In this document: in pieces, positions 1 through 64,000 of the stretch
Layout: each line of letters starts with the position of its first letter
Numbering within the stretch: the first letter of the stretch is position 1
NCBI RefSeq assembly: GCF_029960785.1
Contig: NZ_JASBQE010000004.1
Coordinates: 186,001 to 250,000 of the forward strand
Source of the DNA: Polyangium sp. 15x6
GTDB lineage: Bacteria > Myxococcota_A > Polyangia > Polyangiales > Polyangiaceae
Length of the DNA stretch: 64,000 nucleotides
Direction of reading: 5' to 3'
Notes under the pieces: generated by a model
Databases searched by the model: none
Told to the model about the DNA's origin: nothing
What the model saw: only the letters and a program-made list of their open reading frames with translations
Position numbers and translations under genes: made by a program

Positions 1-105
1 CACACGTGGCTGCAAGCGCTCCTGCCACTCATGCGCAACGGGCGATAGCGCCGCGCCGGGGCTCTGCCCCGGGCCCCGCGGGGGCTGTTCGCCCCTCGAC
101 CCGAA

Positions 106-352
106 CCAGGGCAAGCCCTGGACCTTTGGTGGAAGAACTGCGCGATGCGCAGTTCTTCCAACGGGCCGGTGGCAAGACCATGGACAGCGTTGCCAGTCAC
201 GGCGGTCTTGGCTGGCAAGACCGCCGCCGGTCTTGCCACGGGCCTGTTCGATGAACTGCGCATCGCGCAGTTCATCGACCCCGGGTCCAGCGCTTGCGCT
301 GGTCCGGGTCCAGGGGCGGACAGCCCCGGTGGGGCCTGGGGCAAAGCCCCAG
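106..352. repeat. Cluster of perfect inverted repeats (REP/MITE-like)
   Basis: Seen directly: 106-112/115-121 (7-bp arms, 2-nt loop); 131-143/147-159 (13-bp arms, 3-nt loop); 169-179/229-239 (11-bp arms) enclosing 201-210/216-225 (10-bp arms, 5-nt loop); 249-261/265-277 (13-bp arms, 3-nt loop); 287-293/296-302 (7 bp); 336-342/346-352 (7 bp). The two 13-bp hairpins share the core gaactgcgc. No convincing gene lies in 1-372, and the open frames here read through the palindromes. The arrangement resembles clustered REP/BIME-type palindromes or a folded non-autonomous element; which one is inference. No transposase is next to it. It lies just downstream of the minus-strand OmpA/lipoprotein pair, so it could also end or stabilise that transcript. 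Confidence 0.75.
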
Positions 353-372
353 CGCAGCGGCCACGGAGGGAA

Positions 373-666
373 TCAGGGCTCTTGCGTGGAGCCGGGCATG
401 CCGCCGTTCAGGCGTTTGCCCTCGGGGAGCTTCTGCACGCTCTGCGGCGTCGGCTGGCCCATCGTGTAGATGAGCTTGTACTTGCTGTTTCGCGCTTGCG
501 TGCCGGCGGCGACGATTTCTGTCCCGGGGTGGCCCTGGGCTGCGACGGGGGGCGTGTGGTCGTCCTTGTCTTCGACCTCGAGCAGCCCGCCTGCGTCGCA
601 GCCCAGCGCGCCCAGCACCGCGAAGATCGCGAGGGATCCGACCGAGAGACGCGCGAGGGAAGCCAT
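373..666 (-). CDS. Small secreted lipoprotein
   Basis: Encodes 97 aa, starting at ATG 664-666. A hydrophobic signal (residues 4-22) ends in a lipobox-like A-L-G-C at about Cys23, so the mature protein should be lipid-anchored. After a short Asp/Glu-rich linker, the last ~40 residues carry a Y-x-L-I-Y-T-M-G-Q-P-T pattern that I recognise loosely from short tail domains of myxobacterial surface proteins. No enzymatic motif is visible. It lies 32 bp downstream of the OmpA-family gene on the same strand, so co-transcription and a joint envelope role are likely. The specific function is unknown. Confidence 0.7.
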   Translation of the reverse strand: MASLARLSVGSLAIFAVLGALGCDAGGLLEVEDKDDHTPPVAAQGHPGTEIVAAGTQARNSKYKLIYTMGQPTPQSVQKLPEGKRLNGGMPGSTQEP

Positions 667-698
667 GCGTCGATTCTAGAGCTGGCCTCGGGCGAGGT

Positions 699-2498
699 TC
701 AAGGCTCTCTTTTCTTGATGATCACGAAGTTCGCGCGGCGATTCTGCTGGCGGCCTTCCTTCGACTCGTTCGATTCGACGGGCACCGACGCGCCGTAGCC
801 TTTGGCCACGAGCTTCTCGGGTGGGATGCCGCGCTTGATGAGCCAGGCGCGCACCGAGTCGGCGCGGCTCTGCGAGAGGATCATGTTGTACTCGTCGGCG
901 CCCATTGCGTCGGCGTGGCCCTGGACCTCGATGAGCTCGATCTCGGGGTGCTGGAGGATCGCGTCGCGGACCTCGTGGAGGAGGTCGTCGCTCATCGGAT
1001 CCACCGTCTGGTATTGGCTCGATTGCCCGAACCGGAAGCGGATCTGGCGCCGGATCACGATCTCTTTGTGCGTGACCTCGACCTTCGGGCAGCCGTTGAG
1101 CGAGGCTTCCTCGTCGGGTTTTCCAGGCACGTCGGGGCATGCGTCCGTCTTGTCGGGGACCGTGTCCGCGTCGCGATCGGGCGGGCAGCCGTTCTTCTTC
1201 GGATCCTCGTTCGGCACGCCGGGATCCTTGGGACAGGCGTCGACGACGTCGCGGATGCTGTCGTCGTCCGTGTCGGGCGGGCAGCCGTTTTTCTTGGGAT
1301 CCGCGCTCTTCGGGCCGGGCTCGCTCGGGCAGGCGTCTTTCGGGTCGACGATGAAGTCGTTGTCGGTGTCGGGCGGGCAGCCGTTTTTCCTGGGATCCTC
1401 GTTCTTCGGGCCGGGCTCGCTCGGGCAGGCGTCCTGTTTGTCCGCGATGCGATCGCCGTCGGCGTCGGGCGGGCAGCCGTTTTTCTTCGGATCCTCGTTC
1501 GACGGGCCCGGCGTGTCGGGACAGGCGTCGTGTTTGTCCGGGATGTCGTCGCCGTCGGTGTCCTTGTCGGCCGGGGCCGCCTGCGGCTCGTAGCCGATGC
1601 TGCCGATCGCGGAGAAGACGGGCGTTCCGTAGCCCTGCGTGAGGCCCGGGCCCGCGGCGGCGCCGACGACCAGGAAGGGCAGCGGGCGGAGCTTGGCGCC
1701 GAGGAGGAGCTCGGCCGAGACCGGGGACGCGACGGAGATCCGCGTGTCCGGCGTGTCGAGGAGGACTTCGCGCGCGAAGGGCGTCGAGAGTGAGAACTCG
1801 GGGCCGATCTGGAAGAAGTCCTGGCCGAAGACCACAGCCGCGCCGGCGCGCGCGTCGAACGTGTGCGGGCGGGCCGAGGCGCGCAGGGTCGTGCCGAGCG
1901 AGACGCTGTAGAGGAACCGATCGACGCGGCCGCCCAGGACGACGTGGGGTTCGCCGCGGACCGCGCCTTCGGCCGCGTAGCCGCTCGGGCCGGTGGGCGC
2001 GACGAGATAGCCGCCGAGGCCGACCTGGAAGGCGCCGCGATCCGCGCCGAAGAGGCGCACGCGCGCGCCGATGCGCAGATCACCGACCTCGGCCGATTGC
2101 GGCGAGGCGAACGGCACGCCGAGGACCGTGGGGCTGTCGCCGCCTTGCGTGAGCGCGAAGGGCATGTCGAGCGAGACGAGCAGCCGATCCCAGAGCGCGA
2201 GCGAGGCGTTGACGTGCAGGAACGTCTGTTGCGAGACGATGGCGTAGCGGGTGTCGCCGTCCTGGATCGAGAGCGGGCGGAGGCCGAAGTCGACGACGGC
2301 CTTGGCGCGGGGGACGAGGTGTCCGCCCACGCCCGGGGAGGGGACGCCGAAGAGGGCATCGCCCGCGACGGAGGGCTGGAAGCGCTCGAGGGCGCCGGTC
2401 ACGCTCGCTTCTTGCGCGAGCGTGGGGCGCGCGAGCAGAAGGAACGCGGCCCCGGCCAGGACCGACCGAGTCCGCCCCAGGCGGCGATCGAGGCGCAT
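699..2498 (-). CDS. OmpA-family outer membrane protein with TSP3 repeats
   Basis: Encodes 599 aa. The frame is open far upstream, but ATG 2496-2498 is chosen because it directly precedes a good signal peptide (hydrophobic core ending L-A-Q, about residue 29). Residues ~30-305 look like a beta-barrel or transporter-type domain with alternating hydrophobic strands. Residues ~310-475 hold five Asp-rich thrombospondin type 3 calcium-binding repeats (D-x-D-x-D-x-I, D-A-C-P, K-N-G-C-P-P). Residues ~490-599 are an OmpA C-terminal peptidoglycan-binding domain with the G-H-A-D and N-R-R-A motifs. It probably tethers the outer membrane to peptidoglycan, with the Ca-binding arm spanning the periplasm. 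It leads the two-gene unit with the lipoprotein below and diverges from the TPR lipoprotein gene at 2589. Confidence 0.93.
   Translation of the reverse strand: MRLDRRLGRTRSVLAGAAFLLLARPTLAQEASVTGALERFQPSVAGDALFGVPSPGVGGHLVPRAKAVVDFGLRPLSIQDGDTRYAIVSQQTFLHVNASLALWDRLLVSLDMPFALTQGGDSPTVLGVPFASPQSAEVGDLRIGARVRLFGADRGAFQVGLGGYLVAPTGPSGYAAEGAVRGEPHVVLGGRVDRFLYSVSLGTTLRASARPHTFDARAGAAVVFGQDFFQIGPEFSLSTPFAREVLLDTPDTRISVASPVSAELLLGAKLRPLPFLVVGAAAGPGLTQGYGTPVFSAIGSIGYEPQAAPADKDTDGDDIPDKHDACPDTPGPSNEDPKKNGCPPDADGDRIADKQDACPSEPGPKNEDPRKNGCPPDTDNDFIVDPKDACPSEPGPKSADPKKNGCPPDTDDDSIRDVVDACPKDPGVPNEDPKKNGCPPDRDADTVPDKTDACPDVPGKPDEEASLNGCPKVEVTHKEIVIRRQIRFRFGQSSQYQTVDPMSDDLLHEVRDAILQHPEIELIEVQGHADAMGADEYNMILSQSRADSVRAWLIKRGIPPEKLVAKGYGASVPVESNESKEGRQQNRRANFVIIKKREP
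1181..1564 (-). repeat. Four 96-bp tandem cassettes encoding TSP3 repeats
   Basis: The motif gcgggcag recurs at 1181, 1277, 1373 and 1469, exactly 96 bp apart, so each unit encodes 32 residues of the thrombospondin type 3 region of the OmpA-family gene. The units are similar but not identical. The exact period suggests cassette duplication or contraction by recombination. Confidence 0.85.
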
Positions 2499-2505
2499 AT
2501 CCGCA

Positions 2506-2534
2506 GAAAACCCTGACCACGCGTGAGCTGTCAA
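2506..2534 (-). promoter_or_regulatory. Candidate promoter of the OmpA gene (weak)
   Basis: On the minus strand, a perfect TTGACA (2534-2529) is followed after 17 nt by GTTTTC (2511-2506), a poor -10. The start codon at 2498 would then be almost leaderless. This falls in the 90-bp divergent gap to the TPR lipoprotein gene. The -35 match is seen; promoter activity is inference. Confidence 0.25.
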
Positions 2535-2588
2535 GCTGCGCGGCAGACGCGACGCTTCCGCGAGGGCGACCCGGCGGAGTACAACGGC

Positions 2589-3767
2589 ATGCCGATGGAT
2601 CGCCGAACCGCCGCTCGCGCCGCGGCTTGCCAAGCCGCCTTGCGGCCCCTCCTGCTGGTCGCGGCGCTCGCCGGGGGGTGCGACGCGCTCCCCGACCTCG
2701 CCGTGACGCACCTCGATCGGGGCGATCGCGCGCTCGCGGAGGGTCGGTACGGGGAGGCCCTCGCCGCGTACGCCCACGCGCACGAGCTCGCGCCGCACGA
2801 TCCGCGCGTGCAACGGGCGCAAATGCGGGCGCGGGTCTCCCTCATGGCCGAGAGCCCCGCTCGGGTCGCCGCGGATGCGCTGGAAGACGTGGCGTACGAG
2901 GCGGAGTTCTTGCGGCGGACGGAGAAGGACGTCGACGCAGTTTGCCTGACCGCGCTCGGCAACGTGCTCGCGCGGCGCGGGGACCGGGAAGGCGCGCGGC
3001 TGAAGTTCGCCGAGGCCGTGAAGGCCGACCCGAATTCGTACGCGGCGCACGCGGCGCTCGGGGCGCTGCTCGTCGGGAGGCCCGAGGCCGCCGCGGAGGC
3101 GAAGGCCGCGCTGGAGCAGGCGCTCGCGCTCCGGCCAGGCGCGTCGGGGCCGCTCGCGGGGCTCGGGAAGATCAAGCTCGCCGAAGGGGACGTGCCCGGC
3201 GCGATCGAGCGGTTCGTCGCGGCTCTGAAGGCGGGGGACGACTTCGGAACGCGGCTCGCGCTGGGGAATGCGCGGCTTCAGCAGGGCAAACACGTCGAGG
3301 CCGCGGCGGACCTTTCGCGTGCGGTGCAGATGGATCCGCGGAGCCCGGAGGCGCTCGGTTTGCTCGGGCAGGCGCTGCTCGGCGCGGGGAAGCTCGACGA
3401 GGCGGAGCGGGCGCTGCGCGCGTCGCTCGAGCTCCGGCCGGAGGCGGGGACGTCGATCGCGCTCGGGTTCACGCTTTCGCGGCAGAAGAAGTCGCTCGAA
3501 GCGCTCGACGTGCTCGAAAGGGTGCTCGCGGCCGATCCGTTCGCGCCGCCGGCGCTCTTCGGCGTGGGCATGGCGAACCAGGACCTCGGGCGCACCGAGC
3601 AGGCGCTCGCCGCGTTTCGACGGCTGCTCGCGCTTCCGCTCGAAGGCCCGCAGAAGCAGGCCGTCGCCGACCTCCAGCGAGAGGCGAAAGGCCGCGTCGA
3701 GGTGCTCGTCGCGGCGCAGGAGAAGGCCGCGTCCGCCGAGGAGAAACCTTCGAAGGCGAAGCGATGA
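2589..3767 (+). CDS. TPR-repeat lipoprotein
   Basis: Encodes 392 aa. ATG 2589 has GGAG at 2576-2579; an upstream GTG (2523) has no ribosome site and gives a poor N-terminus. The signal ends in L-A-G-G-C (Cys ~31), indicating lipidation. From ~residue 35 to the end the protein is a run of about eight to nine tetratricopeptide helices (G-x-Y-x-x-A-L-x-x-Y and similar), ending in a Lys/Glu-rich tail. It is probably a periplasmic scaffold. Its stop overlaps the start of the following glycosyltransferase gene by 4 bp (ATGA), which implies translational coupling, so the two may act together in envelope glycan or protein modification. No partner is identifiable from sequence. Confidence 0.85.
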   Translation: MPMDRRTAARAAACQAALRPLLLVAALAGGCDALPDLAVTHLDRGDRALAEGRYGEALAAYAHAHELAPHDPRVQRAQMRARVSLMAESPARVAADALEDVAYEAEFLRRTEKDVDAVCLTALGNVLARRGDREGARLKFAEAVKADPNSYAAHAALGALLVGRPEAAAEAKAALEQALALRPGASGPLAGLGKIKLAEGDVPGAIERFVAALKAGDDFGTRLALGNARLQQGKHVEAAADLSRAVQMDPRSPEALGLLGQALLGAGKLDEAERALRASLELRPEAGTSIALGFTLSRQKKSLEALDVLERVLAADPFAPPALFGVGMANQDLGRTEQALAAFRRLLALPLEGPQKQAVADLQREAKGRVEVLVAAQEKAASAEEKPSKAKR

Positions 3768-5899
3768 CCGCGCGCTCGCTCGGGGCGGCGCTCGTGAAGT
3801 TCGTCCGGGCGTACGCGGTCCTCCTCGGGATCGTGGGGCTCGGGGCGGCGCTCCGGATCGGGTGGAACGACGTCGCGACGTATGCGCCCGCGGACGAGGC
3901 GTACTACGTATCCGCGACGCAGTTCCTGGAGCGCGAAGGGTTGTCCGCGTACCCGCGGCTCGTCGCGGCGCACCTCGAACGCGCGGATCTCGCGGCGTCC
4001 CCGACGCCGCTCCGGTGGGGCTACTTCGTGATGACCACGCTCGCGTGCGCCGGGGACGCGGCGTGCGGTGGCCGTACGCTCGCGTGGCTCTCGACGATCG
4101 CGGGCGTCGTGTCGATCGTCTTCACGTACCTCGTCGGCGCGCGCCTCTTGAGTCCACGCGCGGGGCTCGTCGCCGCTGCGCTCACGGTGACGTCGCCGCT
4201 CCAGCTCGCGCTTTCCCGACGCGCGCTGCAGGACGAGGTGTACTGCGCGGTCTTCCTGGCCGCGTCGTGGGCTCTCGTCCGGCTCGCGCAGGACGAACGC
4301 GAATCGCTCGGTGAGCGATGGCGACCGATGGCGCTCTTTGCCGGTCTCGCGACGCTCGCGTTCGCCGTGAAGGAAGCGTTCGCCTTTCCGTATGCGGCCC
4401 TCGCGGCTGCGACCGTGCTCGCCTTCCGCGCGCGCCTGCGCACCGCCGACGCGCTTCTCTTCCTGGTCCCGCCGGCCCTGTTCTTTGGGGGCTTCCTGTT
4501 CCTCGGCCGCGACGCCTCGGCCTTCTTCGAGCTCGTCCGCCTCACGCGGGCCTCGTTCCTCGACGCGTACGGCATCCAGTACCAGAGCGGCCCGCCGCAT
4601 CGGCCCCTCGTAGACCTCTTCGTGCTCGCGCCGATCGTCTGCGTCCTCGGGGCCTTCGCGCTCGCGCGTCTGGCCGAGCGTCCGCGCGAGAACCGCGGCG
4701 CGCTCTGGCTCGCGTCCTTCCTGTTCGTCTCCCTCGCCGCGTTCGCGGGCCTGCCCAAGAACCTGCGGTTCCTCGTGGTCCTCGACCCGATCCTCCGCCT
4801 GCTCGCCGCGTGGGCGATCGTCTCGTTCCCCTGGGCCGGGCGCGCGCGCGGGGCCGGGTTCGCCGCGGTCTTTCTGATCCCGTCGGCCGTGCTCGAGCTC
4901 GCCCTGTTCCACGAGACGTTCGTCACCTTTCGCACCTATGATCCCACCACGTACGATGTCCTCCGCGCGCTCGGCGCCCTGCCCGGTCCCGCCGCGCGCG
5001 CGAGCTCGAGCGCCTTCCCGCTCGTCTTTTTCGCGGCGCTCGGGGCCCTCCTCGTGGGGCTCGTCGTCCGGAGGAAAGTCGCCGTGACGGAAACCCCGAC
5101 CAACGAAGAAACCACGGACGAACAGGCCGCCGAGAAGACCGCCGCAAAACCCGCCGCACGCGCGCCGAAGCCGGCCGGCGGCTCGGGCTTCGCCGCCTTC
5201 TGGCTCGCGGCCGTCGTGGTCGCCGTCCTTTCGACCTTCATCGCCTGGAAGGCCTCGATCCCGATTCCAGGCGGAAAACCAGGCGGCGTGGGCCTTCCGG
5301 CCGCGGCGCCGAACCCGCGCGCCGCTGCGCCCACGCGGAGCCCAGGTGCGCCGGCGGATCCGATGACGCTCGGGCTCGACGCGCTCTACACGCGGAACGA
5401 TCCCGTCCTCGCGGCGGCGCGGTTCCGCGAGGTGCTCGCGGAGAACCCCGATCATTACGGGGCGACGTACCAGCTCGCGACGGCGCTCGAGCAGGCCGGG
5501 GATCCGCGCGGGGCGCGGCCGCTCTGGGCGAAGATGGCGACGATGGCCGACGCGCTCGGCGACACGCAGACGGCCGAGCACGCCCGCGCGCGGATGGCCG
5601 CGATCGACGAGCGGCAGAACGGCTTGGCGCTCGACGATCCGACGGCCTCGATGCAGCTCGGCCTCGACGCGCTGTACAACAGGAAAAACCCCGAGGCCGC
5701 GGCGGCGCATTTCCGCGCCGTGCTCGCGCACCATCCGGATCACTACGGCGCGACGTTCCAGCTCGCGACGGCGCTCGATCAGGCCGGCAGGCCCGCCGAG
5801 GCGCGGCCGCTCTGGACGAAGATGCTCGGCATGGCCGAGGGCATCGGCGACACGAAGACGGCCGAGGCCGCGCGCGCGCGGCTGGCCAAGAACCCTTGA
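3764..5899 (+). CDS. GT-C (PMT/ArnT-like) glycosyltransferase with C-terminal TPR pair
   Basis: Encodes 711 aa. ATG 3764 overlaps the preceding stop. After the first membrane helix there is P-A-D-E-A-Y-Y, the acidic first-loop signature typical of GT-C enzymes that use lipid-linked sugar donors. Around ten or more hydrophobic helices follow to ~residue 420. Then comes a charged Glu/Lys/Ala linker, another helix (~480), a Pro/Ala linker and two closely similar ~85-residue TPR-like units (G-L-D-A-L-Y ... D-H-Y-G-A-T), presumably outside the cytoplasm. Predicted role: integral membrane transferase of sugar to lipid or protein; acceptor unknown. The TPR tail is unusual for the family and may bind the substrate or the TPR lipoprotein encoded upstream. 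Confidence 0.8.
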   Translation: MTARSLGAALVKFVRAYAVLLGIVGLGAALRIGWNDVATYAPADEAYYVSATQFLEREGLSAYPRLVAAHLERADLAASPTPLRWGYFVMTTLACAGDAACGGRTLAWLSTIAGVVSIVFTYLVGARLLSPRAGLVAAALTVTSPLQLALSRRALQDEVYCAVFLAASWALVRLAQDERESLGERWRPMALFAGLATLAFAVKEAFAFPYAALAAATVLAFRARLRTADALLFLVPPALFFGGFLFLGRDASAFFELVRLTRASFLDAYGIQYQSGPPHRPLVDLFVLAPIVCVLGAFALARLAERPRENRGALWLASFLFVSLAAFAGLPKNLRFLVVLDPILRLLAAWAIVSFPWAGRARGAGFAAVFLIPSAVLELALFHETFVTFRTYDPTTYDVLRALGALPGPAARASSSAFPLVFFAALGALLVGLVVRRKVAVTETPTNEETTDEQAAEKTAAKPAARAPKPAGGSGFAAFWLAAVVVAVLSTFIAWKASIPIPGGKPGGVGLPAAAPNPRAAAPTRSPGAPADPMTLGLDALYTRNDPVLAAARFREVLAENPDHYGATYQLATALEQAGDPRGARPLWAKMATMADALGDTQTAEHARARMAAIDERQNGLALDDPTASMQLGLDALYNRKNPEAAAAHFRAVLAHHPDHYGATFQLATALDQAGRPAEARPLWTKMLGMAEGIGDTKTAEAARARLAKNP

Positions 5900-5906
5900 G
5901 CTCCCA

Positions 5907-7157
5907 CTATTGGAGGCCCAACGATCGGGCGAGCTCGGCGCCGCGCGGGTCCGCCGGGTGCGCCTCGCGGAGCTTCTGCGCGTGGTGCTTGGCTTCGTCG
6001 ACCACGCCGCGGCGGAACGTGAGGAGCGCGAGGTTGTAGCGCGCGTCCGCGAACGCGGGGTCCGCCCGCAGGGCCGCGAGGTAGGCCGAGCGCGCGGCGT
6101 TGTAGTCGCCGCGGCGATCGGCCACGAGCCCGAGGTCGTACTGCGCCTCGGCGTCGCCCGGATCGGCCGCGACGATCGGGCCGAGCACCCGAGCAGCCTC
6201 GTCGAGGTCGCCCTTCACGAGCGCGGAGGAGCCGACGAAGAGCGCGGCGCTCCGGCCGGCGCCGAGCTCGACGGCGCGCTTGGCCTCTCGCATCGCCTCG
6301 GCGTCCTTGCCCTGGCCGGCGAGCGCGAGGGCGAGCGCGTACCTGAGCCGCGCCTCCGGGCCGCCCAGGGCGAGGGCGCGATGAGCCTCCTCTTCGGCCC
6401 GCATCGCCTGACCGCTCGCGCCGAGCGCCTCGGCGTGGAGCGCGCGCAGAGCGCCATCCCCGGGGCATGTTGCGTGCGCGGCGCGCGCGAGCTCGAGGGC
6501 TTGCACGAAATCGTGCGCGCGGATGGCGATCTCGGCGCGCTCGCCCTGGCAGCGGCAGCTCCCGGGGTGCAGCCGCAAGCATTCGTCGGCGATGGCACGC
6601 GCAGCGAGGAAATCCCGTGATCCGAGCGGCTTTCGCGTGAGCTCGCCGATCGCGCGAGGGTGCTCGCCGTCGCGGCGCAGAGCTTCCCACCACATCTGCG
6701 CGGGAGAGGCGAGCCACGACGACGCGGACGCGAAGACGAGCGCAGACGCCGTGAGCACGGCGAGCGCCGCGAAGCGCCGCGCATGACGCGCGCGAGGGAG
6801 CTTCTTCGCCGCGAACGTCGAGGCCGCGAGCGTGATCGAGGCCCAGGCCGGGACCGCGACGAACACGACGCCCTGGCCGAGCGGCGCGCGGCCCTCGCGG
6901 AAGTAGAGCGCGGCGCCGAGCGAGGCCGCGACCGCGACCCACGCGAGCGACGCGCTCCACGCGAAACCACGCTCTCGCCCGCCCCACGCGCGAAGTCGTA
7001 CGGCCCCGTAGAGCACGGCCGCGAGCAGAAGCACGGCCAGGATGGCCGCGACGATCGGGTTTCCGGGAGGGGAAGGCTCGGGCGACGAGAGCGGCGGCGC
7101 GAGCGCGAGCAAGAAGAGGCGCGCGGCGCGCGTCACCACGTCGAGCAGGAGGATCAC
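5907..7157 (-). CDS. Membrane protein with C-terminal TPR domain
   Basis: Encodes 416 aa from GTG 7155-7157. The N-terminal ~150 residues have about five hydrophobic helices (around 5-20, 35-55, 65-85, 95-115, 128-148). Residues ~165-416 form a TPR array with clear repeats (A-x-x-D-P-G-D-A-E-A-Q-Y-D-L-G). No catalytic motif is present, so a membrane-anchored scaffold is likely. It begins 9 bp after the glmM stop on the same strand and is probably translated from the glmM message. Its 3' end faces the GT-C gene with only 7 bp between stops, and no terminator hairpin is visible there. Confidence 0.78.
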   Translation of the reverse strand: MILLLDVVTRAARLFLLALAPPLSSPEPSPPGNPIVAAILAVLLLAAVLYGAVRLRAWGGRERGFAWSASLAWVAVAASLGAALYFREGRAPLGQGVVFVAVPAWASITLAASTFAAKKLPRARHARRFAALAVLTASALVFASASSWLASPAQMWWEALRRDGEHPRAIGELTRKPLGSRDFLAARAIADECLRLHPGSCRCQGERAEIAIRAHDFVQALELARAAHATCPGDGALRALHAEALGASGQAMRAEEEAHRALALGGPEARLRYALALALAGQGKDAEAMREAKRAVELGAGRSAALFVGSSALVKGDLDEAARVLGPIVAADPGDAEAQYDLGLVADRRGDYNAARSAYLAALRADPAFADARYNLALLTFRRGVVDEAKHHAQKLREAHPADPRGAELARSLGLQ

Positions 7158-7166
7158 GCGTGGAAT

Positions 7167-8594
<1,428 letters not shown>

Positions 8595-8872
8595 GCCGCC
8601 ACGCTAGCCGCGGATGGGGCCGAACGTTAGCCCCTAGATGAGGCGTGCGTCGGTGAAATCCACCGGCCGGCGTGAGGCGGCGGGTTCGATGACGGCTCGG
8701 AGAAACGGGTTGTTCGGGAAAGGACGATTCTCAGGCGGGCGGACGGAGCGTTGGGCACGCACGCCTCGATCGGGTCGTCCGCGCGCCCCGTGCAGCAAGT
8801 CGACGCCCATCGCAATGAGGACGCGACAGTCGAGGCATACGTCGAGCAAAGAAGCGGTTACGTGACGGTCCT

Positions 8873-9586
8873 TCAGCGCGCCGCAATGCGTCGATACGCC
8901 ACGCGACCCACGACGTAACCAATCGTGAAGACGTGCCACGGCCGAAGGCCGCTCGCCTCGCCGCGATACACGGGTTTCACGGGGACCTCGTGAATGCGAT
9001 GCCCATGACGTGCGAGCGTGCCGAGCAGGTCGTTCGGGTATCCATACCGCGCCCACATTCCCTCGCGGAGCAGGCAATCCATCGCCGCCGCGCCGATCGC
9101 GGTGTAGCCGCACTGGCTATCCGATAGCGACGGTAATCCCGCCGCGTGTCGCGTCATCCAGGCGAGCGCCGAGGTCCCGAGGAGCCGGTGGAGCGGCATG
9201 TCTCTCCACACGGAAGGGTGGCGCAAGCGATCACCTTTGACGTAATCGGCCTCGCCCCGCGCGACGGGGCCGACGACGGAGGGGAGATCGAGCTGATCCA
9301 TCTGCCCGTCGCCCGCCATCACGGCCGCGACGTCGGCCGCGAGCACCCGCGCCTCGCGATACCCGGTCAGGATGGCCGCGCCGACGCCGCGGTTCTCCGG
9401 GTGTCGCACGACCACGAGGCGTCCGTCCCCCGCGGCGCGCGCCGCGGCCGAGGTGGCGTCGTCGCTCGCGTCGTCCACGACCACGACATGGTCCACGAAC
9501 GAAGGTACGGACCGCACCGTATCGGCAATTCGATCCTCTTCCCGGAAAGCCGGGATGACCACGACGATGCGCGCACCAGAGAACAC
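8873..9586 (-). CDS. Family 2 glycosyltransferase (dolichyl-phosphate-mannose synthase-like)
   Basis: Encodes 237 aa, GTG start at 9584-9586 with an AAGG ribosome site 9596-9599. The GT-A fold is clear: I-V-V-V-I-P-A-F-R-E-E-D near the N-terminus, V-V-V-D-D-A-S-D-D nucleotide motif and the acidic M-A-G-D-G-Q-M-D metal motif near residue 90. No membrane helices follow, so it is probably a soluble or peripheral enzyme transferring a sugar from a nucleotide donor to a polyprenyl phosphate or glycan. Such polyprenol-phosphate-sugar synthases make donors for GT-C enzymes, two of which are encoded nearby (3764 and 13911); this functional link is inference. Confidence 0.88.
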   Translation of the reverse strand: MFSGARIVVVIPAFREEDRIADTVRSVPSFVDHVVVVDDASDDATSAAARAAGDGRLVVVRHPENRGVGAAILTGYREARVLAADVAAVMAGDGQMDQLDLPSVVGPVARGEADYVKGDRLRHPSVWRDMPLHRLLGTSALAWMTRHAAGLPSLSDSQCGYTAIGAAAMDCLLREGMWARYGYPNDLLGTLARHGHRIHEVPVKPVYRGEASGLRPWHVFTIGYVVGRVAYRRIAAR

Positions 9587-9719
9587 GACGCGACGCCTTA
9601 GCGAAACGGAGCCGCACTTTCAACCCATCCGCGAAAACGTGCCCCGCTCCGACAAGAGACGCTCGCCGGGAGGAAACTCTGGTAAGGAGGTCCTCCCTTC
9701 CAAACGGGGGACCCCTGGC

Positions 9720-11822
9720 ATGGCGAAAAATTCCAGCGTATCCAATCTCGTATTCAAAAACGCGACGCTCGCAGCGCTGCTCGCCGTGGGATCGGCAAGC
9801 GCGTGGGCCGGGTGCGCGACCAGCACCTCGGACATGTCGCCCGGCGGCGACGGGGGCAGCGGCGACGGCGCGTCCGGCGGGCAGGGCGGCTCCGCGGGGC
9901 AAGGCGGTATGCCGGGGCAGGGCGGCGCGGGGATGGGCGGCGCAGGGCAGGGCGGCGGCTCGGCCTGCGGGCCCGGCACGACGCTCTGCGGGGACGCCTG
10001 CACGGTCCTCGCGTTCGACCCGAAAAACTGCGGCGGTTGCGGAAATGCCTGCGCGGCCGGCGAGGTCTGCTCGGTCGGCCAGTGCGGGATCACCTGCCTC
10101 GGCGGCACGACCCAATGCAATGACACGTGCGTGGACCTCCAGAACGACCCGAACAACTGCGGCGCGTGCGGCACCACGTGCCCCGAGGGCCAGGTCTGTT
10201 CGGCGGGGCAATGCGGGACGTCGTGCGTGGGCGCGACGGTCTGCAATGGCTCCTGCGTGGACCTCGACACGGACCCGGCGAATTGCGGCGCGTGCGGGTA
10301 TACGTGCCCCGCAGGCCAGGTCTGCTCGATCGGGCAATGCGCGGTGACCTGCCTCGGCGGCTCGGCCCTGTGCGGGTCGAATTGCGTGGATCTCGATACG
10401 GATCCGGCGAATTGCGGCGCGTGCGGGAATGCGTGCGCGTCGGGGCAGCTCTGCGCGGCGGGCATGTGCGTGAGCATCGGCGAATGCAATGCGCCGTTCC
10501 TCTTGTGCGGGCAGCTCTGCGTCTCGCCCACGACGGACCCGTCGAACTGCGGGTCGTGCGGCAACAAGTGCGCGGCCGGCTCGTCGTGCGTGGACGGGAG
10601 CTGCCAGGTCTGCGACAGCACGACGACGGACTGCGACAACGACGGCTGGCTCGCGAGCGAGGGGGATTGCTGCGACAAACCCGGCCTCTGCGGCGCCGAG
10701 CCCGAGAAGGTGAATCCGGGCGCGATCGAGGTCGTGGGCAACGGCATCGACGACAACTGCAACACGAAGACCGATCTCTTCGACCTGGAAGACACGGTCT
10801 CCTGCGACGACGGGCTGGCCTCCGATTCGTCGTCCGCGACCGATTACGCCAAGGCGCTCGGCATCTGCCGCACGACGACGGAAAACGCCCAGAAGCCGGA
10901 GAGGACGTGGGGCCTGCTCAGCGCCAAGCTCCTGCGCGCCGACGGTACGGAGCTCGGGGATCCGAGGGCGGCGTCGATCCGCCAGGGCTTCGGCGGCATC
11001 TCGCCGGCCGTGCTGGAGGGCAAGAGCGCCGTCGTGCTGTCGAGCGGCATCGCCTCGGACGCGACACAGACGAACCCCGGGCCGAACGGCGGCGCACCGA
11101 ACGGCTTCAACGTGTCGACGTCGCACACGCCCATCAGCAACGTGCTGATCTCCGGCGGCGGTGATTTCTCGGTCAAGGATTGGTTTGCTACGCCAAACCT
11201 TCCGCTCAAGCCCGCGAACGGCCTGCCCGACTCGCCGGGCTGCAACGCGAGCAACACGCCGGAGGCCGAGGACTCGGTCATGCTCGTGCTGCGGCTGCGG
11301 GCGCCCACGAATGCACGGGCATTCTCGTTCAACTCGTACTTCATGTCGGCCGAGTACCCGGAGTTCGTCTGCACGAGCTACAACGATCAGTTCATCGCGC
11401 TCGTCGACACGCCGAGCGGCGTGCCCTCGCCGACGCCGAACCCGGTCGACAAGAACCTGATGACGTTCACGAAGGGCAACCAGAAATGGCCGATCGGCAT
11501 CAACATCGCGCAGGGCACGGATCTCTTCGCCGTCTGCGACTCGCAAGCCGCGTCGCCGACCTGCTGGGATACGAGCGTCAGCGCGACCTCGTGCTCGCTC
11601 GGCTCGACGCAGCTCATGGGCACGGGATTCGAATCGGACGGTGATTGCCTGATCGGCGGCGGCACGTTCTGGCTGACGACCGCGGGTAACGTGGTCCCCG
11701 GGCAAATCGTGGAGATCCGCATCGCGCTCTGGGACGTGGGCGACTCGTCGTACGACTCGCTCGCGATTCTGGACGGCTTCCAGTGGCTCTCGGCGGCGAC
11801 CCTGCCCGGCACCGGCGGTTGA
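9720..11822 (+). CDS. Cys-rich surface protein with MopE-like motif and choice-of-anchor L domain
   Basis: Encodes 700 aa from ATG 9720; the frame is open upstream, but this start leads directly into a signal peptide. Signal 1-31, possible lipid Cys32 (A-W-A-G-C, atypical lipobox), Gly-rich linker ~40-80, and five Cys-rich repeats at ~83-298 (N-C-G-A-C-G ... C-P-x-G-Q-V-C). A Cys/Asp motif (D-C-D-N-D-G-W ... G-I-D-D-N-C) at ~303-352 resembles the MopE-type putative metal-binding motif. Residues ~360-690 match the choice-of-anchor L layout (S-A-E-Y-P-E-F, Y-N-D-Q-F-I-A). Such Cys repeats are often mislabelled tryptophan synthase alpha chain. Probable cell-surface adhesive protein; ligand unknown. 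AAGGAGG lies at 9684-9690, too far to serve this ATG normally. Confidence 0.85.
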   Translation: MAKNSSVSNLVFKNATLAALLAVGSASAWAGCATSTSDMSPGGDGGSGDGASGGQGGSAGQGGMPGQGGAGMGGAGQGGGSACGPGTTLCGDACTVLAFDPKNCGGCGNACAAGEVCSVGQCGITCLGGTTQCNDTCVDLQNDPNNCGACGTTCPEGQVCSAGQCGTSCVGATVCNGSCVDLDTDPANCGACGYTCPAGQVCSIGQCAVTCLGGSALCGSNCVDLDTDPANCGACGNACASGQLCAAGMCVSIGECNAPFLLCGQLCVSPTTDPSNCGSCGNKCAAGSSCVDGSCQVCDSTTTDCDNDGWLASEGDCCDKPGLCGAEPEKVNPGAIEVVGNGIDDNCNTKTDLFDLEDTVSCDDGLASDSSSATDYAKALGICRTTTENAQKPERTWGLLSAKLLRADGTELGDPRAASIRQGFGGISPAVLEGKSAVVLSSGIASDATQTNPGPNGGAPNGFNVSTSHTPISNVLISGGGDFSVKDWFATPNLPLKPANGLPDSPGCNASNTPEAEDSVMLVLRLRAPTNARAFSFNSYFMSAEYPEFVCTSYNDQFIALVDTPSGVPSPTPNPVDKNLMTFTKGNQKWPIGINIAQGTDLFAVCDSQAASPTCWDTSVSATSCSLGSTQLMGTGFESDGDCLIGGGTFWLTTAGNVVPGQIVEIRIALWDVGDSSYDSLAILDGFQWLSAATLPGTGG

Positions 11823-11920
11823 TGGGCCCAACGTGGGGGGCTCCGGTCCGGTCGGCCCCCCACGTCCCCCGCCGCTCGCCTTCACTTCGCTGGGTCGCCG
11901 GGGTTTTTCCGATGGATACA

Positions 11921-11960
11921 AAATGAAAACGGGCGGCCATTTGGCCGCCCGCTTTCGTTT
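11921..11960. terminator. Bidirectional intrinsic terminator
   Basis: A 9-bp G+C-rich stem (11931-11939 with 11942-11950, 2-nt loop) is followed by gctttcgttt on the plus side and by GTTTTCATTTT on the minus side. It sits between the convergent Cys-rich protein gene and hcp and can serve both. Confidence 0.85.
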
Positions 11961-11980
11961 GGCTGGGCGTTAGCCCAACA

Positions 11981-12484
11981 TCAGACGAGGGGGGTCTCCC
12001 AGTCGTCCTCGGCCGTGATGCCGCCCTCGGTCCACGTCCAGATGATCTTCTGGTACGTGAACGCGATCTCCTCGTACTCGGCGTACTTCATGAGATCGGG
12101 GTTCCGGTTGTTCGGCATGCGGAAGTTGATCGACGCGATGTTCGCGTTGATCAGGCGCACCGTGTAGTGGTTCACCTCGGTGCCGACGCCCTGCTGCGCC
12201 TTCACCTGCGGCGTGTAGTGCTTGAGCTCCCACTCCGAGATGTTCTCGTTGTTGACGAGCGAGCTGTAGAGCAGCGGCGACGCCTTATCGAGCTCCTTCG
12301 TCACGATGAAGGGCTTGTGCATGCGCTTGCCGGTCGGCAGGCCGCTCGCCGGATCGCGGGGGCTCATGATCTCGTGCGAGACCGCGATGACCATGATGCT
12401 GTTCTCGCGACCCTTCTGGGTCACGGAGCCCTTGATCTCGCCCTGCTTCTGCCCCTTCAGACGGAGATACGCATTGAGAGCCAT
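11981..12484 (-). CDS. hcp: Type VI secretion tube protein Hcp
   Basis: Encodes 167 aa from ATG 12482-12484, with AAGAGG upstream on the minus strand. Hcp forms stacked hexameric rings that make the inner tube of the type VI secretion system and can carry effectors. Family features: start with A-L-N-A-Y-L-R-L-K-G, then G-S-V-T-Q-K-G-R-E-N, the H-K-P-F-I-V-T-K-E-L-D block near residue 80 and a beta-rich C-terminal half ending in W-E-T-P-L-V. Length is normal. No other T6SS gene (tssB/C, vgrG, clpV) is in the window, so this is an isolated copy that either supplies a main locus elsewhere or is dedicated to an effector. It is flanked by terminators on both sides, so it is probably transcribed alone. 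Confidence 0.93.
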   Translation of the reverse strand: MALNAYLRLKGQKQGEIKGSVTQKGRENSIMVIAVSHEIMSPRDPASGLPTGKRMHKPFIVTKELDKASPLLYSSLVNNENISEWELKHYTPQVKAQQGVGTEVNHYTVRLINANIASINFRMPNNRNPDLMKYAEYEEIAFTYQKIIWTWTEGGITAEDDWETPLV

Positions 12485-12775
12485 GGTGCTAACCTCTTCC
12501 GTTTGGTCGCGCCGTCCCCTGGACTCAGTCTACGCCTTATTGCGCGCTGGCAGATGACGGTCTCCCAGCCGAACCCGGAGATCCGAAAACCTCCGCGTAC
12601 GGTCTTTCGGCTTTCCCTCGTTTCCGCGCCGGCGTCAAGCATCTTCGTGCCGGGCTTTCGAGGGGCGCCGACCAGACACCATTGCAGTCATCATGCCACC
12701 CCGCAGACGACAAAAAGACGCAGCCAGGCCGTACGGCTACCGTGTCATTGCGCGGATTCAGGGGGAGGGTGGGGC
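12485..12775. other. Intergenic gap upstream of hcp
   Basis: About 290 bp between the hcp start and the terminator of the MoxR gene. It should hold the hcp promoter. I see a TAGACT-like -10 candidate on the minus strand (about 12520-12535) but no convincing -35. No gene with plausible coding character is visible on either strand. Confidence 0.4.
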
Positions 12776-12824
12776 AAAAAGCCTGGATCTTCGATGCCCC
12801 ACCATGGGGAAAAGAAGATCCAGG
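12776..12824 (-). terminator. Intrinsic terminator of the MoxR gene
   Basis: Perfect 11-bp inverted repeat (12782-12792 with 12814-12824), with a possible inner CCCC/GGGG pairing in the loop. On the minus strand it is followed after one base by TTTTT (12780-12776). It starts 11 bp past the MoxR stop codon. Confidence 0.88.
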
Positions 12825-12834
12825 ATGCGGCGCG

Positions 12835-13674
12835 TCAGGAGCGGTATTTGCGGCCGCCCGCGAGCTGATCGGCGTAAGCGACGAGATCCTGCTCTTTTTT
12901 GAGCAGCGCGCCGAGGAAGGGGAGCGCCTGTTCGAGCTTCACCTCGTCGATGCCCGCCTTGCGGAGCGCGGCGATCCAGTCGATGAGCTCGCTCGTCGAC
13001 GGGCGCTTGCGCAGCCGCGACATGTTGCGGATCTCGTAGAACACCGAGAGGACCTGATCGATCAGCGCCCGCGCGAGCTCCGGGTGGTGCACGTTCACGA
13101 TCTGCCGCATGAACTCGCGGTCGGGGAAATCGATGAAGTGAAAGACGCAGCGGCGCAGGAACGCGTCCGGCAGCTCTTTCTCGTTGTTGCTCGTGATGAC
13201 GACCACGGGCCGCTCCTTCGCGACGTACTCGTCGCCCGTCTCGGTCACGCGAAAGCGCATGCGATCGAGCTCGTGGAGCAGGTCGTTCGGGAACTCGAGG
13301 TCGGCCTTGTCGATCTCGTCGATGAGGAGCACGACCCGTTTGTCCGAAGCGAGCGCGCGGCCGAGGGGGCCGAGCTTGATGTAACGGCGGATGTCGCGCA
13401 CGTCGCCGTCGCCGAAGCGCGAGTCGTAGAGGCGCTGGACCGTGTCGTAGACGTAGAGCCCGTCCTGCGCACGCGTGGTGCTCTTGACGTGCCAGGGGAT
13501 GAGCTCGGTCTCGAGCGTCTGGGCGATCGCCTCGGCGAGCAAGGTCTTGCCCGTGCCAGGCTCACCCTTCACGAGCAGGGGGCGTTCGAGCGCGAGGGCG
13601 CAGTTCACCGCGGCCTCGAGGGATTCGTTCGTCAGGTAACCAATCGTGCCGCGGAATCGACGAAACTCCGTCAT
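12835..13674 (-). CDS. MoxR-type AAA+ ATPase
   Basis: Encodes 279 aa; ATG 13672-13674 is chosen because upstream in-frame residues are low-complexity and unlike the family. Walker A G-E-P-G-T-G-K-T at 37-44; Walker B V-V-L-L-I-D-E-I-D-K; sensor-1 region V-V-I-T-S-N-N-E-K; arginine-finger region L-R-R-C-V-F-H-F. It belongs to the MoxR-like AAA+ group, which usually acts as a chaperone for insertion or activation of proteins with a von Willebrand factor A domain. No VWA gene is adjacent here: the next gene is divergent and unrelated, and the gene has its own terminator. Its target is therefore unknown. It is distinct from the Bat-operon moxR at 31604. Confidence 0.88.
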   Translation of the reverse strand: MTEFRRFRGTIGYLTNESLEAAVNCALALERPLLVKGEPGTGKTLLAEAIAQTLETELIPWHVKSTTRAQDGLYVYDTVQRLYDSRFGDGDVRDIRRYIKLGPLGRALASDKRVVLLIDEIDKADLEFPNDLLHELDRMRFRVTETGDEYVAKERPVVVITSNNEKELPDAFLRRCVFHFIDFPDREFMRQIVNVHHPELARALIDQVLSVFYEIRNMSRLRKRPSTSELIDWIAALRKAGIDEVKLEQALPFLGALLKKEQDLVAYADQLAGGRKYRS

Positions 13675-13910
13675 GGACGGGAAGCTAAAACATCGTCTCG
13701 CCCGACGGAACGACGTTTTCCCCAATGCGTGCGGATTCCGCGAAGCGAAAGCGATCGCGGATCGCCAATGCACACATTCGCGCCCAGTGCAAGAAAATTC
13801 GGTAAATTAATGCTTGACTTCCCCTGGTGGGTTTGCTCTCTGTCTCGCACGGACCGTTGGGCCCGCTGCGAGGTTCGCCGCGGCACCCGGGGGTGCTTGT
13901 CGTGGCAGCC

Positions 13911-15710
13911 ATGGTGGACGTGAAGAATCAGGCAGATGCGCTCCCCGAGGACGCGCCCGAGGACGGGCGTATCAGCGAACCCGGACCGAGCGCCGTGGAC
14001 GAAGGGCCTTCCCCGGAGGTCGAGTCGTCCGAGCGCGACGCCGAGCGCGGCGATGCCTCTCGGGACGCAGATGCGCGCCCTCGGCGAGCGCCGATCGAGC
14101 GCGCGCTCCGTGCGCTCTTCGGTCTGACGATCGCCGCGTGCATCGGCGTGATCGCGCTGAAGGTGATCGCGCACTTCGATGTGCGCACGTTATGGGACGA
14201 CGCGTACATCTTCCAGCGATATGCGCACAACGTGCTCCATGATGGGCGCATCGCCTGGAACCCGGGCGGCGCGCCGACGTATGGGCTGACATCGCTCGCG
14301 TTCCTGGTCGTGAACGTGCCGCTGCTCGTCGCGACGCGGGGAAACATGAGCCTCGCGGCGATCCTGTCGAGCCTCCTGCCGGGCGTCGCGCTCATCGTGC
14401 TGCTCGCGTGGCTCGCGAAAGAGGCGGCCGGACGCAGGATGGCGGGCGTGGCCATCGGGCTCGTCTTCGTTTGCCTCGCGCGGTCGACGTTCGCCGACCA
14501 CTTCGTGAGCGGGATGGATACGACGTTCGGCCTGTGTTTTGGCGCGACGTACTTGATCGTCGCCCACCGGCTTTCGACCGCCCCTTCGAAGCGCCTCGTC
14601 TGGGCGCTCGGGGTGCTCGGAGGGATGTCGTTCCTGATCCGGCCCGAGCTCGCGACGATGGCCGTGCTCGTGCCGCTGTCTTTCGTGGTCTTTTCGAGGA
14701 GCCCGGAGGAGCGCCGCGGCGGGGTCGTCGCGCTCGGCGTGACGTTGCTCCTCCTCGCCGTGCATCTCGCGGCCTGCCGGTTGTATTTCGGGACGGCGCT
14801 GCCGCTGCCCTTCTGGGTGAAGGGGACCGAGCACTACGGCGCAGGGTTCGCGCGGGCGTATCGCGGCGACAACACGAAGCTCTTGATCCCGTGGCTCGGG
14901 TCTTTCTGGCCGCTCTTCGTCCCGACCGCGGTGGAGGTGCTCTCCTCGCCGCGCGCGTTCCTGAAGAAGGCCCCCGCGATCGACAAGGCGCTCGTCGTCG
15001 CGGTGATCTTTCTGCTCGGATACACGTGGCTGGTCATGACGCAGATCATGGCCCAGGCGCAGCGGTTTTATTATCCGCTCGTGCCGCTGCTCATCTACCT
15101 CGCGTCGAGCAGCCTCACCCGGCTTTGGGCGCTCGCACCCAGGCAGGCGGCGCCCTCGCACACGGGCGCGCTCGTCGCCGCGGGGGCGCTCGTGTTCGCG
15201 TTATGGGACGTCGCGCCCTCGTTCACGACGGCCGGCAAGGATCTGCTCGGCGCGGCGCTCGGCGGGTCGATCGGCCGGTTCGACATGCAAAAGCACGTGC
15301 TCGAGCAGGGGCCGCAGGGATACTGGTTCAAGCTCGATCGCTTCGCCGCCCTTCCGGACGACACCGTCATCGCGACGACCGAGGTCGGCTTGCTCGGCGC
15401 GCTGAATTCGACGAAGACCGTCGTCGATCTCGCGGGATTGAACGAGCCGCGGTTCGCGCATTCTCGATTCTCGGCCGAGACGCTGTTCACGGTCTGGAAG
15501 CCGGACATCATCTACATGCCTCATCCGGATTACGAGGAGATGACCGAGGGCATCCAGCGGCACCCCGCGCTCGCGGATTACGACGTGTACACGAAGGGGC
15601 AGATCCAGACGAGCTCGTTCGGCGTCGCCATTCGAAAGAGCAGCAAGTATCACGCCCAGATGGACGCGATCGTGAAGGAGAGACGCCGCCCGGGCGACGG
15701 CAAGCGGTGA
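13911..15710 (+). CDS. GT-C family membrane glycosyltransferase
   Basis: Encodes 599 aa. ATG 13911 is preferred over 13827, since the extra 28 residues look non-coding; the ribosome site is weak either way. Residues 1-65 are an acidic cytoplasmic tail and the first helix follows at about 70-90. The first outer loop reads W-D-D-A-Y-I-F-Q-R-Y-A-H-N ... N-P-G-G, the paired-acidic signature seen in polyprenyl-phosphate-sugar-dependent GT-C enzymes such as arabinofuranosyl- and mannosyltransferases. About ten further helices reach residue ~460, followed by a soluble ~130-residue C-terminal domain. Donor and acceptor are unknown. It diverges from the MoxR gene; the ~235-bp gap includes an AT-rich island (13790-13815) that may hold promoter elements. 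Confidence 0.82.
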   Translation: MVDVKNQADALPEDAPEDGRISEPGPSAVDEGPSPEVESSERDAERGDASRDADARPRRAPIERALRALFGLTIAACIGVIALKVIAHFDVRTLWDDAYIFQRYAHNVLHDGRIAWNPGGAPTYGLTSLAFLVVNVPLLVATRGNMSLAAILSSLLPGVALIVLLAWLAKEAAGRRMAGVAIGLVFVCLARSTFADHFVSGMDTTFGLCFGATYLIVAHRLSTAPSKRLVWALGVLGGMSFLIRPELATMAVLVPLSFVVFSRSPEERRGGVVALGVTLLLLAVHLAACRLYFGTALPLPFWVKGTEHYGAGFARAYRGDNTKLLIPWLGSFWPLFVPTAVEVLSSPRAFLKKAPAIDKALVVAVIFLLGYTWLVMTQIMAQAQRFYYPLVPLLIYLASSSLTRLWALAPRQAAPSHTGALVAAGALVFALWDVAPSFTTAGKDLLGAALGGSIGRFDMQKHVLEQGPQGYWFKLDRFAALPDDTVIATTEVGLLGALNSTKTVVDLAGLNEPRFAHSRFSAETLFTVWKPDIIYMPHPDYEEMTEGIQRHPALADYDVYTKGQIQTSSFGVAIRKSSKYHAQMDAIVKERRRPGDGKR

Positions 15711-15756
15711 GCGGCTCCGGAGGCGCGCGGTTTGCACCGGCGCGCAAGGCGTGCGT

Positions 15757-16137
15757 TCACGTGTCCGTCCGAAGGAGCTCCTTCGCGAAGGCCGGATAAT
15801 CGAGCGGCTTCGTGAAGATTCGTGGCTCGGGATCGAATGCCTTGGCGCGGGCCGCGACGATCTCGGGATAACCCGTCACCATGAAAATGGGCAGCGTGGG
15901 GTTGCAGGAGCGCGCGTACTTCGCGACGGCGATGCCGTCGGCGTGCGGCATTTGAATGTCCGTGACCAGGACGTCGGGCGCGGGCGCGCGCGAGAGCCGC
16001 CCGATGGCGTGAGCGCCGTCGTGCGCCACCTCGACGTCGAAGCCGTCCTCGCGAAGCATCCGCACGAAGACACGCGCCGAGCGGATGTCGTCGTCCACCA
16101 GAAGGACCAGTCGCCGCGGCTTCGTTTTCACGTCCAC
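15757..16137 (-). CDS. Single-domain response regulator (receiver)
   Basis: Encodes 126 aa from GTG 16135-16137, preceded by AGGTG about 8 nt upstream; residues further upstream in the frame belong to the shadow of the sigma-54 regulator. It is a CheY-like receiver: acidic pocket D-D-D at 15-17, phospho-acceptor Asp60 in V-T-D-I-Q-M-P, Thr88 and the conserved Lys110 in F-T-K-P. No output domain is present, so it should act as a phosphorelay or protein-interaction switch. It is the last gene of a minus-strand unit, 52 bp after the sigma-54 regulator, so the globin-coupled kinase may phosphorylate both; this is inference. Confidence 0.85.
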   Translation of the reverse strand: MDVKTKPRRLVLLVDDDIRSARVFVRMLREDGFDVEVAHDGAHAIGRLSRAPAPDVLVTDIQMPHADGIAVAKYARSCNPTLPIFMVTGYPEIVAARAKAFDPEPRIFTKPLDYPAFAKELLRTDT

Positions 16138-16189
16138 GCGCGGGGCACCTACAAACGCCGTGCCACCCCGACCGCTTTCGTCCGCAGGA

Positions 16190-17587
16190 TCAGCTCTTTT
16201 TCTCTTTTTCCTTCGCGGCGACGCCGTACTCGTGCAGGCGGTACTGGATGGTGCGCACGCTGATGTCGAGCATCTCGGCGGCCTTCGCCGTGGAGCCGTT
16301 CGTGGCGTCGAGCGTGGAGAGGATCGCGAAGCGCTCGATCTCGGCCATCGTGGCGCCCGGGATCCGCACGCCGCCCTTGGGCAGCGGGGCCACGTCGATC
16401 GGCAGGTCGCCCTCGTCGATCTGCGTGCCCTCGCAGAGCACCACGGCGCGCTCGATCGCATTCTCGAGCTCGCGCACGTTGCCCGGCCACCGGTGGGCGA
16501 GGAGCTTGGCGCGGGCGCGGTCGTGGAAGCCCTCGATGCGCTTCTTGTTCTCGAGCGCGAAGCGCTTCAGGAAATGCGCCGCGAGCAAGAGCACGTCGCC
16601 GCCGCGCAGGCGGAGCGCCGGCATCTCGATGTGCACGACGTTCAGGCGGTAGTAGAGATCCTCGCGGAATCGGCCGTCGTGCACGTCCTTCGCGAGGTCG
16701 CGGTTCGTCGCGGCGACGAGGCGCACGTCGACCTCGACGGGCTCGTTGCCGCCGACGCGCTCGAACGTGCGCTCCTGCAAGACGCGGAGGAGTTTGACCT
16801 GGGTCGCCGGCGGGATCTCGCCGACCTCGTCGAGGAACAAGGTGCCGCCGTTCGCCTGCTCGAAGCGGCCCACGCGGCGTTTGTCGGCGCCCGTGAAGGC
16901 GCCTCGCTCGTGGCCGAAGAGCTCGCTCTCGAGGAGGCTCTCGGCGAGGGCCGCGCAATGCAGCGTGATGAAGGGGCCGCTCGCGCGCGGGCTCTTCTTG
17001 TGGATGGCCCGCGCGAGCTCGCCCTTGCCCGTGCCGCTCTCACCGGTGATGAGGACCGTGGCGCGGGCCGGCGCGACCTGCTTGGCGACGCGGTAGACCT
17101 TCTGCAGCGCCGGGCTCGATCCGATGAGGCCCTCGAACCCCTCGCCCTCGCGCTCGCGGAGCTGGCGGCGAAGCTCTTCGGCCTCGGCCTTGAGGTTCGT
17201 CCGCTCGATCACGCGCTCGATCGAGAGCGTGAGCGCGTCGAAATCGACGGGCTTCGTGATGAAATCGTCGGCGCCGCTGCGCATCGCCTGGACGGCGGTC
17301 GAGACCTCGCCGAACGCGGTCACCATGATGACGGGGACGCTCGGGTACGTGGCGCGGAGCTTCTGCAAGAGCTCGAGGCCGTCCATGCGCGGCATCTTGA
17401 GGTCGGTCACGACGACGTCCGGCGGGCGCTCGGCCGCGATTTGCAGCGCGCTCGGCCCATCGGCCGCGGCGTCGACCGCGTAACCCTCCTGCCGGAGCAG
17501 CTTTTCGAGGCCGGAACGAGCGCTCGCCTCGTCGTCGACGACGAGCACGCGCGCCTTGGGTTTGCCCGCGATCTTCGTATCCGTCAT
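16190..17587 (-). CDS. Sigma-54-dependent response regulator (NtrC type)
   Basis: Encodes 465 aa, ATG 17585-17587. Receiver domain 10-130 with phospho-acceptor Asp62 (V-T-D-L-K-M-P) and Lys112; AAA+ domain ~150-390 with Walker A G-E-S-G-T-G-K-G (182-189), the sigma-54-contacting G-A-F-T-G-A-D loop (229-235) and Walker B T-L-F-L-D-E (249-254); Fis-type helix-turn-helix ~420-455 ([16 protein letters not shown]). When phosphorylated it should activate RNA polymerase-sigma54 at target promoters. It starts 7 bp after the stop of the histidine kinase gene, its evident partner. I found no convincing -24/-12 promoter in the neighbouring gaps, so targets are probably elsewhere. Confidence 0.95.
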
Positions 17588-17594
17588 GGGAGCC

Positions 17595-19253
17595 TCAAGC
17601 GAGAATCTTCCCCGTATTCGACTCGGCGCCGTGGGCGCCGAGGCGCACCGGGAGCGAGACACGGAATACCGTCCTGCCGGGGTGGCTGTCGACGTCGATC
17701 ATGCCGCCGTGGTCGGTGACGATGCGGTGGACGATGGCGAGGCCGAGGCCCGTGCCCTCGGGCTTCGTCGAGAAAAACGGGTCGAAGATCGGGGCGTCGG
17801 GGCTCGAAAGGCCAGGCCCGTCGTCCTCGACCTCGATCACGACGTCGCGCGGCCTGCGCCGGGCCCGGAGCGTGACGGCGCCGCCGCCCGTCGGCTGGAG
17901 CGCCTCGACCGCGTTCTGCAGGAGGTTCAGGAGGACCTGCTGGATCTTGGGCGTGTCGAGGTCGAGGACGAGCTCGGTCGCGGGGAGCTCGAGGGCGAGC
18001 GTCACACCGGTCTGGATCGCGCGCGCCTCGACGAGCTTGCTCGCGCGCTCGCACACGGCGTGCACCGACGTGGGGCGCAGCTCGAGGGGTTTTGGGCGCG
18101 CGAAATCCAGGAACTCGCTGACGAGCTTGCCGAGGCGCTTGATCTCCTCGCCCACGATGTGGACGGCTTCGAGCTGATCGCCGTCGGCGCCGCTCTTGCG
18201 CAGGCCTCGTTCGAGGAAGGTGACGTGGAGCTGGGCGCCGTTCAGCGGGTTTCGGATCTCGTGCGCGAGGCCCGCGGCGAGCGTGCCCACGGCCGCGAGT
18301 TTTTCGTTTTGCCGGAGACGCACGGCGAGCGCGTTCTCGTCGGTCGTGTCGCGGCCGACGGCGAAGAGGACGATGTCGTCGTCGTCGCCCGGCGCATACG
18401 CGAATTGAAAGCGGACGTCGCGGATCTTGCCGGCGCGGGTGCGGACCGCGCTCTCGACGTCGTCGAGGGTGGCGCGGCTCTCGCGGCCCTCGAGGAGCGC
18501 GTGGAGGAGGCCGGCCTGTTCGTCGCGGAGGCCCTCGGGCAGGAGCGCCTCGTGGAAAGGCGCGCCGATGACCTCCTCGCGGCCGAGGCCCGTGACACGC
18601 TCGGCCTCGCGGTTGAAGAGGCGGATCTTGCCTTCGCGATCGAGGCCGACGACGAGCACGCGGGCGAGCTCCACGGCGCTGACGTAACGATGCTCGGTGC
18701 GGCGCAAGGCGAGGTCGACCTCGGCGCGTTCGAGGCGCTCGCGTTGCTGCGTGCGCGCGAGGAAATGATCGCGGTAGCCTTCGAGCATGAACGCGAGCTC
18801 GAGGTCGAGGGCACGATCGAGCGCCTCGCGGCAGGCGCGGGACTCTTCGCCCATCGTGTCGTCGACGACGCGGAGGAGCTCGACGCGGATGAGCGCCATC
18901 GCGGTGAACATGTAGCGCTGCGGGAGGCCGATCTGGACGTGGATCCGGCCGATTTCGAGGGTCTTCTTGAAGTACGCCTCGTCGTGCGGGCCCGCGCAGA
19001 GCCGATCCATCCAGCGGACCATGGAGCCCTGGAGGCGCTTGATCTGCTCCTCGCCCGTGAAGACGTCGTGCGCGTCGTCGTGCTCGCGGATGCGGTCGTA
19101 AAAGGCGGTGGCGATGCGCTCGAAATGCGGGGCGGCGAGGGGCCGGAGCGCGCGGAGCAGGCGCGCGTCCTCGTCGCTGAAGCGCACGTATCGAAGAAGC
19201 TCCTGGACCAGGGTTTCGTCGGTCGCTGCGCGGAGAGGTGCCAATCGGACCAT
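17595..19253 (-). CDS. Globin-coupled sensor histidine kinase
   Basis: Encodes 552 aa. ATG 19251-19253 is chosen over long upstream residues that are a shadow; a GTG two codons earlier is possible. Residues ~10-165 fit the protoglobin/globin-coupled sensor domain (helical, R-Y-V-R-F-S-D-E-D ... F-Y-D-R-I), with the [14 protein letters not shown] signature placing the heme proximal histidine at His105. A PAS-like domain follows at ~190-300, then HisKA with His331 (L-A-H-E-I-R-N-P) and HATPase with N-box Asn447, D-D-G-P-G (~477) and G-T-G-L-G-L (500-505). No membrane helix is seen, so it should be a cytosolic heme sensor for O2 (or NO/CO/redox) driving the sigma-54 regulator encoded 7 bp downstream. 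It starts 2 nt after the stop of the Cys-rich small gene. Confidence 0.87.
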
Positions 19254-19255
19254 GA

Positions 19256-19657
19256 TCACGGGGGCTTCGGCGCCGAACGGTCGTTCACGTTGCCCTCGAT
19301 CCCGCCCTCGATCAAGGGGAGGTCCGCGCCGAACCAGGCGACCCGGCAGCCGCCGCGGTGCAAAGCTTGCGCCTCGGCTGCAAGGGGTGCGCCGCCGTCC
19401 CCTGGAGGCTCGTTCCCCTCGGTCTCGCGCGCGGCCGGAGCGAGGGAGCAGACGAGGTATCGATCGCGGATGGAGAGGCCAGTGCACGCCGCGCAGAGAG
19501 CGCATCGATCGATGTGGACCTCCGCGGCGCGGCGAGGGCATTCGACGAGCATTCCTTTGCCGCCGGCGCCGAGGACGCGGATCGGGAGACGACGGACCCC
19601 AGGGAGCGTGTCACGAGGCGGAGGTTTCCGGTTCGGCATGATGATCGGCGACGTCAT
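19256..19657 (-). CDS. Small Cys-rich (putative metal-binding) protein upstream of the globin kinase
   Basis: Up to 133 aa from ATG 19655-19657; ATG 19637-19639 is an alternative and neither has a strong ribosome site. A central segment has four to five cysteines in an ordered pattern (E-C-P-R, then C-A-L-C-A-A-C, then L-V-C-S), suggesting a zinc or iron-sulfur site; the rest is Pro/Gly-rich. I do not recognise a named family, though similar short C-P...C-x-x-C proteins occur in myxobacteria. The stop lies 2 nt before the kinase ATG, which argues for coupled translation and a possible accessory role in redox or oxygen signalling. Coding status is supported by this junction and the cysteine spacing, not by codon statistics. 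Confidence 0.6.
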   Translation of the reverse strand: MTSPIIMPNRKPPPRDTLPGVRRLPIRVLGAGGKGMLVECPRRAAEVHIDRCALCAACTGLSIRDRYLVCSLAPAARETEGNEPPGDGGAPLAAEAQALHRGGCRVAWFGADLPLIEGGIEGNVNDRSAPKPP

Positions 19658-19702
19658 GCAACCGGCGGGCCCTTGCAGGCGCCTCGCGGGCGCGTGTCGT
19701 CG

Positions 19703-20926
19703 TTACAGCCAATCCCGGAACAGATACGCCGCCCAGGATGCCGCCCTCTCCCACGGCGGCCGTTTCCCCCAGCTCGTGGAGGTCACTTCCTCGCAATGGG
19801 GCAAATCCGCGAGGAACATGGCCTCCATCGCCAGGGCGAACCGCTCGTCCTCGATGAGCGCGTTCGCCTCCAGGTTCTGCCGCAGCGATTGCATGTCGAG
19901 GTTGCTCGACCCCACCGTCGACCAATGCCCGTCGATGACGGCCGTCTTCGCGTGGAGCACGCGGCCCTTCCATTCGTAGAGGCGCGCGCCCGATTCGAGG
20001 AGGCGCCCGTAGATCGAGCGCGACGCGTGGAGGACGGCCGGGACGTCCGTCGTGCCCGCGACCATGAGCCGTACGTCGACGCCGCGCTTCGCCGCCTCCG
20101 AGAGCGCGTGGAGGAGGCCGAGCGAGGGGAGGAAATAGGCGTTCGTGATCCAGATGCGCCGTGCGGCGTTCTTGATGGCCGTGCGGTAGGCGTCGCGGAT
20201 GCCCGCGCGGCCGCGGTGCATGTCGCTCGTGATCACGCGGACGCGCGGATCGGGCCTTCGACCGGCGTGGCTGTAGCGCGGCTCGTCGACCGCCGGGCCC
20301 TTCGCTTTGCGCCAGGTGCGCAAAAAGAAGTATTGGAGCTCGATCGCCGCGGGGCCTTCGAGCTCGAGGTGCGTGTCGCGCCAGGGCGGGGGGCTGCCGA
20401 TGTCCTTCGGCGCGTAATCGCCGCAGATGTTGATCCCGCCGGTGAACGCGATGCGCGAGTCGACGATGAGCGATTTGCGGTGGTTTCGCCGGACCACGTG
20501 GCGGAGGAGCTTCCGATTCTGGAGCGCGAGGAGCACGGGGCGGAACTCGACGACCCGCACGCCCGCTTCCTGCAAGTTCGCCACGTAGCTCCCCGAGACC
20601 GACGAACCCCAGGCGTCGTAGAGCAGGTTGACCTCGACGCCCGCGCGCGCGCGCTCCGCGAGGGCGCACGCGAAGGCCTGGCCGACGTGGTCGTCGCGCA
20701 GGATGTACGTCTCGAGGCAGATCGTGGAGTGAGCGCGCGCGATCGCTTCGAGCATCGCGGGGAAGGTCTGCGCGCCGTCGTGGAGGAGGCGCAGCCGGTG
20801 GTATCCCACGACCATGTCGCAGAAGGCCGGTGTGCGAAGGAGCGTCGTGGGCAGCGGCGGCACGGCGTCGACGGATGGAATGGCGTCGACGCTCGGAGAG
20901 AGCGGCAGACTGTCGCCTCGGCTCAA
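19703..20926 (-). CDS. Phospholipase D / cardiolipin synthase-like protein
   Basis: Encodes 407 aa, starting at TTG 20924-20926, which has a strong AAAGGA ribosome site six bases upstream; no ATG gives a comparable start. Two HKD motifs are complete: His149-Lys151-Asp156 (N-H-R-K-S-L-I-V-D) and His325-Lys327-Asp332 (L-H-A-K-T-A-V-I-D), each followed by a G-G or G-S-S-N turn. Typical bacterial cardiolipin synthases have N-terminal membrane helices; this protein lacks them and is closer to ClsB-like forms. Likely reaction: phosphatidyl transfer to make cardiolipin or a related phospholipid. It lies 45 bp upstream of the Cys-rich protein on the same strand and could share its transcript. Confidence 0.9.
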   Translation of the reverse strand: MSRGDSLPLSPSVDAIPSVDAVPPLPTTLLRTPAFCDMVVGYHRLRLLHDGAQTFPAMLEAIARAHSTICLETYILRDDHVGQAFACALAERARAGVEVNLLYDAWGSSVSGSYVANLQEAGVRVVEFRPVLLALQNRKLLRHVVRRNHRKSLIVDSRIAFTGGINICGDYAPKDIGSPPPWRDTHLELEGPAAIELQYFFLRTWRKAKGPAVDEPRYSHAGRRPDPRVRVITSDMHRGRAGIRDAYRTAIKNAARRIWITNAYFLPSLGLLHALSEAAKRGVDVRLMVAGTTDVPAVLHASRSIYGRLLESGARLYEWKGRVLHAKTAVIDGHWSTVGSSNLDMQSLRQNLEANALIEDERFALAMEAMFLADLPHCEEVTSTSWGKRPPWERAASWAAYLFRDWL

Positions 20927-21066
20927 ACGCTTGTCCTTTCGAGCCCCAGGGTAGCGCAGAATCAGCCTGGAGCCCCCTCACCGATGGGGGACGTCCGCGG
21001 CGGAGAGGACGCGGCGACCGCAGCACCTGGAAGATCCGTGCAGGCGTCGGGGCACGACGGTGCTTC

Positions 21067-21102
21067 GCGCATGGCACGGGTCGTGTTAGGCCCGTGCCGC
21101 GC
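21067..21102 (+). promoter_or_regulatory. Leader hairpin before the universal stress protein gene
   Basis: GGCACGGG (21073-21080) pairs perfectly with CCCGTGCC (21091-21098) across a 10-nt loop, and flanking GCGC (21067-21070 and 21099-21102) extends the stem with a 2-nt bulge. The hairpin ends just before the ribosome site (AGAAGGAGAG, 21102-21111). It may affect mRNA stability or ribosome access; it could equally be an operator. Function is inference. Confidence 0.45.
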
Positions 21103-21119
21103 AGAAGGAGAGCGACTGT

Positions 21120-21560
21120 ATGCACCGGATTCTGGTTGGCCTCGATGCTTCCCCGCGATCGAAGGACGTGCTCGACGCGGCGATCGACCTGGCACGGCGA
21201 ACGAACAGCAAGCTCATCCTGATGCGGGCGATCGGGATCCCGGTCGAGCTCCCGCCGGAAGCCTACGCATTGCCGCCGGCGTCGCTCGAAGGGCTGCTCG
21301 AACAAGAGGCGCTGCGGTACGTCGAGAGGGAGCTCGAGCGCGTGCCCGAGGAGCTGCGCGGGCCGGTGAAGGTGGCCGTCGGGACGCCGTGGCAGGCGAT
21401 CTGCCAGGCGGCCAAGGACGAGAACGTGGACCTCATCGTGATCGGGTCACACGGCTATCAGGGGCTCGATCGGCTGATCGGGACGACGGCCGCGAAGGTC
21501 GTGAACCACGCGGATCGATCGGTGCTGGTCGTGCGGCACGCCGAGAAGCTCACGTCGTGA
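21120..21560 (+). CDS. Universal stress protein (UspA family)
   Basis: Encodes 146 aa, ATG 21120 with AGAAGGAGAG upstream. It starts with I-L-V-G-L-D-A-S and ends in the nucleotide-binding G-S-H-G ... G-T-T-A-A-K-V-V-N-H-A-D-R-S-V-L-V-V-R block (109-139). The glycine loop is one residue shorter than in the ATP-binding archetype (8 rather than 9 between the last two glycines), a variation also found in other family members. Cytosolic stress-response protein; exact role unknown. It is monocistronic: the flanking genes are on the other strand. Confidence 0.93.
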   Translation: MHRILVGLDASPRSKDVLDAAIDLARRTNSKLILMRAIGIPVELPPEAYALPPASLEGLLEQEALRYVERELERVPEELRGPVKVAVGTPWQAICQAAKDENVDLIVIGSHGYQGLDRLIGTTAAKVVNHADRSVLVVRHAEKLTS

Positions 21561-21566
21561 TGCAAG

Positions 21567-21600
21567 GCGTGCGGCGCGGCGCAAGGGCTGCGCCGCACGC
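21567..21600. terminator. GC-rich hairpin between convergent genes
   Basis: Perfect 11-bp arms (21567-21577 and 21590-21600) with a 12-nt loop, placed just after the universal stress protein stop and before the end of the convergent hydrolase gene. There is no T-run on either side, so termination would be atypical or Rho-assisted. Confidence 0.5.
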
Positions 21601-21617
21601 GTGACCCGGTCGACGCT

Positions 21618-22766
21618 CTAGGGCCCGAAGGTCTTCGACTGGATCGAAGCGATGCCCGTGTCGACGTAGCGGGCCTGGGCCTCGTCGCCGGTGAGGTAGG
21701 TGTTGTAGGCGATGTTGCCGCGCAGGTAGCGCTCGTAGAACGCGGTGACGTAGGCGCGCGAGAGCGCGTTCACCGTGGCGTTGTCGAGCGTGGGCATCTT
21801 GCACGCGCTGCAGGCGAACCCGCAGGTCTGCGTGTTGTCGACGAAGCCGACGTGGTTCGCGCCGTTGATCGTGACTGCGATGCTCGGCGCGGCGGCCTTC
21901 GCGTAGAACGTGATGAAGTTCTCCGCGGCGGGCGCGCACGCGGGCTGGAAGCCGCCGCTCATGCTGTCGAGCGTCTCGCCGAGGAAGCCCGTGGGTTTTT
22001 CGATCGGGAGCTCCGCGCTCACGTCGATGCACGCAGGCGCGTTGCACGTGGGGTTCGGTTGGAGCGGGTTACTGGGGGCGCCATCGACGGGATCGAGCAC
22101 GATCGTGGCCTTGAAGCGCTCGTCGAGCTTGGCCGCGTAGACCGCGAGCTTGCCGCCGAGCGAGTGCCCCGTGGCGCCCGCGAGCTTCGTGTCGCCTTTG
22201 AGCTCGGGCTTCGACTCGACCCAATCGAGGCCGCTGATGATGTTCTGCGTGGCCTTCGTGTTGTCGGTGCCGGCGAGCGAGGTCGGATAGTCGGGCGTGA
22301 CCGCGACGTACCCGAAGCTCGCGAGGCGCTTCAAGTAGCCGTGATACTGGCTCGCCGCGATCTGGAAACCGTGCGCCACGACGACGACCGGATACGGCCC
22401 GTTCGAAGGGCCCGCCGTGGGATAGGCCGCGTGCATGGGCACCGTGTCGCCCGTGGAGGCCTTCCACTGGTTGTCGTCGATCTCGGCGATCGTGTAGGGC
22501 CCGTCCTTGTCCGGATCGAACACGGCCATCGGCGCGCCGCCGCCCGCGCCCCCGCCGCCTTGCCCCGATCCGCCCGCGCCCCCGACGCCGCCCTGGCCAC
22601 CGTCGCCGCCGGTTCCACCTGCGCCGCCGCCGCCCGGACCCGACGCGCCCGAGCCGCTCCCCGTCGGTCCGATGATCGTCCCCGAAAGACCGGTGTCATC
22701 CCCGCCCGTGCAAGCCGACGCGAACACGAGGCCTGCAATGCCCAAGACAATGCCGAATTTCTGCAT
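21618..22766 (-). CDS. Alpha/beta-hydrolase lipoprotein with Gly-rich stalk
   Basis: Encodes 382 aa from ATG 22764-22766. Signal with lipobox-like A-S-A-C (Cys19), then a Gly-dominated linker (~36-78), then an alpha/beta-hydrolase domain: oxyanion region V-V-V-V-A-H-G-F near 130 and nucleophile Ser202 in G-H-S-L-G-G. The core resembles the dienelactone hydrolase/PET hydrolase-like group of secreted esterases. A cluster of cysteines (C-N-A-P-A-C; C-G-F-A-C-S-A-C) may form disulfides. Probably an outer-membrane or surface-anchored esterase acting on a polymeric or lipid ester; substrate unknown. It faces the universal stress protein gene with a hairpin between the stops. Confidence 0.83.
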   Translation of the reverse strand: MQKFGIVLGIAGLVFASACTGGDDTGLSGTIIGPTGSGSGASGPGGGGAGGTGGDGGQGGVGGAGGSGQGGGGAGGGAPMAVFDPDKDGPYTIAEIDDNQWKASTGDTVPMHAAYPTAGPSNGPYPVVVVAHGFQIAASQYHGYLKRLASFGYVAVTPDYPTSLAGTDNTKATQNIISGLDWVESKPELKGDTKLAGATGHSLGGKLAVYAAKLDERFKATIVLDPVDGAPSNPLQPNPTCNAPACIDVSAELPIEKPTGFLGETLDSMSGGFQPACAPAAENFITFYAKAAAPSIAVTINGANHVGFVDNTQTCGFACSACKMPTLDNATVNALSRAYVTAFYERYLRGNIAYNTYLTGDEAQARYVDTGIASIQSKTFGP

Positions 22767-22828
22767 GGGACGTGCGTAAGCCGACGCTGCCGAAGCGTCA
22801 ACGCGGTCACCCGAGGATGCAGAAGCGA

Positions 22829-23413
22829 TCAGGCCGTGAACTCGGTCGTCATCTGGATCCCCCAGTTCGTCGGGGGACGGACCGCGTAGCTCAGCGCGAG
22901 GACCTCGATCAGCACGATGCGATAAATCTCGTGTACGTCGTCGACGTCCACCTCGCTCGCGTTCGCCTCGAGCGCCGCGTCGACGTGCTCGTGGACGAAC
23001 GAGAGCACATCGGGCTGCTCCATCGCGATGACGTCGTCGGAGTCGACCGCCTCGGCCGGATCGGCCATGCGGAGCTGTTCGTCGAGCTTGAGCGACTCCT
23101 CGACGCCGGCGAGCGCGAGCGGCGTGACCTCCGCGAGGTCTTCACCGAAGACGTTGTCGAAGGCGAGCCAGACGGCGAGCGTCAGGAAATATCCGAGCGC
23201 GAGCGCGGTTTCATCGAGAGGACCGCCGAGAACCTGCGCGATGCGATCGGCCATCGCAGGCTGGGTCTGCTCGAAGCGAGCGAACGCTTCGTCGAGCTTC
23301 TGCCGCGCTTCTTCGTCATCCTCCGCGAGCTGCTCCTCGACCTCCGAGAGGGCCCGCAGAGGGACCTGCGCGAAGGACGGTACCGGACGGATGGCAGCGC
23401 GGCGGACCCACAC
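22829..23413 (-). CDS. Hypothetical acidic helical protein
   Basis: Encodes 194 aa from GTG 23411-23413, with AGG seven bases upstream. The protein is strongly acidic and predicted helical, with one moderately hydrophobic stretch near residues 92-107 (A-L-G-Y-F-L-T-L-A-V-W-L-A-F). There is no signal peptide and no recognised motif. The coherent amino-acid composition, together with lack of overlap with any other good frame, supports a real gene. It lies 65 bp downstream of batE on the same strand, so it may be transcribed with the Bat operon, although it is not a known Bat component. Confidence 0.7.
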   Translation of the reverse strand: MWVRRAAIRPVPSFAQVPLRALSEVEEQLAEDDEEARQKLDEAFARFEQTQPAMADRIAQVLGGPLDETALALGYFLTLAVWLAFDNVFGEDLAEVTPLALAGVEESLKLDEQLRMADPAEAVDSDDVIAMEQPDVLSFVHEHVDAALEANASEVDVDDVHEIYRIVLIEVLALSYAVRPPTNWGIQMTTEFTA

Positions 23414-23478
23414 GGCGGAAACCTAGCACACGGCAACGTCACGTTCTCGCGACATCGTCCGCAGCCATCGGGCGGACG

Positions 23479-24276
23479 TCACGGCGAGAGCAGGCGGACG
23501 CTGCCGCTCGGAATCCAACCCTCCGTCGCGCCCCAGCGCACGTGAACGAGCCCGCCGCGGGCCTCGCCGACCTCGACGGCATGCGCCTCCGGGATCGGCT
23601 CGCCGCCGAGCGCCGTGCCGTGATCGTCGACGAGATGGACCTCGGGCACGACGACGACACCCGCGCGTGTCGTGAGCCGGAGCCTTCGCGCAGCGATCGT
23701 GAGCGGCAGGAAGACGCAGAGGAGCACGAGCGCGGTCGGCGCCATGATGCGGCCGGCGACGGAGAACGAAGAGGCGCGGCTCCGCCGGAGGAAGAGGCCG
23801 ATCGAGAGGAGGATCGAAGACGCGAGCGCGAGCAGGCTCCAGGTGCGCTCGGACGCGAGGCCGATGACGGCGCGATCGAGCGTGGGCCGCACCGTGGTCG
23901 CGTCCTTGCCGCGCCGCGCGCGCCTTCGCACGACCTCGGCGCGGACGAGGTCGAGGGCGTGATCCGCCTCGATGTCGGAAGGGCGAAGGCGAAGCGTCTC
24001 CTCGAAGGCGGCCGCGGCGCGACCGAGATCGCCGGATCGATCCGCGCCGGCGCGCACGCGCGCGACGTAGGCGAGGCCGCGGCCGAAGCTCGCGTCGGGG
24101 TGCACGAAGCCCATGTCGGCGAGAGCCTCGAAGCGCTCGATCGCCGTGCCGTAGGCGCCGCGCGCGAGGGCCTCGGTGCCTTCGCGATGGAGCTCTTCGG
24201 GCGTCGCCGCCCGCGCGACGTTCGCGAACGCGAACACGAGCACGAGCGAGATCGCGACGGCCTGCCCGCGCCTCAT
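23479..24276 (-). CDS. batE: BatE-like TPR and SH3 domain membrane protein
   Basis: Encodes 265 aa from ATG 24274-24276, overlapping the batD stop by 4 bp. Signal peptide 1-23; TPR-like helices ~27-110 (G-T-E-A-L-A-R-G-A-Y-G-T-A-I-E-R-F); two membrane helices (~145-163 and ~175-195); then an SH3-like C-terminal domain (V-H-V-R-W-G-A-T-E-G-W-I). This TPR-membrane-SH3 layout is that of BatE at the end of Bacteroides aerotolerance operons. Presumed periplasmic/membrane component of the Bat complex; the molecular function is not established in the family. Confidence 0.82.
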   Translation of the reverse strand: MRRGQAVAISLVLVFAFANVARAATPEELHREGTEALARGAYGTAIERFEALADMGFVHPDASFGRGLAYVARVRAGADRSGDLGRAAAAFEETLRLRPSDIEADHALDLVRAEVVRRRARRGKDATTVRPTLDRAVIGLASERTWSLLALASSILLSIGLFLRRSRASSFSVAGRIMAPTALVLLCVFLPLTIAARRLRLTTRAGVVVVPEVHLVDDHGTALGGEPIPEAHAVEVGEARGGLVHVRWGATEGWIPSGSVRLLSP

Positions 24277-26183
24277 CCCCGCGCCCTCCCGGATAAGGCG
24301 AGGAGATCACGCACGACGGCTCGCCCGCGCTTCGCAAGCTCTTCCAGGCTCGCGGCGCTCGCTCCCGGATCGAAGCGCAGCGCCGATGCCTCGTCGAGCA
24401 GGCCGCGCGTGCGCGCCGCGAGGTCCTCGGCGACGCTCGCGTCTTCGAGCTCCTTCGCGAGATTGTCGAGCAGGATGCCGCGCGATTCGAGATCGGTCGC
24501 GGCCTTGATCGCGTGGTGGATCGCGCGCTCGACGGCCGCCGAGAGGGCCTTCGTGTCGCCGCGCTCGCGCGCTTGATCGGCCTCGTCGAGGGCGACGTTC
24601 GCGAGGCGCTCCGGCGAGGATGCGCCCGCGGCCCTGCGGGATCGGAGGCGTCGCGCGCCCGCGCCCGCGGCCGCGAGCAGGCCGTACGCGAGGGGCGGCG
24701 CGGCGATCACGAGGTAGAGATTCGCGCCGTCGAAGAGGGGCGCGGTGGGCGCGACGAAGGCGCCGAGCGTACCGCGCGGCGCAGGGAGGGTCGCGAAAGG
24801 ATCGGCCTCGCCTTTCGGAGCCGCGGGCTCGGCGCCGGGCGCGGCGCTCGGAGAGGCGCTCGCGGACGCTCGGGGATCGGGCGCGGCGGCGGGCGCGACG
24901 TCGACCTTGCCGAGCTCGACGCTCGCGACCTCGTACCGCTTCGACGAGGGATCCCAGTACGGCAGATCGATCTTGCCGAGATCGACCTGGCCCGTCTCCT
25001 GGATGCGCACGACGTAGCCGAACGAGCGATACCCCGAGATGATCGCGCCTTGCGGCCCGATCGACTCACGCTTCTCGGGATCGAGCCACTCGACGCCAGT
25101 GCGCGCCGGCACCGCGAGCGTCTGCGGGAAGTTGCCGCTGCCCTTCACCTGCGCGGTGACCGCGATCGATCCGCCCTGCGTGAGGCGGCGCGGCTCGACG
25201 GTGGCCGAGAGCGAGAAACGACCGACGTCGCCGAGGGCGTAGCCCGGCGGGCGACCCGCGCGCGGCGGCTCGGTCACGCGGATGACGAGGTCCTCGCTCG
25301 ACCGATCGACCATGCGGCCGACGTGCTGGCCCGAGAACTTGATGGTCATCGGTCCGACGTGCAGATCGCCCGTGCGGACCGGGAAGAGCGCGACGCGATC
25401 GATGAGGCGCGCCATGTACGTCTTGCCGCCCGCGCGCGTGCGGAACGGCGGCTCGAAGCCCGGCGTCGAGATCATCGACATGCGGATGAAGTCGGTCATC
25501 GACGCGTCGCGCGCAGGCGCCATCTCCACGTTCACGCGCTGGTAGATGTAGAACGAGACGGTGACCTGCTCGCCGACGACGGCCTCTTTCTTGTCGGCGC
25601 GGGCGTGCAAGAACACGTACGGATCGGGCGCGGTCTTGAGCTCGAGCTTCTCGTCGAGCGCGGGCTGCGGCTCGTCGTCGTCATCGTCGTCGGCGAAGGG
25701 ATCGCCGCCGCCGAAGATCCGCCCGAAGAGCCCAGGGCCGCCCGGCAAGAGGAACGGGCTCTGCGGCCTGCGTGAGCGGCCCGTCGCGGGGACGACCTCG
25801 ACCTCGATGGCTTGTCCGGAAAAACGTTGCCCCGACCAGAGCACGCTCGGCGCGGGGATCTTCACGCGGCCGGGCGCGTTCGAGACGAGCTGCCAGCTCG
25901 CGTCGATGCCGACGCGCATGTTGCCGTTGATCGCGACCATCGAGGTGCCGATGGCCGGGCCGCCCTGGATCGTGGCGCCCGTGGGCGGCGCGAGGCGCGG
26001 ATCACTCGGCATGGGCTCGCCGTTCGTGACGAGCGCGGAGAGCTGAACCGAGAAGGGCTCGCCGACCTCGACCTTGCGCGCGCTGACGCGGGTCGTGACC
26101 TGCGGCTCGGCGTGCGCGATGGTTGCTGCAGAAACGATCGCAGCCTGCGCGCCGAGGACCCACGCGAGCGCCCCGGCCCTCAC
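24273..26183 (-). CDS. batD: BatD family protein
   Basis: Encodes 636 aa from GTG 26181-26183, overlapping the batC stop (GTGA). Signal peptide 1-25 (ending A-H-A), then a long beta-sandwich-rich ectodomain matching the BatD/oxygen-tolerance family. Supporting motifs are V-E-V-G-E-P-F-S-V-Q-L near the start and Q-V-K-G-S-G-N-F-P-Q near the middle; an Asp-rich loop (D-D-D-D-D-E) lies near 170. A Pro/Ala-rich linker and one membrane helix near 490 follow, then a ~140-residue cytoplasmic helical tail. BatD proteins are periplasmic Ig-like scaffolds anchored to the inner membrane and always found with BatA-type VWA proteins, as here. Confidence 0.9.
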   Translation of the reverse strand: MRAGALAWVLGAQAAIVSAATIAHAEPQVTTRVSARKVEVGEPFSVQLSALVTNGEPMPSDPRLAPPTGATIQGGPAIGTSMVAINGNMRVGIDASWQLVSNAPGRVKIPAPSVLWSGQRFSGQAIEVEVVPATGRSRRPQSPFLLPGGPGLFGRIFGGGDPFADDDDDDEPQPALDEKLELKTAPDPYVFLHARADKKEAVVGEQVTVSFYIYQRVNVEMAPARDASMTDFIRMSMISTPGFEPPFRTRAGGKTYMARLIDRVALFPVRTGDLHVGPMTIKFSGQHVGRMVDRSSEDLVIRVTEPPRAGRPPGYALGDVGRFSLSATVEPRRLTQGGSIAVTAQVKGSGNFPQTLAVPARTGVEWLDPEKRESIGPQGAIISGYRSFGYVVRIQETGQVDLGKIDLPYWDPSSKRYEVASVELGKVDVAPAAAPDPRASASASPSAAPGAEPAAPKGEADPFATLPAPRGTLGAFVAPTAPLFDGANLYLVIAAPPLAYGLLAAAGAGARRLRSRRAAGASSPERLANVALDEADQARERGDTKALSAAVERAIHHAIKAATDLESRGILLDNLAKELEDASVAEDLAARTRGLLDEASALRFDPGASAASLEELAKRGRAVVRDLLALSGRARG

Positions 26184-27277
26184 TTGTCCTCCATCGCGCG
26201 ACCGCGCCGCGTGCCGGCCTTCATCTTGGCCTCCTGCTCCTGGTAGGTCGGCGCCTCCTCGAAGCGATCGAGGATGCGATCTTCCTGGCCCGGCTGGGGC
26301 TCGGGCGAAGCGGGTTGCGGCGGCGGAGGCTGCGATGGTCCGCCGTCCTGGCCGCCCGCATCCTGACCCGCGTCCCCGTCGCCGCCGTCGCCCCCGCCGT
26401 CGTCGCCGGCATCTTTCCCGCCGTCGTCGCCGCCGTCCTCGCCTGCGTCCTCGCCGCCGTCGGACCCATCCGAGCCATCGGATCCATCGTCGCCGTCGGA
26501 GCCATCACTCGCGTCGTCGCCGCCGTCCTGGCCCGCATCCTGGTTCGCGTCTTGATCGGCGTCCTGGCCCGCGTCCTTCTGGTCCTCGATGCGCCGGAGC
26601 GCGATGGCGCGGTTCCACGCGGCGTCGCGCCCGATGCCGTCGGCGGCCGCGTCCTCGGGCAAACCCGGGATCAGCGCGAGCGCGTCGTCGTAGTGGCGCA
26701 CGGCTTCCTCGTACTTCTTCCGCAAGAACTCGAGGTTGCCCGCGAGGTAGTGCGCGCGGGCACGGAGATCGATCGGGACCTTCGGATCCTCGGCGATTGC
26801 TCGCACGACGATGAGCGCGCAGTCGATCTCGAGCGAGCGCATCGCGGCGAGCTGCTCCTCCTCGGGGCCGCCGTCGCCTTGCTCCTCCTCGCCGAAGCGC
26901 CGGCCGTACTTCTCCGCGACCGAGAACAGCACGAGGCCGAGGTCGAACGAGCCGTTGTACTTCTGGCGAACCGCGTCCGGGAGGCCGAGGCCCGCGTCCG
27001 TGCACGGGCCCGTGCCGAGGTACGTCTCGAGCGCCTGCTCGGCCGATTCGAAGCGGCCCGCGTCGAGATCGGCGAGGGCCTGATCGACCGCGGGCGCGTT
27101 GCGTTCGAACGGCGAGCTTGGGTCCCATCCGGTGCACCCGGAGGCGAGCCAGGTCGCGCCGCCGGCGACGCAGGCGAGCGCGAAGAGGGCGATCGCCGCG
27201 GTCTTCGCGCGATCACGCATCGTGCTCGACCCACGAGCGGCGCGGGCGACGCGCTCTTTGCGATCAGGCCGGGACAC
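26180..27277 (-). CDS. batC: BatC-like TPR lipoprotein with Asp/Gly-rich tail
   Basis: Encodes 365 aa. GTG 27275-27277 is preferred because AAAGGAGG lies about 7 nt upstream; it overlaps the batB stop by 14 bp. ATG 27218-27220 is an alternative. A hydrophobic segment ~25-44 ends in L-A-S-G-C, so the protein is membrane- or lipid-anchored. Residues ~60-215 are TPR-like (A-L-A-D-L-D-A-G-R-F-E-S-A-E). Residues ~215-330 are a low-complexity Asp/Gly/Gln/Ser run, highly acidic and possibly Ca-binding. The C-terminal ~30 residues are basic. Position and TPR match batC; the long acidic tail is the odd feature. Confidence 0.8.
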   Translation of the reverse strand: MSRPDRKERVARAARGSSTMRDRAKTAAIALFALACVAGGATWLASGCTGWDPSSPFERNAPAVDQALADLDAGRFESAEQALETYLGTGPCTDAGLGLPDAVRQKYNGSFDLGLVLFSVAEKYGRRFGEEEQGDGGPEEEQLAAMRSLEIDCALIVVRAIAEDPKVPIDLRARAHYLAGNLEFLRKKYEEAVRHYDDALALIPGLPEDAAADGIGRDAAWNRAIALRRIEDQKDAGQDADQDANQDAGQDGGDDASDGSDGDDGSDGSDGSDGGEDAGEDGGDDGGKDAGDDGGGDGGDGDAGQDAGGQDGGPSQPPPPQPASPEPQPGQEDRILDRFEEAPTYQEQEAKMKAGTRRGRAMEDK

Positions 27278-28364
27278 GACGCGCCTCCTTTCGTTTGCGC
27301 TCGCCTGAGGGGGCGATCGGCTTCGGCGCGGCCCTGCGGCGGAGGATCCGGAGCGGCGCGTCCGTGATCAGCGCCTCGGCCACGAGCAAGAGGATCGCGA
27401 GCCCGAGCGGGTAGTAATAGACGTCGGCGTAGACCGTCTCGATCTTCTCGGCGAGCTCGCTCTTCATCTGCTTGCGCAGATCCGCGGCGATTCGATCGAT
27501 CCCGGTCGTGCCCTTCTCCGCCACGATGATCTCGCCGCCGGGCGTCGACGTGGCGATCGACGCGAGCTGCTTCTCACCGTGCACGGTGAGCGCCGTCGTG
27601 AGGGGTTTTCCGTTCCGGTCCGTCCGGAAGCCGACCACGCGGCCGTCCTCGCCGACCTCGGGGATCCGCTCGGGCGTGCGGCCGCCGATCTGCACGACGT
27701 GCACCGTCGTCCCCTCGGCCCCGAGCTGGCGCGCGACGGAGGCCGGATCGCCCTCCAGATCCTCGCCGTCCGTGACGAGCAGGACGATCCGTTTGTGCTC
27801 CGACGATTTTGGATCCCGCTTCAAGAGATCACGCGCGAGCGTCAGGGCGCGGGCGATCGCGGTGCCGCCGATGGGCATGTCGTTCGGGTCGAGCTGGCGG
27901 AGGAACTGCGCGACCGCGGCGCCGTCGGCGGTGAGGGGAAAACCCATCGGCTCGCCGGCGAAGGCGACGGCGGCGAAGCGCGCGCCTTCGAGCTCCTTCA
28001 CGAGCCGCGCGACCTCGACCTTCGCCCGGAAGATCCGCGAGGGCTCGACGTCCCGCGCGTACATGCTCTTCGAGTAGTCGAGCACGAGGACCACGTCGAC
28101 GTTCGTCGCCGGCACGAGGCGCGTCCCCTTGCCGTACTGCGGGCGCGCCGCCGCGAAGAACGCGAGCGCCGTGGCCATCACGAGGAGGACGGCCTTCCAC
28201 GCGCGGCGCACGGAAGGGTCACTCGTCCGCAGCGCTTCGACGCGTTCGAGATCACCGAAGGCCTGCGCCGCGCGCCGCCGATAGACCGCGCCGAGCGCGA
28301 GCAGGAGCGCGACGAGGGCCGCGAGGGCCGTGCAGAAGAGGAAGACGGGCGCGCCGAAGATCAC
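27264..28364 (-). CDS. batB: BatB-like VWA-domain membrane protein
   Basis: Encodes 366 aa from GTG 28362-28364, overlapping the batA stop by 4 bp with GGAGG six bases upstream; longer in-frame extensions are shadows. Layout: N-terminal helix (~5-25), second helix (~50-66), a VWA domain ~90-300 with a complete MIDAS (D-Y-S-K-S-M, later T at the G-G-T-A-I-A loop and T-D-G-E-D), and a C-terminal helix (~325-342) with a basic tail. The VWA domain should face the periplasm and bind a partner through a divalent metal. It pairs with BatA upstream, as in other Bat operons. Confidence 0.9.
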   Translation of the reverse strand: MIFGAPVFLFCTALAALVALLLALGAVYRRRAAQAFGDLERVEALRTSDPSVRRAWKAVLLVMATALAFFAAARPQYGKGTRLVPATNVDVVLVLDYSKSMYARDVEPSRIFRAKVEVARLVKELEGARFAAVAFAGEPMGFPLTADGAAVAQFLRQLDPNDMPIGGTAIARALTLARDLLKRDPKSSEHKRIVLLVTDGEDLEGDPASVARQLGAEGTTVHVVQIGGRTPERIPEVGEDGRVVGFRTDRNGKPLTTALTVHGEKQLASIATSTPGGEIIVAEKGTTGIDRIAADLRKQMKSELAEKIETVYADVYYYPLGLAILLLVAEALITDAPLRILRRRAAPKPIAPSGERKRKEARRVPA

Positions 28365-29497
28365 GGGAACCTCCGGAGCAGCCACGCGCGGAGGAGCGCG
28401 TCGAGGCCCACGAGCACGACGCCGGGCACGAGCAGGAAGGGGAACAGATCCTCGAACGATCCGCGGCTCGCCTCGAACCGCGTCTTCTCGAGCTTGTCGA
28501 GCACCGCGTGCATGCTCTCGGCGAGCGCCTTCGCGTCGGTCGCGATGTACGCCTCGCCCTTCGTGGTCTTGGCGATCCACTTGAGCAGCTCGGGGTTCAC
28601 CGGGTAACGACGGCGCACGTAGCGCGGCTGGCCGAGCAGATCGAAGCCGTCCTCGACGTCGACCTCGTCGTCGTTGCCGATCTGGATCGTGTTGACCTGG
28701 GCGCCCACGCTCGTCGCGAGGTGCGTCGCGTACTGCGGCGAGACCAGGCCTTCCTTGTTGTCGCCGTCCGTGAGCAGCACGATCACCTTCGACTGCGCAT
28801 CGCTCTTGCGAAGGCGCGCGACGGCCGTGGCGAGGCCGTCGCCGATCGCCGTGCTCGACCCGTCGATCACGTCGAGCGTCATCTTGCCGACGAGCTCGCT
28901 CAGGAGGTGATAGTCGAGCGTGGGCGGCGAGAGGACATACGCGCTCTTGCCGAAGACGACGACGCCGATGCGGTCGGTCTTCCGGCGCGAGATGAAGTCC
29001 TGGAGCACGATCTTCGCCGTATCGAGCCGCGTGAGGCGCTTGCCGCGCGGCAGCGTGATCCGGCCCGGGAGATCACCCGGCTTGGCGTCGAGGATCGCGC
29101 GCATCGAACCCGAGAGGTCGAGCGCGACGACGATGTCGATGCCTTTGTCGTCGCTGCGCTCGTCGCGCAGGATCGAGATCGGGCGCGCGATGGCGGTGAT
29201 GAGGAGCGCGACCGAGACGGCGCGGAGGACGCCCGGCAGATCCCGGAGCTTCGCGCGCACGCCACGCGGGCCGGTGGTGAAGGGGAAGATCGTTCCGACG
29301 CGCAGCCGCGGCGTTCGCCGGTCCTGACCCGCCGTGCCCCACCAGAGCAGGACGGGCACGATCGCGAGGCCGAGGAGCAGCCACGGCAGCTCGAAGCTCG
29401 CGCTCTCCCAGGCGTCGCGCCGCGCGATGAAAGGCCACGCGAGCGCGAGGGCAAGCACCACGAAGGTCTGCAGAAGGACGAGGGCAAACCGCTTCAT
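28361..29497 (-). CDS. batA: BatA-like VWA-domain membrane protein
   Basis: Encodes 378 aa from ATG 29495-29497, overlapping the preceding stop (ATGA); the open frame further upstream is a shadow of the preceding gene. Helices at ~5-22 and ~37-52, a third near ~88-105, a VWA domain ~115-320 with MIDAS D-L-S-G-S-M, G-S-S-T-A-I-G-D and T-D-G-D-N, and a C-terminal helix ~352-372. It is the first of two tandem VWA genes and is likely a substrate of the MoxR ATPase of the same operon. Confidence 0.92.
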   Translation of the reverse strand: MKRFALVLLQTFVVLALALAWPFIARRDAWESASFELPWLLLGLAIVPVLLWWGTAGQDRRTPRLRVGTIFPFTTGPRGVRAKLRDLPGVLRAVSVALLITAIARPISILRDERSDDKGIDIVVALDLSGSMRAILDAKPGDLPGRITLPRGKRLTRLDTAKIVLQDFISRRKTDRIGVVVFGKSAYVLSPPTLDYHLLSELVGKMTLDVIDGSSTAIGDGLATAVARLRKSDAQSKVIVLLTDGDNKEGLVSPQYATHLATSVGAQVNTIQIGNDDEVDVEDGFDLLGQPRYVRRRYPVNPELLKWIAKTTKGEAYIATDAKALAESMHAVLDKLEKTRFEASRGSFEDLFPFLLVPGVVLVGLDALLRAWLLRRFP

Positions 29498-30597
29498 GTC
29501 GGCCCTCCCGCCGCTTCCTTGCGCGCGGCGGTCTCGCTGGATCCCGCCTGGGGCGGCGTCGTGTTGCGCACGATCGTGATGCCGCGTTCGAGCGCGGCGA
29601 GGCAGTCGTTTTCGCTCGGCAAGACGCGCGCGAACTTCACGAGATCGGCCTCTTCGAGGAAACGCGTGATCGTGTCGAGCCCGCGCACCGGCGGCCGCAC
29701 GCGCGCGAGCGTTCGTTGCATCTCGTCGGTCGTGCTCTCGAGACCGTCGAAGCCGTAGCGCGCGCCGAGGTACTTGCGCACGCAGTCGCTCACGCGGTCG
29801 AAGTACTGGTCGTTCTTGCCCTCGGCGATGAGGTTCGATGCGCGGATCGCTTCGAGCTCTTCGAGCGCCGCGAGCCACGGTAGCTTGGGCGCGACGTACG
29901 GGACGGGCTTCGGGCGGCGCGACCAGCGCACGAAGAGCCACGCGCCGATCGCCGTGAGGATCGCCCCCACGAGCGCGCCCACCGCGAGCTGCTTGGCGAG
30001 CACCCACTCCTCGCGTTGCGGCCTTCCCTCGGGGTTCGGTCGGACCTTCGGATCGAGCTCGTTCGCGATCGGATCCTCGATCAGGATCGGATGCGGCGCC
30101 GTGCAGACCGTGACGAGATCCCCGCTCGCGCGCGCCAGCGTGATCGGCACGGGCGGCAGCATCATCGCGCTTCGGCCTGGGTTCTTGGGCAGGGCCACGA
30201 ACGGGATCGTCACCTTCGTCGTGGAGGACGTCTCGCCCGCCTCCGTGATCGCGACAGGGCCGGCGCCTCCATCCGGGTCGGGCAGGACGAACCCTGCCTC
30301 TTCGAGCGCCTTGTACTGATCGCTGCCTCGCTCGACCCGGAAACCGCCGGGCATCACGGTCTCGCCCTTGCCGTGCACGACCGTGATTTCGAGCGGCGCG
30401 GCCCAGCCGCTCGTCCCGCGCTCGGGGAACGTCTCCGTGATCTTCGGCCGGCTCGCGCCATCGGGCACGCGCTCCACGCACGACGCCCACACCCGCGCGC
30501 CCGCGTCCGCGTCCGTCTCCTCGGCCGACGCCGTGCGCGCCGCGGCGACGGCGACCAGGGCCACGGCGAACACGAGCGGGAGGCATGTCCTCGTCAT
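29494..30597 (-). CDS. Membrane-anchored protein at the batG position
   Basis: Encodes 367 aa from ATG 30595-30597, overlapping the DUF58 stop by 4 bp. Signal peptide 1-25 (ending A-S-A), a beta-rich periplasmic part (~30-200), a membrane helix (~207-228) followed by R-W-S-R-R-P-K-P, and a ~140-residue cytoplasmic helical domain containing a D-C-V-R-K-Y-L-G-A-R-Y-G motif. This resembles the membrane/cytoplasmic half of BatD and the DUF4381-like proteins found between DUF58 and batA. It occupies the place called batG in Bacteroides operons, but I cannot confirm family membership by eye. Confidence 0.75.
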   Translation of the reverse strand: MTRTCLPLVFAVALVAVAAARTASAEETDADAGARVWASCVERVPDGASRPKITETFPERGTSGWAAPLEITVVHGKGETVMPGGFRVERGSDQYKALEEAGFVLPDPDGGAGPVAITEAGETSSTTKVTIPFVALPKNPGRSAMMLPPVPITLARASGDLVTVCTAPHPILIEDPIANELDPKVRPNPEGRPQREEWVLAKQLAVGALVGAILTAIGAWLFVRWSRRPKPVPYVAPKLPWLAALEELEAIRASNLIAEGKNDQYFDRVSDCVRKYLGARYGFDGLESTTDEMQRTLARVRPPVRGLDTITRFLEEADLVKFARVLPSENDCLAALERGITIVRNTTPPQAGSSETAARKEAAGGPT

Positions 30598-31607
30598 CGC
30601 CGCGCCCTCCTCGCGCGCTTCGCGAAGAGCTGGCGCAGCGGCTCCACGTAGCTCTGATCCGTGCGGATCGTGACCGTGTCGACCGCGAGCTTCTTGAACA
30701 GCTTGTCCCGCTCGCGCCGCAGCTTCCGCATCTCGGCCGCGTATCGCTCCCGCACCTTCCGGTCCGACGTGTCGACGAGCACCTGCTCGCCCGTCTCCAG
30801 ATCCTCGAACGTCGCCAAACCGACGTCCGGCAGCTCCGCGTCGCGCGGATCCTCGATCACCACCGGGATCACGTCGTGCTTGCTCGCCGCGAGCGCGAGG
30901 GCCCGCTCGTAGCCGTGATCGAAGAAGTCGCTCACGACGAACGCGACGCTCCTTCGTTTCTGCACCTTCGACAGCGTCTCCAGCGCGACCCGGAGGCTCG
31001 TCCCCGCGCTCTCCGGCTCGTGCCCGAGGATCTCGCGGATGACGCGCATCACGTGCTTGTCGCCCTTCTTCGGCGGGACGATCTTCTCCACACGATCGGT
31101 GGCCAGGACGAGGCCGACGCGGTCGTTGTTGCGGATCGCGCTGAACGCGCAGAGAGCGCAGATCTCCGCGGCGACCGCGGCCTTCGAGGCCCGCCGCGTC
31201 CCGAAGAGCTCGCTCTCCGACGCGTCGACCACGAGCATCACGGTCATCTCGCGCTCTTCGGTGAAGACCTTCACGAAGGCCTCGTTCATGCGCGCCGACA
31301 CGTTCCAGTCGATCCAGCGCACGTCGTCGCCGGGGTGGTACGCGCGCACCTCGCGGAACGAGAGGCCCTGACCGCGGAACACCGACGAGTACGCCCCCGA
31401 GAGCTGCTCGTTCGCGAGGTGGCTCGTCTTGATCTCGATCACGCGCAGCCGCTTGAGCAGCTCCGCGGCGCCGGCCTTCGCGCCTTCCTTCTTGCTCGGC
31501 GCTTCGTCCGGCGGGGGCTCGTCGCCGAGCCCGAAGAACGCGCGCAGGCGCTCCCCGAAGCTCGGGCTCTTCGTCGCCCCCTTCTTCGTGCGGCCGGCGG
31601 CCTTCAC
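30594..31607 (-). CDS. DUF58 domain protein (Bat operon)
   Basis: Encodes 337 aa from GTG 31605-31607, overlapping the moxR stop (GTGA). The family signature is clear: G-L-S-F-R-E-V-R-A-Y-H-P-G-D-D-V-R-W-I-D-W followed by S-A-R-M-N (~95-130), then a VWA-like fold (M-L-V-V-D-A-S-E-S-E-L). No membrane helices are seen. DUF58 proteins are encoded next to MoxR ATPases in Bat-type operons and are presumed clients or adaptors. The last ~25 residues are basic. Confidence 0.9.
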   Translation of the reverse strand: MKAAGRTKKGATKSPSFGERLRAFFGLGDEPPPDEAPSKKEGAKAGAAELLKRLRVIEIKTSHLANEQLSGAYSSVFRGQGLSFREVRAYHPGDDVRWIDWNVSARMNEAFVKVFTEEREMTVMLVVDASESELFGTRRASKAAVAAEICALCAFSAIRNNDRVGLVLATDRVEKIVPPKKGDKHVMRVIREILGHEPESAGTSLRVALETLSKVQKRRSVAFVVSDFFDHGYERALALAASKHDVIPVVIEDPRDAELPDVGLATFEDLETGEQVLVDTSDRKVRERYAAEMRKLRRERDKLFKKLAVDTVTIRTDQSYVEPLRQLFAKRARRARR

Positions 31608-32590
31608 GGCACCTCGACCACCTCGAACACGCGCCGCACGACCTGCTCGGTCGTCACCTCTTCGGCCTCGGCCTCGTACGTGAGCACCATGCGATGCCGC
31701 AAGACGTCTGGCCCCACGGCCTTCACGTCCTCGGGCGTCACGTACCCGCGGTGCCGCAGGAACGCGTGCGCGCGCGCCGCCAGCGCCAGCGCGATCGAGG
31801 CGCGCGGGCTCGCGCCGTACTCGATCATGCTCGCGAGCTCCTTCATGCCCTTCTGGTTCGGCTCGCGCGTCGCGAAGACCACGTCGACGATGTAGTCCTT
31901 CACGCGGTCATCCATGTACACGTCGCGCACGACCTTCCGCGCGCTGACCAGCGTCTCCGGCTCGATGATCTTGTTCGCGCTCGCCTCGACGAGCCCCGTC
32001 GTGCGGTCGATGATCTGCCGCTCCTCCGCGCGCGTCGGATACCCGACCTTCACCATCAGCATGAAGCGATCGACCTGCGCCTCGGGCAAACGGTACGTGC
32101 CCTCCTGCTCGATCGGGTTCTGCGTCGCCATGACCACGAAGGGATCGGGCAGCTTGTAGGTCGAGTCGCCGATCGTGACCTGCTTCTCCTGCATCGCCTC
32201 GAGCAGCGCGCTCTGCACCTTCGCCGGCGCGCGGTTGATCTCGTCGGCGAGCACGAGGTTCGCGAAGATCGGGCCGAGCTTCGAGGAGAACTCGCCCTTC
32301 TGGTGGTTGTAGATGACCGTGCCGATCACGTCGGCCGGCAGGAGATCGGGCGTGAACTGGATGCGCGAGAACTTCGCGTGGATCGCGTCGCAGAGCGTGC
32401 GGACCGTGAGCGTCTTGGCGAGCCCCGGCACGCCTTCGAGCAGGACGTGACCGCCCGTGAGCAGGCCGATCAGGATCCGCTCGAGCATGTAGGTTTGCCC
32501 GACGATCACCTTGCCGACCTCGGCGATCAGGTTGTCGACGAAGGCACTCTCTTTCGCGACGAGCTCATTCAGGGCGCGGACGTCGTGCAT
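31604..32590 (-). CDS. moxR: MoxR AAA+ ATPase of the Bat operon
   Basis: Encodes 328 aa from ATG 32588-32590; the extra upstream residues of the open frame are not family-like. Walker A G-V-P-G-L-A-K-T (53-60), Walker B V-L-A-D-E-I-N-R, then A-P-A-K-V-Q-S-A-L-L-E-A-M-Q-E, sensor A-T-Q-N-P-I-E-Q-E-G-T-Y and arginine finger A-Q-V-D-R-F. This is the MoxR-proper subfamily that co-occurs with DUF58 and VWA proteins, acting as an ATP-driven chaperone for them. First gene of the Bat operon; the promoter probably lies in the 163-bp gap up to 32753. Confidence 0.95.
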   Translation of the reverse strand: MHDVRALNELVAKESAFVDNLIAEVGKVIVGQTYMLERILIGLLTGGHVLLEGVPGLAKTLTVRTLCDAIHAKFSRIQFTPDLLPADVIGTVIYNHQKGEFSSKLGPIFANLVLADEINRAPAKVQSALLEAMQEKQVTIGDSTYKLPDPFVVMATQNPIEQEGTYRLPEAQVDRFMLMVKVGYPTRAEERQIIDRTTGLVEASANKIIEPETLVSARKVVRDVYMDDRVKDYIVDVVFATREPNQKGMKELASMIEYGASPRASIALALAARAHAFLRHRGYVTPEDVKAVGPDVLRHRMVLTYEAEAEEVTTEQVVRRVFEVVEVP

Positions 32591-32753
32591 GGCATGAACC
32601 GGGGAGCGTGTCTGGGCGGCGTTGCCGCAAGGCCGTCGTGGCTCGATCCCGCGCTTCGCGTGGGATCGACGTGCGGCGTGCACATAGCAAGGCTCGCGGC
32701 GCCTGGACAGGCGCGGCGGCGCGTTTATTCCCGAAAGCGGCGCGGGGCGCTCG

Positions 32754-33071
32754 CTACATCGCCGAGATCACGTTGAGCACCGCGTTTCCGCGGATCTTGC
32801 CGTAGAGCTGCCAGATCTCGATCTTGTACGCCCCCGGGGCCGAGGCCGTGAACTCGATCGGCGGCGCGCTCTGGGGCTTGCCCGTGGGCAGATCGCGCAA
32901 AACCCGCTCGATGATCACCTTGCCCGAGGGTGATTTGATCCGAACGTTGAACGGCGGATCCGCGTCATCGTCCGAGCGAAAAACGAGCTTGACCAGGTCC
33001 CCCACGCGGGCAGGGTCGGTCTTGCAGATCGTCTCGATTTCTCCGACGTTGTCGGTGATGGTCCGGGACAC
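32754..33071 (-). CDS. Small beta-rich protein of unknown function
   Basis: Encodes 105 aa from GTG 33069-33071, without a clear ribosome site. There is no signal peptide. The sequence alternates hydrophobic and charged residues (F-N-V-R-I-K-S-P-S-G-K-V-I-I-E-R ... G-A-Y-K-I-E-I-W-Q-L-Y-G), predicted as an all-beta sandwich of the kind found in carbohydrate-binding or pre-peptidase C-terminal-type modules. No family can be named. It lies 163 bp upstream of moxR and 130 bp downstream of gcvPB, on the same strand, so its own transcript is plausible. Confidence 0.75.
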   Translation of the reverse strand: MSRTITDNVGEIETICKTDPARVGDLVKLVFRSDDDADPPFNVRIKSPSGKVIIERVLRDLPTGKPQSAPPIEFTASAPGAYKIEIWQLYGKIRGNAVLNVISAM

Positions 33072-33201
33072 GCCGTTGCTCGTTCAGGCCTTCACGCTCT
33101 GACACGCCGCGCGCTCCCGAGAGAGAGCGAGCGACCGACGGGCGACATTGTACGCACGGACAACTCCGGTTCGCGAATTTGGGGCGAACCGGAGCTCATG
33201 T

Positions 33202-34701
33202 TCAGCGCGCCTCGGGCCGCCACCGCAGCCGCGGCTGCCGCGCCGCGCGTGCTTCGTCGAGCCTCCCGACGACGGTGTTGTGAGGCGCACCTTTGACGAG
33301 GGCCGGGTCTTCCTGCGCCTCGCGGGCGATGGCCTTCATCGCGTCGATGAACTCGTCGAGCGTCTCCTTCGTCTCGGTCTCGGTCGGCTCGATCATGAGC
33401 GCGCCCGGGACGACGAGCGGGAAGTAGATCGTCGGCGCGTGGAAGCCGTAGTCGAGCAGGCGCTTGGCGACGTCGAGCGTCTTGACGCCCGTCGCCTTCT
33501 CCAGGTCGACGTCGCTCAGCACGACCTCGTGCATGCACGCCTCCGGCACCGGCGCCGCGTACGTGTCCTTCAGCATCGCCCAGAGGTAGCGAGCGTTCAG
33601 GACCGCGAGCGCGCTCGCCATCTTGAGGCCCTCGCCGCCCATCTCGCGCAGGTACGTGTAGGCGCGGATGAACATGCCGAAGTTGCCGTAGAAGGCGCGC
33701 AGGCGGCCGATCGACTGCGGGCGATCACGATCGAAGGCGAACGTGCCGTCGTCCTTGCGCACGAGCACGGGGCCGGGCTGGAAGGGCTCGAGGTGCTTCT
33801 TGAAGCAGACCGGACCCGAGCCAGGGCCGCCGCCGCCGTGCGGCGTGGTGAAGGTCTTGTGCAGGTTGATGTGGATGACGTCGACGCCGATGTCGCCGGG
33901 GCGCGCGTGCCCCATGATCGCGTTCGTGTTCGCGCCGTCGCCGTACACGAGGCCGCCCTTGCCGTGCACGACCTCGATGATCTCCGGCAGGTGCTTCTCG
34001 TAGACGCCGAGCGTGTTCGGGTTCGTGATCATGAGGCCGAAGACGTCGTCGCCGCCCTCACGCTCGATCGCGGCGAGGACCTCTTGCGGCGTGACGATGC
34101 CACCCGGGTTCTTCTCGATCTTCACCGCGACGAGGCCGTTCAGAGCGCAGGAGGCCGGGTTCGTGCCGTGCGCGCTCTCCGGGATGAAGACCTTCTTCGG
34201 GCTCCGCCCCTTCGACTCGTGGTAGGCGCGCATCATCATGAGGCCGGTGAGCTCGCCCTGCGCGCCCGCCGAGGGCTGCAGCGAGCAGGCGTCCATGCCG
34301 CTCACCGCGCTGAGCATCTGCTGCACGTGCCACATGACCTCGAGCGAGCCCTGCACGAGCTCGTCCGGCGTCTCCGGGTGCATCTTCAAGAAGCCCGGGA
34401 TGCGCGCGGCCCACTCGTTGATCTTCGGGTTGTACTTCATCGTGCACGACCCGAGCGGATACAGCTGCGAGTCGATGCAGAAGTTCCACTGCGAGAGGCG
34501 CACGAAGTGTCGGAACGCCTCGGGCTCGCTCACCTCGGGCAGACCCGCGGCCTCCTTGCGCGCGAGCGCGCCGAAGTGCGCCGCCGGATCGATGTCCGGC
34601 ACGTCGAGCGGGGAGAGCGAGGCGCCCGAGCGCCCCACGGTCCCCCGCTCGAAAATGGGGGGCTCGCGGAACTTGATTCCTTGCGGTTGAGGTCGTGCCA
34701 T
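33202..34701 (-). CDS. gcvPB: Glycine dehydrogenase (decarboxylating) subunit 2
   Basis: Encodes 499 aa from ATG 34699-34701. P-protein of the glycine cleavage system, two-subunit form: PLP-dependent decarboxylation of glycine and transfer of aminomethyl to lipoyl-GcvH. Features: S-C-T-M-K-Y-N-P near residue 100, A-H-G-T-N-P-A-S, and the PLP lysine in N-L-H-K-T-F followed by the G-G-G-G-P-G-S-G-P glycine loop. Length fits subunit 2 rather than the fused ~950-aa enzyme. The partner gcvPA, gcvT and gcvH are not in the window. No glycine riboswitch is visible in the 44-bp gap to the preceding lipoprotein gene. Confidence 0.96.
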   Translation of the reverse strand: MARPQPQGIKFREPPIFERGTVGRSGASLSPLDVPDIDPAAHFGALARKEAAGLPEVSEPEAFRHFVRLSQWNFCIDSQLYPLGSCTMKYNPKINEWAARIPGFLKMHPETPDELVQGSLEVMWHVQQMLSAVSGMDACSLQPSAGAQGELTGLMMMRAYHESKGRSPKKVFIPESAHGTNPASCALNGLVAVKIEKNPGGIVTPQEVLAAIEREGGDDVFGLMITNPNTLGVYEKHLPEIIEVVHGKGGLVYGDGANTNAIMGHARPGDIGVDVIHINLHKTFTTPHGGGGPGSGPVCFKKHLEPFQPGPVLVRKDDGTFAFDRDRPQSIGRLRAFYGNFGMFIRAYTYLREMGGEGLKMASALAVLNARYLWAMLKDTYAAPVPEACMHEVVLSDVDLEKATGVKTLDVAKRLLDYGFHAPTIYFPLVVPGALMIEPTETETKETLDEFIDAMKAIAREAQEDPALVKGAPHNTVVGRLDEARAARQPRLRWRPEAR

Positions 34702-34745
34702 GGTCGCAATCTCGCTCGGGCGAGGGAACGTCCCCGAGCCTTGTT

Positions 34746-35333
34746 TCAGGGGTTCGCCGGCTCCTCGGGCGCACCCTGTTCCTTGTTCTCCGAATCCCAG
34801 TCGCCGCCGCCGAGGTCGGAGGCTCCCGTGCCGCCGATCGACGCGAGGTCCGGGTTCACGTTGCGCTGCTTGACCGCGTCCCACGGCTCGCCGACCTCGT
34901 CCTTGTCGAAGCCGATCTCGCCGGCGAACGTGTCGTCGACGTTGTCACCCGCGGGGCGCTTGTACTTGAAGTAGCCGCGTCCGCTCTTCGACGCGTTGGG
35001 GCCGACGAGGCCCTGGGTGTACTCGGTCCACTCGAACTTGATGACGTCGCCGGTGGCTTCGCCCTTGAGCTTGCCCCACCGGTCCTTGTGCGGGCGGATC
35101 CACTTGCCCTCGACCGCGTTGCCGTCCTGGACGAGGTGCAAGTAGCCGTAGAGCTCGCTGAAGTAGACGCCGGTCCAGCTCGCGCCGGACGGCATGTCAC
35201 CGGGGTTCAGATCCGGGGCCTTCGCGCCGCCCGAGCCGCCCGAGCAGCCGACCGTCGAAATCGAAAGCGAAAGAGGAGCGCTCACGAGCGCCATCGCCGT
35301 CACGACCAACCTGAGCGAACGCATCCATTTCAT
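34746..35333 (-). CDS. Lipoprotein of unknown function
   Basis: Encodes 195 aa from ATG 35331-35333, whose start overlaps the lpxK stop by 4 bp. Signal peptide with T-V-G-C lipobox (Cys30), Ser/Gly linker, then a compact beta-rich domain (G-V-Y-F-S-E-L-Y-G-Y-L-H-L-V ... V-E-G-K-W-I-R-P) with many aromatic and charged residues, and an acidic Gly/Asp-rich C-terminus. The fold looks lipocalin- or barrel-like, but I cannot assign a family. Overlap with lpxK suggests co-expression with lipid A synthesis. Confidence 0.82.
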   Translation of the reverse strand: MKWMRSLRLVVTAMALVSAPLSLSISTVGCSGGSGGAKAPDLNPGDMPSGASWTGVYFSELYGYLHLVQDGNAVEGKWIRPHKDRWGKLKGEATGDVIKFEWTEYTQGLVGPNASKSGRGYFKYKRPAGDNVDDTFAGEIGFDKDEVGEPWDAVKQRNVNPDLASIGGTGASDLGGGDWDSENKEQGAPEEPANP

Positions 35334-36361
35334 GGGGCCGGGAGCCTAGCACAGGCAGGTACGCCCTCGCGCGAGCCTCGAAACGAGAGCCGAGCGAGGA
35401 GCGGGCCCACGTCGATCCGATGATCGAGGGCGAGGACCGGGGCACCGCCGAGCCGGGGCGGGAGCTTGGTAGCGCACCGAGCCGTGGTGAGCCAGGCGTC
35501 GAGGTGAAGGTCCCGGGCACGATCGAGGGTCCCGGGGTCGAAGCAGGCGTGGTCGGCCAAGCAGAGGGCCGCGCGAGGGTGGATGCGCTCACGATCGAGC
35601 GCGGTGAGCAGGCGATCGGGGCGCGCGATGGCCACGAGGAGGCCGACGCGCCGCGACGCGAGGGAAGCGAGGTCGTGGCGGCGACCGGACGCGTCGAGGG
35701 CGCCGTCGATCGTGGAGGCGAGCGGCACCATGGACGCAGGCAGAGCCGGCGAGCGCGCGCCGCCGAGCGCGACGACGTGATCGGCCGCTTCGACGAGCGC
35801 GGACGCGGGGGCGCGGAGATCGCCGAGCGGAGGGCAGACGCCGGCGCCGAAAGGAGATGCGCCGTCGAGCACGAGGACGGCGTCGTCGAGGCGGCGCGGC
35901 GATGCCTGGAGGAGGCCGTCGACGACGAGGAGGGTTTTTCCGGACCGCACTGCGAGGGCGAGGGCGCCTTCGCGTCGCTTCGCCACGAAGACGGGCGTGT
36001 CCGTCGCGGCGAGCGCGCGCGCTGCGCAGAGGGCGTCGTCGCCGACGAGATCGACGGGATCCGCCGGGAGGATGCGACGTGCGGAAGCGGCGCGCGCACG
36101 GTAGCCGTGTCCGATGAACGCGACGTCGTGACCTTCGAGCGCGAGCGCGCGCGCGAGCTCGATCGCCACCGGCGTCTTGCCCGCGCCGCCGAGGACCGCG
36201 CCGCCCACGCCGACGATCCGCGCGCCTTCGGGGAGCGTCACGGGGCGCGCGACGCGCGCGGCGGCGATCGCAGCCCAGGCGCCCGCGAGCGCGCGACCTG
36301 GCACGGAAGGCGCGATTCCACGCTCGAGACGTCGCGCGATGCGGGCGCGCAGAGAGTCCAT
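35330..36361 (-). CDS. lpxK: Tetraacyldisaccharide 4'-kinase LpxK (divergent)
   Basis: Encodes 343 aa from ATG 36359-36361; the open frame upstream is not family-like. It phosphorylates the 4' position of the lipid A disaccharide precursor. The N-terminal region (S-V-P-G-R-A-L-A-G-A-W) and P-loop V-G-G-A-V-L-G-G-A-G-K-T-P near residue 65 fit LpxK, with V-G-D-D-A, then G-D-L-R-A-P in place of the usual G-x-L-R-E-P. The normally D-D-G-x-Q-H block reads V-V-D-G-L-L-Q-A, so the first acidic residue and the histidine are changed. Still the best family match by order of motifs; activity is not certain. It is divergent from the MYXO-CTERM-like gene at 36470. Confidence 0.82.
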   Translation of the reverse strand: MDSLRARIARRLERGIAPSVPGRALAGAWAAIAAARVARPVTLPEGARIVGVGGAVLGGAGKTPVAIELARALALEGHDVAFIGHGYRARAASARRILPADPVDLVGDDALCAARALAATDTPVFVAKRREGALALAVRSGKTLLVVDGLLQASPRRLDDAVLVLDGASPFGAGVCPPLGDLRAPASALVEAADHVVALGGARSPALPASMVPLASTIDGALDASGRRHDLASLASRRVGLLVAIARPDRLLTALDRERIHPRAALCLADHACFDPGTLDRARDLHLDAWLTTARCATKLPPRLGGAPVLALDHRIDVGPLLARLSFRGSREGVPACARLPAP

Positions 36362-36469
36362 GACGCTTGCCCCGAAGGTAGCGCGCGGCGCGCGGGGCTG
36401 CGACGCGGCTCGTTCGCTGTCGACGGCACGCGTGGGATCGCGTAGGGCAAGAGGCGTGGAGGTTCGCCG

Positions 36470-37015
36470 ATGAAGCGTTCGCCTTTCTGGATCGCGGTCT
36501 TCGGGCTCTCGGCTCTCGCGTTCGTCACGTCCGCGCGCGCGGACGTGGTCGGGCCGCCGCCGGACGACTGCCCCGAGGGCACCGAGGGCGCGACCTGCCA
36601 CGGCGGGCCCTACTGCAGCCCCATCGAGTGCACCTCCGACGCCGAATGCGGCAACGGCGAGACGTGCAAGGCTCAGCCGCTTTGTGTCTCCACGATCGGC
36701 TGCGCCGGCCTCCTGCCGCCCGACGCCAGCCCGATGGACTTCGAGCGTACGAAGATCGAAGCCCTCTGCCCGAACGGCAACGAGTGCACGCAGGGCGCGA
36801 CCTGCAAGACGCAGAAGGTTTGCGTTCCCGCCGCGTCCTCCTCGGGCTCCTTGTCGTCCGCCGATGGCAGCGGATGCGGGTGTCGACTCGCGCCGTCCGG
36901 ATCGTTCGAAGCCTCGCTCGGCGCGCTCGCGCTCGGGCTCGGGGCCGCGGCCTTTGCGCGCCGCCGTCAGCGCGTGGATGCCGCGTCCCGCGCTTCCCGG
37001 CAGCGCCGCGCGTAA
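36470..37015 (+). CDS. Secreted Cys-rich protein with MYXO-CTERM-like anchor
   Basis: Encodes 181 aa from ATG 36470 with GGAGG upstream. Signal peptide 1-25 (ending A-R-A), a cysteine-rich core (about 14 Cys, including E-C-T-S-D-A-E-C-G-N-G-E-T-C), a Ser-rich linker, and a C-terminal G-C-G-C ... hydrophobic helix ... R-R-R-Q-R tail. That Cys/helix/Arg pattern is typical of MYXO-CTERM sorting signals processed at the myxobacterial surface. The core resembles the Dickkopf/EGF-like Cys patterns common in myxobacterial surface proteins. Its last 49 bp overlap the 3' end of the convergent lipoprotein gene. Confidence 0.82.
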   Translation: MKRSPFWIAVFGLSALAFVTSARADVVGPPPDDCPEGTEGATCHGGPYCSPIECTSDAECGNGETCKAQPLCVSTIGCAGLLPPDASPMDFERTKIEALCPNGNECTQGATCKTQKVCVPAASSSGSLSSADGSGCGCRLAPSGSFEASLGALALGLGAAAFARRRQRVDAASRASRQRRA

Positions 37016-37611
37016 CCCGAGGCGAGCGCGTCGATGCCCGGCGCGCCGTCGGGGTGCGCGCGCAGATAGTCGAGCACGAGCCCCTCGCGTGCTTCCTCCG
37101 GCGCCGCCCAGAAATTTTCTTCGAACTCGTACCGTATGCGCGCCGATGCGCCGACCCCGAACGCGCGGCGCAGCCCGAGCTCCAGCGACAGCGCCGACGC
37201 TTCTTTCGCGAGCGCGCGCGCCGTGATCACCTCGCAGTCGTCCTCGTCGCTGCTCGGCTCCACGCGGAGCCCTTCGGCTACGTGCGTGAGCAGGTGCCCG
37301 ACCCGCGCCGCGGCTTCCTCCGTACCGAGCGCCTCGTCGATCAGCACCGCGCCCGACGTCGTCACCGACGACACGCCGATGCGACCGAAGCAGAACGACA
37401 CCCCGCCCTTCGCGAGCGCGTGGTCTCGTGCGCGCGCCCCCGCGGGCGCTTCACCGAGCTTCGCCAGGATCGCCTCGGCGCGCGCCGCGTCGGCGCGAAA
37501 GGGCGCGGGGCACGAGTTCGTGTGCGGCGTCTCCGAACGGCATCCGAGCGAGATGCATGGAGCAAGAACGAAGAGCGCGAAGAGCACGAGTGCAACGCGA
37601 AGGCTGCACAC
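36967..37611 (-). CDS. Lipoprotein of unknown function
   Basis: Encodes 214 aa from GTG 37609-37611, which puts a standard 24-residue signal directly before the lipobox S-L-G-C (Cys24); a GTG at 37690-37692 would add 27 residues before it. The mature part is helical, with scattered cysteines (A-P-F-R-A-D-A-A-R-A-E-A-I-L-A-K-L-G ... D-D-C-E-V-I) and no recognised domain. Its 3' end overlaps the convergent Cys-rich protein gene by 49 bp. Both frames have sensible protein features over the overlap, so I keep both. Confidence 0.72.
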   Translation of the reverse strand: MCSLRVALVLFALFVLAPCISLGCRSETPHTNSCPAPFRADAARAEAILAKLGEAPAGARARDHALAKGGVSFCFGRIGVSSVTTSGAVLIDEALGTEEAAARVGHLLTHVAEGLRVEPSSDEDDCEVITARALAKEASALSLELGLRRAFGVGASARIRYEFEENFWAAPEEAREGLVLDYLRAHPDGAPGIDALASGYARRCREARDAASTR

Positions 37612-37761
37612 GTGTGGCGTGGCGCCCGCGTGCTTTTTCGGGCGAACCCGCGGGCAACCTGGGCCTTCGTGAGCTCCTGTAAAGAGAATCACCTTGGATC
37701 GCTGTCGTCTCCGGTTGCGGTCACCCGCGCTATCAGCCTACCGTAGGCAAGCGGTCGCGCG

Positions 37762-38673
37762 ATGAACGGAAATCTGAAGAAGCTCGTTCACCACACCGAA
37801 GAGGCAGTCAGCTTCGGGCTTTCGACCGTCTGCAAGCGGCTCGGCGCCGGCGTGCTGATGCGCGTCAAGGCGCAAGACGTCTTCCGAACGGAAGGCAACG
37901 GACTCTCGGACGATCTCCTGCAATTCGTCGCACGTGCCACGTTCGACTACGTCGCGGTCGATACGGAGCGCACGCCGCTCTTCGTCGTCCAGTTCGACGG
38001 CACCTCGCACCCGACCGACGTGGCGAGCGTCAAGCAGCAGCAGGAGAACGAGATCTGCCGCAAGCTGCTCCTGCCGCTCGTGCGGGTGCACGCCTTCCAC
38101 CTCTCGAAGAAGCACCACAGCGTAGAGCTCATGACGCTCATGCTGGAGAGCTGGTTCGCCTCGAAGGGCATGCCGAACGGCGGGGAGAAGTCACGCACGT
38201 TCCGCAGCGGCGAGATCGATCTCTTCGGCACCGCGGGCCCCGGCTCGACGGCGAGCCTCTCCGCCAGCGCCGTCACTTCGTCGGGGGAGTTCGATCCCAC
38301 CGCGGGCGCGCTCGGCGACGTGCGCAGGAACATCCGCCGCATCTACGAGTCGGGCAAATGCAAGAGCCCCGTCGCTTCGTCCGTGATCGGCGTCGACGCG
38401 GCCGGCAACTTCCACGCCGTCGGGTTCGTCCGCGTGACGGACGAGGCCGTGGCGAGCTCGAAGATCGCCGTGCGCAACCAGCTCTTCCCCGCGACGACGA
38501 ACACGCTCGTCGACGAGATGCTCCTCTACGAGCTGTATCAAGAGCTCCTCGAATGCATCCGCGGCCGCGGCCGTCTCGTCTCGCGCGCCGAGCTCGGCGC
38601 CACGATCGCGGCCTTCCGCATGCGTTACAAGGTCAAGGCCGTCCCGCCGAGCATGCCGCCCGGCTCTTTCTGA
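37762..38673 (+). CDS. DUF2726-like (putative nuclease-fold) protein
   Basis: Encodes 303 aa from ATG 37762. Residues ~40-120 follow the DUF2726 pattern: D-Y-V-A-V-D (Asp62/Asp67), F-V-V-Q-F-D-G-T-S-H (Asp79, His83), then a Lys/Gln/Glu-rich helix and L-P-L-V-R-V-H. This is the restriction-endonuclease-like fold layout, although the canonical E-x-K is not obvious, so catalysis is doubtful. The C-terminal half (~185-300) is a separate helical domain. No signal peptide. It stands alone, with divergent and unrelated neighbours. Confidence 0.75.
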   Translation: MNGNLKKLVHHTEEAVSFGLSTVCKRLGAGVLMRVKAQDVFRTEGNGLSDDLLQFVARATFDYVAVDTERTPLFVVQFDGTSHPTDVASVKQQQENEICRKLLLPLVRVHAFHLSKKHHSVELMTLMLESWFASKGMPNGGEKSRTFRSGEIDLFGTAGPGSTASLSASAVTSSGEFDPTAGALGDVRRNIRRIYESGKCKSPVASSVIGVDAAGNFHAVGFVRVTDEAVASSKIAVRNQLFPATTNTLVDEMLLYELYQELLECIRGRGRLVSRAELGATIAAFRMRYKVKAVPPSMPPGSF

Positions 38674-38772
38674 GCCCGCCTGCATTCTCGTCCGGCTGGG
38701 TTTTTCCCGTCGCAACGGCTTCCTTCCCGCCGCAAGCGTGACTCGGGTACCCTCGGCGTGTCCGAGGTGGCC

Positions 38773-39552
38773 ATGCATTTCCGATCTCCTGCCCTATTTG
38801 CCTTCGCCGCGGTTCTCCTCGCGGGTTCGAGCGCGTTCGCGCACGCCGTGCTGATGAATCCGCCACCCCTCACGAACGACGACAACGCGAAGAGCGGCCC
38901 TTGCGGCTGTTATTTCGGCGCGAGTCCCGAGGATCCCGCCGAAGACGGCTCCGCCGCGGCGTGCCCGGCCTCCGGCTACAAGGTCACCGACCTCATGGTG
39001 GGGCAGCCCGTCCAGGTCACGTGGAAGGAGACGGTCAATCACAACGGCAAGTTCCGCGTGGCGATCTCGACGAAGTCGATCGACACGGTCAAGCGCGCGG
39101 ATCTCGACGCCGCCGTGTTTTACGAGGCGAACGACGCGAACTCGCAGTCGGGCGGGCTCGTGAGCACGACCATCACCGTGCCCGATACGCCTTGCGAGAA
39201 CTGCGTGATCCAGCTTCGCCAGTACATGGAGGGCGCTTCGAAGCCCTACTACTACTCGTGCGCCGCCGTGAACATCGTCGACCCGAACGCGAGCGGCAGC
39301 ACGTCGAGCTCGACCGTGTCGTCGTCGTCGTCGTCGAGCTCGTCGGGCGCGGGCGGCGCGGGCGGCGAAGGCGGCGGCGGGATGGGCGGCTCGATCCCGG
39401 ACGACGTCGGCCCTGGCCCCGCGCCGTTCCAGGAGAGCCCGACGTCCGGGGCTTGCAGCGCTTCGCCTGCGGCGTCCGGATCACCCGCCGCGCTCGCGCT
39501 CGTCCTCGCCGGCCTCGTGGCCCGCGTGGCGCGCAAGAAGGCGCGGCGGTGA
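38773..39552 (+). CDS. LPMO-like (SCE4755-type) secreted protein with Gly-rich tail and C-terminal anchor
   Basis: Encodes 259 aa. ATG 38773 has GAGG five bases upstream and is preferred over the GTG at 38758. The signal peptide ends S-S-A-F-A, so cleavage would leave His24 as the N-terminal residue (H-A-V-L-M-N-P), as required for the histidine brace of lytic polysaccharide monooxygenases. His90 in W-K-E-T-V-N-H-N-G-K-F-R is the likely second copper ligand. Six or more cysteines could form disulfides. A Ser/Gly-rich linker (~180-215) leads to a C-terminal A-C-S-A-S ... hydrophobic helix ... K-K-A-R-R tail resembling MYXO-CTERM anchoring. Predicted copper enzyme or binding protein acting on polysaccharide at the cell surface; substrate unknown. 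Confidence 0.8.
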   Translation: MHFRSPALFAFAAVLLAGSSAFAHAVLMNPPPLTNDDNAKSGPCGCYFGASPEDPAEDGSAAACPASGYKVTDLMVGQPVQVTWKETVNHNGKFRVAISTKSIDTVKRADLDAAVFYEANDANSQSGGLVSTTITVPDTPCENCVIQLRQYMEGASKPYYYSCAAVNIVDPNASGSTSSSTVSSSSSSSSSGAGGAGGEGGGGMGGSIPDDVGPGPAPFQESPTSGACSASPAASGSPAALALVLAGLVARVARKKARR

Positions 39553-39566
39553 TCGTTTCGACGAGA

Positions 39567-40841
39567 TCAGCCGAGTGACGCGCGCGCGGCTAAGGCCGTG
39601 CGCGTGATGTCCTCGTCGGTGTGCGCCGCCGAGAGGAACGCCGCCTCGTATTGCGACGGCGGCCAGTAAATGCCCCGCGAGAGCATCCCCGCGTGCCAGG
39701 TCGCGAAGCGCTTCGTGTCGCTCCGCGACGCGTCGGCCCACGACCGCACGGGTTTGTCATTGAAGAACAGCGTGATCATCGAGCCCACGCGCTGCACCGT
39801 GGCCGGCACGCCCGCCTTCGCGGTAGCGTCCTTCAAGCCCGCTTCGAGCGCGGCGCCGAGCCGTTCGAGCTTCTCGTACACCTCGGGCACGAGCCGCTCG
39901 ATCGTCGCGAGCCCGGCCGCGACCGCGACGGGGTTTCCGCTCAGCGTGCCCGCCTGGTACACGGGCCCGAGCGGCGCGACCACGTTCATCACGTCCTCCC
40001 GTCCGCCGTAGGCTGCGAGCGGCATGCCGCCGCCGATGATCTTGCCGAGCGTCGTGAGATCCGCGCGCAGGCCGTAACGCTCCTGCGCGCCGCCGCGCGC
40101 GAGGCGGCAGCCCGTCATCACCTCGTCGAAGATCGAGAGCGCGCCGTGCTTGCGGCAGAGGGAGATGATCGCCTCGAGGAAGCCGGGCTCGGGCGGCACG
40201 CAGCCCATGTTGCCGACGACGGGCTCCACGATGACGGCCGCGATCTCGCTGCCGCGGGCCGCGAACAGCGCTTCGAGCGCGGGGATGTCGTTGTACGCGA
40301 GCGTCAACGTCGTCTGCGCGGTGCCCTCGGGCACGCCGGCCGAGTCGGGGACGCCGAACGTCGCGAGGCCGCTGCCTGCTTTGACCAGCAAGTGATCGGC
40401 GTGTCCGTGGTAACAGCCCTCGAACTTCACGATGAAGTCGCGGCGCGTGAAGCCGCGGGCCACGCGGATCGCGCTCATCGTCGCCTCGGTGCCGGAGGAG
40501 ACGCAGCGGAGTTTTTCAATCTGCGGGTACAACGCGCGCACGGCCTCGGCGAAGCGCACTTCGCGGGACGTCGGCGCGCCGAACGAGAGCCCGCCCTCCG
40601 CGGCCTCCTGCACGGCGCGGATGACGTCGGGGTGCGCGTGGCCGAGGAGCGCCGGGCCCCAGGAGCCCACGTAGTCGACGTACTCCGAGCCATCTTCGCC
40701 GTAGACGCGCGCGCCCTTGGCGCGGGCGATGAACACGGGGTTCCCGCCGACGGCGCGGAAGGCGCGGACGGGGCTGTTGACACCGCCGGGGATGACGGCG
40801 CGGGCGCGTTCGAAGAGGGCCTGGGAGATCGTGTCGGACAT
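39567..40841 (-). CDS. hemL: Glutamate-1-semialdehyde 2,1-aminomutase
   Basis: Encodes 424 aa from ATG 40839-40841. It converts glutamate-1-semialdehyde to 5-aminolevulinate in the C5 heme pathway. Family marks: [12 protein letters not shown] at the start, [36 protein letters not shown] and the PLP lysine in [10 protein letters not shown]. Full length. It converges on the LPMO-like gene (14-bp gap) and diverges from the amine oxidase gene. A heme supply gene on the same window as a heme sensor is a coincidence unless shown otherwise. Confidence 0.97.
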
Positions 40842-40952
40842 GAGGCGGGTGACTATGCGCGCCTTGGGTTCGAGGGCAAGTCCGAGGTATCCTGCGGGGG
40901 GCTTTCTTCGCGCGGCGGCCTATCGCCGCTCGCGTTTTTCCCAGGGGAATCC

Positions 40953-42677
40953 ATGGCGAGAACACCGCTGCTCCGTTCCTTGTCCCGCCTCCTCCAGATC
41001 AGCCGGGCCGCGCGCCAGACCGGCATCCCTGCCGACGAGCTCCTCGCGATGCAGCGCGAGCGCGCGACCTTGCCGCGCCGTCGCTTCCTCGAGATGAGCG
41101 CCGCGGCGCTCACCTTGCCGATCGCGGCGAGCGCGTGTGGCGGCGACCCCGCGAACCCACCGACCGAGGGTGAACCCACGATCGCGATCGTGGGCGGCGG
41201 CATCGCGGGCCTGCACTGCGCGTATCGACTGAAAAAGCTCGGCGTCTCCGCGACCGTGTACGAGGCCTCGAAGCGCATCGGCGGCCGCATGTACACCGAT
41301 CGGATGACGTTCCCCGACGGCCAGCACTGCGAGCTCGGCGGCGAGCTCATCGACACCGGCCACCAGACGATGCACGACCTCGCGGCCGAGCTCGGCATCG
41401 ACCTGCTCGATTACAAGAACGACGATCAGAGCCTCGAGCATCTCGTCGCCCACATCGGGGGCGCGAAGCTCACGGAGGCGGAGATCCTGATGGGATTCGA
41501 GCCCATCGCGACGAAGATCGACGAGGCCCTCGCGACGCTCACGGATCAGGAGGACCTCTTCGTTTATTACAACAAACCGAACGGCGGCGAGGCGCTCGAC
41601 AAGCTCTCGCTCTCGGCGTGGCTCGATCAGATCGGCGCGAGCGGGCCGGTGCGGACGCTCCTCGAGGTCGCGTACAACATCGAGTACGGCCTCGAGCCCG
41701 ACGTGACGAACGTGCTCAACATGATGTTCCTGATCTCGACGGACACCTCGTCCTTCCAGGTCTTCGGCGACAGCGACGAGCTCTTTCACACGAAGGACGG
41801 CAACGACACGTTCCCCACGCGCCTCGCCGAGGATCTCGACCCCGCGCAGATCGAGCTCGACGCGACGCTCGTCTCGCTCAAGGAGGCGGCGGACGGGCGG
41901 TACGTGCTCACGTTCTCGCGTGAGGCCGGCACGTTCGAGGTCACGGCGGATCACGTGGTGCTCGCGCTCCCGTTCACGAAGCTCCGCGAGGTCTCGATCG
42001 AGGTCGCGTTGCCCGACGTGAAGAAGCGCGCCATCGACGAGCTCGGGTACGGCACGAACGCGAAGCTCATGGTGGGTTTTTCCTCGAAGCCGTGGCGCGA
42101 CGCGGGGTCGAATGGCGAGACGTTCTCGGATCTGCCGTATCAATCGACGTGGGAGACGAGCCGCCTGCAGCCGGGCGCGAGCGGCATCCTGACGAACTTC
42201 ACGGGCGGCGACCGAGGCGTGGCGATCGGCATGGGCACCCCCGAGGAGCGCGCGGCCGAGTTCCTGGATCAATTCGAGCAGGTTTTCCCCGGAACGAAAG
42301 CGACCCACAACGACAAGGTCGTACGATTCCACTGGCCGACGCACCCGTTCACGAAGGGGAGCTATTCGGCCTACAAGGTCGGGCAATACACGACGATCAC
42401 CGGGTCGGAGTCGGAGCGGGTCAAGAACCTCCATTTCGCCGGGGAACACACGAGCCTCGACGCGCAAGGGTACATGGAGGGCGGCGCGCTCTCGGGCGCG
42501 ATCGTCGCCGACGAGATCGCGGCGGATCTGGGTATCTCGACGCAAATGCTCTCGCGCGGCCAGGCTGACGAGGAGCGACCGCGATCTCTGTGGCTGCCGG
42601 GCGACCGGATCCTCGCGCGCGCGCGGGCGGCGCGAATGCATCGACGCTGGAAGGCGGCCCCGCGGCGGGCCCGCTGA
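40953..42677 (+). CDS. Tat-exported flavin monoamine oxidase-like lipoprotein
   Basis: Encodes 574 aa from ATG 40953 with AGGGG upstream. Residues 1-40 form a charged helical extension before a twin-arginine signal (R-R-R-F-L-E-M, 42-48) whose hydrophobic core ends in A-S-A-C (Cys62), so export by Tat and lipidation are likely. FAD-binding Rossmann motif I-A-I-V-G-G-G-I-A-G (77-86) followed by Y-E-A-S-K-R-I-G-G-R, and the C-terminal F-A-G-E-H-T-S motif of flavin amine oxidases. The substrate (amine, amino acid or phytoene-like) cannot be deduced. The last ~35 residues are basic and may be dispensable. Confidence 0.86.
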   Translation: MARTPLLRSLSRLLQISRAARQTGIPADELLAMQRERATLPRRRFLEMSAAALTLPIAASACGGDPANPPTEGEPTIAIVGGGIAGLHCAYRLKKLGVSATVYEASKRIGGRMYTDRMTFPDGQHCELGGELIDTGHQTMHDLAAELGIDLLDYKNDDQSLEHLVAHIGGAKLTEAEILMGFEPIATKIDEALATLTDQEDLFVYYNKPNGGEALDKLSLSAWLDQIGASGPVRTLLEVAYNIEYGLEPDVTNVLNMMFLISTDTSSFQVFGDSDELFHTKDGNDTFPTRLAEDLDPAQIELDATLVSLKEAADGRYVLTFSREAGTFEVTADHVVLALPFTKLREVSIEVALPDVKKRAIDELGYGTNAKLMVGFSSKPWRDAGSNGETFSDLPYQSTWETSRLQPGASGILTNFTGGDRGVAIGMGTPEERAAEFLDQFEQVFPGTKATHNDKVVRFHWPTHPFTKGSYSAYKVGQYTTITGSESERVKNLHFAGEHTSLDAQGYMEGGALSGAIVADEIAADLGISTQMLSRGQADEERPRSLWLPGDRILARARAARMHRRWKAAPRRAR

Positions 42678-42686
42678 TTCGATCCC

Positions 42687-43799
42687 TCACCCACCCCCGC
42701 ACCGCGCCACCGCGGACAGCATCCTCAAAAGGGTAGCCCCTTCCCGCACGAGCGCCGGCACGTTCGTCGTCCCGGCGTTCGCCTTGTGCGTGTGCCCGTA
42801 GAGCCCCGTCACGTGAATGCCCCGACAAACCCCGGCGGGCAGGCGTTTGGCCAGGGCGAACGCCTGTTCGTACGGGATCACGTCGTCGTCCGCGCCGTGG
42901 ATGAAATGCACCGGGCAGCGGATGTCCCGCAGGAACGGGCCCGGATCGAGCCACGCGAATGCGCCGCCCGATCGACCGAGCGCCGCGTCGACGAGCGCCT
43001 TCGTGTCGCCCGTGGCGCCCGTCGCGGCGAAGAACAACGGCCGCTCCTCCGGCGCGATCTCGTCCGCGACGGCCCGCGCGATGGCTTGCCATTTCCCGTC
43101 GACCTTCATTTCGGGCCGCCCCCACGTCGCCTCCACGTACCTTCGCAGCGCGGCGACGAGCGGCGCGGGATCGTCGGGTTTGTCCTCGAGCCATGGCAAG
43201 AGGTTCAGGAACACGACGGGCCGGTTCAGCGGGTCGTGCGCCGAGCCTGGGCGACCGTGGATACAAAATCGCAGCGTATCCCCGAAATCGGCATATCCGC
43301 CGAATACGATCAAGGAGCCCACCTCGGAGGCCAGGTCCGATCGCGCCGCGAGCCAGAGCGATGGAAGCGACCCGAACGAAATGCTGAAGACGCCGGGCCG
43401 ACCCGGCGGCCGATCCGGCAGCGCGAGCAGGGCCGAAAAGGCGCGCGAGAGGTCGTCGAACACGCGTTCGCCGAGCACGAGCGACGTGAAATCGGGCAGC
43501 CGCGGCGCGAGCACCGTGAGGCCCGCGGCCGCGAGGATCCGCGCGAAACGATCCATCCGCGGGTCGAGCGGGCCGAGGTAATGCAGCCCCGGCACGAGCA
43601 AGAGCGAGCCTACCGGCGCACGACGGCGCGATCGGTAGACGAAGGCCGAAAACGATCGATCCTCGGCGCGGCGACCTTCGAGCGAAAGCTCCTCGCGGCT
43701 CACGTCACGTGGCGCTGCCTGCCCGTCTGTCCAGGGGCCGAGCCATCGCCCGAGCTCGATCATCGTCCGCAGGTCCACGAAGGGCCGTACGCGCGACAT
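42687..43799 (-). CDS. Alpha/beta-hydrolase fold protein
   Basis: Encodes 370 aa from ATG 43797-43799 with an excellent AAAGGAG ribosome site. No signal peptide. The alpha/beta-hydrolase core shows L-L-L-V-P-G-L-H-Y (oxyanion region), nucleophile elbow F-S-I-S-F-G-S-L near residue 145, and a late acid/histidine region F-I-H-G-A-D-D-D-V-I ... G-H-T-H-K-A. The elbow is S-x-S-x-G, which fits G-x-S-x-G only loosely. A cytoplasmic esterase or thioesterase is plausible; substrate unknown. It ends 9 bp from the convergent amine oxidase gene with no visible terminator. Confidence 0.8.
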   Translation of the reverse strand: MSRVRPFVDLRTMIELGRWLGPWTDGQAAPRDVSREELSLEGRRAEDRSFSAFVYRSRRRAPVGSLLLVPGLHYLGPLDPRMDRFARILAAAGLTVLAPRLPDFTSLVLGERVFDDLSRAFSALLALPDRPPGRPGVFSISFGSLPSLWLAARSDLASEVGSLIVFGGYADFGDTLRFCIHGRPGSAHDPLNRPVVFLNLLPWLEDKPDDPAPLVAALRRYVEATWGRPEMKVDGKWQAIARAVADEIAPEERPLFFAATGATGDTKALVDAALGRSGGAFAWLDPGPFLRDIRCPVHFIHGADDDVIPYEQAFALAKRLPAGVCRGIHVTGLYGHTHKANAGTTNVPALVREGATLLRMLSAVARCGGG

Positions 43800-44013
43800 A
43801 TTTCTCCTTTCGCGAGCCCGCGCCCGCGACGCCCACGACGATAACCTCGGTCACGGCCCTGGAAAACGCGCGTCCCACTTCGTGATGAGGTGTTTGGCAT
43901 CACGATCTTGGGGTTTGCGAGAAATTTGTCGCGATGCAGCAATCGGGTCGGATCTTGCTCCCGGCGTCGGAAAGGAGCCCAACGGAGGGAGGTTTTGCTA
44001 CCCTCGGGGGGCC

Positions 44014-45642
44014 ATGGCCGGGAACCGAGACGCGGACATCGCCGTCCTCGCGACGGGCGCCATCTTTCATGGCGCCTACGAGGTCGTGCGCTGCATCAAG
44101 GCCGGCGGCATGGGCGCCGTGTACGAGGTCTTGCAGAACACCACCGAGCGACGCCGCGCGTTGAAGGTGATGCTGCCGAGCCTCGTGAGCGACCCCGAGA
44201 TGCGGGCCCGCTTCGAGCTCGAAGCCAAGGTCGCCGCCGGGATCGAGAGCGATCACATCGTCGAGACGCTCGACGCCGGCGTGGACGAAACGACCGGCAT
44301 GCCGTTCATCGTGATGGAGCTCCTCAAGGGCGAGGAGATCGGCGCCCTCTTGAAGGTGCGCAAGCGCCTGCCGCCCGAGGAAGTCGTCACCCTCCTGCAC
44401 CAGGCCGCGCTCGCGCTCGATCGGACGCACGCCGCCGGCATCGTCCACCGCGATCTCAAGCCGGAGAACCTGTTCCTCACGCGAAGGGACGATGGTTCGC
44501 CGCGGCTCAAGATCCTGGATTTCGGCGTGGCGAAAATCGTGGCCGACGGAACGGCGAGCTCGAACACGACAAAAAGCGTCGGTTCGCCGCTCTACATGGC
44601 CCCCGAGCAGATCGCCGGCGACGCGATCGGACCGCACGTCGACAGGTACTCGCTCGCCCACATCGCGTTCACGATGCTCGTGGGCAAACCGTACTGGGCA
44701 CGCGAGCGCAAGAGCGCCCAGGGGCTCTATCCCTACCTGATGCTGGTCGCGCGCGGCGCGCAGGTGCCCGCGAGCGAGCGCGCGAAGGAGCTCGGCGTGA
44801 GCCTGCCCGCGGCGTTCGACGCCTGGTTTTCCCGGGCCACCGCCCTCGACCCGAGCACGCGCTTCGACGGCTCGGTGACCATGGTCGCGGCGCTCGCCGA
44901 CGCGTTCGACGTCAAACCCCCCGCGGCCTCGGCCCCGCCGCCCGGGACACGCGCGATCCTGCCTTCGATCGTGCTCGAACCGGCGCGCGAGCTGCCCCTC
45001 TCGCAGCCGCCGCCCGCCGACGCCGCGATCACCGCGACCGCGCCGCCCGTCTCCCCGCACGTCGCGGCGATCGAGGCGAGCGGGGCGTCGCCGCTGCCTT
45101 CGTCGCTGGAGCCCCCGAGCGAGTCGACCTCGCCCGGCGCGGATCCGTCGGCGCCCGCGCTCACGCGATCGAGCGGCGAACCGCTGAGCTCGCCGTCGGC
45201 GCCAACGAGCAAGCGGCGTTCGTCGGTGTCGCCCGTCCTCGCGCTGCTCTTGCTCGTCGTGGGCGTGGGGGCGGTCGGCGCCGCGCTCGCGATCTGGCCG
45301 AGAGGCGCCGCGCCCTTCGCGACGCTCCCCACCGCGGCGCCGGCGCCGACGCCCGCGCTGACGGCCTCGTCCCCCGCGCCCGCGGCCGTCCTCCCGGCCG
45401 CGCTCTCGAGCGCCGAGCCGATGACGCCCCCGGAGCCTGCGGCGTCCGCGTCGGCCGCGCCCGCGTCGGAGCCTGCGTCCTCGTCTTCGGCGGCGACGCC
45501 CGCCGCGTCGGCCGCGCCGACGTCCTCGGACAAACCCGTCTCTCCGCTCCCCTCGACCAGCGGGTGGAACCGCGGCAAACCCGCGGGCATCGGCACGTCG
45601 AAGACCCCACCCAAGGGGAAAAATCCGCTCGATGAATATTGA
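44014..45642 (+). CDS. Ser/Thr protein kinase with C-terminal membrane helix
   Basis: Encodes 542 aa from ATG 44014, preceded by GGGGGG; the frame upstream is not kinase-like. Kinase domain ~20-285: glycine loop A-G-G-M-G-A-V, Lys51 (A-L-K-V-M), catalytic H-R-D (Asp147) with K-P-E-N, D-F-G (Asp169), A-P-E-Q. Then a Pro/Ser/Ala-rich linker (~290-400), a membrane helix (~402-422), and a ~115-residue Pro/Ala/Ser-rich extracytoplasmic tail. Typical PknB-class architecture, but without PASTA or other sensor domains. It leads an operon with the PEGA-domain gene (11-bp overlap) and a lipoprotein. Confidence 0.95.
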   Translation: MAGNRDADIAVLATGAIFHGAYEVVRCIKAGGMGAVYEVLQNTTERRRALKVMLPSLVSDPEMRARFELEAKVAAGIESDHIVETLDAGVDETTGMPFIVMELLKGEEIGALLKVRKRLPPEEVVTLLHQAALALDRTHAAGIVHRDLKPENLFLTRRDDGSPRLKILDFGVAKIVADGTASSNTTKSVGSPLYMAPEQIAGDAIGPHVDRYSLAHIAFTMLVGKPYWARERKSAQGLYPYLMLVARGAQVPASERAKELGVSLPAAFDAWFSRATALDPSTRFDGSVTMVAALADAFDVKPPAASAPPPGTRAILPSIVLEPARELPLSQPPPADAAITATAPPVSPHVAAIEASGASPLPSSLEPPSESTSPGADPSAPALTRSSGEPLSSPSAPTSKRRSSVSPVLALLLLVVGVGAVGAALAIWPRGAAPFATLPTAAPAPTPALTASSPAPAAVLPAALSSAEPMTPPEPAASASAAPASEPASSSSAATPAASAAPTSSDKPVSPLPSTSGWNRGKPAGIGTSKTPPKGKNPLDEY

Positions 45643-46660
45643 ACGTCCGATCTCGGCGACGCGAAAACGAGCGTTCGCCGTTTCCGTGCTGCTCATCGTC
45701 TCGGCGTGTCCCGGGCGCGCGCTCGGTGAGGACCAACCGCGGGATCCCGCGGCGGCCGAGGCGCTTTACATGAGCGGCCGCAAGCTCGTGAACGACGGCA
45801 ACTGGGACGAGGGCTGCGCGAAGTTCCAGGCGAGCATGGAGCTGAACCCCGCGGCGAGCACGCTCATCAACATCGCGAAGTGTCGCGAGCACGAGGGCAA
45901 GCTGGCGCAGGCGGTCGTCGACTACCGCCGCGCGCTGCAGCTCAACCAGGACACGCTCGGCGAGGAGCGCAAGAAGCAGCTCGAGCAGGTGGCGAAGGAG
46001 GGGATCGAGGCGATCGAGCCGCGCCTGGCGCACGTCGAGCTCGTGGTGAACACGCGGCCCGAGGGGCTCGAGGTCGAGCGCGACGGGATCCGCCTGCCGC
46101 TCGCGGCGCTCGGCGAGACGATCCCGCTCGACCCGGGCAAACACATGTTCGAGGCGAGCGCGCCGGGGTACGAGAAGATCGAGAAGCCCGTGGAGCTCGC
46201 GGAGGGCCAGAAGGCGACGGTGGAGCTCGCACTCGTGCCCGCGGCGGCGACGCCGAAGAAGGCGCCGCCCCCGGACAAACCCAAGCCGGCCCCGGCATCG
46301 GGCGGCGTGCCGGCGTGGGCGTACATCGCGGGCGGGCTCGGGCTCGCGGCGGTCGGCGGCGGCGTGTACTTCCGCTTCGATCAGATGGCGGCCGAGGAGC
46401 GGATCCAGACGAACTGTCCGGGCACGCCACCCGTTTGTGATCCAACGAAAGAGTATCGGCCCGACGAGGACAACGCGCGCAAGGACCGGAGTTTTTACCT
46501 CTTCGTGGGCCTGACGGCGGCCGGCGCGGCGGGGATCGGGGCGGCGGTGTTCGGCATCGCGCGCGGGCTCTCGCAGAAGAAACCGCAGGCGCAGAGCATG
46601 CACGTCGTGCCGTACGTCGGGCGCGGGAGCGGCGGGCTCGTGCTCCAGGGAGCGTTCTGA
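45632..46660 (+). CDS. TPR/PEGA-domain membrane protein
   Basis: Encodes 342 aa from ATG 45632, overlapping the kinase stop by 11 bp. Signal peptide or first helix 12-32, TPR-like region ~40-125 (A-L-Y-M-S-G-R-K-L-V-N-D-G-N-W-D-E-G), PEGA-type domain ~138-205 (V-V-N-T-R-P-E-G-L-E-V ... G-K-H-M-F-E-A-S-A-P-G-Y), then two hydrophobic helices (~226-246 and ~288-310) with a short Cys-containing loop between them. PEGA domains are periplasmic beta-sandwich modules often linked to S-layer or envelope proteins. This TPR-PEGA layout next to Ser/Thr kinase genes is frequent in myxobacteria, suggesting it is a kinase partner or substrate; that is inference. Confidence 0.86.
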   Translation: MNIERPISATRKRAFAVSVLLIVSACPGRALGEDQPRDPAAAEALYMSGRKLVNDGNWDEGCAKFQASMELNPAASTLINIAKCREHEGKLAQAVVDYRRALQLNQDTLGEERKKQLEQVAKEGIEAIEPRLAHVELVVNTRPEGLEVERDGIRLPLAALGETIPLDPGKHMFEASAPGYEKIEKPVELAEGQKATVELALVPAAATPKKAPPPDKPKPAPASGGVPAWAYIAGGLGLAAVGGGVYFRFDQMAAEERIQTNCPGTPPVCDPTKEYRPDEDNARKDRSFYLFVGLTAAGAAGIGAAVFGIARGLSQKKPQAQSMHVVPYVGRGSGGLVLQGAF

Positions 46661-46662
46661 CG

Positions 46663-48015
46663 ATGGCGAGAGGGCACTATCAAGGGATCACGCTCGCGCT
46701 GCTCGGCGTGGCGCTCTGCGGCTGCCCGATCGAGGACGCGCAGGTCGGAGAGACGAGCTCGTCGAGCAGCGGCAGCGGCGGCATGACGGCGTCGTCGTCG
46801 AGCTCGGGCAGCGGCGGCGCAGGTGGTGTCGGCGGCGCGGGTGGAAGCGGCGGCGCAGGTGGTGTCGGCGGCGCGGGTGGAAGCGGCGGCGCAGGTGGTG
46901 TCGGCGGCGCGGGTGGAAGCGGCGGCATGGGCGGCGGTTGTCCCGTGGAACCCGGTTTGCCCGGGAGCTGCGACGCGCCTGGTTGCCCCGCGTGTCCGGC
47001 GCTCGTGATGTTCGCGATCGGGACGCAGGGCGGCATCACGAAGCGGTTCCAGTCGAAGGACGGCTGGACGATGGAGTCGACCCTGACCGAGAAGAGCACC
47101 GACGCGCCAGCGTTCGTGATCCTGCCCGGCCAGAAGGCGGGCGTCGCGCTCCTGCGCAGCAGCGAAGGCGCGACGAAGGATCGGATCCGCGCATCGACCT
47201 GGACCGAGGTGGGCGGCTTCGGCCTCGTGACGAACGTGGGGGGGGCGAGCGTGACGACGCGCGCGACGCCCGGGATCGCGGCGTCGAGCGCCATGGCGCA
47301 CATCGTCTACCAGGACCTGAGCAACAACCGGTACTGGTACGCCGCGTACACGCCGGGCAGCGGGTTCTCCCCGACGAACGAAGAGGTCAAGGTCGGAGCC
47401 GACACGTACAGCCTGGGAGATGCGGCCGCGGCGATCACCGTGCTCGGCATGGATCCGGTGATCACGAACGACGGGTGGAACGATTCGAAGCTGTACACGC
47501 AGCGCCGCGCAGCAGGCACGTGGGAAGCGGTGACTCCGCACGACGTGGGGGTCGACGACAGCACGCCCGCGATCGCGGCGCTCACGTCGGCGCAGGGCCC
47601 GGAGCTCGTGATCGTCTTCTCGCGCGCGGCGGACAAGCAGCTCTCGTTCCTCACGCGCAAGGGCGGGACGTGGAGCGCGACGCCGGTCGACATCACCGAC
47701 GCGAAGTCGACGGATCCCGCGCTGCTCGCGTTGCCTTCGGGAGGCGCGCTGCTCGTGTTCCGCGAGGTGGCGACGGGGAATCTCCGGTGGTCACGCTTCG
47801 ACGGCGCGACCTTCACGCCCGTGGAGAACCTCGGAGCGAAGGCCCTCGGCAGGCCCGCGCTCGCGCTCGGCGCGGGCGACGCGGAGGCGGAGCTCGTCTA
47901 CGTGGACACGACCGGCAGGGCGCAGCACGCGCGCCTGCAGAGCGGCGCGTTCACCACGCCCGTGCTCGTCGGCGGGACGAACCTCGTAGGCGCGGCGATC
48001 GCGACGAACCTTTGA
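46663..48015 (+). CDS. Gly-rich stalked lipoprotein with repeat (propeller-like) domain
   Basis: Encodes 450 aa from ATG 46663, 2 bp after the PEGA gene. Lipobox A-L-C-G-C (Cys21), a Ser/Gly stalk ~30-92 built from three exact 36-bp tandem repeats, then a ~340-residue domain of repeating beta segments with similar spacing (T-W-T-E-V-G-G-F-G, Y-A-A-Y-T-P-G-S-G-F, L-Y-T-Q-R-R-A-A-G-T-W, G-T-W-S-A-T-P), suggesting a beta-propeller or sialidase-like fold without visible active-site residues. Probably surface-exposed. Third gene of the Ser/Thr kinase operon and followed by a terminator. Confidence 0.85.
   Translation: MARGHYQGITLALLGVALCGCPIEDAQVGETSSSSSGSGGMTASSSSSGSGGAGGVGGAGGSGGAGGVGGAGGSGGAGGVGGAGGSGGMGGGCPVEPGLPGSCDAPGCPACPALVMFAIGTQGGITKRFQSKDGWTMESTLTEKSTDAPAFVILPGQKAGVALLRSSEGATKDRIRASTWTEVGGFGLVTNVGGASVTTRATPGIAASSAMAHIVYQDLSNNRYWYAAYTPGSGFSPTNEEVKVGADTYSLGDAAAAITVLGMDPVITNDGWNDSKLYTQRRAAGTWEAVTPHDVGVDDSTPAIAALTSAQGPELVIVFSRAADKQLSFLTRKGGTWSATPVDITDAKSTDPALLALPSGGALLVFREVATGNLRWSRFDGATFTPVENLGAKALGRPALALGAGDAEAELVYVDTTGRAQHARLQSGAFTTPVLVGGTNLVGAAIATNL
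46813..46920 (+). repeat. Three identical 36-bp tandem repeats
   Basis: Units 46813-46848, 46849-46884 and 46885-46920 are identical, beginning ggcggcgcaggtggtgtcgg. Each encodes 12 residues (G-G-A-G-G-V-G-G-A-G-G-S) of the lipoprotein stalk. Perfect identity suggests recent slippage and length variation between strains. Confidence 0.95.
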
Positions 48016-48036
48016 GCTGAAAGCGTGGAGGAGGGG

Positions 48037-48064
48037 AGGGGGATGCGGAGCGCATCCCCCTTTC
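48037..48064 (+). terminator. Intrinsic terminator of the kinase-PEGA-lipoprotein operon
   Basis: A stem of 11 bp (48037-48047 with 48051-48061) closes a 3-nt loop (gag), followed by a short T tract (tttc, 48061-48064). It lies 21 bp after the lipoprotein stop and before the convergent amidohydrolase gene ends at 48078. Confidence 0.75.
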
Positions 48065-48077
48065 GGAGGCGGACCGT

Positions 48078-50738
48078 TCAGGGGACGAACGGATCGCAGC
48101 CGACGAACACGACGTCGGCCTTGCTGCGCGGCATGAGCTTGAAGTTGTTGAACGAGTAGCCGTGGACCCCGGTGATCGAGGTGAACTGCGAGCCCACCGC
48201 GCACGTGTTGTTGAGGCCCATGTTCAGCGCCGCATCGGTGATCTGGTCGTCGATGCGGAGGTTGCCGGTGACCGTGAACTCGTCGTAGTCGCTCGGCGCG
48301 TCCGAGTTCACGACCGTGATCGCCACGTTCGCCACGCGCACGAGCATCGACTCGTAGCCCTCGGCGAACATGCCGTTCGTCGCGATGGTCGCGGGCTCGG
48401 TGACGTCGATCGGGCCGAACGGCAGCGTCGTGCCCGGGTCGTCGACGGTCACGATCGCGTTCGTGATCTCGCCGAGGCCGAAGTACTCCTCGTACTTGCC
48501 CGTGACGCTGACGCGGTTGCCGAGCTGGACCTGCGGCGCCGTGCTGCCCGTGAAGACGAAGATGCCGCTGAAGGGCTTGAGCGACGTATCCTGCACGTAG
48601 AAGCCGCGGCTGTTGCCCGTGTTCGGGCGGATCGCCGTGACGTAGACGTCCTTGATCGCGACGGTCGAGCCCGCGGCCGGGTGCTCGGGGTGCGCCGGGT
48701 TCCTGATGACCTCGATGAGCGTGGGCTTGGGCGGGCAGACCGGCGTGCCGAAGTTCGGCTCGGCGCACGGATCGCAGACGTCGCCGTGGCCGTCCGCGTC
48801 CGCGTCGGCCTGATCGGCGTTTGCGGCCTCGGGGCAGTTGTCGCCGCCGTTCGGCACGCCGTCGGCGTCGATGTCGTTCGCGTCGAGCGCGGTGCAGGCG
48901 TCGTTCGCGTCGAAGGGACACGCGTCGCAGACGTCGCCGATCTTGTCGCCGTCGATGTCCGCCTGCGCGCCCTGATCGAGCGGGCGGATCGGGTTGAAGA
49001 TCTTGGGGCAGTTGTCGACGTCGTTCGTGATGCCGTCGCCGTCGTCGTCCTCGGCCGTGATGCCGTTCGCGTATTCCGTGCGCCAGGGGACGCAGCTCGG
49101 CTCGAGGCTCGGCGTCTGGTCGTTGCAGTAGAAGAGCGGGTAGAACGCCTCGCCGGCCGTGCGGATCTGGTTCAGCGTGATGCCGTTCAGGTCCTTCGCG
49201 ACGCACGCGCGCTTGTCCCTCCCGCAGACGGGCAAGGTCTCGCAGTCCGCGCCCCCGACGCCCGGATCGGCCACGAGCGCGTCGTCGCCGTAGAGCGCCT
49301 TGCCGCCGCGCATGACGAGCACGACGTCCTCGACGCCGGCGCCGATCACGGCGCGGTGATCCTTGCGATCCTTGCCGTCGAAGATCGTGACGTCGGCGAC
49401 GTAGCCGGGCTTGAGCATGCCGACGATGTCACCGGCGCCCGCGGTGAGCGCGGCGTTCGTCGTGACCATGCGCCAGAGCTCCCAGTCGGAGAAATGGCCG
49501 TCGTAGTGGAGCGTGTTGAGCTCGTCGGCGCAGCGCAGCTCGCGCAGGAGGTTCATCGATCCCGAGGCCACCCAGTCGGTGCCGAGCGCGATCGGCACGC
49601 CGAGCGTGTCGAGCAGGGTGACGCTCGCGGTGTTGCCGTAGAGATCGATGTTCGAGCGCGGCGACCAGACGACGGTGCTGAAGTCCTTGCGCATCTCGCC
49701 GAAGTCCTCGGCGAGGAAGCCGATCGCGTGAACGATCGACGTCTGGGGCTGGACGATGTCGTTCGTGCCCGAGATCTGGCAGGTGATCTCGTTGTGCGCG
49801 GCCCGATCGATGCCCTCGCTGACGTGCGGCACGTACGCTTCCAGATCGGCGATCGACGCGGCGGACGTGGGCGAGGGGTAGTTGCAGCCCGACTCGAGCA
49901 TGAGGCCGCCGCTGTCGCCGAGCGGGAACGTGTCGGAGTCCGCGGGCGGGATCGGGAGGCCTTCACTCCGGCCCTGCACGTCGAGGTTGCGGAGCAGGCC
50001 CGCCTGACCGCCGGCGCCGAGCGTCGAGGTCGCGCCGCTCATCAGGAAGCGCAGCTCCGCGAAGCGCACGACGTCACCGCTCGCGCCGCCGGCCACCGAG
50101 ATCTTCGGCAGCCCCGGCGCGCCCTTCCGCCATTGATGGCGGTGCGTGTAGCGGATGCCGTCGTGCGTCTTCGGCGGGTTGTTCGCGAAGCCGATGTGAT
50201 CGTGCGCGTTGATGAGCCCGGGCGAGATGACGCCGTCCGCGCACTCGATGATCGTGGGATCGGCCGCGGCGGGCGAGGCGCTGCAATCGCAGTCGACGCA
50301 GGCGATGCTGCCCGTCTTGTCGATCGCGAGCTCGCCGCGGTGGAACGTCTGATCGGGCGCGAGCACGGTGCCGCGGAAGATCGTGCCCGTGGTCCCCTGC
50401 TTCACGACCGCGCACGTGCCCGCGGCCGGCGGCGTGAGCGGCTCGCCCGGACACTCGATCACGACGCCGCTCGGCGCGCCTCCGCCGCTGCCCCCGCCGC
50501 CTTGTCCCCCTTGCCCGCCCGCGCCGCCCTGCCCGCCAACGCCGCCCTGCCCACCTGCGCCGCCCTCGCCCCCTTGCCCGCCGACGCCGCCTTGCCCACC
50601 TGCGCCGCCCGTGTTGCTGGTGCTCGTCGTGTTCGTACTGCTGTTGTCGTCGCCGCACCCGGCTGCCATCGCGGCGAGCGGGAGCGTCAGGGCCAATGTG
50701 CAAAGGAAGATCGAGGGGCGGGCGTGCGGCGGTCTCAT
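48078..50738 (-). CDS. Large amidohydrolase lipoprotein with TSP3 and C-terminal OB-like domain
   Basis: Encodes 886 aa from ATG 50736-50738. Lipobox-like A-A-G-C (Cys28), Gly/Gln stalk ~44-88, then an amidohydrolase domain ~90-490. Its marks are a metal-binding H-x-H in I-N-A-H-D-H, a later His in V-H-A-I-G-F and a catalytic Asp in L-G-T-D-W-V-A-S-G-S, close to cytosine deaminase/chlorohydrolase types. Residues ~500-680 contain Cys/Asp thrombospondin type 3 repeats (D-x-D-G-D-G-I, D-N-C-P). Residues ~700-886 form a beta-rich domain (V-T-G-K-Y-E-E-Y-F-G-L-G-E-I) like DUF5689/nuclease-associated OB folds. A surface-anchored amidohydrolase joined to Ca-binding and OB-like modules is an unusual combination; substrate unknown. 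Confidence 0.86.
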   Translation of the reverse strand: MRPPHARPSIFLCTLALTLPLAAMAAGCGDDNSSTNTTSTSNTGGAGGQGGVGGQGGEGGAGGQGGVGGQGGAGGQGGQGGGGSGGGAPSGVVIECPGEPLTPPAAGTCAVVKQGTTGTIFRGTVLAPDQTFHRGELAIDKTGSIACVDCDCSASPAAADPTIIECADGVISPGLINAHDHIGFANNPPKTHDGIRYTHRHQWRKGAPGLPKISVAGGASGDVVRFAELRFLMSGATSTLGAGGQAGLLRNLDVQGRSEGLPIPPADSDTFPLGDSGGLMLESGCNYPSPTSAASIADLEAYVPHVSEGIDRAAHNEITCQISGTNDIVQPQTSIVHAIGFLAEDFGEMRKDFSTVVWSPRSNIDLYGNTASVTLLDTLGVPIALGTDWVASGSMNLLRELRCADELNTLHYDGHFSDWELWRMVTTNAALTAGAGDIVGMLKPGYVADVTIFDGKDRKDHRAVIGAGVEDVVLVMRGGKALYGDDALVADPGVGGADCETLPVCGRDKRACVAKDLNGITLNQIRTAGEAFYPLFYCNDQTPSLEPSCVPWRTEYANGITAEDDDGDGITNDVDNCPKIFNPIRPLDQGAQADIDGDKIGDVCDACPFDANDACTALDANDIDADGVPNGGDNCPEAANADQADADADGHGDVCDPCAEPNFGTPVCPPKPTLIEVIRNPAHPEHPAAGSTVAIKDVYVTAIRPNTGNSRGFYVQDTSLKPFSGIFVFTGSTAPQVQLGNRVSVTGKYEEYFGLGEITNAIVTVDDPGTTLPFGPIDVTEPATIATNGMFAEGYESMLVRVANVAITVVNSDAPSDYDEFTVTGNLRIDDQITDAALNMGLNNTCAVGSQFTSITGVHGYSFNNFKLMPRSKADVVFVGCDPFVP

Positions 50739-50912
50739 GCATGCATCTTACGCGAAAAAAAGCCTTCCGGCTGCACGTCCGCGCGTCCTGACGAACGGTG
50801 TCACGCGTTCGTTACGCCGGATCGACGCGGCCGTCGTGGGCGGCGCGCTCACCATCGCTCCGCTATCGACGCGCCGCGCCGCGCGCGCTAAGCACCCCGG
50901 CGGAGAGCGTGC

Positions 50913-51560
50913 ATGAAGATCTTCATCGACTCGGGTGACATCGCGGAGATCAAAGAGGCGCAGGCGATGGGCGTCATCGACGGCGTGACGACCAACCCCT
51001 CGCTCCTCTCGAAGGGGGGCAAGCCTACGAAGGTGGCGATCGCGGAGATCTGCGAGGTGGTCGATGGCCCCATCTCGGCCGAGGTCGTCGGCGTGGAGGC
51101 TCAGGAGATCCTGCGTGAAGGGCGGGAGCTCGCGAAGATCCACAAGAACGTGGTCGTGAAGGTACCGCTCATCGACGAGGGCCTGAAGGCGGTCCGGATC
51201 TTCGCGGCCGAGGGCATCAAGACGAACGTGACGCTCTGCTTCTCCGCGTCGCAGGCGCTGCTCGCCGCGAAGGCGGGCGCGACGTACATCTCGCCGTTCG
51301 TCGGCCGGATCGACGACATCTCCGGCGAGGGCATGGACCTCATCCAGCAGATCGTGCAGATCTACCGGAACTACGAGTTCAAGACCGAGGTCCTCACCGC
51401 GAGCGTGCGCCACCCCGTGCATTTCGTGCAGGCGGCGTTGATCGGCGCGCACGTGGCGACGCTGCCGCTCAAGGTGATCAAGCAGCTCCTCAAGCACCCG
51501 CTCACCGACATCGGGCTCGCGCAGTTCCTCGCGGACGCGAAGAAGATCCCGCAGTCGTAG
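50913..51560 (+). CDS. fsa: Transaldolase-like / fructose-6-phosphate aldolase family protein
   Basis: Encodes 215 aa from ATG 50913 with GGAGAG upstream. Short transaldolase subfamily: M-K-I-F-I-D-S-G-D at the start, G-V-T-T-N-P-S-L (24-31), Schiff-base Lys83 in [16 protein letters not shown], and P-F-V-G-R-I-D-D. Length is that of FSA/TalC rather than classical 320-aa transaldolases. Either fructose-6-phosphate aldolase or transaldolase activity is possible; sequence alone does not decide. The ybeY stop-start gap is 2 bp, so the two genes are co-transcribed. Confidence 0.92.
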
Positions 51561-51562
51561 CC

Positions 51563-52111
51563 GTGGCGACCAAGAAGAAGGGCAAACCCGCCCCGCCCGC
51601 GCCCGCGCCGAACGTGGTGGAGGTCGCGACGCGGGGGGGGCCGTTCGAAGGCGCCTCGCCCGTCGTGCTCCGCCGCCGCGCCGGCAAGATGCTCGATCAC
51701 CTCGGGCTCTCGGGGGTCGAGCTCAGCATCGCGCTCGTCGACGACGCGACGATCCACGAGCTGAATCGTTCGTACCGGCACAAGGACAAACCTACGGACG
51801 TCCTTTCTTTTCCGCTGCACGAGCGGCCGCGCGGGTGGAAGCCGAAGGGGGCGAAGGGCGCGGAGATCGGCGCGGGATGGCCCCATGAGGGGCCCCTCGG
51901 GGACGTGATCCTGTCGATTGACACGGCGCGGCGACAGGCCGCGGATCAAGGCCGCCCGCTGCTCGCCGAGCTCACGATGCTGCTCGCGCACGGCGTTTTG
52001 CACCTCGTCGGGTACGACCACCGGACGGATGCCGAGGACCGCGAGATGACGGCGCGGACGCGGGAGCTCGAGGCGGCGGCGAGCGCGCGGGTCGCAGGTG
52101 CCCCCCGATGA
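51563..52111 (+). CDS. ybeY: Endoribonuclease YbeY (rRNA maturation factor)
   Basis: Encodes 182 aa from GTG 51563, 2 bp after the aldolase stop. The zinc-binding motif H-G-V-L-H-L-V-G-Y-D-H matches the family H-x3-H-x5-H. D-V-L-S-F-P-L is the other family landmark. A basic Lys/Pro-rich N-terminal extension (~1-18) precedes the domain, and a loop between the two landmarks (K-P-K-G-A-K-G-A-E-I-G) is a little longer than usual. Function: single-strand RNA endonuclease for 16S rRNA 3'-end maturation and ribosome quality control. Confidence 0.94.
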   Translation: MATKKKGKPAPPAPAPNVVEVATRGGPFEGASPVVLRRRAGKMLDHLGLSGVELSIALVDDATIHELNRSYRHKDKPTDVLSFPLHERPRGWKPKGAKGAEIGAGWPHEGPLGDVILSIDTARRQAADQGRPLLAELTMLLAHGVLHLVGYDHRTDAEDREMTARTRELEAAASARVAGAPR

Positions 52112-52247
52112 CGTTCGCGAGATTTTGCCTTGCGATGCCACTCTTCGCCTGTTAAACGGTCGCCCGCTCGCGTCCAGGACGTGCTCGGACAGAGCCATTT
52201 CATGCGGTCGTCACCGATATCGGGCGGCGATCCAAGAGGAGGGCAGG

Positions 52248-52562
52248 ATGCCTCTTAGCAAGCTGACGAAAGCCCAGATCACGGCCGCTCTCGCCGAGAG
52301 CACCGGCCTCGACAAGAAGGCCGTGGGTGGCGTCCTCGACGCGCTCTCGGCGCTCGTGGCCAAGCAACTCGGATCGGATGGTCCGGGCGAAATCACGATC
52401 CCGGGGCTCGTCAAGCTCAAGGCGAAGGCGACGCCCGCCACCGCCGATCGGCAGGGTGTCAATCCGTTCACGAAGGAGCCCATGACCATCAAGGGCAAGC
52501 CCGCGAGCCGCAAGGTCCGCGCGACGCCGGTCAAGGGCCTCAAGGATCAGGTGGGCGCGTAA
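52248..52562 (+). CDS. HU-family DNA-binding protein
   Basis: Encodes 104 aa from ATG 52248, with AGGAGG six bases upstream, so the upstream open frame is ignored. It starts L-S-K-L-T-K-A-Q-I-T-A-A-L-A-E-S-T, has the central G-E-I-T-I-P-G-L-V-K-L and the arm region N-P-F-T-K-E-P. The P-A-S-R-K-V-R-A at the end of the arm fits HU/IHF. The C-terminal tail is Lys-rich, a variation seen in myxobacterial and actinobacterial HU homologs. Nucleoid-associated protein. TTGCGA/GTTAAA at 52130-52156 is a possible but weak promoter (15-bp spacer). Confidence 0.9.
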   Translation: MPLSKLTKAQITAALAESTGLDKKAVGGVLDALSALVAKQLGSDGPGEITIPGLVKLKAKATPATADRQGVNPFTKEPMTIKGKPASRKVRATPVKGLKDQVGA

Positions 52563-52575
52563 CCGAATCTTCGGT

Positions 52576-54228
52576 CTACGTATCCGCTTCACCGGAACCG
52601 GCGCGAGCCTCATCGCTCGCGCCGGTTTCGTTTTTCGAATCCGACTTGCGACGTGATCGCCAAACGAACGTGGCGATCGCGGCCACGAATCCGAAGCGGA
52701 GCGGTTTGTCCCCAAACCGACCGTAGATCGTGAGGGATCCGTCACGCAGCGTGGGCGTCGCGACGAGCGTGGAGGGCGACGAGGACGCGTCCCGCGCGAC
52801 GACGACGCCGCGCGCGTCGATCCACGAGAGCACGCCGAGGTTCACGGCGCGCACGAGATCCAGTCGATGCTCGATCGCGCGCAGGGCCGCGAGCCGCGCG
52901 TGGAGCTCGGGCTCCGCGGTGCCCACGAACCAGGCGTCGTTCGTGACGTTCACGAGCAGGTTCGGCTGGAGCGCGCGTGTGATGCGCAAGCCGACGCCCG
53001 GGAGCGTGTCCTCGTAGCAGTTGAGCACGCCCATGCGCACGAGGCCGTCCGCGTGGGGAAGCACGAGCGCCGTCGGCTCGGTGCCGGGCACGAGGCCGCC
53101 GCTCGCCTGGAAGATGCGGCGCAGCCAAGGGAGGTAGGCGCCGAGCGGGACGGTCTCGCCGAACCAGAGGAGCTTGAGCTTGTCGTACGAGGGCTGGAGC
53201 GAGCCGTCCGGCAGGACGAGCGTGGCGGAGTTGCGGCTGTTCGTCTCGACGATGCCGGGGCTCGTGGCCGTCGGCTTCTCCAGCATGATGAGCCCGAACA
53301 GGATCGGCCCGCGCGCGCCGTCACCGTGAATCCCGCGTGGCCCGCGCGGCGCCTGCGTCGTGCCGTGCATGAGCGGGTAGGGATAAGCCGCCTCGGGCCA
53401 GACCGTGAGGTCGACGCCGCCCGCCTCGGCGTCCTTCGTGAGGCGCCGCAAATCGCGCAGGATCCCCGCGTGGTTCTTCGGATCCCAGCGCTCCTTTGGG
53501 CCGACGGCCTGGTTGAGGAGCGCGACGCGGACCGTGCGCACCACCGAGGGCTGCGTGGAGAGAAAGCGCATGCGGAGCGCGCCATGGATCCCGAGCAGCG
53601 CGGGGATCGCGACGGCGATCGCGAGCGGCACCGTGGTCTTCCTGCCGAAGCGCGCCTTCGTCGACGTCGCGCCCTCCGCGAACATCGCCTGGAGCGCACG
53701 CGCGAGGAAGGCCGCGGAGACGGCGAAGATCACGGACACGCCGCGTTCACCGACGATGTCCGCGAGCTGCACGAGCGCAGGCCACGGGCTCACGAGGCCG
53801 GCCGGCGTCCACGCGAAGACCGAAGGAAGCGAGACCGCGACGAACACACCGACGGCAAACGCGAGGACGAACGGCGCGCGCGCGCGGCGATGGACGAGGT
53901 GCGTGGCGCCCGCGCCGATCGCCCAGATGAGGGATTGCCCCGCGGCGAGCAGGACGAGCGCGAGGTACGAATTCGCCGAGCCGAGCGACGTGAAGCGCTG
54001 GACCACGCTCGGCACGAAGCGCAGGCCCACGATGCCCGCGGCCGTCGCCCACGCGGCGCCGCGGCCGAACGCGCGCCACACCGTCGGCGCGTCCTCGAGC
54101 GACCACGCGAGCAGCGCGAGGCCGAGGAACACGGCGGGATAGAGGTCGGTCGGCGGGGAGGTGAGGGCGAAGAGGATCCCCCCGGCGATGGCCAGGAGGA
54201 GGGCCTTGGGGCGCCGCAGTCGTTGCAT
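52576..54228 (-). CDS. lnt: Apolipoprotein N-acyltransferase Lnt
   Basis: Encodes 550 aa from ATG 54226-54228. It N-acylates the diacylglyceryl cysteine of lipoproteins in the inner membrane. About six to eight N-terminal helices precede a nitrilase-like periplasmic domain with the catalytic triad: Glu in L-T-V-W-P-E-A-A, Lys in S-Y-D-K-L-K-L-L-W-F-G-E, and Cys in N-C-Y-E-D. The final motif N-V-T-N-D-A-W-F-V-G-T is typical. A last helix (~515-530) is followed by a short polar tail encoded across the HU terminator. Needed for the many lipoproteins of this region. Confidence 0.95.
   Translation of the reverse strand: MQRLRRPKALLLAIAGGILFALTSPPTDLYPAVFLGLALLAWSLEDAPTVWRAFGRGAAWATAAGIVGLRFVPSVVQRFTSLGSANSYLALVLLAAGQSLIWAIGAGATHLVHRRARAPFVLAFAVGVFVAVSLPSVFAWTPAGLVSPWPALVQLADIVGERGVSVIFAVSAAFLARALQAMFAEGATSTKARFGRKTTVPLAIAVAIPALLGIHGALRMRFLSTQPSVVRTVRVALLNQAVGPKERWDPKNHAGILRDLRRLTKDAEAGGVDLTVWPEAAYPYPLMHGTTQAPRGPRGIHGDGARGPILFGLIMLEKPTATSPGIVETNSRNSATLVLPDGSLQPSYDKLKLLWFGETVPLGAYLPWLRRIFQASGGLVPGTEPTALVLPHADGLVRMGVLNCYEDTLPGVGLRITRALQPNLLVNVTNDAWFVGTAEPELHARLAALRAIEHRLDLVRAVNLGVLSWIDARGVVVARDASSSPSTLVATPTLRDGSLTIYGRFGDKPLRFGFVAAIATFVWRSRRKSDSKNETGASDEARAGSGEADT
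52596..52635 (+). terminator. Intrinsic terminator of the HU gene (inside lnt coding sequence)
   Basis: Perfect 13-bp stem (52596-52608 with 52615-52627), 6-nt loop ctcatc, followed by tcgttttt (52628-52635). It serves the plus-strand HU gene 34 bp after its stop. The lnt stop is 52576-52578, so the stem falls within the last codons of lnt on the other strand. Confidence 0.93.
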
Positions 54229-54323
54229 GGTGGAGAAGCGGCCCGGCGAGGAGAGAGGGCCGGGCCGCGTGGAGAGGATCTAGCAGCGGCGGGGGCCGCG
54301 CGCCGGGAGGCCGGCGCGCGCCG

Positions 54324-55379
54324 TCACCACCAGAAGGTCATGCCGCCGCGGAAGAGGCCGCCGCCGGAGGTGTTCGTCGTGCGACCCGTGTTCGGATCGA
54401 CGAACTCGGCCGGGCCCGTCTCGGCGTTGTCGTCCGTCCGCTTGCGGATGAACGCGAGCGCGTCGATGTTGAGCGCGAGCCTGCGCGAGACGCGGAACTC
54501 GAGGCCGATGCCACCTTGCCCGCCGAAGTAGCTGTACTCCGCGGAGAAGTTGTTGCCCTCGGGGTTCGGCGACAAACGCGGGTCCGCGTCCTCCGACTGC
54601 ACCGTCGCGCTCGACCAGTTCACGCCGCCGGTCAGGTAAAACTGCGCGCGGCTGCGCGGGTTCACGTAGAGAATGCCGTTCAACGAGAACGGGGTCTCGA
54701 CGCGATCGAAGCCGTTGAAGTCGGTCCCGCCGATGATGTCGAACGAGCCCTCGATGGCAAACGCGGGCACGGGGCGATATCGCAGGCCGAGCCCGAAGCC
54801 GCCCATCCCGGCGTCGGGATGCGCGCCTTGTTGTCCGTTGTCGCGGCGGTCGTGATCGCCGCCCATCATGATGCCCTGCAGGCGCAGGTTGAGGCCCCAC
54901 TCGGGCTGCCAGCGGCGCTTCGCGGGCGCCACGATCGGCGTGCGCAGGCGCGCGGGCGCGGCCATCACGCGGGCCGGCGGCGGAGGCGGCGGAGGCGGCG
55001 TGACGCGAACGGCCGGATGGTGCCGACGAACCACGTGCGTCCGGGCACCCGGCGCGACGATGATGATCTGCGTCTGCGCCGGCTGCTGCTGCACGACCTG
55101 CGGCTGCTGCGGCGCGGGTTGATAGATCACGACCGGCGGTTGCGAGCGACGAACCTGGGGCGCGGGCCGCGCGGGCGGCGGCGGAAGCGCCTCTTCTTCT
55201 TCGATCACCTCGACGGCGGGCGGCGGAGGCGGGAGCGTGTCGACTTCCGCCGGAGGCTGCGCGGGAGCTTGCGCCTCATCCGCGCAGAACCACGAGCCCG
55301 GCGGGCAGTCCGCCAACGCGACGGCGGGTTGGCTCAGTGCAGCGGCAGCCACGATGAAAGCAGGGGTCAAGCGGCGCAT
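54324..55379 (-). CDS. Outer membrane beta-barrel protein with Pro-rich N-terminal region
   Basis: Encodes 351 aa. ATG 55377-55379 has GAGGAG seven bases upstream; the residues further upstream are not coding-like. Signal peptide 1-24 (ending A-L-A), then a Pro/Gln/Glu-rich segment (~30-165) with runs of six to eight prolines, then a ~180-residue beta-barrel domain (W-G-L-N-L-R-L-Q-G-I, F-G-L-G-L-R-Y-R-P, F-Y-L-T-G-G-V-N-W, G-G-I-G-L-E-F-R), ending in aromatic Phe-Trp-Trp as outer membrane proteins usually do. OmpW- or OmpX-like size. It lies 95 bp upstream of lnt on the same strand. Confidence 0.85.
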   Translation of the reverse strand: MRRLTPAFIVAAAALSQPAVALADCPPGSWFCADEAQAPAQPPAEVDTLPPPPPAVEVIEEEEALPPPPARPAPQVRRSQPPVVIYQPAPQQPQVVQQQPAQTQIIIVAPGARTHVVRRHHPAVRVTPPPPPPPPARVMAAPARLRTPIVAPAKRRWQPEWGLNLRLQGIMMGGDHDRRDNGQQGAHPDAGMGGFGLGLRYRPVPAFAIEGSFDIIGGTDFNGFDRVETPFSLNGILYVNPRSRAQFYLTGGVNWSSATVQSEDADPRLSPNPEGNNFSAEYSYFGGQGGIGLEFRVSRRLALNIDALAFIRKRTDDNAETGPAEFVDPNTGRTTNTSGGGLFRGGMTFWW

Positions 55380-55635
55380 GGGACGACTCCTCGTTTGTGC
55401 TTGCAGCCTAGCAACCAGAGTGCCATCGGCCAGCACGCTGAGAGAGACGGTTCACGCGAGATCTCGGTGCACTCGCGTGCATCGTCCGCCACGGCGGGCT
55501 GTGATGAAAGGTTCACACAGTGGCCAAGCGACTGCCTACAGGAAAGAATACCCCAGCCCGTCGCCCATCGGTACGCCTTCCGAGGGGGGCGGCCTTCATT
55601 CGTTCGACCGGACACGCACCCGGAGCGGCACGCCC

Positions 55636-56913
55636 ATGAACGCGCGCGCGAGATCCGCCAATGCCCCCGCCCCGAGTCCTCCGCGCCCCGAGGCGCGTAG
55701 GTCAGGGTCCCCCATCCCCGTCGTCACCCTCAAGCCGGGCCACGTGAGGCCCGTCTGGACCGGACACCCCTGGGTCTTCGCGCAGGCCATCGCCCGCATC
55801 GAAGGCGGCGCCCTCCCCGGCGACGAGGTCAAGGTCATCGACCCCCACGGCGCGACCCTGGGTCACGGCCTCTACACCCCCCGATCGGCGATCCCGGTCC
55901 GCATCTACACCCGCGACGACGCGCCCATCGACGGCGCGCTCTTCCGCCGCCGCATCGAACGCGCGATCCAGCACCGGCGCGATCTCGGCCTGCCGAACCA
56001 CATCGCGGGGCACGAGACCACGGCCTACCGGCTGATCCACGCCGAGGGGGACGGGCTGCCGGGGCTCGTCGTCGACCTCCTCGGGGACGTGGCCGTGGTG
56101 CAGATCGGCACGATCGGCGTGAAGCGGCGCGAAGGTATCGTGTTCGACGCGCTCTCCGAGATGCTCTCGCCGCGCGCGATCGTCGACCGCACCTCGGTCG
56201 AGCTCGCGAAGAAAGAGGGCTTCGAGGCGTCCGCGGGGGTGGTCCGCGGAGACGCGAGCGTCGACAGGTTCTCGTTCCTGGAGCGCGGGCTTTCGTACGA
56301 GATCCCGCTCGCGCTCGGGCAAAAGACGGGCTTTTACCTCGATCAACGCGCGCTCCGGGCGCGGGTCGAGCAGCTCGCGCACGGGCGGCGCGTGCTCGAC
56401 GCGTTCTCCTTCGTGGGGACGTTCGCGATGGCGGCGGCGCGCGGAGGCGCGAAGGAGGTCGTCGCGGTCGACGAGAGCGCGCTCGCGATCGAGGTCGGCG
56501 CGGAGTGCGCGCGGAAGAATGGGCTGCTCGGGCGGATCCACTTCCAGCGCGACGACGCGCGTCAGGCGCTGTCACGGGCCTCGGCCGAGGGCGGCTTCGA
56601 CATCGTGCTCTGCGATCCGCCGAAGCTCTCGCCCACGCGCGGCGCGAAGGAAGGCGCGCTCGGCGTGTACAAGGCGCTCGCCTCCGCAGGCTGTCGAGCC
56701 ACGAAGGCGGGCGGGATCCTCGTGCTCAGCTCGTGCTCGAGCGCGGTCTCGATCGACGACCTCACGCGCGCGCTCGCCCTCGGCGCGCGCGAGGCGCGCA
56801 TGCACGCGGTCATCTTCGATCGGCACTTCCAGGGCGCGGATCACCCGGTGAGCGCGGCGTTCCCGGAGGGGCTCTACCTGAAGAGCGTGATCGCGCGGCT
56901 CGAGGCGCTGTGA
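55636..56913 (+). CDS. rlmI: Class I rRNA large-subunit cytosine methyltransferase (RlmI type)
   Basis: Encodes 425 aa from ATG 55636, with GGAG upstream at 55622-55625. N-terminal PUA domain (~30-105: V-V-T-L-K-P-G-H-V-R-P-V-W, H-P-W-V-F-A), then a central fold including A-E-G-D-G-L-P-G-L-V-V-D, and a SAM-binding methyltransferase (D-A-F-S-F-V-G-T-F-A, L-C-D-P-P-K). The late Cys in S-S-C-S-S is the likely nucleophile for C5 methylation. The family methylates C1962 of 23S rRNA in E. coli (RlmI); assignment of the exact site is by analogy. The HAD gene overlaps its stop by 4 bp. Confidence 0.9.
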   Translation: MNARARSANAPAPSPPRPEARRSGSPIPVVTLKPGHVRPVWTGHPWVFAQAIARIEGGALPGDEVKVIDPHGATLGHGLYTPRSAIPVRIYTRDDAPIDGALFRRRIERAIQHRRDLGLPNHIAGHETTAYRLIHAEGDGLPGLVVDLLGDVAVVQIGTIGVKRREGIVFDALSEMLSPRAIVDRTSVELAKKEGFEASAGVVRGDASVDRFSFLERGLSYEIPLALGQKTGFYLDQRALRARVEQLAHGRRVLDAFSFVGTFAMAAARGGAKEVVAVDESALAIEVGAECARKNGLLGRIHFQRDDARQALSRASAEGGFDIVLCDPPKLSPTRGAKEGALGVYKALASAGCRATKAGGILVLSSCSSAVSIDDLTRALALGAREARMHAVIFDRHFQGADHPVSAAFPEGLYLKSVIARLEAL

Positions 56914-57749
56914 CGGCCGGGCCGACCTCGACTTCGCCGCTCGGGCTCGCCGCGATGCCACCGGAGGAGGCGCGCGGGCTCGCCGCGCTCGTCTTCGATC
57001 TCGATGACACGCTGCTCGATCACGGCGAGCTCACGGAGGTCGCGTATGCGTCGCTCTTCCGGCTGCGGGAGGCGGGGATGCGGCTCGTCGCGTGCACGGG
57101 GCGGCCCGGGGGATGGGCCGAGGTGCTCGTGCGGCAGTGGCCGCTCGACGCGGCGATCGCCGAGAACGGCGCGGTGGCCCTCGTCAAAGAGCGGCGCCCC
57201 GCCTCCGCGGCTCGCTTGCGCCTTGTGTTCCCGACGGAGCTCGCGGCGGCGGGATCGAGGCGCGCGGAGCTTTGGGCCCTCGCGGAGGAGCTCTGCCGTC
57301 GTTTTCCGACCGTGGCGCTCGCGGACGACAACCGCGCTCGCTTCACGGACGTGACCCTCGACATCGGCGAGCACTGCCGCGCGCCGGCCGAGGACGTCGC
57401 GGCCATGCGCGCGGAGGCCGAGAGGCGCGGCGTTCACACGCTCGCGTCGAGCGTGCACCTGCACCTCTCCTTCGATCCGGCCGACAAGGCCACGGGCACG
57501 CTTCGCCTCCTCGAAGCGGCCTTCGGGGAAGACCCTACGCGCGCGCGGGTGACCCACGCGTTCGTGGGCGACAGCGGCAACGACGCGGCGGCCTTCGCGG
57601 CGTTCACGACCACGATCGGTGTGGCGAACGTGCGCGCCTACTTGCAGACGCTGCCCGTTCCGCCGAAGTATGTGACCCAGGCCGCCATGGGACGGGGGTT
57701 CGCCGAGCTCGCGACAACCCTCGTGGATCTCCGCGTTCATCCCGGTTGA
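56910..57749 (+). CDS. HAD-superfamily hydrolase (IIB type)
   Basis: Encodes 279 aa from GTG 56910, overlapping the methyltransferase stop (GTGA). Motif I F-D-L-D-D-T (Asp30/Asp32), motif II C-T-G-R-P, and motif IV G-D-S-G-N-D-A-A-A-F near residue 215, typical of Cof/MPGP-like subfamily IIB phosphatases. The cap domain (~100-190) matches mannosyl-3-phosphoglycerate phosphatase-like sizes. Substrate is probably a sugar phosphate or phosphoglycerate; not decidable here. Cytoplasmic. Confidence 0.9.
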   Translation: MTAGPTSTSPLGLAAMPPEEARGLAALVFDLDDTLLDHGELTEVAYASLFRLREAGMRLVACTGRPGGWAEVLVRQWPLDAAIAENGAVALVKERRPASAARLRLVFPTELAAAGSRRAELWALAEELCRRFPTVALADDNRARFTDVTLDIGEHCRAPAEDVAAMRAEAERRGVHTLASSVHLHLSFDPADKATGTLRLLEAAFGEDPTRARVTHAFVGDSGNDAAAFAAFTTTIGVANVRAYLQTLPVPPKYVTQAAMGRGFAELATTLVDLRVHPG

Positions 57750-58005
57750 ACGTGGGAGGTTGGCGCATCAATGTGAAGTTTGTCACGCGATCCGGGGGAT
57801 GGAACGTGGGATGGACCAACAACGGCGCACAGGGACGAGGAGGCGGAACGAAGAGGCCCCCACTCTCTCCGAGATTCGCTATCTTGGCATCCGAAGTGGC
57901 TCTTTGCCCTGGGAGACGGGTATCGTAGCGGCTCTGCCTCGTGGCGGGGCCTTGGGCCGAACCCCGAGGCGAGACCATCTGGATCCGAGCATGTCCACCG
58001 GCTGA

Positions 58006-59895
58006 ATGGCTTCTCGAACCCCCGCCCCCGGCGCGATCGTCGACAACAAGTACCGCCTTGCAGAGCGCATCGGCGGTGGCGGGATGGGCCACGTCTTTCG
58101 TGCGGAGAACGTGCTCGCCGGCCGTGCCGTCGCGATCAAGTTCCTCCACCCCGAGCTGTCGGAGAACACCGAGCTCGCGCAGCGCTTCTTTCAGGAGGCC
58201 CAGGCGGTCAACCGCATCCGCCACCCGAACATCGTCGACGTGATCGACGCGGGCGTGGGCGAGATGGGCCCCTACATCGTGATGGAGCACCTCGAAGGCG
58301 AGGGCGTGGGCTCCGCGCTGCAGCGCCTCGGGCGCTTCGACGTCGACGCCTCCGTCGCGACGTGCATCCCCGTCCTCGAGGCGCTCGACGCCGCCCATCG
58401 CGTGGGGATCATCCATCGTGATCTGAAGCCCGAGAACGTCTTCGTCGCGTTCGACGCGGGGCGAGGTCAAGCGGTCGTAAGGCTTCTGGATTTCGGCATC
58501 GCGAAAGTGCTCGACTCGAGCGGGCCCTCGCCGCGCACGCGCACTGGCGTGGTGTTCGGGACGCCCGACTATCTCTCGCCCGAGCAGGCCACGGGAGATG
58601 CGCCGATCGACGGACGAAGTGATCTCTTCGCCGTCGGCGTGCTGCTCTACGAGCTTCTCACGGGCACGCGGCCGTTCCGCGCGCCGACGGCCGTGGCCAC
58701 GGCGTTCCGCGTGGTGCACGCCGAGGCGCCCACGCTCGCCGCGGCGGGCGTGCACGTCGAGCCGCGGCTCGAAGCCGTGGTCGCGAAGCTCCTGCAGAAG
58801 GATCCGATGAAGCGTTACGCCACCGCGGGCGAGGTGGCGCGCGAGCTCGAGCGCTTCTCGTCGGATCCGATGAAGCGCTCGATGGCGCTCGGCCGGATCA
58901 TCAACCTGCCCCGGCGCGTCGCGCAGGCGAGCGTGGCGCAATCCCAAGGAGCGCCTCCGCCCCCGCCGCCGGCCACGATCCTGCCCGAGCCCGATCGCAT
59001 CTCGACGCCGCTCCGGGAGCCGCCGACCGCGCCGCCGATCCGGCCGAGCGTGCGGACGAGCTACGGCGATTCGGGCGCGTCGTCGATCCCGTACGCGCCG
59101 ACGCGCGTCGTGCCGAGCATGGGGAGCTCGAGCCGCACGAGTGATCCCGGGCCTCCGCCGCGCGGCGACTACATCGCTTCGCCGCGCAGCATCGAGCCGC
59201 TCGTGCCTCCCGCGATGCCCAAGCCGCTCGGCGTGGCGCGGAGCGCGGCGTCGAGCGCCTCGAGCGCGTCGGCGGGCTCTTCCAGCGCGGGCCCGCCGTC
59301 GCGCTACGTCCAGCCGCGCGCGGCGTCGCGGTTTCCCGGGATGTACCAGGTGCGCGGCGCGGTGCTGCGTGCCGTCGACAAGGCCCTCACGGAGGACGCG
59401 GGGCCGCGCGTGCGCGAGCAGGTCGTGGCGCAGCTCCCGCAGCGCTACGCCGAGGACTTCCTGAACGACTCGATCAACGCGCTCGTCGCGTACGATCTCG
59501 AAGCGCTCGACGCGTACATGGAGATCGCGACCGCGATCTCGCTGCACGAGCCTTCACGATGGCGCGCGCTCGGCCGCCTCGCGATCGGCGGCGAGCTCCA
59601 CAACACGGTGCGTAGCGTGCTCCGGCCCGCGCCGGATCTGCAGATCGCGATTCGACGCGGGATCTCGATCTGGTCGCGGCTCTTCAGCTTCGGCGCGTGG
59701 AAGGTCGGCGCGAGCCAGAGCGGGAAGGTGGTCCTGCAGATCGCGGAGTTCGAGCCGGCGTCGCTCGCGCTGCGCCTGTGGGTCGTGGGGATGGTCGAGG
59801 AGACGGCGCGACGCGCCGCGAGCTTCGACGTGCGCGTGGCGATCACCGCCGGCGAGGTCGGGTTCACGCCCGAGCTCACCTGCGAGATTGCTTGA
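58006..59895 (+). CDS. Ser/Thr protein kinase with unknown C-terminal domain
   Basis: Encodes 629 aa from ATG 58006; the ribosome site is weak. Kinase domain ~15-285: G-G-G-G-M-G-H-V, Lys45 (A-I-K-F), catalytic H-R-D (Asp139) with K-P-E-N, D-F-G (Asp162), S-P-E-Q. A Pro/Ser/Ala linker (~310-440) leads to a soluble C-terminal domain (~445-629) with no membrane helix: mostly helical, then F-G-A-W-K-V-G-A-S-Q-S-G-K and a beta-rich end. That pattern resembles the myxobacterial DUF2378 (TIGR02265) family, but the match is from memory only. Probably a cytoplasmic signalling kinase with a regulatory or oligomerising tail. Confidence 0.9.
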   Translation: MASRTPAPGAIVDNKYRLAERIGGGGMGHVFRAENVLAGRAVAIKFLHPELSENTELAQRFFQEAQAVNRIRHPNIVDVIDAGVGEMGPYIVMEHLEGEGVGSALQRLGRFDVDASVATCIPVLEALDAAHRVGIIHRDLKPENVFVAFDAGRGQAVVRLLDFGIAKVLDSSGPSPRTRTGVVFGTPDYLSPEQATGDAPIDGRSDLFAVGVLLYELLTGTRPFRAPTAVATAFRVVHAEAPTLAAAGVHVEPRLEAVVAKLLQKDPMKRYATAGEVARELERFSSDPMKRSMALGRIINLPRRVAQASVAQSQGAPPPPPPATILPEPDRISTPLREPPTAPPIRPSVRTSYGDSGASSIPYAPTRVVPSMGSSSRTSDPGPPPRGDYIASPRSIEPLVPPAMPKPLGVARSAASSASSASAGSSSAGPPSRYVQPRAASRFPGMYQVRGAVLRAVDKALTEDAGPRVREQVVAQLPQRYAEDFLNDSINALVAYDLEALDAYMEIATAISLHEPSRWRALGRLAIGGELHNTVRSVLRPAPDLQIAIRRGISIWSRLFSFGAWKVGASQSGKVVLQIAEFEPASLALRLWVVGMVEETARRAASFDVRVAITAGEVGFTPELTCEIA

Positions 59896-59899
59896 CGAT

Positions 59900-59934
59900 G
59901 GGGGGCCGCGCGGCATCGCCGCGCTTTGCCCCCC
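59900..59934. terminator. GC-rich hairpin between convergent genes
   Basis: GGGGGG (59900-59905) pairs with CCCCCC (59929-59934) and GCGCGGC (59908-59914) with GCCGCGC (59918-59924), enclosing a 3-nt loop and separated by a small internal loop. It lies right after the kinase stop, before the convergent zinc-ribbon gene ends. There is no T-run, so termination may be Rho-assisted. Confidence 0.5.
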
Positions 59935-59961
59935 AAACCCCCCGGTGCCTGGTGGGAAACT

Positions 59962-60510
59962 TCAGGACGGCTTTTCAGCCTGGAAGCAAGCCCGGCAGTA
60001 GACCTTCTGGCCCTCGGCCGGCTTGAACGGGACGGTCGCCGCGACGCCGCACGCCGCGCACGTGATCGGGAAACCGCGGCCGCGCGGGCCACGCGGACCG
60101 GACGAGGTGCGCGGACCTTGCGCGCGATCGTGGCCGCCGTCGCGCGGGCCTTGGCCTCGCTGCGGGGAGCCGCCGCCGCGATGCCCTGGCGCGGCGGGGC
60201 GGCCGTACGACGGGTACATGGCGAAGTGCGGATCGGGCATCGGGCTCCGGTATTCGTTCACGTCGCCCGTGTAGCGGCCGGGGCGCGCGGCGGGCTCGTG
60301 CCTTCGACCTTCGCGTCCGTGCGGAGCGCCGCGGCTCGGGCCTTCGCTACGGCCCGCGCTCTTCGATCGCTTCTCGCGCCAGCAGGGCTTGCACAGCGTC
60401 GGCGGGGACGAAAGCCCTCGCTCGGCGCGCGCGGCCGCGTCGGTGGCGGAAAAAAGGAACGACGAGCCGCAGCTCGCGCAGTTGATCTGCTCGTCTCGAT
60501 GCTGCTCCAT
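59962..60510 (-). CDS. Zinc-ribbon protein (zf-trcl-like)
   Basis: Encodes 182 aa from ATG 60508-60510 with GGAG six bases upstream. N-terminal zinc ribbon C-A-S-C (11-14) and C-K-P-C (40-43) in a D-E-Q-I-N-C ... F-L-F-S-A-T-D frame typical of the zf-trcl-like ribbon. The middle is Arg/Gly/Pro-rich and probably disordered (~50-145). A second C-x-x-C pair lies near the end (C-A-A-C ... V-P-F-K-P ... Y-C-R-A-C). The architecture suggests an RNA- or DNA-binding adaptor. It diverges from the KOW gene at 60884 across a ~370-bp gap. Confidence 0.82.
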   Translation of the reverse strand: MEQHRDEQINCASCGSSFLFSATDAAARAERGLSSPPTLCKPCWREKRSKSAGRSEGPSRGAPHGREGRRHEPAARPGRYTGDVNEYRSPMPDPHFAMYPSYGRPAAPGHRGGGSPQRGQGPRDGGHDRAQGPRTSSGPRGPRGRGFPITCAACGVAATVPFKPAEGQKVYCRACFQAEKPS

Positions 60511-60883
60511 GGACACTCCGGAAACTCTTCGCAAAGGGCGCGGGTGAAAGGACCCGTGTGCCCGCGTGGTGTGCTCGGCACGCCCCTGATTTCACGGCAA
60601 AAACGCCCGCCCTTTGCAGGACGAGCGCTCGGAGATCGTGGAGAGCAAGGTGACATGCAGCCCCTCGGGGTCAAGGCGCTCGTGCCTCGCCTCCACGCGC
60701 TGTCCGCGGTCCGCCTCGGCTGTGCGCGACGCGCGAAGACGCGAGGGGATATCACCGCGTTTTGGCCAGTGCTACAAGGGGAGCCACGACGCCATCCGCC
60801 TTCGCAACGCGCCACGCACGCGACGCTCGTTCGTTCGCGCGCGAGTCGCGGTTCCGCAGAAGAGCGCACCTCGAGCCAGAGCG
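60511..60883. other. Divergent intergenic region
   Basis: About 370 bp between the zinc-ribbon gene and the KOW protein gene. It should contain promoters for both. No clear -35/-10 pair, hairpin or coding frame stands out on either strand; in-frame extensions of the KOW gene into this region look non-coding (Arg/Ser-rich, no conserved features). Confidence 0.4.
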
Positions 60884-62272
60884 ATGACCCACGCCCCCTT
60901 GCACCTGACCGACAGCGATTTCGACGCCTACGCGCCGGAGAAGGCCACGTCGAACGCCTACTCGCGACCGCGCCTCGAAGTGAAGCAGCGCGCGCTCGCC
61001 TGGGCGCGCGGCGTGATCGCGCGCCTCGCGGATCTCGGAATCACGGTCGACGTGCACGGCTCGGACGAACATCCGACGCTGCGCAACAAGAAACGCGTGG
61101 AGTGCCAGTGGGTCTTCTTCTGGCGCGACGCGGCAGCGCGCGAGGAGCTCGAACGGCTGCTCGACGCGGGACGATCGATCTCGGCCGCGATCGATGATCC
61201 GAGCCCGTACGGTCGGCACGCGTTCCTCGCGCTCCGGATCGACTCGCACAGCGTCGAGGTTTGCTTCGCCGTACACCCCGAGGCGAAGGTCGACATCGAC
61301 AACCTGCGCGCGCGGCTCGCGGCGAAAGATGGGACCGGACCGGCGCTCGCCGCCGAGCTGACGGCCGCGCTCCGCGCGCTCCCCGAGCAGTTCGCCGTGG
61401 GCGTCGGCGCCGATCGCGTGGCCGCGAGCGCGGCGAGCCCGGAGGCGATCGAGGCGATGCTGGAGCGCGCGGCCGAGGGGCAAGTGCCGCTCTGGATCGG
61501 CTGGGCCGTGCCGCGCGAGGTCGCGCTGGAGCACGCGGAGATCCTCGACGAGCAGCTCGAAGACGCGCTGCTCGCGCTCGCGCCGATCTACACGCTCGTC
61601 GCGTGGTCGCGGAAGAACGATCACATCGCGCTCGATCGGCGCCTCGAAGGCATCGAGCGCGAGCGCGCCCGGACGCACGCGGAGGTCTCGGCCCAGACGG
61701 AGAAGTGGCAAGCCGAGCAGGCCGCCGCGCGCGAGCGCTCGCTCGCCGAGGCGAAGGCGCGCGGCGAGGCCGAGGGGCCACGTGCTTCGGCGCTTGCGTT
61801 CGGTCATGGCGCGCGTCCGGGGTACGGCGCGCCGCGCAAGCCTTCGCTCGACACGTTGTTCAAGCCGAGCAGCAAGCCCGAGGGGGATCGCGATCGGCGC
61901 GGCGGCAGGCCGCAAGAAGCGAAGGCCCCACAAGCTCCGGCCGCGCCGCGCGAGCGCGACCGTGAGCACACGCCCGCGCCGCCTCGCGTCGCTCCTGCGC
62001 CCGCGCCTGCGGCATCGAGCAGCGCGAGCCCGGCGGCGCCGACCACGATGGAGAAGGGCGCGCGCGTGCGTGTCTTGAGCGGCCCGTTCGCGGACAAGAT
62101 CGGTGTCCTCGGCGAGCTCGACGGTCGCGGCGGCGCGCGCGTTCTGCTCGGCCTGCTCTCGACGCGCATCGAAGTCACGGATCTCGCCCTCGTGCCCGAG
62201 GGGCGCGAGCGGCCCGCGATCCAGAGCTCCCACCGGCGGCCCTCGGCCCCGATGCCCCGCAAAGCGCGCTGA
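60884..62272 (+). CDS. KOW-motif protein of unknown function
   Basis: Encodes 462 aa from ATG 60884; ribosome site weak. Residues ~1-240 form a compact alpha/beta domain without a recognised family (T-D-S-D-F-D-A-Y-A-P-E-K near the start; W-V-F-F-W-R-D-A-A-A-R-E-E-L near 70). A charged helical linker and a basic Pro/Ala-rich disordered stretch (~290-395) follow. Residues ~400-450 are a KOW domain (G-A-R-V-R-V-L-S-G-P-F-A-D-K-I-G), as in NusG/Spt5 and ribosomal proteins. Probable nucleic-acid or ribosome-associated protein. Its TGA overlaps the ABC exporter ATG by 1 nt (TGATG), implying coupled expression. Confidence 0.8.
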   Translation: MTHAPLHLTDSDFDAYAPEKATSNAYSRPRLEVKQRALAWARGVIARLADLGITVDVHGSDEHPTLRNKKRVECQWVFFWRDAAAREELERLLDAGRSISAAIDDPSPYGRHAFLALRIDSHSVEVCFAVHPEAKVDIDNLRARLAAKDGTGPALAAELTAALRALPEQFAVGVGADRVAASAASPEAIEAMLERAAEGQVPLWIGWAVPREVALEHAEILDEQLEDALLALAPIYTLVAWSRKNDHIALDRRLEGIERERARTHAEVSAQTEKWQAEQAAARERSLAEAKARGEAEGPRASALAFGHGARPGYGAPRKPSLDTLFKPSSKPEGDRDRRGGRPQEAKAPQAPAAPRERDREHTPAPPRVAPAPAPAASSSASPAAPTTMEKGARVRVLSGPFADKIGVLGELDGRGGARVLLGLLSTRIEVTDLALVPEGRERPAIQSSHRRPSAPMPRKAR

Positions 62273-64000
62273 TGCGAAAGGTCGATCCGGCCGAGTTCCC
62301 CTCGGGGCTCGGCGCTCAGTTCCGGCGCAACATCTGGCTCTATCTGAGCGGCGCGCTCCTGCTCGCGACGCAGCAGATCCTCATGGTGAAGCGCGACTTC
62401 CTCGTGAGGGACGCCGTCGACGCGGCCGAGCAGCTCCGCGCGAGCGACGCCGCGCAGGATGCCCTGCTCATGCTGGGCGCGGTCGTCGTGGCGGCCGTCG
62501 TGCGTGTCCTCTCGCGCTGGACGATGTTCACGGGCGGCAGGAACGTCGAGTACGAGCTCCGCGCGGTCCTCCTCGCGCGCCTGCACAAGCTCGGCCCCGC
62601 GTTCTTCAGGCGCATGCCCACGGGCGAGATCATGAGCCGCTCGACGAGCGACTTGCAGCAGATCCGGCTCCTCCTCGGCTTCGGCATCCTCAACGTGGTG
62701 AACTCGCTGCTCGCCTTCGCGAGCGCCCTCTACGTCATGGTGCGCGTGAGCGTGGTGCTGACGCTCGCGGCGCTGGTGACGTTCCCCGTGCTCATGCTGG
62801 TCACGCGCACCTTCTCGTCGAAGATGTTCCAGCGCATGCGCGAGAACCAGGAGGCGCTCGGCAAGATGAGTGATCGCGTCCTCGCGAGCCTCGCCGGCGT
62901 CCGCGTCGTCCGCAGCTTCGCGCTCGAGGAGGCGGAGATCGCCACGTTCGAGCGGGCGAACCGCGACTACGTCGAGAAGAACCTGATGCTCGCGCGCATC
63001 CGCGGCTCGATGCAGCCGATCATGGGCTCGATCCTGGCCGCGGGCACGATCATCGTCTTCTGGTACGGCGGCGCGCTCGTGCTCCGCGGCGACATCTCGA
63101 AGGGCGCGTTCATCTCGTTCTGGGCCGCGCTCGGCCGCCTCATCTGGCCGATGCTCGCGCTCGGCTTCGTGACCGCGATCGTGGCCCGCGGGCGGGCGAG
63201 CTACGTGCGGCTCAAGGCGATCTTCGACGCGGTCCCCGAGGTCGTGAGCGGCGCGCTCCCCGCGCCCGAGGCCGTCTCCGGCGCGCTGCGCGTCGAGGGC
63301 CTCGCGTTCGCCCACGGCGAGCGGAAGGTCCTCGAAGACGTCCGGTTCGACATCCCCGCGGGCGGCTCGCTCGCGATCGTGGGACGCACGGGCTCGGGCA
63401 AGAGCACGCTCGCCACGCTCTTGCCGCGCCTCTTGCCGACGCCGCGCGGCACGGTCTTTCTCGACGGCAAGGACATCTGCGATCTGCCGCTCGAGGTCGT
63501 GCGCGAAAGCATCGGTTACGCGCAGCAGGACGCGTTCCTCTTCTCGACGACCGTCGCGCAGAACATCGGCTACTCGCTCGAAGAGCAGGACTCGCCGGAG
63601 GCGATGCAGAAGATCCGCGCCGCCGCGGCCGAGGCCGGCGTGCTCCAGGAGATCGAGTCCTTGCCGGACGGCTTCGACACGGTCGTCGGCGAGCGCGGCG
63701 TGCAGCTCTCGGGTGGCCAGCGACAACGCGTCGCCCTCGCCCGCGCGCTCCTGCGCGAGCCGAAGATCCTCGTCCTCGACGACCCGATGTCCGCGGTCGA
63801 CGCGAAGACGGAGGCGGCGATCCTCGGCGCCATCGAGCGCCAGGCCGCGCGCCGCACGCTCGTCCTGATCACCCACCGCGTCGCCGCGGCGAAGCGCTGT
63901 GATCGCATCATCGTGCTCGAGCGCGGGCGCGTCGTGGAGGAGGGCACGCACGAGGAGCTCGCTGCGGCCGGGGGCCTCTACGCGTCGTTCGCGGAGGAGC
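62272..64000 (+). CDS. ABC half-exporter, MdlA-like (continues past window end)
   Basis: Starts at ATG 62272 and stays open to the end of the window, 576 codons visible; 3' end missing. N-terminal membrane domain with about six helices (to ~residue 320), then an ATPase domain: Walker A G-R-T-G-S-G-K-S-T (371-379), signature L-S-G-G-Q (479-483), Walker B I-L-V-L-D-D (Asp503-Asp504) and H-loop I-T-H-R. The catalytic Glu after Walker B is Asp504, as in MdlA-type subunits of heterodimeric exporters; a partner with a canonical site is expected just downstream, outside the window. Substrate unknown. First gene product overlap with the KOW gene suggests one operon. Confidence 0.92.
   Translation, partial: MRKVDPAEFPSGLGAQFRRNIWLYLSGALLLATQQILMVKRDFLVRDAVDAAEQLRASDAAQDALLMLGAVVVAAVVRVLSRWTMFTGGRNVEYELRAVLLARLHKLGPAFFRRMPTGEIMSRSTSDLQQIRLLLGFGILNVVNSLLAFASALYVMVRVSVVLTLAALVTFPVLMLVTRTFSSKMFQRMRENQEALGKMSDRVLASLAGVRVVRSFALEEAEIATFERANRDYVEKNLMLARIRGSMQPIMGSILAAGTIIVFWYGGALVLRGDISKGAFISFWAALGRLIWPMLALGFVTAIVARGRASYVRLKAIFDAVPEVVSGALPAPEAVSGALRVEGLAFAHGERKVLEDVRFDIPAGGSLAIVGRTGSGKSTLATLLPRLLPTPRGTVFLDGKDICDLPLEVVRESIGYAQQDAFLFSTTVAQNIGYSLEEQDSPEAMQKIRAAAAEAGVLQEIESLPDGFDTVVGERGVQLSGGQRQRVALARALLREPKILVLDDPMSAVDAKTEAAILGAIERQAARRTLVLITHRVAAAKRCDRIIVLERGRVVEEGTHEELAAAGGLYASFAEE

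Follow-up and report, generated by a model that had tools for sequence, protein, structure and literature searches.

The 259-aa protein encoded on the plus strand at 38773..39552 of the window (the whole stretch of 64,000 nucleotides that was analysed) belongs to NF043005, the NCBIfam "SCE4755 family polysaccharide monooxygenase-like protein". With a probability of about 0.6 it is, as judged from its sequence, a lipid-anchored, LPMO-like copper protein that is probably oxidative. Its family membership, the conservation of the residues of the presumed copper site, the type of its C-terminal tail and the presence of a myxosortase gene in the genome were established here.

Gene, family and neighbourhood

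The open reading frame was intact, with an ATG start and 259 codons before the stop; an alternative GTG start at 38758 would add five residues. The protein matched positions 2-145 of the 146 positions of NF043005 with 143.2 bits, the cut-off being 75. Residues 1-23 (38773..38841, +) read as a Sec-type signal peptide that ends in A-F-A and conforms to the -3/-1 rule. They are followed by the mature domain with its putative histidine brace (residues 24-170; 38842..39282, +), a Ser/Gly-rich linker (residues about 171-225; 39283..39447, +) and a tail that resembles a MYXO-CTERM sorting signal (residues 226-259; 39448..39549, +). The linker and the C-terminal hydrophobic helix, both of which had been described in the sequence-only reading of this DNA, were readily recognized.

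Conservation was studied in 83 member ORFs from the retrieved loci, of which L004 and L031 are apparently one record counted twice and L084 is apparently a broken copy. These ORFs had been selected with the family model or for their similarity to the 259-aa protein and are not a random sample; the agreement of all 82 scanned ORFs with NF043005 is therefore not independent of the way in which they were collected. The family was found in 67 of 377 Myxococcota genomes (64 above the cut-off), including 59 of the 235 better assemblies, and in none of the 14 control genomes, which make up the coverage of other phyla. Relatives of the 259-aa protein were detected neither in the plasmids nor in the viral contigs that were searched. 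The named relatives found were Polyangium fumosum and two Polyangium strains, with a best segment that was 85-86% identical. In the tree the Polyangium copies and one relative (L062) shared a long branch with a support of 1.0. A second match in the protein's own genome (G000, 13.4 Mb), with a lipoprotein-like start and a Ser/Gly stretch, was rejected as a paralogue.

Comparison of the domain with that of four other Polyangium copies gave dN values of 0.035-0.110 and dS values of 0.178-0.646 (dN/dS about 0.12-0.22), so that the domain is under purifying selection among these copies. For the tail dN was 0.075-0.128 and dS 0.066-0.216, linker and tail being under less constraint. The low dN relative to dS in the domain, as compared with linker and tail, indicates that the gene is real and that selection is clearest on the domain. 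In the open literature searched, no paper on NF043005 or sce4755 was found, nor one that combines MYXO-CTERM with a polysaccharide monooxygenase. A search for LPMOs together with myxobacteria, Polyangium or Myxococcota, at the level of titles and the beginnings of abstracts, yielded no paper on the SCE4755 family; in PMC12093494 the phrase sought occurs solely in the title of a reference. The 259-aa protein is thus a further member of a catalogued but apparently uncharacterized family.

It is also the sole LPMO_10 match that was found in its genome, where GH18 was not found and GH19 gave one strong and two weak matches. Across the phylum PF03067 was recorded in 27 of 377 genomes, which is a lower bound because G000 was missed in that survey and yet was found by the search of its own genome. 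Full-length LPMO_10 matches (profile positions 1-183) were seen in another Myxococcota family, f28, five genomes of which had them within open frames of 928-1092 codons (L116-L120); a sixth f28 genome, G253, matched positions 1-86 only.

The genes around the family member were clustered over 82 retrieved stretches with a crude selection of ORFs, in which some frames on the wrong strand were chosen. Among the clusters listed, shared gene order was mainly synteny at the genus level; the two largest covered 58 stretches, a cluster attributed largely to the family gene, and 17 stretches, with a representative that looks of low complexity. Around 45 of the stretches 78 neighbours, in most cases the closest flanking gene on either side, were selected by hand and scanned with Pfam; among the 25 of 100 Pfam families listed none was present in more than three neighbours, and neither a recurrent CAZyme nor a copper-handling family occurred. 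Directly upstream of the 259-aa gene, on the same strand, lies a gene for a DUF2726 protein (37762-38673, +), which adjoins the family gene in all six stretches examined from the same genus (L003, L004, L005, L041, L109 and L110, L004 and L110 apparently being one record). Two genes downstream a flavin amine oxidase is encoded (40980-42677, +; PF01593, 210 bits) with a twin-arginine-like R-R-R-F-L near its start. This enzyme could in principle be a source of H2O2 for the 259-aa protein. In genus g23 the gene next to the LPMO-like one, with the opposite orientation, encodes a protein of 179-191 aa with a CxxCH heme-type motif in seven of the eight stretches given (L086-L089, L093, L099 and L100); this protein is a possible candidate for an electron donor.

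The predicted copper site

It had been proposed that signal cleavage after A-F-A exposes a histidine and that a second histidine completes a copper-binding brace. Residue 24 is indeed a histidine (38842..38844, +), which would become the N terminus at the predicted cleavage site; it was present in all 83 family ORFs, and the -3/-1 rule of signal peptidase was satisfied upstream of this residue in 81 of them. His90 (39040..39042, +), the predicted second copper ligand, lies within W-K-E-T-V-N-H-N-G and was retained in 82 ORFs, the exception being the apparently broken copy L084. Such retention of His24 and His90 does not look like chance. Cys44 of a K-x-x-P-C-G motif (38902..38904, +) was likewise found in all 83 ORFs. 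Lys40, Glu86, Cys141, Cys144, Tyr160 and Cys163 were each kept in 82. Glu86 (39028..39030, +), four residues before the second histidine, was replaced by Asp in the remaining ORF; Cys141 and Cys144 form a C-x-x-C motif (39193..39204, +), and Tyr160 (39250..39252, +) precedes Cys163 (39259..39261, +) by three residues. This tyrosine, which the earlier reading did not name, is of the type found in the axial position of LPMOs, and when its column was defined by the position before the cysteine it was present in 82 of 82 members (L084 left out). The 259-aa protein is accordingly predicted to possess the mature N-terminal histidine, the brace histidine and the axial tyrosine of LPMOs.

A profile of 16 diverse members was compared with the PDB. 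The best match was the insect AA15 LPMO TdAA15A (2.3e-8), followed by AA13 (2.9e-5), a GH61/AA9 protein (2.7e-4) and weaker chains of the LPMO type, among them the bacterial cellulose-binding protein 4oy7 (0.017), which we take to be an AA10 protein. TdAA15A was again on top with the profile of 82 members (3.7e-9), the two weakest matches of which were unrelated proteins. The single sequence retrieved mainly antibody chains through its linker, and one LPMO chain with an E-value of 0.83. When residues were counted along the alignment of the 16-member profile, the His90 column fell on residue 91 of TdAA15A and the Tyr160 column on residue 184. In the available part of PMC5823890 the copper site of TdAA15A is described as a brace of His1 and His91 with Tyr184 as the axial residue. 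The coincidence of the second histidine with residue 91 and of the tyrosine with residue 184 indicates that the two histidines were correctly chosen and that a third residue of the site agrees, and together with the conservation in the family it supports the predicted N-terminal histidine brace.

The assignment to LPMOs was less straightforward at the level of the whole domain. Pfam LPMO_10 was matched with 44.8 bits (cut-off 23), but over profile positions 77-182 of 183 only, so that a full-length match was not obtained. BIM1-like_dom was matched with 29.5 bits, marginally above the cut-off of 27, from profile position 2 and residue 23 of the protein onward, and this match takes in the N-terminal histidine. 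At E<=0.01 LPMO_10 was matched by 65 of 82 members and BIM1-like_dom by 49, with a best value of 1.8e-11; in the diverse subset 12 of 16 members matched the latter at E<=10. The protein might thus be a bacterial counterpart of fungal X325/BIM1, that is, a lipid-anchored protein that uses its histidine brace for the acquisition or buffering of copper without oxidizing polysaccharide. BIM1 is likewise membrane-bound, through a GPI anchor (excerpt of PMC10952591), and is reported not to cleave cellulose (excerpt of PMC7924993). The distance between the two histidines, 66 residues in the 259-aa protein and 47-67 (median 53) in 82 members, is short, which counts for this possibility, and the near-invariant Glu86 could be an extra copper ligand. 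However, the X325/BIM1 site has an Asp ligand where LPMOs keep an open position, and an axial Tyr is frequent in LPMOs (as far as the consulted portion of PMC7529816 goes), whereas the 83 ORFs contained no near-invariant Asp column and the tyrosine was present in 82 of 82 members. Moreover, LPMO chains were among the PDB matches, whereas neither the name X325 nor the code 6IBJ appeared among the nine matches of the 16-member profile and the eight of the 82-member profile at E<=10, in a library that may lack X325. That no copper-handling family occurred among the 25 of 100 Pfam families listed for the neighbours also counts against this possibility. The conserved tyrosine, the absence of a near-invariant Asp and the absence of an X325 chain from the PDB matches together favour an LPMO-like protein, and a BIM1-like role is considered rather unlikely, though it deserves to be taken seriously.

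Against the assignment to LPMOs stand the short spacing of the histidines, the marginal BIM1 match and the variation at the position five before the last Cys, which was Asp in 39 and Glu in one of the 82 members and Pro in the Polyangium copies. The spacing and the variable position, as well as the surface-type tails and the lack of a recurrent CAZyme neighbour among the families listed, would also suit a protein that functions at the surface in adhesion or in the binding of matrix, with fold and copper site kept and catalysis weak or absent. Yet His24, His90 and Tyr160 were retained down to about 31% identity, which is unexpected for an idle metal site, and we regard such a role as improbable. 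Structure prediction was of low confidence: AlphaFold, run on the domain with three Polyangium relatives, gave a mean pLDDT of 50.3 and a model with seven strands. With this low-confidence model as query, Foldseek returned no match at E<=0.001, unrelated beta proteins ranked on top and no LPMO was present among the 50 rows listed.

The C-terminal tail and probable surface anchoring

The tail scored 18.9 bits with the MYXO-CTERM model TIGR03901, just below its cut-off of 20. It was further examined with a rule of our own, which demands a Cys followed by a hydrophobic stretch and then at least three basic residues. The 259-aa protein, in which Cys228 is followed by a hydrophobic helix and then by an Arg/Lys end, conformed to this rule; in all, 75 of the 83 members did so, compared with 38 of 4150 shuffled tails. 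Of the eight failures L028 and L067 reach contig ends, L084 is the apparently broken copy, and L009, L010 and L038 miss the rule narrowly when judged by eye; L080 is without a tail, and the C-terminal end of L026 looks like a dockerin type I domain in place of MYXO-CTERM. At E<=1 TIGR03901 was matched by 45 of 82 members. The genome itself gave at least 58 MYXO-CTERM matches among the 150 of 311 candidates scored, and one of its 11 CPBP matches, ten of which were scanned, scored above the threshold of the myxosortase MrtC model (294.9 bits, cut-off 195). The 259-aa protein hence combines a Cys-helix-basic tail with a myxosortase gene in the same genome. In Myxococcus xanthus the MYXO-CTERM of TraA is cut by myxosortase, on which the attachment of TraA to the cell surface depends; that the Cys carries a lipid is a prediction for TraA as well (both from part of PMC11980579).

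The frequency of these tails, the set of MYXO-CTERM proteins and MrtC indicate that a surface tag is nearly family-wide and that its mechanism is of a known type. Retention at the cell surface, as proposed earlier, is in this way supported at the level of sequence. A periplasmic protein, the C-terminal helix of which would be irrelevant or no more than a common membrane anchor, is very improbable, since the score below the curated cut-off, which would speak for it, is outweighed by the recurrence of the tail in the family and by the MYXO-CTERM matches and myxosortase of the genome. Anchoring had also been called unusual for polysaccharide monooxygenases. This holds only in relation to secreted LPMOs, because within the family the tag is the rule and because one fungal LPMO has been shown to be retained at the cell surface (according to the part of PMC10166503 at hand).

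Upstream in the window a small, Cys-rich, exported-looking protein is encoded (36470-37015, +), the end of which, with GCGC, a hydrophobic stretch and RRRQR, resembles MYXO-CTERM by eye. It gave no Pfam match at E<=0.001 and was absent from the 58 genome matches listed for the candidates scored.

Proposed function and comparison with known systems

Oxidation of polysaccharide by the 259-aa protein is a reasonable prediction. The protein would be exported by the Sec pathway, whereupon signal cleavage would expose His24. The amino group and side chain of His24, together with His90, would hold one copper ion, with Tyr160 in the axial position as in LPMOs. Cys228 would probably receive a lipid and myxosortase would cut off the helix, so that the domain would stay tethered on the outside of the cell via the flexible linker. 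Most likely it would there attack polysaccharide that touches the cell oxidatively, using a reductant supplied externally together with O2 or H2O2; candidate targets are polymers of prey, plants or fungi, or the cell's own matrix. More tentatively, the SCE4755 family may be a separate LPMO family, a candidate for a new AA family in CAZy, that is lipid-tethered by myxosortase and, rather than being secreted, serves many Myxococcota through oxidative cleavage of polysaccharide as a contact weapon at the surface or as a tool for matrix remodelling.

If polysaccharide is oxidized, a surface-tethered LPMO-like family is scattered over a large phylum that is noted for its predatory habit and its social biofilms, which would tie copper and redox chemistry to the remodelling of matrix or to predation by contact. 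If copper is bound without further chemistry, the family would parallel fungal BIM1 in bacteria. The biochemical interest lies in the SCE4755 family more than in the 259-aa protein alone.

In relation to its own family, the 259-aa protein has all the conserved residues of NF043005, but an insertion at about residues 48-69 sets 8 of the 83 rows, those of the Polyangium clade plus one relative, apart from typical members, and the protein is 31% identical to one typical member and is set on a long stem in the tree. With AA10 (LPMO_10) it shares a match of the second half of the domain above the cut-off, whereas the first 76 profile positions are unmatched. X325/BIM1 is similar in its marginal whole-domain match and in membrane anchoring, but the SCE4755 family differs from it by the conserved axial Tyr, by the lack of a near-invariant Asp and by PDB matches without X325. 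MYXO-CTERM proteins such as TraA have the same tail architecture, with a myxosortase in the genome, although the tail of the 259-aa protein scores slightly under the cut-off. The AA15 LPMO TdAA15A (PDB 5MSZ) is the closest solved relative by profile, with the second His, the axial Tyr and the C-x-N-C...Y-x-x-C-A-D pattern aligned. It differs in its His-to-His spacing of 90, which is shorter in the SCE4755 family, and in its absence from the PDB matches of the single 259-aa protein, which is bacterial and carries a surface-anchor tail.
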